36,610 bases of DNA from Acidimicrobiia bacterium (lineage in GTDB: Bacteria; Acidobacteriota; Vicinamibacteria; Vicinamibacterales; CAVVIG01): positions 1 to 36,610 of the forward strand of contig VFZL01000040.1 of assembly GCA_016871175.1 (NCBI GenBank), in the 5' to 3' direction. A program made the translations under genes and the position numbers. Below are positions 1 through 36,610 of this stretch, in pieces (positions within the stretch are counted from its first letter, which is position 1; each line of letters begins with the position of its first letter). Below the pieces are notes generated by a model. The model worked only from the letters and a program-made list of their open reading frames with translations, ran no database searches and had not been told where the DNA came from.

Positions 1-123
1 CGTGACGTCGGGCTCACCGTCGACCCGACGGAGCGTCCTAACGCCGACCCCCACGAGTGTTGCCACGTCCCGTTGGTCGTGCCCTGCCTGCCGCAGGACC
101 TGTATCGCGTGCCGCGTGAGCAT
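1..123 (-). CDS. istA: IS21-family transposase IstA, N-terminal fragment
   Basis: Only the first 41 codons are in the window (ATG at 123, running off the left edge). They encode a helix-turn-helix: residues about 8-34 read like the IstA DNA-binding start (LRQAGHDQRDVATLVGVGVR, then TLRRVDGEP). In IS21 elements IstA is the DDE transposase, which works with the ATPase IstB. A purine-rich GGGAAGGG lies about 10 bases upstream of the ATG. The end-repeat copies just upstream support the assignment. The catalytic domain cannot be seen, so whether the element is intact is unknown. Another HTH-start transposase family is possible but less likely. Confidence 0.6.
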   Translation of the reverse strand, partial: MLTRHAIQVLRQAGHDQRDVATLVGVGVRTLRRVDGEPDVT

Positions 124-239
124 GGCGTCAGCCCTTCCCTCGCTGCTTGGTGCAGCGAGTGTCTGCGCCGAAGGGGTCAGCTCAGAGCGGCCAGCATTTC
201 CGGAAAAGGAACGGTCAGAATTTACGGAACCCGCACGCA
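1..239 (-). mobile_element. End of an IS21-like insertion sequence (partial)
   Basis: This is the transposase-start end of an IS21-type element; the rest lies beyond the left edge. Two similar copies of an end repeat (consensus GGYCAGMATTTMCGGAA) lie at about 189-205 and 213-229, close to the outer edge. IS21 elements are known for multiple short repeats at their ends. The minus strand begins TGCGTGCGGG at 239, consistent with the family's terminal TG, so 239 is the likely boundary. The far end and any target-site duplication are outside the window, so the boundary is inferred. Confidence 0.6.
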
Positions 240-511
240 CCTTCAGTCGGCGCCAAGTAGCTGAAGAGTATTGCCGTTGCGGCGGTTCGCGCGGTTCGAT
301 TGAACTGCATTCGTCGTACGCGACGTCTTCCGGGAAGCGTCTACTCCTCGCGCCGCCTCGGTGACCTCTCTATCCACAGTTCCGAGAGAAAGTCGAGAGA
401 AGGTCGATCAGCCCAGGGCGAATCAGTTGCGGAACACGCAGCTGTCCCTGACTCAGAGTTGCATTCCGCCTTCAGGAAGAAGGGTGGTTGGTGCGAAAGA
501 CGCTCGTCTGG
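240..511. other. Gene-free stretch beside the IS end
   Basis: No convincing gene was found on either strand. The short open frames here have arginine/serine-rich translations without domain-like pattern. It may be the downstream flank of the DUF2911 gene or debris from the insertion. Confidence 0.4.
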
Positions 512-1150
512 CTAGGGCCACAGCATCCGCCACTGCGCCGAGTATTCAGCAAGGCCCCACGCGATCCGAAGCGAGCCTGACGGAACGGCGCCTTTCGCTG
601 GCGGGAAGACCGGCTCGAGCGTGATCGTCAGGCTTTCAATGGCCTGGGAGAGATCTCGCCGGCGGACCGGGGTCCGACCAAAGTCCCGGGCGGGATCGTA
701 GTCGGTCCCCCACTGGCGCGTCTCCTCACTCACAATGAGTTCCCCGCCATCCCGGCGCGGGAGCAGGAACAGGGTGTACTCTCCCCGCGGGAGGTTGAGT
801 TCGCCGATCCGCATGGGCACATCCAGATTCAGCGTCGTCGCCCAGTTGGCCCCGAGCCGCCATACCTCGCCGTATGGCACCAGTTCCCCGAAGACGGTTC
901 GACCCCGCGCGTGCGGCTGGCCATAGTCGACGATCATTCGTGAAGGACCGGAGTGTGCCGGCGTGCCGGTGAACCAGCTCCACTGCGACCCGCGACCTTT
1001 CAGGACGCGACCATCGAAAGCGACGCTCGTCGTCACCCGGCCGCTCGGTGCCACGTTCGGCGTGGCGCCGGATCCTTGCGCCCCAAGGGACACCGCACAC
1101 AGCAGTCCGATGAGAGACGTGACGGTACCATCAATCACCCACTTCGCCAT
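512..1150 (-). CDS. DUF2911 family secreted protein
   Basis: A 212-residue protein of the DUF2911 family, whose function is unknown. Residues about 1-24 form a signal peptide ending near LGAQG, so the product is probably periplasmic. The family core spans about residues 70-140: a VDYGQPHARGR stretch, then GELVPYGEVWRLGANWATT, then a GELNLPRGEYTLFLLP strand pattern. These are the conserved family landmarks (VPYG-VWR-GAN-AT and the LP-G-Y-L turn). The start ATG follows a GACGAGG ribosome-binding site. It lies 71 bp downstream of katG on the same strand and may be cotranscribed with it, though no functional link is established. Confidence 0.85.
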   Translation of the reverse strand: MAKWVIDGTVTSLIGLLCAVSLGAQGSGATPNVAPSGRVTTSVAFDGRVLKGRGSQWSWFTGTPAHSGPSRMIVDYGQPHARGRTVFGELVPYGEVWRLGANWATTLNLDVPMRIGELNLPRGEYTLFLLPRRDGGELIVSEETRQWGTDYDPARDFGRTPVRRRDLSQAIESLTITLEPVFPPAKGAVPSGSLRIAWGLAEYSAQWRMLWP

Positions 1151-1221
1151 TGTTCGACCTCGTCACCGAGTGCGCGTAAGGGAGCCCAGCGTGGGGCGCA
1201 CGAGTTCCGCATCCATTCGGA

Positions 1222-3426
<2,205 letters not shown>

Positions 3427-3447
3427 TTAGGGTGACAACCACCCGAC

Positions 3448-3477
3448 AACATAGATCAGGCTTCAGACTATTTCCAA
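3448..3477 (-). promoter_or_regulatory. Predicted katG promoter
   Basis: On the minus strand a -35-like TTGGAA (3477-3472) is followed after 18 bp by a -10-like TATGTT (3453-3448). The ATG of katG is 49 bp downstream, leaving a leader of about 40 nt with a ribosome-binding site. This is prediction from hexamer match and spacing only. Confidence 0.45.
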
Positions 3478-3597
3478 TCCCGACATTTCTCTGCACGTTC
3501 CACCCACCTCATGAGCGCACTCCCATACGCGCCACGGCGTGGCCCGGGATGGGCCGCTCTGACGGGCGCACGCCGATCGGCCGATATGTTGGCGATC

Positions 3598-3942
3598 GTG
3601 GAGGACCCGCGTACTAATTCCGAAAGGACGGCAGACGAGACCCTGGCGCACCTCATCGACATCGTCCAGGCCGCCGCGCCCCTCGCAGCCGAGTTGCGCG
3701 AACAGGCGTCCACCCTCGGGCGGTCTGGTCCGGATGGCCGCCGCGGGGACCTGGCGGCGCTCGAAGAGAAGGCTTCTCAGCTGGAGACGGTGCTTGCGCG
3801 GGCCGTGGGCCTCCTGTGGCGTTACCGCACGCTGCGCTCCCCGGAACGAGGCGCTCCCAACCCGAGACGGTTGCGGCGTCTGGACGACAGGCTGGCCGCC
3901 GTCTTGATGATGCCCGACGGGCAGACGCGGCCCGCAGAGTAA
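3598..3942 (+). CDS. Small protein of unknown function
   Basis: An open frame for about 114 residues that I do not recognise. It is rich in Ala, Leu, Glu and Arg, with heptad-like helical stretches at about residues 13-40 and 50-75 that could form a coiled coil, then an Arg-rich segment. The frame is open further upstream (ATG at 3586 or 3511). I prefer GTG at 3598 because a -10-like TATGTT at 3585-3590 ends 7 nt before it and no ribosome-binding site is visible, matching the leaderless pattern of other genes here. It lies between katG (divergent) and the ligase pseudogene. It could be spurious, though the composition looks protein-like. Confidence 0.45.
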   Translation: MEDPRTNSERTADETLAHLIDIVQAAAPLAAELREQASTLGRSGPDGRRGDLAALEEKASQLETVLARAVGLLWRYRTLRSPERGAPNPRRLRRLDDRLAAVLMMPDGQTRPAE

Positions 3943-4014
3943 CCCCTCGGGCCGCCGCGCTGGGCGTGAAGGTTCGCCGTTGTGCCGAGTCGCGGTACGA
4001 TGTGTCGAACCGTG

Positions 4015-5159
<1,145 letters not shown>

Positions 5160-6530
5160 GGCCGCTCCAGTCATCGGGTGTCTCGTCCGGATCGAGCGCC
5201 TCCTGCGGCGGCCGAAGAGCCTCTGGGACCTGTTCGAGGTTGATCCGGATGCGGGTCCACGTGCTGAAGCGTCCGCGCATGACGTCCACGAGGACATCGG
5301 ATTCACGCAGGTAGCGTGCCACCTCGAGGTGCCGTGCCTTCCAACGGTCCAGTCCGGCGAGCGCCGCATCACGCGAGCGCGAGCGTGCGATCTCGATGAG
5401 GGGTCTTGTCGACACGCGCCGTGCCGAGGCGTTCGATGCTCTTGATGGCTGCACGCGCAGCGGTTCGCCCGCCTGCTTGCGATAGTGCGGCGGCCACGGT
5501 ACGTCGCCGAGCCCGTCGCGCTCGTGTCGCGCCGCGAGCTCCACCAGACCGTCCAACGCAAAGGCCCGGTCGTCGATCGCGCGATGTCGATCGCCGACCG
5601 TCGCGAACCGCTCGGGCATGGTGGCCAGCGTGAAGTCCTCCGGTCGTGCCTCGTCGAGCTTTTCCCATGTCACGGGAGCAGAGACCCGCGCATCTGGCTT
5701 GGGACGCACCGAGTAGGCCGCTGCGACGGTGCGATCCTTGGCGTTCTGGTTGTAATCCAGAAACACGCCTTGACGTTCCTCCTTCCACCACTTGCTCGTG
5801 GCGAGCGTTGGCGCGCGGCGTTCGACTTCCCGCGCGAACGCGAGCGCCGCGCGACGCACCTGCTGGAACCCCCAGCGTCGCTCGATCCGGACGTACACGT
5901 GGATCCCCCGCGATCCCGACGTCTTCGGCCAACCGACGAGCGAGAAATCGTCGAGCGTGTGGCGGCCCCCCCCGCGACCTCGCGGAGCTGGTCCCACGCG
6001 ACGCCGGGAACGGGGTCGAGGTCGATGCGGAGCTCGTCCGGATGATCGAGATCGTCCGCGCGCACCGGATGCGGGTGGAGCTCGAGGCACGCGAGGTTGG
6101 CCATCCACGCGAGCGCGGCAGCGTCTCGTGGCACCACCTCCTCGGCCGAGCGGCCCGAGGGGAACGTCAACGAGACGACCTCCACCCACGCCGGTCGTGA
6201 GGTCGGCGCTCGCTTCTGGTAGAAGAACTCGCCGTCGATGCCGTTCGGATACCGCACGAGGACGTTCGGTCGGTTCCCCGCGGCACGCAACGCGCCGTCG
6301 GCCACGCTCAGGTAGTACTGGACCAAATCCCGCTTGGTGTGTCCCGCCTGCGGGAACAGGACCTTGTCGGGATTCGTGATCGACACCTCGCGCCCGCTGA
6401 CGGTTAGGATCTCCGCATCGGACGCTTTCCCCACATGGCGATGGTAGTCGATTCCGTTCGCCCGCTGATGACGCGCGACTGTGCCAGAATTCGTAGAGCG
6501 TGCCCGAGGGAGCCCACGCAAGGAGGACAT

Positions 6531-7016
6531 ATGAAGCGGATCGTTCGCACACTCGCGGGGTTGGCCATGGCGTGTACGCTGAGCGCCGCGACGTCGTTCG
6601 CGCAGGCCGATGCCAACCAGGCGCTCAAGGCCGAAGTCAACGCGTTCATGGACCTCTACTGGCAGCTCTGGTCGGCTGGCGACCTCGACCAGCTGGTCGC
6701 GAAGATCTACCACCCGTTCGGGCAACTGAGTAACCAGGGGCATGCCTCGATCGACCGAATGAAAACCAGCTTTCCCACGACCCGCAAGACCCTGCTCGGC
6801 GGCGGGTACGGGCGTTCCAACATGCCGACGCGCAACATCTGCATTCTGGCGCCCAACGTGGCGGTCGTCAGCGGGCGAGGCATCCGCTATCTGTCCAACG
6901 GCAACGTGATGGGTGAGTTCGGGTGGACTTACACGCTGCTCAAAGGACCAGCCGGCTGGAAGATGGTGTCGATCTACACCCACAATCCGAAGACGGCGCT
7001 CACGTGTTCCAGTTAG
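6531..7016 (+). CDS. Secreted NTF2/SnoaL-like protein
   Basis: A 161-residue protein with a clear signal peptide (residues 1-24, cleavage near SFAQA), so it is exported. The mature part starts with an amphipathic helix (ALKAEVNAFMDLYWQLWSAGDLDQLVAKIYHPF) and continues with alternating strands (RNICILAPNVAVVSGRGIRYLSNG, then WTYTLLKGPAGWKMVSIYTH). This is the pattern of the SnoaL/DUF4440 NTF2-like fold, a cone-shaped small-molecule pocket. Specific activity cannot be told. The ATG at 6531 is fixed by a strong AAGGAGGA ribosome-binding site at 6520-6527; an upstream in-frame ATG at 6435 is rejected for lack of one. It is divergent from the polymerase pseudogene. Confidence 0.8.
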   Translation: MKRIVRTLAGLAMACTLSAATSFAQADANQALKAEVNAFMDLYWQLWSAGDLDQLVAKIYHPFGQLSNQGHASIDRMKTSFPTTRKTLLGGGYGRSNMPTRNICILAPNVAVVSGRGIRYLSNGNVMGEFGWTYTLLKGPAGWKMVSIYTHNPKTALTCSS

Positions 7017-7030
7017 GTTCAGAGGCGCGC

Positions 7031-7036
7031 TATAGT
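7031..7036 (+). promoter_or_regulatory. -10 element of a probable leaderless promoter
   Basis: TATAGT ends 6 nt before the ATG at 7043. Transcription from it would begin at or next to the start codon. No good -35 element was found and no ribosome-binding site precedes the ATG. Confidence 0.45.
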
Positions 7037-7042
7037 GCTTGT

Positions 7043-7879
7043 ATGCGCATCTGGCTGGCTGCGCTCCTGATTGCTGTGCTGCCGTCGCCTGGGCGTGCGC
7101 AGGACCCTTCCACCACGGGCATCACGGTGGGAGGGCTCCGGCTCCCGTCGATTGGATTACAGCTGCCGTCGATCGGCTTGCCTCACCCTCCGATGGGACT
7201 GCCCCCGCTCGGCGCAACGCCGGACCGTCGAGACGGCAGGCGAGCGCCGTTGCCGCCAGAGCACCCGGGTCGGCGTGGTGACGGGCCGTCGACCGTGCCC
7301 GTGTTCATGTTTCCGGTCTTCTACGTGCCGCCCACGCCGGGCGTGAGCGGGGCATTCGCCGGTCCACAACCAAACGGCACCCGGGTCGAGGTCCCGAAGG
7401 ACGGCCGCCTGCTGATCGACGTCGAGCCACGTGCGAGCGCGCAACTCTATGTCGATGGCTACTACATCGGCACGCCCGAGGACTACCGCGATGGACTCGA
7501 GCTGCCGGCAGGGGCGCACGCGCTCGAAGTACGGGCGCCGGGCTTCGAGACCGCGTCGACATCCGTTCAGGTGCCGGAGGGGCGTACGATCACGTATCGC
7601 GCCTGGCTGGCACGGCGCGGCGCGACGGGTGATTCCGCCGACCGCCCCGCGGCACCCGACTCGCCGCCGGCAGCAGCGTCTCCATCCTCACCCCCGTCCA
7701 CCGGTTCCGCGTCGGGCTCTGCGGCGGCGGGATCGAGGTCGAGCGCCGACTCATCGCCCGTGTCAGGGCCAGCGACGTACTACGTCATCCCGGGCTGCTA
7801 CATGGGCAACGTGCCGCCCCTCGAGGCCGACCTGCCACCGACGTGCGATCCCGCCCGCGCGATCACCATCAGACAGTGA
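7043..7879 (+). CDS. PEGA-domain secreted protein
   Basis: A 278-residue protein with a signal peptide (residues 1-19, cleavage near GRAQD). Residues about 28-55 repeat the phrase LPSIGL with Pro/Gly variations, forming a short low-complexity segment. A PEGA domain follows at about residues 130-190 (LLIDVEPRASAQLYVDGYYIGT, then ELPAGAHALEVRAPGFE). PEGA domains are small beta-sandwich modules found in surface proteins. After it comes a Ser/Pro/Ala-rich linker (about 198-245) and a C-terminal tail with two cysteines (IPGCYMGN and PPTCDPA) that may form a disulphide. The start follows a -10-like TATAGT, so it is probably leaderless. The role is unknown; attachment to the envelope is plausible but no anchor is seen. 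Confidence 0.75.
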   Translation: MRIWLAALLIAVLPSPGRAQDPSTTGITVGGLRLPSIGLQLPSIGLPHPPMGLPPLGATPDRRDGRRAPLPPEHPGRRGDGPSTVPVFMFPVFYVPPTPGVSGAFAGPQPNGTRVEVPKDGRLLIDVEPRASAQLYVDGYYIGTPEDYRDGLELPAGAHALEVRAPGFETASTSVQVPEGRTITYRAWLARRGATGDSADRPAAPDSPPAAASPSSPPSTGSASGSAAAGSRSSADSSPVSGPATYYVIPGCYMGNVPPLEADLPPTCDPARAITIRQ

Positions 7880-7912
7880 GAACAGCGGCGCGAAACGCGG
7901 TATCGTGTGTTC

Positions 7913-8206
7913 ATGGCGAAGCGACGCACGTCGATGCATCTCCTCGAGTTGGCCAAGCGCGGCGAGGAGGTTCGCGCTCGATTCCTGGCCGACGAACTCA
8001 AGCTGCTGTTCTCTGCATTTCCGCATCTGCATGATGCATTCGACCCCGACGAGCTCCCTGTGCCGTTCATTCTGAGAGTGCGTGCGGAACGGCCCATGTC
8101 CGCGCCGCCGAGAAAGCGCAAGCCGATGTCCCCTGCCGCCCGGAAGGCGGTGGGCGAGCGCATGAAGCGGTACTGGGCGGCTCGCCGTGCAGCCGGGGAC
8201 AAGTAG
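7913..8206 (+). CDS. Small basic protein of unknown function
   Basis: A 97-residue cytoplasmic protein. The N-terminal half is helical (LLELAKRGEEVRARFLADEL). The C-terminal third is strongly basic and holds MSPAARKAVGERMKRYWAAR, a motif I recognise from many small proteins of unknown function in this type of genome, where it sits at the C-terminus and may contact nucleic acid. The ATG is preceded by a -10-like TATCGT ending 6 nt upstream (7901-7906) and no ribosome-binding site, so the transcript is probably leaderless. It ends 9 bp before the P-loop kinase gene and is probably cotranscribed with it. Confidence 0.65.
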   Translation: MAKRRTSMHLLELAKRGEEVRARFLADELKLLFSAFPHLHDAFDPDELPVPFILRVRAERPMSAPPRKRKPMSPAARKAVGERMKRYWAARRAAGDK

Positions 8207-8215
8207 TTCAGCGGC

Positions 8216-8836
8216 ATGCGCGTCGCCATCGTCGGCGGTCCCGGCATCGGGAAGAGCACACTCGTCCGCCAGCTCGGGGACCTGTACCACAACGGCGCCT
8301 ACGGGGAAGGGGAAGAGGGCGTCTGGGATCCGCGGGTGCTCGAGGACATCGCGGCCGGGCGGAATCCGATCGGTGTCACTGCGTACTTCGGCGAGCTGTA
8401 TGACGCGAACTATCGAGACGCCGCGGCCCACGATCGGGCCGACCGCGTGATCTTCTTCGAGGGCGCGCGCATGACGCTCGAAGCGCACATCGCCGAATAT
8501 CCGGTCGAGTACCACGGCCGCCTGCGTGAGATCCTCGCGATCGGCGACCATTGGAGTCCCGACCGCGTGATCGTGCTCACGTCCAGCACCGACACGGTTG
8601 AGAAGCATATCCGCCTGCGCAACCGGACCAACGAGGCGGTCGAGCAGATGATCGCGCGGTTCCGGCTGATTGACGCGGAGTTCCGCCGCCTTGCCCCTCA
8701 GTACCCGAACACGGTGGTGATCGATCGTGACAACAAGGAGTTCCACCACCGGAGCGGCCTCATGGCCATCATCGAAGCCGCACGGCTGCCGCCGTTTCGC
8801 GAGATCCCATATCGGGTGGCGGAACGGGATGACTGA
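8216..8836 (+). CDS. P-loop kinase-like protein (deoxynucleoside-kinase-like)
   Basis: A 206-residue protein starting directly with a Walker A motif, GGPGIGKST (residues 7-15), after a short hydrophobic strand. A hydrophobic strand ending in acidic residues (RVIFFEGAR, about 81-89) could be the Walker B/DR region of a nucleoside kinase, and VDTVEKH-like and RNRTNEAVEQMIARFR segments could form the lid. Overall length and order resemble small nucleoside/nucleotide kinases, but no diagnostic substrate motif was recognised, so it could phosphorylate another small molecule. It begins 9 bp after the preceding small gene. Confidence 0.6.
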   Translation: MRVAIVGGPGIGKSTLVRQLGDLYHNGAYGEGEEGVWDPRVLEDIAAGRNPIGVTAYFGELYDANYRDAAAHDRADRVIFFEGARMTLEAHIAEYPVEYHGRLREILAIGDHWSPDRVIVLTSSTDTVEKHIRLRNRTNEAVEQMIARFRLIDAEFRRLAPQYPNTVVIDRDNKEFHHRSGLMAIIEAARLPPFREIPYRVAERDD

Positions 8837-8848
8837 TCTCTCCTCGTT

Positions 8849-11215
8849 TCAGTCCCGTGGGGCGAAGACCTTCTCACGCCCCACGAGGTAGAGCAGCAGA
8901 ACCAATCCCCCGAACGGGAGCAGCGCGAGCCCATTCGCGTACGGGCCCTCGAAGAACGGGTTGTGGGCTGCCGACCATTCGGTGAGCCTCTGCGTGACGT
9001 CGCCGAGGATGCCCGCCATGAACGCGATCAGGATGCCTGCGATGGCGCCGCCCGCGATGTACCCGGAAGCGAGCAGCACGGCCGGGCTCTTGTCTCCTTG
9101 GGCCATCATCTGTGCCTCGCTCAGCTGGCGACCCGCGTGCTTGCGTCGCGTGTACCGATCGCTCAGCCACCGAATCATGCCGCCGAGAAAGATCGGGCTG
9201 GTCGACGATAGGGGCAGGTACACGCCGACCGCGAACGCCAGCGATGGGACGCCGGACATCTCGAGCGTCAGCGTGATCATCACGCCCAGGAGCACCAGCC
9301 CCCAAGGCAGCTCGCGATTGAGAATGCCCTTGATGATGTAGGACATCAGCGTCGCCTTGGGCGCGTCGAACTTCGCGACTTGCCGTTCGCCATCCGGCGT
9401 GACGCGATGGGTCCCGTTGATGCCGGGATCTACCAGGAACACCGGTACACCGGTGCGGTCAACGAGGTACTTGCCGAGCGGCCGCTGCGTCTGCGACTGG
9501 TTGTGCCAAACGAGATACTCCGTCCCATTGTGCGCTTCGGTGTCGTGAAGCGAGTTCGGGTCGACGCGCAGGGTCGCCGGGAAGTTCTCGACGTCGCGCA
9601 ACAATGTCCCGCCGCCGGCAGCCTCGACCGGCTGCTTGCTGATCCGCGGCACGTAGACCGTCGCCGACTCGTTCAGCCGCAGCAGAATCGGACCCAGAAC
9701 CAGGGCCGCAGCCAGCGCGCCGACGAGGATCGCGATTTGCTGGTTTCGAGGCGTGGCCCCGACGAGGAAACCGGTTTTCAGATCTTGCGAGGTGGTGCCG
9801 CCATTGGACGAGGCGATGCAGACGATGGCGCCGACGGAGAGGGCCGTCACGTAGTAGTCCGGCCCGGTCCAGCCGACCAGCAGAAACGCCAGACACGTGA
9901 AGAGTAGTGTCGCGACCGTCATGCCGGAGATGGGGTTCGAGGTCGATCCGATCTCGCCGGTGAGGCGCGATGACACGGTCACGAACAGGAAGCCGAGTAC
10001 GACGAGCAGACTGGCGCCGAGCAAGTTCATGTGGAGCGGCCGTGCCAGCATGATGGCGACGACCAACGCGATGCTGCCCGCGTAGACGACTCTCATCGAT
10101 AAGTCGCGGTCGGTCCGTACGTGGGAGGTCCGGGCCGTGGCGCCTCCCTGGAAGTCTTTGAGGCCTTCGCGCAAGCTGGCCCAAATCGTTGGGAGCGACC
10201 GAAGAAGGCTGACGATCCCAGCTGCGGTCACGGCGCCGGCGCCGATATACAGCACGTACGCGTCTCGAATCGCGCCCAGGCTCATCTCGGCAATGGGGAT
10301 CGTCCCCGGTGCCAGCGGTGTGGCGGCCGCGGAGCCGAAAAACTTGATCGCCGGAATCAACACGAGAAACGCGAGCACGCCGCCCGCACACATGATGGAC
10401 GCGACGTACGGACCGATGATGTATCCCACGCCGAGCAACTCGGGTGAGATCTCGGCGGAGATCGACCCGGCCGAGAACGGCGGACCGAAGACGCGCTCCG
10501 GTACGTCCTTCCATCCCTTGAACGCGACGTTGATCGCCTTGTAGACGAACCCGATGCCAAAGCCTGTGAAGATCGTCGTGGCGCTCATCGCGGCGCCGCC
10601 AAGCGCGGCTTGCTCTGCCTTCGCGGCCGGGGATGCGAGCGCACGCGACTCCGCGGAGGCACCAGCTTTGAGCACCTCGGCGCACGCCGTCCCCTCTGGG
10701 TATTTCAAGATGCCGTGCTGCTGAACGATGAGCGCGCGGCGGAGCGGAATCATCATGAGGATGCCGAGCAGCCCGCCGAGCACGGCAACCAGGATCGTCC
10801 GCGTCGCCTCGAGATCGAATCCCAGGATCATGATCGCGGGCATCGTGACCCCGAGGCCGAACGCGATCGACTCGCCCGCCGATCCAGCGGTCTGGACGAT
10901 GTTGTGTTCGAGGATCGTCGCGTCCCGTCCACCCACTTTGGAGAGCAGCCGGAAGAGGGTGATGGAGATGACGGCAACCGGAATGGAGGCGCTGACGGTC
11001 AAGCCGACTTTCAGGACCAAGTAAAGAGAAGACGCGCCGAAGATGAGGCCCAGCAGCGTGCCGACGAGCAGGGGCAGCGGCGTCAGCTCTCGCGTGATCG
11101 TGTCGCTCGCGATATAGGGCTCGAAGCGTGGCCGGGTTCCCAGCACCGTTCGACCGTGTGTCGTCGAACCGTCGTCCACCGTCGCGACGCGCGGATCCAG
11201 TTTGCTGACGGCCAT
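8849..11215 (-). CDS. OPT family oligopeptide transporter
   Basis: A 788-residue inner-membrane protein of the oligopeptide transporter (OPT) family, which imports peptides or metal-chelate complexes with protons. The start region PYIASDTITRELTPLPLLVGTLLGLIFGASSLYLVLKVGLTVSASIPVAV is characteristic of the bacterial branch. About 14-16 hydrophobic segments follow, with family phrases such as NIVQTAGSAGESIAFG (about residues 105-120) and SSNGGTTSQDLKTGFLVGATP (about 480-500). A hydrophilic insert of about 90 residues (about 535-625) separates the last group of membrane segments. AAAGGA upstream of the ATG is the ribosome-binding site. The substrate cannot be told; no peptidase or metallophore gene is adjacent. 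Confidence 0.93.
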   Translation of the reverse strand: MAVSKLDPRVATVDDGSTTHGRTVLGTRPRFEPYIASDTITRELTPLPLLVGTLLGLIFGASSLYLVLKVGLTVSASIPVAVISITLFRLLSKVGGRDATILEHNIVQTAGSAGESIAFGLGVTMPAIMILGFDLEATRTILVAVLGGLLGILMMIPLRRALIVQQHGILKYPEGTACAEVLKAGASAESRALASPAAKAEQAALGGAAMSATTIFTGFGIGFVYKAINVAFKGWKDVPERVFGPPFSAGSISAEISPELLGVGYIIGPYVASIMCAGGVLAFLVLIPAIKFFGSAAATPLAPGTIPIAEMSLGAIRDAYVLYIGAGAVTAAGIVSLLRSLPTIWASLREGLKDFQGGATARTSHVRTDRDLSMRVVYAGSIALVVAIMLARPLHMNLLGASLLVVLGFLFVTVSSRLTGEIGSTSNPISGMTVATLLFTCLAFLLVGWTGPDYYVTALSVGAIVCIASSNGGTTSQDLKTGFLVGATPRNQQIAILVGALAAALVLGPILLRLNESATVYVPRISKQPVEAAGGGTLLRDVENFPATLRVDPNSLHDTEAHNGTEYLVWHNQSQTQRPLGKYLVDRTGVPVFLVDPGINGTHRVTPDGERQVAKFDAPKATLMSYIIKGILNRELPWGLVLLGVMITLTLEMSGVPSLAFAVGVYLPLSSTSPIFLGGMIRWLSDRYTRRKHAGRQLSEAQMMAQGDKSPAVLLASGYIAGGAIAGILIAFMAGILGDVTQRLTEWSAAHNPFFEGPYANGLALLPFGGLVLLLYLVGREKVFAPRD

Positions 11216-11231
11216 CGCGGATAATCCTTTC

Positions 11232-11259
11232 AGCTTTCTGCTCTCGGCTTTCTGCCCTC
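11232..11259. repeat. Two-copy 14-bp tandem repeat
   Basis: AGCTTTCTGCTCTC and GGCTTTCTGCCCTC stand side by side, with a partial third copy (CTTTC) at 11227-11231. They lie just upstream of the OPT start, between it and ligD. They resemble short dispersed intergenic repeats and no protein or hairpin function is evident. Confidence 0.6.
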
Positions 11260-11320
11260 GCCCCGTCCGTTCCCTGCCATGCTGCCACGGCGCCAGGGGC
11301 TTGTATAGCGGGAAGGCCTG

Positions 11321-13465
11321 CTATCGCCCGTATTTCGCGGCTCTCGTCAAGTCGACCCCCTTGGCCTTACGCAACGCCGCCCAGAGATCGCCTACCTTGG
11401 CGAGCCGGGCGGGGACCGTTCGGATCGTGAAGTCCTCCCGATCGACGCCGGCTTCGATCTCGGCCCAGGTGAGAGGCGTCGAGACGCCAGCATATTCGCT
11501 CGCCCTGGCGCTGTAGGCCGACGCGAGCGTCTTTCCCATGACGTTCTGCAAGAAGTCCACATAGACACGACGACCACGGGCGCTGACCGTCCGCTCGACG
11601 GTTGCGATCTTCGGGTGCTTGTGTGCGACGACCGTGGCGATGATCTGACAGAAGAGCAGACCGGCCTCGTAGGGTGTACTTGGCGGCAGTGGGACGTAGA
11701 TGTGCAGACCGGACGATCCGGATGTTTTCGGCACGCCGACCGCGCCGATGGATTCGAGCTCATCGTGGATCGCTCGGGCGACGTCGAGGACTTGACGGAA
11801 GCGGACGCCGCTGGACGGGTCCAGATCCAGCGCCACGAAATCGGCGTCGCCCAACGACTGAACGCGAGAGAACCACGGATCCTGCGAGATCGCCGCGAGC
11901 TGTGTGGTGTACAGCACGGTCAAGAGGTCTCCGCCGATCACATGGGTTCGACTCGCGTCCGCTGGCTTTGTGCCGCCACCTGTCGAGGGCTCACGCACCG
12001 TCTCGGTGCGCACGCACGGTGGGACATTCGTCGCGCGGTGCTGATAGAACGGCTTGGCATCGACGCCGTTGGGGTAGCGCTTCATGACGAGCGGTCGGTC
12101 TGCGATGGCCGGCAGCAGTACAGGTGCGACCTGGACGTAGAAGCGAAACAGGTCTCCTTTGGTCAGCTTCAGCGAAGGCCAGAACGGTTTGTGCAGGTTG
12201 GTGACCGCGATGGATCGGCCGCCGCCGAGGTCGAGAGTCGCGTCCTGCCGGGCGCCTTCGAGGTGCTCGAACGCCCTCACCAGCGCGGTGATCTCTTCGG
12301 CCGACGGCGAGCCGTCGGCCGGCCGCTCATGTGTCCGCTCTCGCCGCGCGCCCGCGTTGGCCGTCGCGCCTCGGGGCCTCGAACCCCCGCCGGTCACCCG
12401 GGTTGCGCTCGCACGACCCGCTGCGTCGGGCCGCCGGGCGCGGTGGAAAGCCTCGGCCTCTGGAAGCCGCGCTCGCGTGCTGGCATGGAGCCGTCCGCCG
12501 GCTTCTCGCCGAACCTCACGCGCGCTCTTGTCGTCGCGAAGACCGAGGTAGACGGGATGCCGCAATTTGGCGTCGGCCGTCCACTCGGTGAACTTGATCT
12601 GGGCCACGAGGTCGGGCTTGATCCAGTGCGGGCGATCGTTGGTCTTTGGACGATCGGTAAACGGACACACCGACACCTCGCGGCGCTGCAGGAGCACCAT
12701 CACGCGCGCCAGCTCGCGCTTGTCGAACCCGGTGCCGACGTGCCCGACGTACACCAGTGCGTCGTCTTCGTACACGCCCAGCAGTAGCGCGCCGAAGTAG
12801 GTGCGCGCGTGACGTGGCTCGGTCCATCCGCCGATCACGAACTCCTGCTCGTGCAGGATCTTGAGCTTGCGCCACTCGGGCGTGCGCTTGCCGGACCGAT
12901 ACCGGGAGTCCACGTGCTTAGCGATCAGTCCCTCCCAACCGCTCTTGAGGGCGCGCTCATACAGCGCTCGACCGTCTCCCCGGACCTGCTCGCTGAGGCG
13001 GAGCACGACCGACTTCGCTTTCGTCGCCTTCCGCATCAACCGCTCGAGCACAGACCGCCGCTCGAGCAACGTGCACTCGCGCAGATCGTGGCCGGCTGCA
13101 CGAAGCACATCGAAGACGATGAACGCGACCGAGGCGCGCGGCTCGTTCGCGCCGGCCGCGACATGAATGCGCCCTTGTAGCTGCTGAAAACCCGTGGGTC
13201 GACCTTGGGCGTCCAGGGCGACCAGTTCACCGTCCAGGATGACCGTGTCGGGGAGGCGACGTCCCCAGGCGGCGAGCGCGGCGGCCACCTCGGGGAACTG
13301 CGCGGTCTTCTCGTTGCCGAGGCGCGACCACAGTCGAACCGCGCTTCCTGGATGAACCTCCGCGATCGTGCGAATGCCGTCGTACTTGGGTTCGTACACG
13401 AGGCGAGGATCCGCCAGCGGTGCATCGTCCAGGGCAGCCAGCATCGGTTGGAGGAAATCGGACAC
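11321..13465 (-). CDS. ligD: DNA ligase D: fused ATP-dependent ligase and primase-polymerase
   Basis: A 714-residue end-joining enzyme. The N-terminal ligase (about residues 1-310) has the catalytic Lys27 in EPKYDGIR, ILDGEL at 76-81, EGLIAK at 178-183 and the WRKLKI motif near 198-203. A basic, Ala/Arg-rich linker covers about 311-390. The polymerase (about 405-700) has the metal pair Asp547/Asp549 in ALDLDPSSG, His588 in KTSGSSGLHIYV and Asp637 in VYVDFLQN. All key residues are present. There is no 3'-phosphoesterase domain, so this is the ligase-polymerase arrangement, unlike the Pol-PE-ligase order of mycobacteria. LigD normally works with Ku, which is not in the window. The GTG start at 13465 follows a -10-like TACACT by 8 nt, suggesting a leaderless transcript. 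Confidence 0.95.
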   Translation of the reverse strand: MSDFLQPMLAALDDAPLADPRLVYEPKYDGIRTIAEVHPGSAVRLWSRLGNEKTAQFPEVAAALAAWGRRLPDTVILDGELVALDAQGRPTGFQQLQGRIHVAAGANEPRASVAFIVFDVLRAAGHDLRECTLLERRSVLERLMRKATKAKSVVLRLSEQVRGDGRALYERALKSGWEGLIAKHVDSRYRSGKRTPEWRKLKILHEQEFVIGGWTEPRHARTYFGALLLGVYEDDALVYVGHVGTGFDKRELARVMVLLQRREVSVCPFTDRPKTNDRPHWIKPDLVAQIKFTEWTADAKLRHPVYLGLRDDKSAREVRREAGGRLHASTRARLPEAEAFHRARRPDAAGRASATRVTGGGSRPRGATANAGARRERTHERPADGSPSAEEITALVRAFEHLEGARQDATLDLGGGRSIAVTNLHKPFWPSLKLTKGDLFRFYVQVAPVLLPAIADRPLVMKRYPNGVDAKPFYQHRATNVPPCVRTETVREPSTGGGTKPADASRTHVIGGDLLTVLYTTQLAAISQDPWFSRVQSLGDADFVALDLDPSSGVRFRQVLDVARAIHDELESIGAVGVPKTSGSSGLHIYVPLPPSTPYEAGLLFCQIIATVVAHKHPKIATVERTVSARGRRVYVDFLQNVMGKTLASAYSARASEYAGVSTPLTWAEIEAGVDREDFTIRTVPARLAKVGDLWAALRKAKGVDLTRAAKYGR

Positions 13466-13504
13466 GGGATCCGAGTGTACCCGTTGAGTGGTGGTGCACG
13501 GGTT

Positions 13505-13529
13505 CCCTCGAACCCTCGAACCCTACGAA
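13505..13529. repeat. Short CCCTCGAA tandem repeat
   Basis: Two copies of CCCTCGAA followed by CCCTACGAA occupy most of the gap between ligD and the GAF-GGDEF gene. The unit is very like the GAACCCTTGAACCC array at 31917-31988, so it appears to be a dispersed repeat type of this genome. Confidence 0.6.
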
Positions 13530-14563
13530 ATGCTGTTAGACACGGGCACCGCCGGCTCGCGCTCGAAGGCTGGGGGCGCAACGGCCGGGGTGTCACCGCG
13601 CGACTCGGGGCTTGAGTGGCGTGGCCGCACCCGCCGACGATGGGTCTTGTCGCGATACATCCGATGGTCGGCGTCCGCGAGGAGCGCTTCGTAGTTCGCC
13701 CCGTCGTGCGGGTACACCGCGACGCCGACGCTGGCGCCAAGCCTGATCGTCTTTCCGGGTCGCACCTCGAGCTCGATGGCTGCGATTCGATCCTGGAGGT
13801 CGCGCCGCCGCGACTCTGCCAGATCGCGTGAGCACTCTGACAGCACGACGATGAATTCGTCGCCGGCGTAGCGGACGCACAGATCGTACGGGCGGAGCCC
13901 GGTTTGGAGGGCCACAGCCACCTCGCGGAGCGCTCGATCGCCCACGTTGTGGCCGTAGGTGTCGTTGATCGTCTTGAAATCGTCGACGTCCATCACCAAG
14001 AGGCCGACTTCGCCTTTGAGCCGCTCGGCGCGCGCCAGCTCACGTGACAGGTGGGAGAACAGCGACCGGCGGTTCGGCAAGCCCGTCAGCGGATCGGTGA
14101 GCGAGTCCTCTTGTGTCTGCGCGAACGTCAACGAGTTCGCGATGACCGGACCCGCCTGCTCGGCAACGCGCTCGAGCAGTCGACGATGGTCCTCGGTGTA
14201 CCGCTTCGCATCCGTATGATAGAGGGCCAGGCACCCGATGAGTGTCTCGCCGTTGGAGTAGAGCGGCGTGATGATGGCCGACTTCAGCTCGGTGCCCGGT
14301 ACGCGGGCCGCCTCAAAGGTCACCGCCGGATCGGCGTTCACCAGCGTGCGGCGATTGAGGGCCACCCATCCGGAGAGCCCAGCCCCCGCTTCGATCGACA
14401 CGTCGAGCAGCTTGGGTGCGTCCACGCCAACCGCGAACTGACACTTGACCGTCTGCCCGTCGGCCTGCTGCAGGAACAGCGCACAGCCCGACCACGGCAC
14501 GATGTTGGTCAGTTTCGACGAGACGAGGGCCATCGTGTCGGTCAGGCCCAGGCTGGTGCCCAT
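13523..14563 (-). CDS. GAF-GGDEF protein (probable C-terminal half of a split HD-GYP/GGDEF enzyme)
   Basis: A 346-residue protein with a GAF-like sensor domain (about 1-145) and a diguanylate cyclase domain (about 155-315), which makes c-di-GMP from two GTP. The signature loop reads AGDEF (233-237) instead of GGDEF, a change tolerated by many active cyclases. Metal-site Asp192 lies in LLVMDVDDF, DPLTGLPNRR marks the domain start, and an inhibitory I-site RPYD (224-227) sits the usual five residues before the loop. It overlaps the end of the HD-GYP gene by 22 bp. The start MGTSLGLTDTMALVSSKLTN looks like the interior of a longer protein, in which YEIAQ-like residues normally precede it. It may still be translated by coupling. 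Confidence 0.85.
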   Translation of the reverse strand: MGTSLGLTDTMALVSSKLTNIVPWSGCALFLQQADGQTVKCQFAVGVDAPKLLDVSIEAGAGLSGWVALNRRTLVNADPAVTFEAARVPGTELKSAIITPLYSNGETLIGCLALYHTDAKRYTEDHRRLLERVAEQAGPVIANSLTFAQTQEDSLTDPLTGLPNRRSLFSHLSRELARAERLKGEVGLLVMDVDDFKTINDTYGHNVGDRALREVAVALQTGLRPYDLCVRYAGDEFIVVLSECSRDLAESRRRDLQDRIAAIELEVRPGKTIRLGASVGVAVYPHDGANYEALLADADHRMYRDKTHRRRVRPRHSSPESRGDTPAVAPPAFEREPAVPVSNSIS

Positions 14564-16011
14564 CGTCTACGCGATCTCGTGAGCGCGTAGATCTCGCGAT
14601 GCGCGAGCGCGATGTTCTCGTAGGCACTGCGCCCACTGGTGACCGTAAGCAGACCCGCGGTGTTGTCGTCCAGCTGCGAAGCGGCTGGCGCTGGCCACTG
14701 TCCCTCCTCGGGCATCGCCGCGAGCTCCGCCATCATCGTCGGTAGCAGCTCGATGAAGGTCTGCGCCAACGCCGGATCCAGGGCGCGGCCGGCTTCGTGT
14801 TTGAGCAGGGCGACCGCGCTGTCATGGCTCATCGCCTTGTGGTACGGCCGCTCCGTGGTAACGGCGTCGTAGTAGTCCACGATCGTGAGAATCCGCGCGC
14901 CGATGGGGATGTTCGTGCCGGACAGGTTGTTCGGATAGCCCTTCCCGTCCCACCGCTCGTGGTGGCTCAGAATGAGAGGTGCCACAGGATACGGGAACGG
15001 CACCGACGCGATGATCTCCGCGCCGACCTTCGGGTGAATCCGAATCTTCTGGAACTCCTCCTGCGTCAGCGGACCTGGCTTCGACAGGATGTGCTCGGGG
15101 ACCGCGAGCTTGCCGATGTCGTGCAGCAGGGCCGCCGTCTTGATCCCTTGTACGGCGTTGGGCGGCAGGCCGATTGCCTGGGCCAAGCCAACCGCATAGT
15201 ACTGCACCCGCCGGATGTGCGACTGAGTCGTCTGGTCCTTTGCATCGATGGCTCGGGCGAGGGCTTCGATCGTCGCGAGGTGCAGGTCGGAGGTCTGCTT
15301 GACGTGCCGCTGCTCGTCCTCGATGCGACCGAGGTAGATCTTGCAGGTCCGGAACGTCAGGTACACTGGCGCGAACAGCAGCGCGGCGAGACAGTACCCG
15401 GCGCTCGTCATGAACCACGCTGCCGCAGCGGCCACGCACGCGCCAACGAAATAGCTTGGCGAGCTGTACAGGAAGTTGGTGTGCCAGACGGTCGCGACGT
15501 TGTCGCGTGTCGAGAGCGCGATTGCCCCCGCCACCAATCCCGTGTTCACCAGGAAGTACACGATCGCGCCGCCGATGAGCGGCGCGACGAGCCCGACCGT
15601 CGGAACGTCCGACGACGGCATACCCAGGAGCCGCAGCGTGGCGCCGGCGGCGTGGATAGTCAGCACGAGTGTCGCCATGCTGAACACGATGCGATGCGGC
15701 GCGTTGCGTTCCCGCTGATGGAAGACGCTCTGGCTCAGCGCGCTGATCGCGGCCACCAGACTCGCGTCCTCCGCGCCCAGGAGGAGGAGCGCGGTGAAGT
15801 CGACGGCGTAGGACACCGAGAGCGTCGATCCGCTCACCGTCAGCGGGAGCGACACCTTCATGGACGCGCACACCGACGACAGCACGATGAGCGACGCCAG
15901 GAGGAACGGATTCGCGAACGACGACTGCAGCAGGCCGAGCCCCAGACACACGCCGCCGGCGAGGACGACGAGGCTGACATAGATCCGGGCGGCAATCGGC
16001 AGCTGCTTCAT
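14542..16011 (-). CDS. Membrane-bound HD-GYP phosphodiesterase (probable N-terminal half of a split enzyme)
   Basis: A 489-residue protein with an N-terminal membrane sensor of roughly eight hydrophobic segments (residues about 8-225), a short helical linker, and an HD-GYP domain (about 240-415) that degrades c-di-GMP. The HD pair is His297-Asp298 in LLHDIGKLAVPEHIL, followed by HHERWDGKGYP (350-360) with Gly358-Tyr359-Pro360; all core residues are present. After the domain the chain reads SAYENIALAHREIYAL and then breaks into basic residues and a stop. Reading the next frame from that point continues as a GAF-GGDEF protein. It starts 3 bp after the acetyltransferase stop, so the two genes are probably one operon. 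Confidence 0.9.
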   Translation of the reverse strand: MKQLPIAARIYVSLVVLAGGVCLGLGLLQSSFANPFLLASLIVLSSVCASMKVSLPLTVSGSTLSVSYAVDFTALLLLGAEDASLVAAISALSQSVFHQRERNAPHRIVFSMATLVLTIHAAGATLRLLGMPSSDVPTVGLVAPLIGGAIVYFLVNTGLVAGAIALSTRDNVATVWHTNFLYSSPSYFVGACVAAAAAWFMTSAGYCLAALLFAPVYLTFRTCKIYLGRIEDEQRHVKQTSDLHLATIEALARAIDAKDQTTQSHIRRVQYYAVGLAQAIGLPPNAVQGIKTAALLHDIGKLAVPEHILSKPGPLTQEEFQKIRIHPKVGAEIIASVPFPYPVAPLILSHHERWDGKGYPNNLSGTNIPIGARILTIVDYYDAVTTERPYHKAMSHDSAVALLKHEAGRALDPALAQTFIELLPTMMAELAAMPEEGQWPAPAASQLDDNTAGLLTVTSGRSAYENIALAHREIYALTRSRRRWAPAWA

Positions 16012-16014
16012 GGG

Positions 16015-16638
16015 TCAGTGCACCTGTGGGCCGTGACCGTTCTGACGTTCCCGCCAATCGCTCTGCAGCAGCGACCAGAGCACTTGGTCGAAGTACTGAC
16101 CACCACGGCGCACGGCCCGCCGAAGGACGCCTTCCTGGAGCGCCCCGAGCTTGCGCAGCGCGCCGTTGGCCCGTCCGCTCGCCAGCAGCACTCGCGATTC
16201 GAGCCGGTGGGCGTTGAGGGTACCGAAGACGAACCCCATGAGCAGTTGCGCGCATTCGAGGAAGAGGCCTGTGCCGCGGACCGCTGGAAGCATCGCGGCC
16301 TCGCACTCGACGTTCTCGAACAGCGGGTCCAGGCCACGCGACTGAAACAGGCCGATGATGCGGCCACTCTGGCTAAGGGTGGCGGCGTAGGTGAACGCAC
16401 GGCCAGCGCTCCGATCTGCACGGACCGCCTCGATGAAGCAGATCGCCGCGCGGTCGTCGATCTGGCCCTCGATGCCAAAGCGAGCCGATTCGGCCGTGAC
16501 CAGGGCTTCGAGAAGACTGGCGGCGTCCTCGAATGTCGGTTCACGGAGCGTCACGGACGCGTTGTCGAGGACGGGCAGCGCCTGGCGCCATGCCACTCTC
16601 GGATCAACGGTCGGGCTTGTGTTGCTGGCGTTGCTCAT
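16015..16638 (-). CDS. GNAT-family N-acetyltransferase
   Basis: A 207-residue cytoplasmic protein with the pattern of RimJ/RimL-type GNAT enzymes, which transfer acetyl from acetyl-CoA to an amine. The fold begins VTLREPTFEDAASLLEAL (about 29-46). Central strands include GRIIGLFQSRGL (about 92-103). ECEAAMLPAVRGTGLFLECAQLLMGFVFGTLNAHRLESRVL (about 110-150) covers the CoA-binding helix and strand, and RANGALRKLGALQEGVLRRAV is the typical late segment. The substrate is unknown. It is immediately upstream of the HD-GYP gene (3 bp), so it may share regulation with it. Confidence 0.8.
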   Translation of the reverse strand: MSNASNTSPTVDPRVAWRQALPVLDNASVTLREPTFEDAASLLEALVTAESARFGIEGQIDDRAAICFIEAVRADRSAGRAFTYAATLSQSGRIIGLFQSRGLDPLFENVECEAAMLPAVRGTGLFLECAQLLMGFVFGTLNAHRLESRVLLASGRANGALRKLGALQEGVLRRAVRRGGQYFDQVLWSLLQSDWRERQNGHGPQVH

Positions 16639-17265
16639 ACCATGGCCGCCCGGACTGACACGTCAGGCGGACTTCCCGCCTCGACACAGAGCAAGCGGTA
16701 CGCCAGATGAGCTTGTGATGCCAAATCCAGCCTGGACGAGGAGTTCCGGGAGGTATGACGGAGCGAAGACGGGAGCGGAGTGTGCCCATTTCTGACACGA
16801 CCTCCGCTGATTTAAGCGACCTTGGGTCCGCGCGGCGCGAAATGAGCGCAGAAATCGCGCTGAATGCCCGCGGCCTCCGGCGTGTCCATTCCTAGGACAG
16901 CTGTTTCATTTTGAGTCGGATTCAGGTTCCTTCGACCAGGCGGGGACTCGAATCAAGCCTCTGCCGGTCGGGTCGTGTAACGGCGGTGATGCTTCGATCA
17001 CTCTATTGTTGCAACCGAACACCAAACTGTCTGGTCAAACGGGTGCGCCGGGAGGTAGTCAGTGAGAGATCTTGCTTGGGCATCGTTCGCGTTCACGATG
17101 GGCGTTCTGGCGGTGGCGCTCGTGGGCGGTTAGGGCGTCTGCCGCACATCAGCGGCCCCTCAAGCCCGCCCGCTCTTCGAGCTCTCTCCGCCTGTTCACC
17201 TATCGGTTCACGCCTGCCGCGACGAGTCCGCCGCAATCGCCTTGGTTTCGAGTGGCCCGCGATCT
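16639..17265. other. Long gap with few coding signals
   Basis: A 627-bp gap between the acetyltransferase start and the end of the Oar-like receptor gene. No ordinary gene was found. It holds two similar short sites, GTGCCCATTTCTGACA (16783-16798) and GTGTCCATTCCTAGGACA (about 16881-16899); the second contains the inverted pair TGTCC/GGACA. These could be regulator sites. It also holds the 23-codon ORF at 17062. Confidence 0.4.
17062..17133 (+). CDS. Possible 23-residue hydrophobic peptide or decayed secreted-protein start
   Basis: A GTG at 17062 follows a good ribosome-binding site, GGGAGG at 17049-17054, and opens a 23-codon frame: a charged start (MRDLAW) and then one hydrophobic helix (ASFAFTMGVLAVALVGG) to TAG at 17131. 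This is either a small membrane peptide or the signal sequence of a protein ended by an early stop. After the TAG the same frame stays open towards 17268 without recognisable domain content. No homologue is recognised. Confidence 0.3.
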   Translation: MRDLAWASFAFTMGVLAVALVGG

Positions 17266-20200
17266 CTAGAAGGTCAACTGCGCGCTGATCTGCAGAATCC
17301 GCGGATCCAGCACCTGCGTTGGCGTGAGCCAGCTCGCGCCATATGTCAGGTTGAGGTTCTGAATCGCGCTCGAGTTCAACGCGTTGTACGCGTCCAGGTT
17401 CACCTGCAGCTTGATGCGCTGGGTGAGGTCTAGGTTCTTCGTGAAGCGCACGTCCAGCCGCCGGATACGATCCTCAAAGAGCACGTACGGCATCACGATC
17501 GGGATGTTCACCGCCCGGGCGCCGCCGGCGAGGTTGCGGCCGAGCGACGGCGCGATTTCGCCGTTGGTTGCGGCGTAAACGGCGTCGATGGCCGGGCCCG
17601 CCAGGTCCTGATAGATCGCGCTGACCGCGAAGCCCTTGGGAAGTGGCACGCTCCCGTTCAGCTTCACCATCAAGAGGCCCTTGATCGGCTGCACGACGCG
17701 GCACGTTCGCTGACCGTCGATTGTCGTCTGCGTCTGCGGACCCCAGAAGCCGCCCGTCGACCCGCCGTTCCACACCGCCACCGAGTAGGTCTGCAACCCG
17801 ACGGCGTCGACGTCGAAGCACTGATCTTTGATCTGTCGACCGGCGTCGAGCCCGCCGCCAAGTCGAATCCCCTTCGCCATGCGCGCGTTCACGCCGAACC
17901 CGAAGAAATGGTTACGGCGAATGTCGCGTCCGAACTTGCGCACCTGATCCACGACGACTTGACTTTGGCCGAACTTCTCGGGCTTGACGTTCGAGAGTCC
18001 GCACACCTGATAGCCGCCGCCGTTCGGCAGCCGGCTGTCGCGAGGAGCGGTCACGCAGTACTGATCGAAGTCCTGCGGGCCGACCGCCAGGTTGTCGGTC
18101 ACGCGCTGGGCGCTGTCCGTGTTTCGGAAGTAGCCGCCGGTGTTGAAGTAGTAGCCGCCGTTGATCGACAGCCCACGGGTCACTTCGTGTTGCGCTTCCA
18201 GCTGGTATTCCCAGTTGTTGTCACGGACGAACCAGCCCTCTCGGACTTCGTCGCTCCACCGCACGGCATTCGGATTCGTGCGTCCGAAGTTCTGGTTATC
18301 GAGCGCGGCGCACTCGCCGTTCGCCTGGAAGTTCCCGAGGTTGCAGTCGGGGTAGAAGTTGTTGTTGGCGTCTGTCCACGCACGGCTCGCGGTGTTGACC
18401 GACGTCGTAATCGGATTCAGGAGCACCGCGACGTCGACGTTCGTCTTGGCGACGTACCGGCCGAGCGATGATTTGACGGCCGTGCGCCCAGTGCCGAAGA
18501 TGTCGTACGCGATGCCCACGCGCGGGTTCAGATCCTTCCACGACGGAATCCCGGTGACCCTGCCGAAGCGGCGTTCACCGATCCAGGGGTTGGTGGCCGG
18601 AACGCCCGGGAACCGGTCGAAGAACTTCGCGTCCGGCGTGCCGGGAAGATTCTGCTCTGGCACGTATCCGTGGACGTAGTCGTACCGGATGCCGTAGTTC
18701 AGCGTCAGTCGGTTGATACGCCACTGATCCTGCGCAAAGATCCCGAGGTCGTTGGTCCGATCGAGTTCGAGGTACGGCGTCGTCCGTTGCAGGATGCTGA
18801 TGGGCACGCCATTCCGGAACGTGTAGTTCACGTTGCCGTTCGAGATGAAGTAGTTGTCCGTGAGCAGGTGCTCGCGCTGGAACCCGGTCTTGAACGTGTG
18901 CGAGCCGGTGACGTAGGTCATCGCGCCACGCAGCATGTAGCGGTTCGTGTAATTCGGGTAACCGCGATAGGTCGCCGTGGCGCCGTAGGTCAGCCCAAGA
19001 CCCACATCGGTAATCGCCACGGTGTTCGCCTGGACCCCGGGCTGGTAGAAGGCGTTCCACTGTGAGATGGACGCGCCATAGCCGGCCTCGAAGAGCAGCT
19101 TCGACGTGGCCGCCGAACTGAACGTGCCCTGGATGAACCGGTTTGGCTCGAATCGATACCCACCGCCCACTTCCTGGAGTGTCGACGCGACCACCGATCC
19201 GCAGTTGCAGGCCGTTTGGTTGTCGTTCAGGAGATTGAACTTGGCCTTGGGGTGAGCCTGCCAGGTCAGACGGCCCAGGAACGTGTCGTACCACTCCCAG
19301 CGTCCGCTCTTCACGTCGAGTGGCCGATCGAGCCACGGCGTGAGTCGCACGACTTCAAGGTCCGCTCCCGCAGGGCTCAGGAGCTCACCCTGCGTTCGGT
19401 TCCAGAAGACGTTGGCGAACTGCCGCGCCATGCCCCATGTCCGCGCGGCCCCGAAGAACCACAGGCGATCCTTCTTGATCGGCCCGCCAACGCTGATAGC
19501 TTCGTCCCAAATCTTGATCGTCTTGTTGCGATTCCTGATCCCGCGGTCCTGGAGCTTCTGCGAGAGGTTGTTGCTCTCCATCGCGCTGTTGCTGTAGACG
19601 CCGTTCAGGATCGTGCGGAACGCGTTGCCACCTTCCTTCGGTACGATGTTCATCACGGGCCCGTCCGCATTCACCTCCGCGGAAATGCCCATCGTCTGGA
19701 GCACCATCTCCTCGACGACCGCGGCGTTGATCTGATAGCTGCTGTTGCCCGCGCTGTTCTCGATGCCCATCCCGTCGAAGTAGACCTTCGTGCCGCGTTT
19801 GCCGTGATAGGCATTGGGCTCGGCGGAGTACCGGCCGCCAACGTCGTTCACGCCCGAGAAGCCGGGCGTCAAGGCGACGAGCGTTTGCACGCTCTTGGTG
19901 CTGGTCGGCAGCATATCGAGCAGCTCACGCGTGACCGTCACCTGACGACGCACGTTCTGCGTATCCACGATGGGGGCCGCGCCACTGACGGTGATGGTCT
20001 CTTCGAGCGCGCCGACGCGCATGTCGGCGTTGACCGTGGCGGTGAAGCCGGACGTCAGTGGCAGGCCTTCGCGGCGGATGGTGGAGAAGCCCGGCAGCGT
20101 GAAGGTCACGCTGTACGTGCCCGGTGGGAGGTCGACGATGTTGTAGCGGCCTTCACTGTCGGTTAGGGCGTTGCGGACCTTCTCAATGAGTACCGGGCTG

Positions 20201-20352
20201 GCCGCCTCGACCGTGACGCCAGGAAGAACCGCTCCAGAGGTGTCGCGGACCGTGCCGGTTAAGCCGCTCTGCTCTCTTTGAGCAGCCGCTACAGCCGGAT
20301 ACATAAGGACATAAGCCGCCAACACCAAGCGAGACAACCGACTCATCGTCAC
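17266..20352 (-). CDS. Oar-like TonB-dependent receptor with carboxypeptidase-regulatory-like domain
   Basis: A 1028-residue outer-membrane protein. A signal peptide (residues 1-24, ending near AAAQR) is followed by a carboxypeptidase-regulatory-like beta-sandwich (about 29-112; LTGTVRDTSGAVLPGVTVEAAS, then GRYNIVDLPPGTYSVTFTLPGF). A plug-like region comes next (about 115-260) and then a long beta-barrel ending in the aromatic residue of AQLTF, typical for outer-membrane insertion. Such large receptors are abundant in Acidobacteriota; the substrate, often a polymer fragment, is unknown. The start is GTG at 20352 or ATG at 20346. It has its own promoter upstream, so it is probably monocistronic. 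Confidence 0.9.
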   Translation of the reverse strand: MTMSRLSRLVLAAYVLMYPAVAAAQREQSGLTGTVRDTSGAVLPGVTVEAASPVLIEKVRNALTDSEGRYNIVDLPPGTYSVTFTLPGFSTIRREGLPLTSGFTATVNADMRVGALEETITVSGAAPIVDTQNVRRQVTVTRELLDMLPTSTKSVQTLVALTPGFSGVNDVGGRYSAEPNAYHGKRGTKVYFDGMGIENSAGNSSYQINAAVVEEMVLQTMGISAEVNADGPVMNIVPKEGGNAFRTILNGVYSNSAMESNNLSQKLQDRGIRNRNKTIKIWDEAISVGGPIKKDRLWFFGAARTWGMARQFANVFWNRTQGELLSPAGADLEVVRLTPWLDRPLDVKSGRWEWYDTFLGRLTWQAHPKAKFNLLNDNQTACNCGSVVASTLQEVGGGYRFEPNRFIQGTFSSAATSKLLFEAGYGASISQWNAFYQPGVQANTVAITDVGLGLTYGATATYRGYPNYTNRYMLRGAMTYVTGSHTFKTGFQREHLLTDNYFISNGNVNYTFRNGVPISILQRTTPYLELDRTNDLGIFAQDQWRINRLTLNYGIRYDYVHGYVPEQNLPGTPDAKFFDRFPGVPATNPWIGERRFGRVTGIPSWKDLNPRVGIAYDIFGTGRTAVKSSLGRYVAKTNVDVAVLLNPITTSVNTASRAWTDANNNFYPDCNLGNFQANGECAALDNQNFGRTNPNAVRWSDEVREGWFVRDNNWEYQLEAQHEVTRGLSINGGYYFNTGGYFRNTDSAQRVTDNLAVGPQDFDQYCVTAPRDSRLPNGGGYQVCGLSNVKPEKFGQSQVVVDQVRKFGRDIRRNHFFGFGVNARMAKGIRLGGGLDAGRQIKDQCFDVDAVGLQTYSVAVWNGGSTGGFWGPQTQTTIDGQRTCRVVQPIKGLLMVKLNGSVPLPKGFAVSAIYQDLAGPAIDAVYAATNGEIAPSLGRNLAGGARAVNIPIVMPYVLFEDRIRRLDVRFTKNLDLTQRIKLQVNLDAYNALNSSAIQNLNLTYGASWLTPTQVLDPRILQISAQLTF

Positions 20353-20400
20353 CCACGAGACTCAAGACGGAACTGACCAACTACTTGATTTCAGGTAGGG

Positions 20401-20430
20401 ATCGTAGCGCCGTTTCAATAGTGGCGTCAA
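20401..20430 (-). promoter_or_regulatory. Predicted promoter of the Oar-like receptor gene
   Basis: On the minus strand TTGACG (20430-20425) and TACGAT (20406-20401) are separated by 18 bp. This is the best sigma-70-like pair seen on this strand, about 50 bp before the start codon. Confidence 0.55.
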
Positions 20431-20441
20431 CTGCGTAAGGC

Positions 20442-20475
20442 CGCGGGCGCGGCCAGAGACTCGCGGAAACGAGTC
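20442..20475 (-). terminator. Possible hairpin terminator after the PepSY gene
   Basis: Two small inverted repeats lie just downstream of the PepSY stop: GACTCG/CGAGTC around a 6-base loop (about 20458-20475) and GGCCGC/GCGGCC around a short loop (about 20441-20456). There is no T tract, so rho-independent termination is uncertain. Confidence 0.25.
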
Positions 20476-20503
20476 CCTCGACTTCCTGGTCTGTCCTGGG
20501 CGC

Positions 20504-22126
20504 TTAGTCCGCCACGGAGGGAGCTGTCGGCGAAGTCCCAGAAGGCTGAAGGGTTGGAGACATTCGCCGCCACCTCGCCGCGTGCCGTCGTAAGCGTCTC
20601 CAGGCCGCGACCACCGGCGTGATAAGGATGGCGATCCCGCCGGCGGTCAGGACGATCACCAGGATGTCCCAGGCGGGACGGCTCGTATACAACCCGGGGA
20701 AATCGAGGCTATGCAGTCCGTTGTACAGCCAGCGGTTGAGCCGGCTGAGCCGTTCCTGCTTCATCACGACTGCGCCAGTGGTCGGGGCAAAATAGAGCCA
20801 GGTCTCCCCAGGGTCGGCGTATCGGACGCGAAGCACCGGCAGCGGACTCATCCGATGACGGTCATAGTAGTAGGCGTCGTAGTCCGTCAGCCACATCGCA
20901 TCGCGTTCCGGGACACCGGGCATGGCGGCCGCGGCCGCAGCGACCATCTCCTCGTTCGAGAAACGGTCGAAGGCGGATGCCGCGTCGCCTATGCGCGCGA
21001 GCCGATGCTCGAGCGCGAGGTGCGGCGAGAGAAAGGCACGAAGGTCCGGGTTCGCCGCACCGACACTCGGGGATGATGGTGGACGATACGCCAAGAGGAA
21101 GGGTTGCCCCAACAACTGGAGGAGCTCGTACTCTTTGGGCACGAATTCGGCTCGCAGCCCGCCAGCGGCTCGAAGCACGGCTGGCAGGCTGCACCGGTCG
21201 AGCCGAAGCGCGCCGCCTCGGACGTTGCGTAGCTGTTCCGAGGTCGGCGCGCTCGACGGGGCCCAGTCCCACGGGGTGAGCGAGAGCGCGCCGCTCAGGG
21301 ACCACGTGAACGCCGCCAGCCCGAAGAGCAGACCTGCGTAGTGGTGCCACCACATCAGGCCCGAGTACGGCGAGTGCGATGGCACGCGCTTCAAGCGATA
21401 CCGCTTGAACGGGGACAGACGCCACACCCCGATCGCCAACCCCGAGAGACAGAGGATGCAGCCGATGAGCGCGGTGTAGATGATGCTCCAGCGCCAGAGC
21501 CCTGGTTGGAGACGGAACGGCGTGAAGTAAGTCCAATGCAGGACGGCGCCGAGATAGCCCCACGTGCGACCACGCGCCGTCGTCTTCATCACGACTTCGC
21601 CGGTCACGTCGGACACGTAGAGTTGCGTCTGCGCCGCATCGCCGACGTCCAGGCGATGCAGGGGGAGGAAACGAGGCATGCCGCCATCGATCGTCCATTG
21701 GTCGGGTGTCGTGAGCCGTTGGTCGTAGCGGATCGTGGCCGCGTGTTCAGGCATGAACTGCCGCGCGACGTCGGTCGCTTCTCGCTCCCCGAGACCGTCG
21801 AGGACGTCGCCCGTATCGGCAAAGACGGTGGACCATTGCCCTTCGCGATACAGGCGATACACGGGCCGGTCGCCCAGCGTCGAGAGGCGCATTCGCTCGG
21901 GCACGAGCACATCGACTTTGGCGAGCGCGTCCAGCGGTGCCACACGGAACGCGCTCAAGTCCACCGGACGGAGCCGCGCGAGCCGTTCCTCCGCCGTCAG
22001 CCGCGGCATCCGCTCGTACATCATCACCACGCCCGAGACGAACCAGACGAGGAAGACGATGCACCCGGCGATACCGAGCCAGCGGTGCGTGTAGATGAGC
22101 GCGGGACGCCAGTCGAGGCGTATCAA
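20504..22126 (-). CDS. PepSY-associated membrane protein (putative iron reductase type)
   Basis: A 540-residue inner-membrane protein of the PepSY_TM family, often next to siderophore receptors and proposed to reduce ferric siderophores or aid iron release. Four membrane segments are visible: about 10-37, 211-236, 259-282 and 487-508, with two large periplasmic parts between them. Conserved histidines lie at the membrane edges: His14 (YTHRWLG), His197 (LHWTYF) and His261-His262 (WWHHYAG). They may bind haem. The start is TTG at 22126, overlapping the receptor's TGA stop (TTTTGATA), so translation is coupled to the upstream receptor gene. That gene order supports a role in uptake of the same ligand. 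Confidence 0.88.
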   Translation of the reverse strand: MIRLDWRPALIYTHRWLGIAGCIVFLVWFVSGVVMMYERMPRLTAEERLARLRPVDLSAFRVAPLDALAKVDVLVPERMRLSTLGDRPVYRLYREGQWSTVFADTGDVLDGLGEREATDVARQFMPEHAATIRYDQRLTTPDQWTIDGGMPRFLPLHRLDVGDAAQTQLYVSDVTGEVVMKTTARGRTWGYLGAVLHWTYFTPFRLQPGLWRWSIIYTALIGCILCLSGLAIGVWRLSPFKRYRLKRVPSHSPYSGLMWWHHYAGLLFGLAAFTWSLSGALSLTPWDWAPSSAPTSEQLRNVRGGALRLDRCSLPAVLRAAGGLRAEFVPKEYELLQLLGQPFLLAYRPPSSPSVGAANPDLRAFLSPHLALEHRLARIGDAASAFDRFSNEEMVAAAAAAMPGVPERDAMWLTDYDAYYYDRHRMSPLPVLRVRYADPGETWLYFAPTTGAVVMKQERLSRLNRWLYNGLHSLDFPGLYTSRPAWDILVIVLTAGGIAILITPVVAAWRRLRRHAARWRRMSPTLQPSGTSPTAPSVAD

Positions 22127-24474
22127 AAGCGTATCGTCACCGCTAGCTCAGCGGACCGTGGATCCCCGAGCAACCACTGCGGCTCACCGTTGTCGTAGTA
22201 CGTCGTCGCGTAGATGCGATCGAACAGGTTCCAGAGGCGAAGGTCGAGCGCGATGCGGCTGCCGATGGCGCGCCGGACACCTGCGTCGACGACGGCGAAG
22301 CCGGGCACGGAACCGGTGTTGGCGAAATCGGAGTACCGGCGGCCGACCAGCCGCGCGCTCCCCTGCACGCGCCAGTCGGTCGTCAGGTCCCAGGAGAGCC
22401 AGAGATTGGCGGTTTGGTGCGGAATGTTCGGTGGACGATTGCCGACCCTCGACACCCGAGCGCCTCGGATGGTCTCCGCGAAGTCGTCGTACCTCGCGCG
22501 CAGAATCGCCGCGTTCGCGTCGAGGCGGACGCCGTTGGTCAGTGCGAGGCCCACAGTGGCTTCGATGCCGCGCGAGGACTGCTGTCCGATCTGAACCGAC
22601 GTAACCGAATTCGCCGGATCCGGCGTGACGAGCCCATCCTTCACGATGTAGTACGACGCGACGGTCCACTGACCGCGCGACTCCCAGAAGGCCTGCTTGA
22701 CGCCGACCTCGACCTGCTGGCCGGTGGTGGGATCGAAGAGAAGACGCGCCGGGTTGTTGCTGATCACGTTGCCAATCATGTCCGTCGCCGTCGAGTACTG
22801 CCCGTAGACCGAGACCGACGGGCGCACCGCATAGACGACGCCGCCTCGCCAGCTGACAGGCGTCAGCGCCCGTTCGGCGCGACCGTTGTTGAGCAGGTTC
22901 CTCCGCTCGACCGCGTAGCGATCGACGCGGGCGCCGCCGACGAGCGAGAGCGCGGAGGTCAGGGCCAGGCGATCCTCGACGAACCCCGCCACGCGATGCG
23001 TGCCGGTGCGGTACTTCGGGAGCGTGCCCGCGAGATTGAGGAACAGCCCCGGCGTCGGACTCCGAAGGGTGACCGTGCTGGAACCGTCGTACGGACTGTT
23101 GTTCACGTGCTCGAAGCGAACGAAGTTGTAGTCGAAGCCGACGTTGAGCGTGTTCGGGCGACCTGCGACCGTGCCAACGAACATCCCGTCGCTGCGGCTG
23201 CCGTACTGCCGCTGGTCATGAAAGATCTCGATATAGGTCTCGCGGAGCACGCTTGCGCCGTCAATCGAGTAGTTCTCGACGTTCCGCCAATGGCGATTGG
23301 TGTCGAGGAACTGGAATCCGCTGCGGATCCTCGCGTTGGCGGACGGTTGCCACTGAATCTTCGCCTGAGTCCAACTGTCGTCGTACTCGATGTCCGCGTC
23401 CGAGACGTTGTAGTTGGTGCGCCGGATCGCTTCGTCGACCCGGCCACCAGACGAGGGGGTACCGAAGTACTTCACCGGATTCTGGTGCCCGTAGTCCTCC
23501 GAGATCGTGAGCGTGAGCTGCGGCCGCAGCTCCACGCGCGCGGACGCCGATAGCGCTACGCTCCTCGAATCTCCGCGGTCGAGCCAGCCGTCGGATCGGT
23601 TGTGGCTGAGATCGGCTCGATACGACGCGCGCGATCCGAGACGTCCCGTGCTGTCCAGCGCCGTCCGCCACGTATCGAACGAGCCCCCGGCGAGCCGCAT
23701 CGTCTGCTGTCGCGCGACGCTCGGCTTCCGCGGCACCACGTTGACGACGCCGCCGATGGCGCCGCTTCCGTACAACACCGAGGCCGGGCCGCCGACCACC
23801 TCGATGCGGTCGACTGTCCACGGATCGAAGGGGAACGTGACCGTCGAGGCGCCGACGAACAGCTGATCGCCGTCGAACAGCTGCATCACCGACCCGACAC
23901 CGCTGAATCCGCGCGCCGCCACCGCGCCGCCACCGTTGCCGGGATCGGCCTGCGACGTTACGCCGACCGCGCGCGCCTTCGCATCAGCAACCGAGACGTC
24001 ACCTCGCGCGCGGATGAATTCACCGGTCAGCACCTGCACGCTCGCCGGCGTTTCGAGCAGCGTGAGCCCAAGCCGAGTGCCGGTCTCAACCATCTGTGTA
24101 AGGCCGGCGGGCAAGACGCCCGTGACGTTGATCGCTTCCTGCACGCCAGCGACCTGCAACGAGACCTCGACCGGCGCCTTCGAATCGACACCAACGGAGC
24201 GCGTGTCGGTCCTGAAGCCGGGCGATTCCACCTGCAGGGTGACCGTGCCGCCGGAGACACCAGGCACCTCGAACGTGCCGGCCGCCGTGGTGCGAGTGGT
24301 CCGTGACGGCGCGTTCGGCGCTATCACCGTGACCACCGCATTCTCGATCGGTGCCCCTTGAGCATCGACAACTCGGCCCGCGACGATGCGGCCTGCCGGG
24401 ACAGGCTGGGCTCCAGCGTTTGCGGTTGGGCTCAGTACCACGAGGAGCACCAGCGCGAGCGCACGACGGGTCAT
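22123..24474 (-). CDS. TonB-dependent siderophore receptor
   Basis: A 783-residue outer-membrane receptor. A signal peptide (about 1-23, ending near NAGAQP) precedes a carboxypeptidase-regulatory-like domain (about 28-110). A plug domain follows (about 128-240; LLETPASVQVLTGEFIRARG, then VDRIEVVGGPASVLYGSGAIGGVVNVV, a strong siderophore-receptor signature), then a 22-strand-type barrel ending in AVTIRF. The family imports ferric chelates with energy from TonB. The ATG at 24474 is preceded by AAGGAGG; the frame is open further upstream to 24669 but that part lacks a signal peptide start and overlaps the divergent gene. It forms an operon with the PepSY gene and faces the regulator operon. Confidence 0.92.
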   Translation of the reverse strand: MTRRALALVLLVVLSPTANAGAQPVPAGRIVAGRVVDAQGAPIENAVVTVIAPNAPSRTTRTTAAGTFEVPGVSGGTVTLQVESPGFRTDTRSVGVDSKAPVEVSLQVAGVQEAINVTGVLPAGLTQMVETGTRLGLTLLETPASVQVLTGEFIRARGDVSVADAKARAVGVTSQADPGNGGGAVAARGFSGVGSVMQLFDGDQLFVGASTVTFPFDPWTVDRIEVVGGPASVLYGSGAIGGVVNVVPRKPSVARQQTMRLAGGSFDTWRTALDSTGRLGSRASYRADLSHNRSDGWLDRGDSRSVALSASARVELRPQLTLTISEDYGHQNPVKYFGTPSSGGRVDEAIRRTNYNVSDADIEYDDSWTQAKIQWQPSANARIRSGFQFLDTNRHWRNVENYSIDGASVLRETYIEIFHDQRQYGSRSDGMFVGTVAGRPNTLNVGFDYNFVRFEHVNNSPYDGSSTVTLRSPTPGLFLNLAGTLPKYRTGTHRVAGFVEDRLALTSALSLVGGARVDRYAVERRNLLNNGRAERALTPVSWRGGVVYAVRPSVSVYGQYSTATDMIGNVISNNPARLLFDPTTGQQVEVGVKQAFWESRGQWTVASYYIVKDGLVTPDPANSVTSVQIGQQSSRGIEATVGLALTNGVRLDANAAILRARYDDFAETIRGARVSRVGNRPPNIPHQTANLWLSWDLTTDWRVQGSARLVGRRYSDFANTGSVPGFAVVDAGVRRAIGSRIALDLRLWNLFDRIYATTYYDNGEPQWLLGDPRSAELAVTIRF

Positions 24475-24533
24475 CAAGATGAGTGCCTCCTTCCGGAAAT
24501 CCGACTGTTCCAGGATGGTAGCGATCCGTGGTG

Positions 24534-24580
24534 CCTGACGCATCTGAAATGTTCCTGAACGAAACGTCAGGATTTCTGAG
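24534..24580. promoter_or_regulatory. Cluster of CCTGACG-like repeats between divergent operons
   Basis: CCTGACG (24534-24540), CCTGAACG (24554-24561) and the inverted CGTCAGG (24565-24571) lie in the 134-bp gap between the siderophore receptor and the DUF6152-regulator operon. Direct repeats CTGAA at 24544 and 24555 are 11 bp apart, the spacing used by many OmpR/PhoB-type regulators, and a CTGAG follows 21 bp later. The cluster sits next to the -10 of the plus-strand operon. Binding by the adjacent response regulator is inference. Confidence 0.45.
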
Positions 24581-24594
24581 GTCTCGACCGGGCG

Positions 24595-24600
24595 TATGAT
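24595..24600 (+). promoter_or_regulatory. -10 element of the DUF6152-regulator-kinase operon
   Basis: TATGAT ends 8 nt before the ATG at 24609, which lacks a ribosome-binding site, so the transcript is probably leaderless or nearly so. No good -35 is seen; the CTGAA repeats occupy that region, as expected for activator-dependent promoters. Confidence 0.45.
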
Positions 24601-24608
24601 CGGTACCG

Positions 24609-25016
24609 ATGGCGCGGCGAACTCTCTGTCTCGGCGCGGCTGCCTTGGTGCTGGTCGTCCAAGGCGCATGGTTGGACCATCCGATCACAGCCCATCATTC
24701 GCCGACGGGCATCTATCGCACCGACGAACGAGCCACCATCGAGGGCGTGCTCGTTTCGATCATCTATCGCCGGCCTCATTCGTTCCTGTACGTCGAGGAC
24801 CGCACGCGCGACCGCAAGAGGCAGATGCAGGTGTGGGCCATCGAGTCGGGCGAGGGCTCTTGGCTCCGCACGCGCGTGGACGAAGGGTCGCTCCGCCCAG
24901 GCGATCGCATCGTTGTCACGGGGGAGCCGGCTCGTGACGATGGTGCGCGGCGATTGCGGCTGCGTCGTCTCGTCCGACCCAGCGACGGGTGGGGGTGGGC
25001 GGAGGGCGGACGCTGA
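24609..25016 (+). CDS. DUF6152-like secreted protein
   Basis: A 135-residue exported protein with a signal peptide (about 1-28, before HHSPTG). The body is a small OB-like beta-barrel pattern: ATIEGVLVSIIYRRPHSFLYVED, then MQVWAIESG, then RTRVDEGSLRPGDRIVVTGEPARDDG. This order (TxxGxV, PH, W-E, L-PGD-V-VTG) matches the DUF6152 family, whose function is unknown. Its stop overlaps the regulator's ATG by one base (TGATG), so it belongs to the two-component operon. A periplasmic sensor partner is possible but unproven. Confidence 0.75.
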   Translation: MARRTLCLGAAALVLVVQGAWLDHPITAHHSPTGIYRTDERATIEGVLVSIIYRRPHSFLYVEDRTRDRKRQMQVWAIESGEGSWLRTRVDEGSLRPGDRIVVTGEPARDDGARRLRLRRLVRPSDGWGWAEGGR

Positions 25017-25699
25017 TGTCTTCCGTGCTCGTCGTTGAAGACGAGCCCAAAGTCGCGAGCGCGATCCGGCAAGGGCTCGAGGGCGAGGGCTACACCGTCG
25101 ACGTCGCGTCCACCGGCGAGGACGCGTTCTTCCGGATCAACACCGAGACCTTCAGCGTCGTCTTGATGGACCTGTCGTTGCCGGGACGCGACGGGCTCGA
25201 CATCATACGCGCGCTACGCCAGCGTGACGCGGACACGCGCGTGCTGATCGTGACGGCGCGCGACGGGCTGAACGATCGTATCGCCGGCCTCAACTCTGGC
25301 GCCGACGACTACCTCGTGAAGCCGTTTGCCTTTGGAGAGCTCGTGGCACGGATCCGCGCGCTCGAGCGTCGCGGACGCTCGAATCAAGGCCAGAACCTCA
25401 AGCTCGGGCCGCTCGAGATGAATGTCTGGACGCGCAAGGTGACGCGAGGCGAGCGCCCGATCGATCTCACGGCGCGCGAGTTCACGCTCCTCGAATACCT
25501 CCTGCGCTCGGCCGGTTACGTCGTCTCCAGGGACGCGTTGGCGCGCGACGTGTGGGACGAGCGTGAGCGGACGCCCACACTCGACAACGTCATTGACGCC
25601 CACATCGCCCGCCTGCGCAAGAAGGTCGACGAGGAAGGCGCTTCGCGCCTGATTCACACCGTCCGCGGGGTCGGGTTCGTGCTGCGGGAGGAGCCGTGA
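25016..25699 (+). CDS. OmpR-family response regulator
   Basis: A 227-residue transcription factor. The receiver domain (1-118) has the acidic pocket in VVEDE (Glu8-Asp9), the phosphorylated Asp52 in LMDLSLPG, a switch Thr in IVTARD and Lys102 or so in DDYLVKPFAF. The C-terminal winged helix (about 128-225) shows LTAREFTLLEYLLRSAGYVVSRDAL and the recognition helix NVIDAHIARLRKKVD, then TVRGVGFVL. The pattern is that of QseB/CopR-type regulators. The ATG at 25016 overlaps the preceding stop; the gene overlaps the kinase by 4 bp (GTGA). Likely targets are its own operon and the divergent receptor. Confidence 0.95.
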   Translation: MSSVLVVEDEPKVASAIRQGLEGEGYTVDVASTGEDAFFRINTETFSVVLMDLSLPGRDGLDIIRALRQRDADTRVLIVTARDGLNDRIAGLNSGADDYLVKPFAFGELVARIRALERRGRSNQGQNLKLGPLEMNVWTRKVTRGERPIDLTAREFTLLEYLLRSAGYVVSRDALARDVWDERERTPTLDNVIDAHIARLRKKVDEEGASRLIHTVRGVGFVLREEP

Positions 25700-27177
25700 C
25701 GTTCGAGTGGCGACGCTGGTCGGGCGTTCACAGTCGACTGACGCTGTCGTACGTCGCCGCGATGCTGGTGGTGCTGGGGATCTACGCCGCCGGGGTGTTC
25801 ACCGTCGTGCGCCGCAGCGCGTCGTCCGCGCTCGACACGCAGATCCGCGCGGACTTCATGTGGGCGACGGAGATGTGGGAGGAGGAGCCGGACGGTCGTC
25901 TGAGCTGGTTCGATGGCCACGGCGCAATTGAAGATGAGGATCGGCCGTGGCTTCGAGTGTGGACGCCGAACGGGGAGCTGCTGGCGCAGACAGCCATGGC
26001 GCAGCGCAACCCGCTGCCCGACAGTGCATCGTTGGCGACCGAGCCGTCCGGCTCGATCCGCACGGCGGACAGCGCGGGTTTGCCTTTCCGTGTGCTCACG
26101 CGATCGGTGACTGTCGGCGATCGGCCCGTGATCATTCAAGTCGCTCGCTCTGAGGCGCCCATGCGCCGCGAGCTGTATCAGCTCGTCCTGGTCTTCGTGC
26201 TCGGGCTGCCGCTGGCGGTCGCCGCGGCGGCGCTCGGTGGCTACGCGTTGGCGCGCCGCGCCTTGGCGCCGGTCGGACGCATGGCAGAACGCGCGCGGGC
26301 GATCACGGCGACCCGCCTGAGCGAACGGCTGCCGGTTGACGATGCAAACGACGAGCTGGGGAAGTTGGCTCTCGTGTTCAATCGAACGCTCGAGCGGCTC
26401 GAGAACTCGTTCGAGCAGATGCGGCGATTCACGGGCGACGTTTCTCATCAGTTGCGGACGCCGCTGACCGCACTTCGGACCGTGGGCGAAGTCGCGTTAC
26501 GCGACCACCGCTCCAAGGAGGAGTACCGCGCCACCATCGGCAGCATGCTCGAGGACGCCGATCGGCTGCGTTCGCTCGTCGATCGCTTGTTGACGCTGTC
26601 TCGTGCTTCGTCGGCGGAGAGCACGGAGGCCGTGCCCATGGACCTGAGCAGCCTTGCTGAAGAGGTTGCCGCTCATCTGCGTGTCCTGGCGGACGAACGG
26701 ACGCAGACCATCGAAGTGCGCCGCGAAACGAACGCGCCGTGTCTCGCGGATCCCGTGCTCATCCGTCAGGCAGCGATCAATCTGGTCGACAACGCGCTCA
26801 AGTACAGTCCGAACGGATCTCGCGTGGTGCTCACCGTGCGTGCCGCGGAAGAGGCCGGCGTGCCTTGCGTGCGTCTTGACGTCACGGACCAGGGCCCCGG
26901 CATCGCGGCAGGCGACGTCAATCGAATCTTCCAGCGCTTCTACCACGGTGCGGCTCCCGCTGGCACGCGCAGCCATGGGCTCGGCCTGGCGATCGCGAAG
27001 GCCGTCGCCGAAGCGAACCAGGGCCGGCTCACCAGTCGGTCGACCCCAGGCGAGGGCAGCACCTTCAGCCTCATTCTTCCGCAGGCCCCAATCGTCGTGC
27101 CGCCGGCCGACCAGGTGCACAGCTCTCGACCCGCGTCGGCCCCGCTCCCGCACCGCCGTACCGCCGCTTCCGCGTAA
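25696..27177 (+). CDS. Sensor histidine kinase
   Basis: A 493-residue membrane kinase and partner of the upstream regulator. Membrane segments at about 17-38 and 160-183 flank a periplasmic sensor of about 120 residues. HAMP follows (about 184-240), then the HisKA helix with phospho-acceptor His251 in TGDVSHQLRTPLTALR. The ATPase domain has the N box NLVDNALKYSP, G1 DQGPGIAAGD and G2 SHGLGLAIAK. All catalytic boxes are intact. The GTG start at 25696 overlaps the regulator stop, so translation is coupled. The sensor shows no recognisable ligand motif; the neighbouring siderophore receptor suggests a metal or envelope signal. Confidence 0.95.
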   Translation: MTFEWRRWSGVHSRLTLSYVAAMLVVLGIYAAGVFTVVRRSASSALDTQIRADFMWATEMWEEEPDGRLSWFDGHGAIEDEDRPWLRVWTPNGELLAQTAMAQRNPLPDSASLATEPSGSIRTADSAGLPFRVLTRSVTVGDRPVIIQVARSEAPMRRELYQLVLVFVLGLPLAVAAAALGGYALARRALAPVGRMAERARAITATRLSERLPVDDANDELGKLALVFNRTLERLENSFEQMRRFTGDVSHQLRTPLTALRTVGEVALRDHRSKEEYRATIGSMLEDADRLRSLVDRLLTLSRASSAESTEAVPMDLSSLAEEVAAHLRVLADERTQTIEVRRETNAPCLADPVLIRQAAINLVDNALKYSPNGSRVVLTVRAAEEAGVPCVRLDVTDQGPGIAAGDVNRIFQRFYHGAAPAGTRSHGLGLAIAKAVAEANQGRLTSRSTPGEGSTFSLILPQAPIVVPPADQVHSSRPASAPLPHRRTAASA

Positions 27178-27245
27178 GGTCGACGGTCGCTCCACGCCGC
27201 CGCTGCCGGCTAGGCTCCTTGCTCCCGAACGCACGGCCGCTGGCA

Positions 27246-27251
27246 TACAAT
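27246..27251 (+). promoter_or_regulatory. Possible -10 element upstream of the propeller gene
   Basis: TACAAT lies 61 bp before the ATG at 27313, in the gap after the kinase. The nearest -35-like TTGCTC is 21 bp upstream, too far for a standard promoter, so only the -10 is offered. Confidence 0.3.
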
Positions 27252-27312
27252 GCCTGCGGGTTGAGACCCACCGTGTCGTCAGCGCGAGGGACTGCGCTGG
27301 AGGAGTTCAGCG

Positions 27313-28395
27313 ATGAAGAGCAGAACATGGCGAGCGGCGGCCGTCGCGGCGGCGAGCGTGGGGCTTGGTGCCGTTCTCGTCCAGGCGCAGAGCACGCTCA
27401 AGCCGCAGCCGGCCCGCACGACCAGCACCATGGCCAATCCGTACAAGATCGTGCCCTCGTGGCCCACCTTGGGCCCGGGTATGAAATGGGGTGGCGCGAT
27501 CGGCATCATCCCGGACGGCAAGGGCGGCACCTGGATGCACTTCCGGTCCGAACCGCCGATCATTCACTTCGATGCCAGCGGCAAGATCGTCAAGACGTTC
27601 GGCGACGGTATGTTCGTCCAGGCGCACGGCTTCTGCCAAGACAAGCAGGGCAACTTCTGGGCGGGTGACAGCGGTCCGTTCCAGGACGATCCCAAGACGG
27701 CCGGTCGCGGCTATCAGATCTTCAAGTATTCACCTGACGGGAAGCTGCTGATGACGCTCGGCAAGGCCGGCGTGTCCCAAGCTGGCACCGATACCTTCGT
27801 GAATCCGACCGCGTGTGCCGTGGCGTCCAACGGCGACATCATCTTCGCCGACGGTCACTGGCCCCGTCCCAAGGTTTCGCAGCAGGATGGCGATCGGTTG
27901 GTACGTCTGAGCGTGCAAGGCAAGTTCCTCGCGGCGTACGGCAAGGCCGGCAACGGTCCTGGTGAGTTCCTCGGTCCGCATGGTCTGGCCTTCGATTCAC
28001 AGGGTCGCCTGTTTGTGGCGGATCGCTCGAACAATCGGATTCAGATCCTGGACAAGGACATGAAGTTCGTCGACGAGTGGCGCCACTTCGGTCGACCGAG
28101 CGGCGTCACCATTCTGAAGGACGACACGCTGGTCGTCGCCGACTCCGAATCCAGTCAAGTGATCGACGGATCTCCGATGGCGCCCGAAGGTCCGGGTCGT
28201 GTCATGCGCAACCCTGGTTGGCAGAACGGCATCCGCGTCGGCAGCGCCAAGGACGGCTCGCTGAGGTACTTCATCGCGGACACGCGACCGGAAGGCATGG
28301 CGGCCGACGAGCTCGGCAACATCTACGGTGGATGGACAGGAGGTTGCGACAAAAGTCCCTCGGGCGGATGCCTGCAGAAATGGGTTCGCAAGTAG
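27313..28395 (+). CDS. Secreted NHL-type beta-propeller protein
   Basis: A 360-residue exported protein with a signal peptide (residues 1-26, ending VQAQS). The rest shows repeated four-strand blades of the NHL/6-bladed propeller type: GPHGLAFDSQGRLFVADRSNNRIQIL is a textbook NHL blade (about 220-245). Others are AQGFCQDKQGNFWAGDS-like, NPTACAVASNGDIIFADGH, RPSGVTILKDDTLVVADSES and RPEGMAADELGNIYGGWTGG. Some members act as lyases or lactonases, others bind ligands or proteins; no catalytic residues can be assigned. GGAGG lies 9-10 bp before the ATG. A cysteine pair near the end (GGCDKSPSGGC) could form a disulphide. Confidence 0.85.
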   Translation: MKSRTWRAAAVAAASVGLGAVLVQAQSTLKPQPARTTSTMANPYKIVPSWPTLGPGMKWGGAIGIIPDGKGGTWMHFRSEPPIIHFDASGKIVKTFGDGMFVQAHGFCQDKQGNFWAGDSGPFQDDPKTAGRGYQIFKYSPDGKLLMTLGKAGVSQAGTDTFVNPTACAVASNGDIIFADGHWPRPKVSQQDGDRLVRLSVQGKFLAAYGKAGNGPGEFLGPHGLAFDSQGRLFVADRSNNRIQILDKDMKFVDEWRHFGRPSGVTILKDDTLVVADSESSQVIDGSPMAPEGPGRVMRNPGWQNGIRVGSAKDGSLRYFIADTRPEGMAADELGNIYGGWTGGCDKSPSGGCLQKWVRK

Positions 28396-28456
28396 GGCTG
28401 GGCGACCTCGTCGGCCGGGTGGGGCTGTGCGTCTGCCGTCACACCTGAGCGAGGAC

Positions 28457-30340
28457 ATGGAGACGCGAGCAACATCCGTACGGGCCGCCGCCCTCTTCCT
28501 TCCGTTGTTGCTCGGCGCGTGCTCGTCTTCGACATCCGAGCGGACCGCGGAGGCTGACCGCGTCAGCCCCGCGGCTCCCGCCCCCGCCGCCCCGGCTGAA
28601 TCGCAGCCGATCTATCCCATCACAGTCGATCGCAACCTTCGCGTGAACATGCGGGACGGCGTGGAGCTCTCCACCGACGTGGTTCGCCCCAATGCCGATG
28701 GTACGTTTCCCGTTCTGATGATGCGGACCCCGTACGGCAAAGACTGGTCCGCGGGCATCAGCGGCGGTCCGTACGAGCACGAGTACTACGCGACGCGTGG
28801 CTACGTCGTCGTGCAACAGGATTCGCGGGGGCGGTTCGACTCCAGTGGCGTCTTCGAGCCGTTCGTGGACGAAGCGCCCGACGGGTGGGACACGGCCGCC
28901 TGGGCCGCGCAACAACCGTGGAGCAACGCCAGGCTCGCGGGTCTCGGGCAGTCCTACTATGGTTATTCGCAGCTCGCCCTCGCCGTTCAGCGCCACCCCG
29001 CTCTCGTGACCATCGCCCCGCTGATGACGACGGGCGACACGCACAACAACTGGATCTTCTCCGACGGCGCCATGCACCTTGGGTTCGCGATGGCATGGGG
29101 CACGGGGTTACTTGGGAGGGGCACCGCGCGTCCCAACCCGCGCGTGGCGTCACCGCCGGTGGCTGGCACCGCGCAAGCCTCAGTGTTCGCCCACCTGCCG
29201 GTGCAGGCGATGGACGAGCAGCAGGGGCAGAAGATGCGCGTCCCGTTCTACCGAGCGTGGCTGGCCCATCCGACGAAGGACGACCACTGGATGCCACGCA
29301 GTCTGGACCTGCAGGTCGCCGCGATCAACGTGCCGACGTTCTTCTACACGGGTTGGTACGATTACTTCCTTCGGGGCAATCTGGCTGACTACGAACGATT
29401 CATGAAGATCGGGTCGGGCACGGTCTCGCGGACCGGCACTCGTCTGATCATCGGGCCGTGGATGCACTACACCGGTCGCGACGGCGCGACGGCGAAAGTC
29501 GGCGACCTGGATTTCGGCCCGTCCGCCGCGTACGACCTGCCGAAGCGTCTCCTTGGGTGGTACGACCAGTGGCTGAAAGGCATGCCCGATCGCTACGCCG
29601 ACGATGGTCCCGTGAAGATCTTCGTCATGGGCGACAACGCGTGGCGGTCCGAGAAGGCCTGGCCGCTCGCGGATGCGCAGCCGACGAAGTACTACTTCTC
29701 GAGCGGCGGCAAGGCGAACACATTTGCCGGCGACGGCGGGCTCAGCACCACCGAGCCCAGCCCCGCGTTGCCGACAGACGTGTTCGTCTACGATCCGGCG
29801 AATCCTGTGCCGACAGTTGGGGGCGTCTCCGGCGCGCCCACTGGACCGCGCGACCAGTCACCGCTTGCCACGCGCGAAGACATCCTGAGCTACACATCCG
29901 CACCGCTGGCGTCCCGGGTCGAAGTGACAGGCCCGATCCAGGTGAAGTTGTTCGCCGCGACCGATGCGCCCGACACGGACTTCACGGCGAAGCTGGTCGA
30001 TGTGCATCCGGATGGCAGGTCTTACAACATCCAAGACGGGATCATCCGCGCTCGGTACCGACTCGGCCTCGACAAGGCGGTGCCAATCAAGCCCGGCGAA
30101 GTGCTCGAGTACACGATCGACCTCTGGTCAACGAGCCACGCGTTTCTGCCTGGTCATCGCGTCCGCGTGGACATCGCGTCCAGCAACTTCCCTCGGTTGA
30201 GCCGTAATCTGAATACCGGGCAGAGTTCAGAGGCTTCCACGAAGATGAGGAGGGCGCGGCAGACTATCTATCACGACGCCGCGCACCCTTCGCACATCAT
30301 GCTGCCCATCGTCCCGAACGGTGCCCGTCCCACGCCATAG
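28457..30340 (+). CDS. CocE/NonD-family hydrolase, lipoprotein
   Basis: A 627-residue alpha/beta-hydrolase of the X-Pro dipeptidyl-peptidase/cocaine-esterase family. A lipoprotein signal ends in the lipobox LLGAC (Cys22), so it is membrane-anchored outside the cytoplasm. The family start is VNMRDGVELSTDVVRPNADGTFPVLMMRTPYGK, then QDSRGRFDSSG. The nucleophile is Ser166 in GLGQSYYGYSQ (family G-x-S-Y-x-G). The C-terminal jelly-roll domain (about 420-620) includes EVTGPIQVKLFAATDAPDTDFTAKLVDVHPDG and GHRVRVDIASSNFPRL, both typical. Likely substrates are esters or amides with acyl groups, such as beta-lactams or peptides. The ribosome-binding site is weak and the 61-bp gap suggests cotranscription with the propeller gene. 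Confidence 0.92.
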   Translation: METRATSVRAAALFLPLLLGACSSSTSERTAEADRVSPAAPAPAAPAESQPIYPITVDRNLRVNMRDGVELSTDVVRPNADGTFPVLMMRTPYGKDWSAGISGGPYEHEYYATRGYVVVQQDSRGRFDSSGVFEPFVDEAPDGWDTAAWAAQQPWSNARLAGLGQSYYGYSQLALAVQRHPALVTIAPLMTTGDTHNNWIFSDGAMHLGFAMAWGTGLLGRGTARPNPRVASPPVAGTAQASVFAHLPVQAMDEQQGQKMRVPFYRAWLAHPTKDDHWMPRSLDLQVAAINVPTFFYTGWYDYFLRGNLADYERFMKIGSGTVSRTGTRLIIGPWMHYTGRDGATAKVGDLDFGPSAAYDLPKRLLGWYDQWLKGMPDRYADDGPVKIFVMGDNAWRSEKAWPLADAQPTKYYFSSGGKANTFAGDGGLSTTEPSPALPTDVFVYDPANPVPTVGGVSGAPTGPRDQSPLATREDILSYTSAPLASRVEVTGPIQVKLFAATDAPDTDFTAKLVDVHPDGRSYNIQDGIIRARYRLGLDKAVPIKPGEVLEYTIDLWSTSHAFLPGHRVRVDIASSNFPRLSRNLNTGQSSEASTKMRRARQTIYHDAAHPSHIMLPIVPNGARPTP

Positions 30341-30362
30341 GGCCCACGGGACCAGGACCAGC

Positions 30363-30725
30363 TTGAAACGAGAACAAGCCGCCCAATCCGTGAACGCGTA
30401 CCTCAAGCAGTGCCCACCACGCGTGCGGAGGATTCTCACTGAGCTGCGTGCGGCGATCCGCGCGGCCGCACCGCACGCTTCCGAGAAGGTCAGCTACGGG
30501 ATCCCGACCTTCTACCAGAACGGCAACCTCGTCCACTTCGCGGCGCACGAGAAGCACATCGGCTTCTATCCTGCGCCGAGCGCCGTCAAGGCGTTCGCGA
30601 AGGAGCTCCGCGACTACCGCACGTGGAAAGGCACCGTGCAGTTCCCGCTCGACGCCCCATTGCCGCTGAAGCTGATCGCAAAGATCGTCAGGTTTCGGGT
30701 GGCCGAGAACATGGCGCGGGGGTGA
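30363..30725 (+). CDS. DUF1801 (YdhG-like) protein
   Basis: A 120-residue cytoplasmic protein of the DUF1801 family, a small fold related to iron-chaperone-like YdhG proteins of uncertain role. Family phrases are VNAYLKQCPPRVRRILTELRAAIRAAAPHASEKVSYGIPTF, then LVHFAAHEKHIGFYPAP, then KGTVQFPLDAPLPLKLIAKIVRFRV. I chose TTG at 30363, where the family's N-terminus fits and AGGA lies a few bases upstream; the longer in-frame ATG at 30321 overlaps the hydrolase. It follows that gene by 22 bp. Confidence 0.85.
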   Translation: MKREQAAQSVNAYLKQCPPRVRRILTELRAAIRAAAPHASEKVSYGIPTFYQNGNLVHFAAHEKHIGFYPAPSAVKAFAKELRDYRTWKGTVQFPLDAPLPLKLIAKIVRFRVAENMARG

Positions 30726-30757
30726 GCCCGCGAACCCCCTGAGCCAGTCTAGGGCTC
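30718..30757. terminator. Possible bidirectional hairpins between convergent genes
   Basis: GGGGGT (30718-30723) pairs with ACCCCC (30734-30739), and GAGCC with GGCTC just beyond (about 30741-30757). They lie where the DUF1801 gene and the minus-strand secreted protein gene converge. No T tract is present. Confidence 0.3.
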
Positions 30758-31225
30758 GAGCGTGCAGGACCCGTAGTACTGCTCTGGCCGTGAGGTATAG
30801 CCCGGGAGCGAAACGTCCGTGTACTCGTGCCTGGTGTGGACGGCCATCCAGCGTCCTGCGCTCGCAGGCTTGGCGATGACGGTAGTGACGTAGAGCGGTC
30901 CCTCGCGGAACGATTGCATCAGGTGTAGCGAGCTGGCGGTCAGCCGCACGTTGATGTCCGAGGCGCCGAAGGGACCGACCGCCTTGGCGGTGCCGCCGTC
31001 TGCGTCAACCTCCTCGAATCGAAACGACAGCTTCGCCGGCTTGACGACGGCTTGAGGTACGCCATCCTTCCAGTCGCTGGCCGAGATGAGCGGGAACTCG
31101 CACCGGACAGTCTTGGCTTCGGCGAGCGCGGCCGCTGCGTCGGCGCGGGATTGAGCGTCCGACGCGATGGGTATGGCCACGAGCGGCATGCACAACACGA
31201 TCGCGCCGGACGGGAAACTTCTCAT
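30749..31225 (-). CDS. Secreted protein of unknown function
   Basis: A 158-residue protein with a signal peptide (residues 1-24, ending near SDAQS). The mature part alternates beta-strand-like stretches (KLSFRFEEVDADGGTAKAVG, SDINVRLTASSLHLMQSFREGPLYVTTVIA) and ends in YYGSC with a cysteine that could pair with Cys42 in VRCEFP. I do not recognise a family, although the order resembles proteins with small beta-sandwich folds. It stands alone between convergent and divergent neighbours. Confidence 0.6.
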   Translation of the reverse strand: MRSFPSGAIVLCMPLVAIPIASDAQSRADAAAALAEAKTVRCEFPLISASDWKDGVPQAVVKPAKLSFRFEEVDADGGTAKAVGPFGASDINVRLTASSLHLMQSFREGPLYVTTVIAKPASAGRWMAVHTRHEYTDVSLPGYTSRPEQYYGSCTLEP

Positions 31226-31336
31226 CGATTTCCTCGGGCTTCCTCGCCTTGACTATACCGCTGCGCCGGCAGCCGCCCAAGGGTTGAATATCGGGACCCG
31301 CCGCGCGGAGCCTCCGAGGACGCAAGCCGCACGTAT

Positions 31337-31364
31337 TTGACGATCGTGCGTTCCGGGCGATAAT
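31337..31364 (+). promoter_or_regulatory. Leaderless promoter of the FMN-binding gene
   Basis: TTGACG (31337-31342) and GATAAT (31359-31364) are 16 bp apart, a strong sigma-70-like pair. Six C follow and then the GTG start at 31371, so the transcript would begin at the start codon or within a base or two of it. Confidence 0.6.
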
Positions 31365-31370
31365 CCCCCC

Positions 31371-31928
31371 GTGCGCCACCGGAGGCCGTCTGCATTCATC
31401 GTCACCGTGATGCTCCTCGGCGCCGGGCTCATGCTCGCCGCACAGGCGCCCAACGAGTTGCTCGACAAGCGCCTTCGCAAGCTGTTCCCGACCGCGTCGA
31501 GCTTCGGCCCGAAGGGCGGAAGCCCGCCGCACTACAAGGCATTCACGCCCAATCCGAGTGGCGGCGAACCGGCTATCGTCGGCTACGCGTTCCTTACCAC
31601 CGATCTCGAGCCCCTCGAGAGCGGCTACGATGGTCCGATTCAGATGCTCGTCGGCATCAACCCGAAAGGGGTGCTCGCCGGCATCATCGTCACCGCGCAC
31701 CGCGAGCCGTACGGATATTTCTCCGTCGATCCACCGGAGTTCGCCGCGCAATTCGCGAACAAAGACGTCCGGGATCCGTTCAAGGTCGGTCAGGATATCG
31801 AGGCGATCTCGCGCGCGACGATCACGATCAACAGCGCTACCCGCGCCATTCGCAACAGCGCCCGCCGCTTCGCGCGCGCAATGCTGGCACCGCCCCCCCC
31901 GCGCCCGTGGCCAGGCTTGAACCCTTGA
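31371..31928 (+). CDS. Exported FMN-binding domain protein
   Basis: A 185-residue protein with a signal peptide (about 1-24, ending near LAAQA). The body is one FMN-binding domain of the type found in NosR, RnfG and NqrC (GYAFLTTDLEPLESGYDGPIQMLVGINPKGVLAGIIVTAHREPYGYF). The covalent FMN site appears as SRAT (Ser147-Thr150) within AISRATIT; Thr150 would carry the FMN added by ApbE. Arg replaces the more usual Gly of SGAT. The C-terminus runs into an intergenic repeat: the stop TGA is part of it. Expected role: periplasmic electron transfer. No redox partner or apbE gene is adjacent. Confidence 0.8.
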   Translation: MRHRRPSAFIVTVMLLGAGLMLAAQAPNELLDKRLRKLFPTASSFGPKGGSPPHYKAFTPNPSGGEPAIVGYAFLTTDLEPLESGYDGPIQMLVGINPKGVLAGIIVTAHREPYGYFSVDPPEFAAQFANKDVRDPFKVGQDIEAISRATITINSATRAIRNSARRFARAMLAPPPPRPWPGLNP

Positions 31929-31988
31929 ACCCTTGAACCGCTGAACACCTGAACCCTTGAACCCTCGAACCCCTGAATCATCGACCCT
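31917..31988. repeat. Imperfect TTGAACCC tandem repeat
   Basis: About eight 8-9 bp units (TTGAACCC, CTGAACACC, TCGAACCCC and variants) run from the last codons of the FMN-binding gene to just before the VOC gene start. The unit matches the one at 13505-13529. It supplies the stop codon of the upstream gene. Confidence 0.8.
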
Positions 31989-31989
31989 T

Positions 31990-33084
31990 ATGCGAATTTC
32001 GCTCATTTTCGTTTCCTCGCTTGCCGTGGCCGTCGGCCTATCGGGCCTCGTGCCGTCGCCCATCGTCCGCGCACGGCAAGGCGCGGCGCCGCTCCCGGCG
32101 CCGAGGTTCCACCACATTCGTCTGAATTCGGTCGATCCGGAGCGATCCCTCGCCTGGTACTCGACGTATTGGCCGCGTGGGAAGAAGACGACGTGGGGCG
32201 GCGTGCCGGCGTTCTACGACGACATCTACCTGCTGTACACCAAGGTCGACAAGCAGGCGCCTGGTGCTTTCGACCGAAGGCTTCAACGCTCGGTGCCGCA
32301 AAGCGCCTTCTGGACGTTCGGGTCGACGGTCAAGGACAGCCTCGAACTGTTCAATCGGCTCTCGAAGGCAGGCAAAGACTTCGAGTTCCTCCCCGTGTAC
32401 ACCGGTCCTGATGACGACAAGGGCGTGCTGCATTCGGCACTCGGACCGGACGGCGACCAACTGCTGACGCTCGCGCAGCTCAAGGAGCGAGCGGCGAAGG
32501 GCTCGAAACCTGAGGGCGTTACGAGCAATCAGGACTTCGGCTACCTCATCGATCCGGACGGCGTGTTGGTCGAGTTCAACAGGGGACCAGAAGAGAACTT
32601 CTGGGGGCACTCGCATTTCTGGCACGAGCAGCCGCTCTGTGCTGCGAACTGGTACGTGCGCCATCTGGGGATGCAGTTCTCGCAGCGACGCGATCCGGCG
32701 ACGGGCCAGATGGTGACCGTCGGACCGCACAATCCTTGTGATGTGCCGATCGGCGAGGTGAGCTACCCGTCGTTCATCCGGTCGGGGCAGCTGCGCATTC
32801 CGATCGGCAACGTCCGGTTCGCCAACGGTGGGTGGTCATGGTACACGCGCCAGTGCCGATTCGGTCGCTGCGGCACGGGTAACGACCAGCCGCTCAGCAA
32901 GTCGAAGGGGCAGGTGGTAGACACCGTCGGGCTCTCGTACCCGGACCTGGACGCCGTCATCGCGCATCTGAGAGCCACCGGCGTGCCGATCCTGCGCGGC
33001 CCCTACAAGTTGGCGGAGACGCGCGCCATCCTGATCGAGGACCTGGACGGCCTCAGCCTGGAGCTGGTCGAGGCGAAGAAGTAG
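31990..33084 (+). CDS. Secreted VOC-superfamily (glyoxalase-like) protein
   Basis: A 364-residue protein with a signal peptide (about 1-29, ending near VRARQG). Two VOC-type halves follow. The first starts FHHIRLNSVDPERSLAWYSTYWP (about 41-63) and continues to DFGYLIDPDGVLVEFNRGPEENFWGHSHFWHEQP. The second starts NWYVRHLGMQFSQRRDPAT (about 221-240) and ends GVPILRGPYKLAETRAILIEDLDGLSLELVEAKK. Metal-site candidates are His42, Glu197 in LVEFN and Glu358 in LSLELVE. VOC proteins include glyoxalases, dioxygenases and resistance proteins; the substrate is unknown. The ATG at 31990 directly follows the TTGAACCC array, without a clear ribosome-binding site. Confidence 0.85.
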   Translation: MRISLIFVSSLAVAVGLSGLVPSPIVRARQGAAPLPAPRFHHIRLNSVDPERSLAWYSTYWPRGKKTTWGGVPAFYDDIYLLYTKVDKQAPGAFDRRLQRSVPQSAFWTFGSTVKDSLELFNRLSKAGKDFEFLPVYTGPDDDKGVLHSALGPDGDQLLTLAQLKERAAKGSKPEGVTSNQDFGYLIDPDGVLVEFNRGPEENFWGHSHFWHEQPLCAANWYVRHLGMQFSQRRDPATGQMVTVGPHNPCDVPIGEVSYPSFIRSGQLRIPIGNVRFANGGWSWYTRQCRFGRCGTGNDQPLSKSKGQVVDTVGLSYPDLDAVIAHLRATGVPILRGPYKLAETRAILIEDLDGLSLELVEAKK

Positions 33085-33238
33085 CAAGGGCCGAGGGTCG
33101 AAAGTGACCCGGACCCCACCCGACGGCCGGCCTGCTGAAACCCGTCACAGGAGCCGAGTTGGCGTGCTACTGTTGTCCGCTAAAGGGCTGCGCGACGGTT
33201 GTCTCGGGCGTCGCGCCGCATCGGCGTTACCCCTGCGA

Positions 33239-33255
33239 TTGGAATTGAGTTCCAA
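33239..33255. promoter_or_regulatory. Palindrome upstream of the molybdenum hydroxylase operon
   Basis: TTGGAA and TTCCAA flank a 5-base spacer, 27 bp before the first start codon of the operon; the arms extend imperfectly as GAT/ATC. Position and symmetry suit a repressor operator. No regulator gene is adjacent. Confidence 0.4.
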
Positions 33256-33282
33256 ATCGAGATCTAAACAACGAGGCGAAGC

Positions 33283-33909
33283 ATGACTGACTCACCACTG
33301 GCCGACCTCCCGAACCCGAGCGTCAGCCGCCGCAACTTCATTAAAGGGGTGATCGCGGCCGGCGCGACCGTCTCGTCCGCGAGCTACTTGTTCCGCACGG
33401 CCGTCGTGTCGGGCCAGCAGTCGTCCGGGGGTGTGGAGCGGCTCATCACGCTGAATGTGAACGGCCAGGATCGCCCGGTCGACGTGATGAAGCAGGAAAC
33501 ACTCGCGTGGACGTTGCGCTACAAGTTGGGGCTCACCGGTACCAAGCTCGGATGCGACCGCGCCGAGTGCGGCGCGTGTACCGTGTTGATCGATGACGTG
33601 CCGCACTACGCGTGCTCGATCCTCACGCATTCGGTGCGGGGCAAGAAGGTCACGACGATCGAGGGCCTTGCCGCCGCCGATGGCACGTTGCATCCCGTGC
33701 AGCGCGGCGTGGTCGAAGAGCAGGGCTTCCAGTGCGCATTCTGCATGCCCGGCTTCGTCATGGCTGCGGTCGGATTCCTGAAGACGAATCCGAATCCGAC
33801 GCGCCAAGAGTTGGCGCATGGCGTCTCCGGCAACCTATGCCGCTGCCAGGACTACGACAAGATTCTCACGGCGCTGTCTCGCGGTGCCGAGCTCATGCGG
33901 GGAGCCTAA
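33283..33909 (+). CDS. Molybdenum hydroxylase [2Fe-2S] subunit with Tat signal
   Basis: A 208-residue small subunit of the xanthine dehydrogenase/CO dehydrogenase (CoxS) family, passing electrons between the Mo and FAD subunits. The plant-type cluster cysteines are Cys91, Cys96, Cys99 and Cys111 (CDRAECGACTVL, then YAC). The second cluster uses Cys151, Cys154, Cys186 and Cys188 (CAFCMPG and CRCQDYDKI). The N-terminus carries a twin-arginine export signal SRRNFIKG (15-22) followed by a hydrophobic stretch, so the folded complex is probably exported to the periplasm. GAGGCGAAGC before the ATG is the ribosome-binding region. It lies 3 bp before the large subunit. Confidence 0.95.
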   Translation: MTDSPLADLPNPSVSRRNFIKGVIAAGATVSSASYLFRTAVVSGQQSSGGVERLITLNVNGQDRPVDVMKQETLAWTLRYKLGLTGTKLGCDRAECGACTVLIDDVPHYACSILTHSVRGKKVTTIEGLAAADGTLHPVQRGVVEEQGFQCAFCMPGFVMAAVGFLKTNPNPTRQELAHGVSGNLCRCQDYDKILTALSRGAELMRGA

Positions 33910-33912
33910 TCC

Positions 33913-36441
33913 ATGGCTGACACGAAACTCGTCGGACAGAATTACACGACGCCCGACATCGTCGCGAAAGTGACGGGGAAGGCGAAGTACGCGGAAGACT
34001 TCCGTGCCGACGGCATGCTGTTCATCAAGCTGCTGCTCAGCCCGATGCCGCACGCGAGGGTGCGCCGGATCAACTCAGACGCCGCCATGGCGCTGCCTGG
34101 CGTGAGGGGCATACTGACCGCTGATGATCTGCCGGCGCCAGCCGAGGGCCGGGCTGACAACGGGGCGGTGATCCAGGCCAGCATGCTCAACGAGCGCGCG
34201 CTGACGATGGAGCCGCGCTACAAAGGCGAACCGATTCTGGCGGTGGCCGCGGTGGACGAGTTGACGGCGGCTGAAGCCATCGAGCTCATTCAGGTCGAGT
34301 ACGAGCCGCTGCCGTTCAATGTGGATCCGCTCGACACGTTGCGGCCCGACCGGCCGAATCCGCGGACCGAGGGCAACGTCTGGACGCGCACGCCGGTGCC
34401 GCCGCCGACCCCGGCCGCCGGGGCCCCACCGGCCGCTGCGCCCGCTGGCCCACCGCCGACACGACCGGACATCAAAGAAGTGAAGTGGACGGCCACCGAC
34501 TTCGACGAGTACGACCTGGGCAAGTTGCCGATGGGCGAGAACATCGATCCCTCGCTGAATTGGTCGTATGGCGATATCGAGGCCGGTTTCAAGGAGTCAG
34601 AGCTCGTCCTCGACGAGACCTTCTCCACGGCCGCCAACGCGAACCTGCCGCTCGAGAGCCGCTCGACGATGGCGTACTGGAGGAATGGAAAGCTGTTCCT
34701 GCACGGGTCGACGCAGAGCACGGCGCAGACCGTGCCCGCCGTCGCGCGGTGGGTCGGCATCGACGTCAAGGAGGTCATCGTCATCAGCGAGTACACCGGC
34801 GGTGGCTTCGGTAGCAAGGTAGCCGGGTCGATCCAGATGGCCATCCCCGCGCTGATGGCGAGGAAGATCAGCGCGCCGGTGATGATGCGCATCAACCAGG
34901 AAGAGGAGCACTATATCGGTCGCGTGCGTCCCGCCTTCCACGGCCGCATGAAGGTCGGCTTCGCGAAGAACGGCAAGATCAAGGCGCTCGACATGTACTG
35001 GCTGGCGGACAACGGCCCGTACGAGCAGCAGCACGACTGCGGCACTGGCGCGCGCATGGCGTCGCTCATCTACCAGCCAGAGTCGATGCGCTTCCGCGGT
35101 ATGTCGGTCGTGACGAACACGAATCCGACCGGCTCGCAGAGCCAGCCGGGCGGCATGAACGTCGTCGCGATCATTGAGCCCATCCTGTCGAAGGCGGCGC
35201 GCAAGCTCAACATCGATCACGTTGACATCCATCGCGTGAACTGCCCCGCGGGCAAGGCGCAGTTCGGTCCGCCCAACGCGAAGGGGGCCCGCGCCTACGC
35301 GACGAGCGCGTTTGTCAAGGAAGCGCTCGACAAGGGCGCCGAGATGTTCCGCTGGAACGACCGCAAGGCGAACTCCGGTAAGCGCAACGGTAGCAAGGTG
35401 CGCGGCATCGGAGTGTCGCACAGCGGCTACATCGCAGGCAGCGTCGGCTTCGACGGACTGATCCTCATTCGGCCCGACGGCATCGTCCAGTTTCAGTCGG
35501 GGATTGGTAACCTCGGCACACACTCGGTGATTGACGTGCATCGTGTGGGCGCCGAGATGCTCGGCGTGCCGTGGGAGCGTTGCGAGGTCGTGTGGGGCGA
35601 CACGAGCAGGAACCTACCCTGGTCGTGCATCTCCGGCGGAAGCCAGACGATCCACGCGATGACGCGGTCCGCTCACGCCGTGGCCACCGAGACCATCAAG
35701 CGGCTCCAGGAGATTGCCGCGAAGACGCTGGGCGGCACGCCTGAGAGTTACAAGGTGGGTGGCGAGAAGGTGTCGAGCGGCGGGCGGAGCATGACCTTCG
35801 CGCAGGCCGCTCAGAAGGCGATCGAGCTGGGCGGGAAGTACGACGGCCACGAGGCGCCGGAGAACGTGAACGGGTTCACCAAGGTTGCAATCGCGGGTCT
35901 GGCCGGCAAGGGACTCGTCGTTGCGGCGCGCGATACGTATCCGCGTGATGGAGCGACGCACTCGTTCGTGGCGACCTTTGCCGAGGTCGAAATCGACGTC
36001 GAGACCGGCGCGTACGCGATCACGGATTTCCTGGCCGTCGCAGACGTCGGGACCGTGATCAACCCGCGCAGCTTGGGCGGTCAAGTCCTCGGACGCTCGA
36101 TGCTCGGCATCAGCCACGCCATCGGCCAGAAGATCGTCTACGACCAGCACTACGGCGTGCCGTTGGCCGTGCGCTACTATCAGAATCGGCCGCCGAGCAT
36201 CCTCGACACGCCGAAGAACTGGAAATGGGTGGCAGTCGGTCTGCCCGATCCGGAAACGCCGGTTGGCGCGCGCGGCATTGGTGAACCTCCGGTGGGCTCG
36301 GGGACGGCCGCCGTTCTCAACGCGATTTCCGACGCGCTCGGCGACGAGATCTTCCGCCGGGCGCCGGTCAATGCGGATGCGATTCTGACCTCGCTCGAGG
36401 CCGGCCGACCGGTGCTCGAAGCGTTGACGGCCCACATCTGA
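33913..36441 (+). CDS. Molybdenum hydroxylase large (molybdopterin-binding) subunit
   Basis: An 842-residue catalytic subunit of the xanthine dehydrogenase/CoxL family, hydroxylating an aldehyde, purine or N-heterocycle at the Mo site. The start VTGKAKYAEDFRADGMLFIKLLLSPMPHARV is typical. The Gly-rich cofactor loop is EYTGGGFGSK (about 293-302), and the catalytic Glu791 sits in GARGIGEPPVGSG. CoxL-type selenyl-Cys active-site loops are not seen, so CO dehydrogenase is unlikely. A Pro/Ala-rich insert (about 161-184) separates the first domain from the Mo domain. It has no signal peptide and would be exported with the Tat-bearing small subunit. The substrate cannot be told from sequence. Confidence 0.93.
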   Translation: MADTKLVGQNYTTPDIVAKVTGKAKYAEDFRADGMLFIKLLLSPMPHARVRRINSDAAMALPGVRGILTADDLPAPAEGRADNGAVIQASMLNERALTMEPRYKGEPILAVAAVDELTAAEAIELIQVEYEPLPFNVDPLDTLRPDRPNPRTEGNVWTRTPVPPPTPAAGAPPAAAPAGPPPTRPDIKEVKWTATDFDEYDLGKLPMGENIDPSLNWSYGDIEAGFKESELVLDETFSTAANANLPLESRSTMAYWRNGKLFLHGSTQSTAQTVPAVARWVGIDVKEVIVISEYTGGGFGSKVAGSIQMAIPALMARKISAPVMMRINQEEEHYIGRVRPAFHGRMKVGFAKNGKIKALDMYWLADNGPYEQQHDCGTGARMASLIYQPESMRFRGMSVVTNTNPTGSQSQPGGMNVVAIIEPILSKAARKLNIDHVDIHRVNCPAGKAQFGPPNAKGARAYATSAFVKEALDKGAEMFRWNDRKANSGKRNGSKVRGIGVSHSGYIAGSVGFDGLILIRPDGIVQFQSGIGNLGTHSVIDVHRVGAEMLGVPWERCEVVWGDTSRNLPWSCISGGSQTIHAMTRSAHAVATETIKRLQEIAAKTLGGTPESYKVGGEKVSSGGRSMTFAQAAQKAIELGGKYDGHEAPENVNGFTKVAIAGLAGKGLVVAARDTYPRDGATHSFVATFAEVEIDVETGAYAITDFLAVADVGTVINPRSLGGQVLGRSMLGISHAIGQKIVYDQHYGVPLAVRYYQNRPPSILDTPKNWKWVAVGLPDPETPVGARGIGEPPVGSGTAAVLNAISDALGDEIFRRAPVNADAILTSLEAGRPVLEALTAHI

Positions 36442-36474
36442 CGGAACGGGAACGCGCCAAAACGGAGAGACGCA

Positions 36475-36610
36475 ATGGCTGTTATTCGCGATGTGATGCC
36501 GGTGTTCGAGCTGTTCCAGCCGGCGTCGGTGGCCGATGCATTGACGCTGGTGGACACCCACGGGACCGATGCCTGGATCCTGGCCGGCGGGATGGACTCG
36601 TTCGACTGGT
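36475..36610 (+). CDS. Molybdenum hydroxylase FAD-binding subunit, N-terminal part
   Basis: The first 45 codons of the third subunit (CoxM type), cut by the right edge. It reads MPVFELFQPASVADALTLVD near the start and then WILAGGMDS, the usual beginning of the FAD-binding domain (family AGGT/SDL loop). A CGGAGAGA ribosome-binding site precedes the ATG, 33 bp after the large subunit. This completes a small-large-medium order, which is common in such operons. Confidence 0.88.
   Translation, partial: MAVIRDVMPVFELFQPASVADALTLVDTHGTDAWILAGGMDSFDW

What the first reader, a model, noticed from the sequence alone, without database searches (positions are those of the whole stretch)
14540..14605. 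HD-GYP and GAF-GGDEF genes look like one split c-di-GMP enzyme
The HD-GYP chain ends after AHREIYAL. With one base added on the coding strand, the frame continues YEIA, then TAG, then TMGTSLGLTDTMAL, directly into the GAF-GGDEF protein. I recall related proteins reading YEIAQTMGTSL at this point, so the break seems to combine a 1-base deletion and a CAG-to-TAG change. That is two events, less likely a single error. A make-and-break enzyme would become two separately translated halves.
Basis: partly seen in the sequence, partly recalled or inferred. Interest (0 to 1): 0.6.

Follow-up and report, generated by a model that had tools for sequence, protein, structure and literature searches.

The report
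A broken make-and-break signalling gene
A bacterial gene that in its relatives makes one protein able in principle both to build and to destroy the messenger cyclic di-GMP is here cut in two by a lost base and a stop codon, but this assembly has many broken genes, so it is most likely ordinary gene decay or a sequencing fault and not a new kind of enzyme.

Summary
On the minus strand the HD-GYP ORF (16011..14542) and the GAF-GGDEF ORF (14563..13523) are halves of one ancestral gene. The same-genus genome G001 reads AHREIYALYEIAQTMGTSL in one chain, and 48 of 48 aligned loci that span the junction (44 distinct) are single chains there. The window shows a 1-base loss at 14580/14581 and CAG-to-TAG at 14569, 11 bases apart. 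Both catalytic motif sets are intact.

This genome has internal stops or frameshifts in 14 of 163 genes compared with G001 (10 after dropping four weak ones), against 0 of 180 in reverse. The same contig holds two more broken frames: a DNA ligase cut at a 36-base C run and a cut Prim-Pol gene. Once the base is lost, C-to-T is silent in the HD-GYP frame and lies before the new ATG, so it need not be a second hit.

Best reading: an ordinary lesion in a decaying gene (0.5). A consensus error is nearly as likely (0.37). A maintained two-protein split is possible (0.1). Shigella cyclases with a stop followed by Met are a published precedent. Low interest.

The parts
14542..16011 (-). HD-GYP half: membrane module (several predicted helices) plus HD-GYP domain; residues up to 14581 are homologous to the single chain, the last 12 codons and TGA are out of frame
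   Evidence: (HD_5 1.5e-41)
13523..14563 (-). GAF-GGDEF half, ORF starting at ATG 14563
   Evidence: (GGDEF 1.2e-43, GAF_2 3.5e-15)
14580..14581 (-). place of the 1-base loss relative to relatives (CTCTACG there, CTCACG here)
14567..14569 (-). TAG in the GGDEF frame where relatives have CAG (Gln); two codons before the ATG
14566..14591 (-). 8-base inverted repeat TCTACGCG / CGCGTAGA with a 10-base loop around the break; the C-to-T change completes it; probably incidental

Best explanation
The two ORFs are one ancestral gene for a membrane-anchored HD-GYP / GAF / GGDEF enzyme, which could in principle degrade and make c-di-GMP. It has been interrupted in the linker helix just before the GAF domain by a 1-base loss and a CAG-to-TAG change. 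Shown: the single-chain form in relatives, the two lesions, the intact motifs, and many other broken genes in this assembly. Inferred: the lesion is a real mutation in a genome that is losing dispensable genes; one change cut the link between the halves and the other was then close to neutral. If the mRNA is made, the membrane HD-GYP half is translated with a 12-residue tail, and the GAF-GGDEF half is made at best weakly, by reinitiation at the ATG at 14563 where the ORFs overlap by 22 bases.
For: Single chain in 48 of 48 junction-spanning aligned loci. Lesions seen directly. Other clear breaks in this genome: a TPR/sigma-54 activator with 3 stops and 1 insertion, a PAS kinase and the adjacent response regulator, a Ser/Thr kinase, a sulfate permease, a DinB-like gene (the response regulator was named from its N-terminus by me, not scanned). 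Deletions of 1, 4 and 7 bases outside long homopolymers. Events cluster within genes. Five long housekeeping frames (rpoB 1430, rpoC 1405, gyrA 862, a gyrA-like 822, a DnaE-like 1178 aa) are open. The bases around the break are otherwise well conserved.
Against: Two lesions 11 bases apart, three broken frames within about 10.5 kb of this contig and a 36-base C run also fit a faulty consensus. The broken kinase/regulator pair lies at the end of a contig. The housekeeping test has little power: 1.2 events expected, chance of none 0.30. Disruptions show no clear trend with conservation: 3.2, 0.9, 2.7 and 1.4 events per 10,000 codons from least to most conserved genes, where decay would favour the least conserved.
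Confidence: 0.5

Rival explanations
1. Consensus or assembly error: the organism has the intact single-chain gene, and the draft sequence is wrong at these bases.
For: 14 of 163 genes (10 without weak ones) broken here against 0 of 180 in the related assembly. In the same contig a DNA ligase is cut at a 36-base C run, when the next longest homopolymer in 1.37 Mb is 9 bases and the G001 sample has none of 9 or more, and a Prim-Pol domain is cut into two frames. Lesions are clustered.
Against: The loss is not in a homopolymer. One other gene carries four lesions, as a true pseudogene would. Codons around the break show no other damage. Long core genes are open, though that test is weak.
Confidence: 0.37
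2. A working split: the change is real and kept by selection, giving a membrane-bound phosphodiesterase and a separate, soluble GAF-gated diguanylate cyclase.
For: Both domains are whole in the two ORFs. No further stop or frameshift in 823 codons. dN/dS against G001 0.155 and 0.090. An ATG lies two codons after the TAG. Shigella degenerate cyclases with a stop and a nearby Met give two proteins and some still make c-di-GMP (PMC11327459).
Against: Seen in this one genome only. No Shine-Dalgarno before the ATG (-3.0 kcal/mol, 59% of random window 20-mers as good or better; the HD-GYP start itself is also weak, -3.8). Low dN/dS mostly reflects the time before the break. More residue changes on this branch than on G001's in the HD half (28 against 7) and not clearly in the GGDEF half (9 against 6). 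The genome breaks many genes.
Confidence: 0.1
3. Programmed frameshift, stop read-through or phase variation still yields a full-length chain.
For: A short hairpin lies at the site. A homologue in another family genome (G022) has two TAGs at Gln positions inside its HD-GYP domain.
Against: A frame change alone meets TAG at once, so a shift and a read-through would both be needed. TAG is an ordinary terminator here, 47 of 131 (one of them cut off). The fold is only mildly better than shuffles (z -2.14, 6 of 200 as stable). No repeat tract at the break.
Confidence: 0.03

Closest known systems
Degenerate diguanylate cyclases of Shigella flexneri (dgcQ, dgcM, dgcE, dgcN; PMC11327459: abstract, passages and section 11 read)
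   Same: A nonsense lesion ahead of an intact GGDEF domain with a Met codon nearby; for dgcQ and dgcM the Met is three codons on and two proteins were seen
   Different: Here an HD-GYP domain lies upstream and there is a base loss as well; no expression data; dgcM expression did not raise c-di-GMP in that study
Single-chain HD-GYP/GAF/GGDEF proteins of the same bacterial family (e.g. G001, 828 aa)
   Same: Same domains, same order, same linker, 80% and 85% identity in the two halves
   Different: Unbroken in relatives; broken only here
Gene-fragmenting consensus errors in draft assemblies (Kastor, PMC12007338; search listing and start of abstract only)
   Same: False frameshifts and premature stops found by comparison with a reference
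   Different: The sequencing method of this genome is unknown, and the loss here is not in a homopolymer

Membership tests
HD-GYP phosphodiesterase | HD and HHExxDGxGYP motifs in an HD_5 domain | tested here: met
   HD_5 1.5e-41; HDIGK and HHERWDGKGYP intact
HD-GYP phosphodiesterase | hydrolysis of c-di-GMP | not testable with these tools
   needs an assay
GGDEF diguanylate cyclase | [G/A]GDEF motif in a GGDEF domain, with RxxD inhibition site | tested here: met
   GGDEF 1.2e-43; RPYD-x5-AGDEF intact
GGDEF diguanylate cyclase | c-di-GMP synthesis by the separate half | not testable with these tools
   needs an assay
Degenerate split cyclase of the Shigella type | single-chain relatives, a lesion ahead of the GGDEF domain, a start codon close after it | tested here: met
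Degenerate split cyclase of the Shigella type | second half is translated | not testable with these tools
   no Shine-Dalgarno found; no expression data
Naturally two-gene HD-GYP + GAF-GGDEF pair | the same boundary between two genes in other genomes | tested here: not met
   0 of 48 junction-spanning aligned loci are split
Programmed frameshift gene | the new frame is open through the junction | tested here: not met
   TAG four codons into the other frame
Signalling-helix (S-helix) linker, PMC1592074 (passages read) | match to the S-helix sequence profile | not tested
   no profile at hand; a helix is predicted at 463-483 with low confidence

The most novel reading that the evidence does not exclude
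In one lineage a bifunctional membrane c-di-GMP enzyme has been divided at its almost invariant linker into two working proteins, a membrane-bound phosphodiesterase and a free GAF-gated cyclase, translated by reinitiation in overlapping frames, so that synthesis is no longer tied to the membrane sensor.
Probability: 0.1. Interest if true: 0.4.

Novelty: new member of a known kind. Interest (0 to 1): 0.15.

Why it matters
If real, it is one more case of a c-di-GMP enzyme broken in one lineage while both catalytic domains stay whole, like the degenerate Shigella cyclases. It would let one ask what the link between an HD-GYP and a GGDEF domain does, because the relatives examined keep them joined through an almost invariant linker. 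If an artefact, it warns that this assembly over-reports split genes, so other split-gene findings from it should be discounted.

Tried and rejected
Natural two-gene arrangement: rejected, 0 of 48 aligned junction-spanning loci. TAG recoding: rejected, TAG ends 47 of 131 checked ORFs of this genome (one of the 131 cut off at a stretch end). Programmed frameshift: rejected, the other frame meets TAG at once. One templated mutation at the inverted repeat: copying the left arm would explain C-to-T but not the base lost in the loop; CAG can become a stop in one step only as TAG, so completing the repeat is weak evidence, and 29 perfect 8-base repeats with loops of 3-20 bases occur in the window. 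Strong RNA structure: z -2.14, 6 of 200 shuffles as stable, unimpressive. Relaxed constraint after the split: 28 against 7 polarised residue changes in the HD half (P 0.0005), 9 against 6 in the GGDEF half; the halves do not differ significantly (P 0.17), so undecided. I wanted a baseline from another gene, but loci could no longer be cut. Core-gene test of artefact against decay: five long frames open, but only 1.2 events expected, so it does not decide. The model of the G001 chain (mean pLDDT 74.8, pTM 0.38) is used for domain limits only. A literature search for HD-GYP with GGDEF in Acidobacteria gave one listing, on Leptospirillum biofilms, not read; a search for HD-GYP, GGDEF, hybrid, bifunctional and c-di-GMP gave 57 papers, of which 15 listings were seen and passages of one read (PMC9756655, which saw no GGDEF or EAL together with HD-GYP in five alphaproteobacterial orders).

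Filters and dropped rows: in the genome comparison, ORFs of at least 150 aa were kept only with a best-match identity of 55% or more, a coding-like substitution pattern and no large overlap with a better match. Looser filters gave 33 of 145 and 16 of 171 in reverse, and 27 of 130 and 11 of 149; I judged that these took in antisense frames and mis-set starts and tightened the filter. The first tight run, on a smaller sample, gave 9 of 127 and 0 of 144. Of the 14 disrupted genes, four were set aside as weak (odd frames or low identity), leaving 10 genes and 14 events. Of the 46 loci I aligned 20 (L039-L058) and left out L038 (the same gene as L008) and 25 distant matches. Of the 30 loci cut I aligned 29 (all but the window's own); further places in that table were not cut and not aligned. 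Of these 49 loci, L030 ends before the junction. The G022 contig with two TAGs was read but not aligned.

Full report
What is in the sequence. On the minus strand an HD-GYP ORF (16011..14542, 489 aa) is followed by a GAF-GGDEF ORF (14563..13523, 346 aa), overlapping by 22 bases. Pfam finds HD_5 (1.5e-41) in the first, and GGDEF (1.2e-43) and GAF (GAF_2 3.5e-15) in the second. The first ORF reads AHREIYAL and then 12 shifted residues to TGA. The frame of the second reads GAG ATC GCG TAG ACG ATG.

It is one gene in relatives. The same-genus genome G001 encodes both in one open frame; the match is 828 aa, 80% identical in the HD-GYP half and 85% in the GGDEF half. The DNA differs at the junction by a 1-base loss between 14581 and 14580 and by C-to-T at 14569. 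I aligned 49 homologue loci (29 from the family search of 27 genomes; 20 from the scan of public genomes). One ends before the junction; the other 48 of 48 run through it in one frame without a stop. At 97% codon identity there are 45 distinct sequences including the window's, so 44 distinct single-chain homologues. They include paralogues (several genomes have two or more copies), so they are not all strict orthologues. A contig of genome G022, not in the alignment, runs through the junction in frame but has two TAGs at Gln positions in its HD-GYP domain.

Function of the ancestor. HDIGK is present in 43 of 43 homologues tallied and HHERWDGKGYP in 38 of 43 (the other five differ by one residue); RPYD-x5-AGDEF is present in the four commonest versions shown (37 of 43; 2 have a gap there, 4 were not shown). 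All three are intact in the window's copy. That these motifs mean phosphodiesterase and cyclase activity is established knowledge of the HD-GYP and GGDEF families. Solved relatives by sequence include a metal-dependent phosphohydrolase (4mcw) over residues 244-436 and diguanylate cyclase DosC (4zve) over 640-799. A model of the G001 chain (mean pLDDT 74.8, pTM 0.38) has helices of the HD-GYP part to 432, a stretch under pLDDT 50 at 435-468, a helix at 463-483 in which the break lies (at 477/478), and the next helix at 490, where the GAF match begins (489). Both catalytic parts are therefore whole in the two ORFs. The linker recalls the signalling helices of PMC1592074 (passages read), but membership was not tested.

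Are two events improbable as an error? I compared 1.37 Mb of this genome (window included) with 1.40 Mb of G001. With coding-signature filters, 14 of 163 G001 genes have an internal stop or frameshift in this genome, and 0 of 180 the other way (Fisher P 2e-5). Four of the 14 are weak; without them there are 10 genes and 14 events. Events cluster within genes (chance of as few as 10 genes 0.0023; of four or more in one gene 0.0006) and show no clear trend with conservation. In this same contig a DNA ligase frame is cut at a 36-base C run (4246-4281; adenylation-domain profile 1-64 before it and 74-204 after it in another frame), and a Prim-Pol domain is cut into profile 1-123 and 126-253 in two frames. 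The next longest homopolymer in the 1.37 Mb is 9 bases; none of 9 or more occurs in the G001 sample. A break in this genome is thus not rare, and the 'two events' argument loses force.

The second change may be neutral. After the base loss the HD-GYP frame reads CGT AGA at the site, where the ancestral C gives CGC AGA, so C-to-T is silent there (codons), and it lies before the new ATG. The reverse order also works: the stop first, then the base loss. The two changes are therefore not necessarily two independent hits on function.

Age of the break. No other stop or frameshift lies in the 823 conserved codons. If both halves were unconstrained, the chance of no further hit is about 0.21 after 1% and 0.045 after 2% neutral divergence, with an assumed indel rate of 5% of substitutions. 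So the break is young, or the halves are still under selection, or it is not real. dN/dS between the two genomes is 0.155 (HD half) and 0.090 (GGDEF half), which mostly reflects the time before the break. Residue changes polarised by 12 near homologues are 28 on this branch against 7 on G001's in the HD half, and 9 against 6 in the GGDEF half; a stricter count gives 20 against 5 and 7 against 2, with 15 of the 20 at residues 34-223, the membrane module. The halves do not differ significantly (P 0.17).

Translation of the second half. The 20 bases before the ATG at 14563 pair with the anti-Shine-Dalgarno at -3.0 kcal/mol; 59% of random window 20-mers do as well or better. The HD-GYP start is also weak (-3.8). 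Reinitiation after the upstream ORF is possible but not shown. There is a precedent: in Shigella flexneri, dgcQ and dgcM carry a stop with a Met three codons on and give two proteins on a blot (dgcM also a third band); expression of dgcE, dgcQ and dgcN raised a c-di-GMP signal, while dgcM lowered it (PMC11327459: abstract, passages and section 11 read).

Other c-di-GMP genes. This genome has 11 GGDEF and 7 HD_5 matches, G001 15 and 10, so loss of this enzyme would not remove the system.

Weighing. That this is an interrupted copy of a single-chain gene is close to certain for the sequence as given. Real lesion in a decaying gene 0.5; consensus error 0.37; maintained split 0.1; programmed expression 0.03. 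These odds are judgement. Reads would settle the first two. The arrangement is a new example of a known kind (degenerate cyclases with whole GGDEF domains) and of low interest.

Noticed in passing
window 4027-4856, + strand, C run at 4246-4281: An ATP-dependent DNA ligase frame is cut at a 36-base C run: adenylation profile 1-64 before it, 74-204 after it in another frame. The longest other homopolymer in 1.37 Mb of this genome is 9 bases.
   Followed up: partly
window 5587-6338, - strand: A stand-alone LigD-type Prim-Pol domain is cut into two frames (profile 1-123 and 126-253, five bases apart), beside the broken ligase.
   Followed up: partly
window 11324-13465, - strand: A LigD-like protein with ligase domains first and Prim-Pol last, without a phosphoesterase match.
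   Followed up: no
G000:C1:98006-100937: A TPR/sigma-54 activator gene (977 aa in G001) has three stops and a 1-base insertion here: a clear multi-hit broken gene.
   Followed up: partly
G000:C3:137005-137763: Another Prim-Pol match of this genome holds one internal TAG.
   Followed up: no
L084 (G022:C364:1-3500): A homologue of the single-chain enzyme in another family genome has two TAGs at Gln positions within the HD-GYP domain while the rest is in frame to the contig end.
   Followed up: partly
G000 whole genome: A strong match to the rpoB model is in this genome but none was found in G001, and the best DnaE/PolC match of G001 (971 bits) has no counterpart of that strength here (599 bits): both assemblies seem to lack some core genes.
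   Followed up: no
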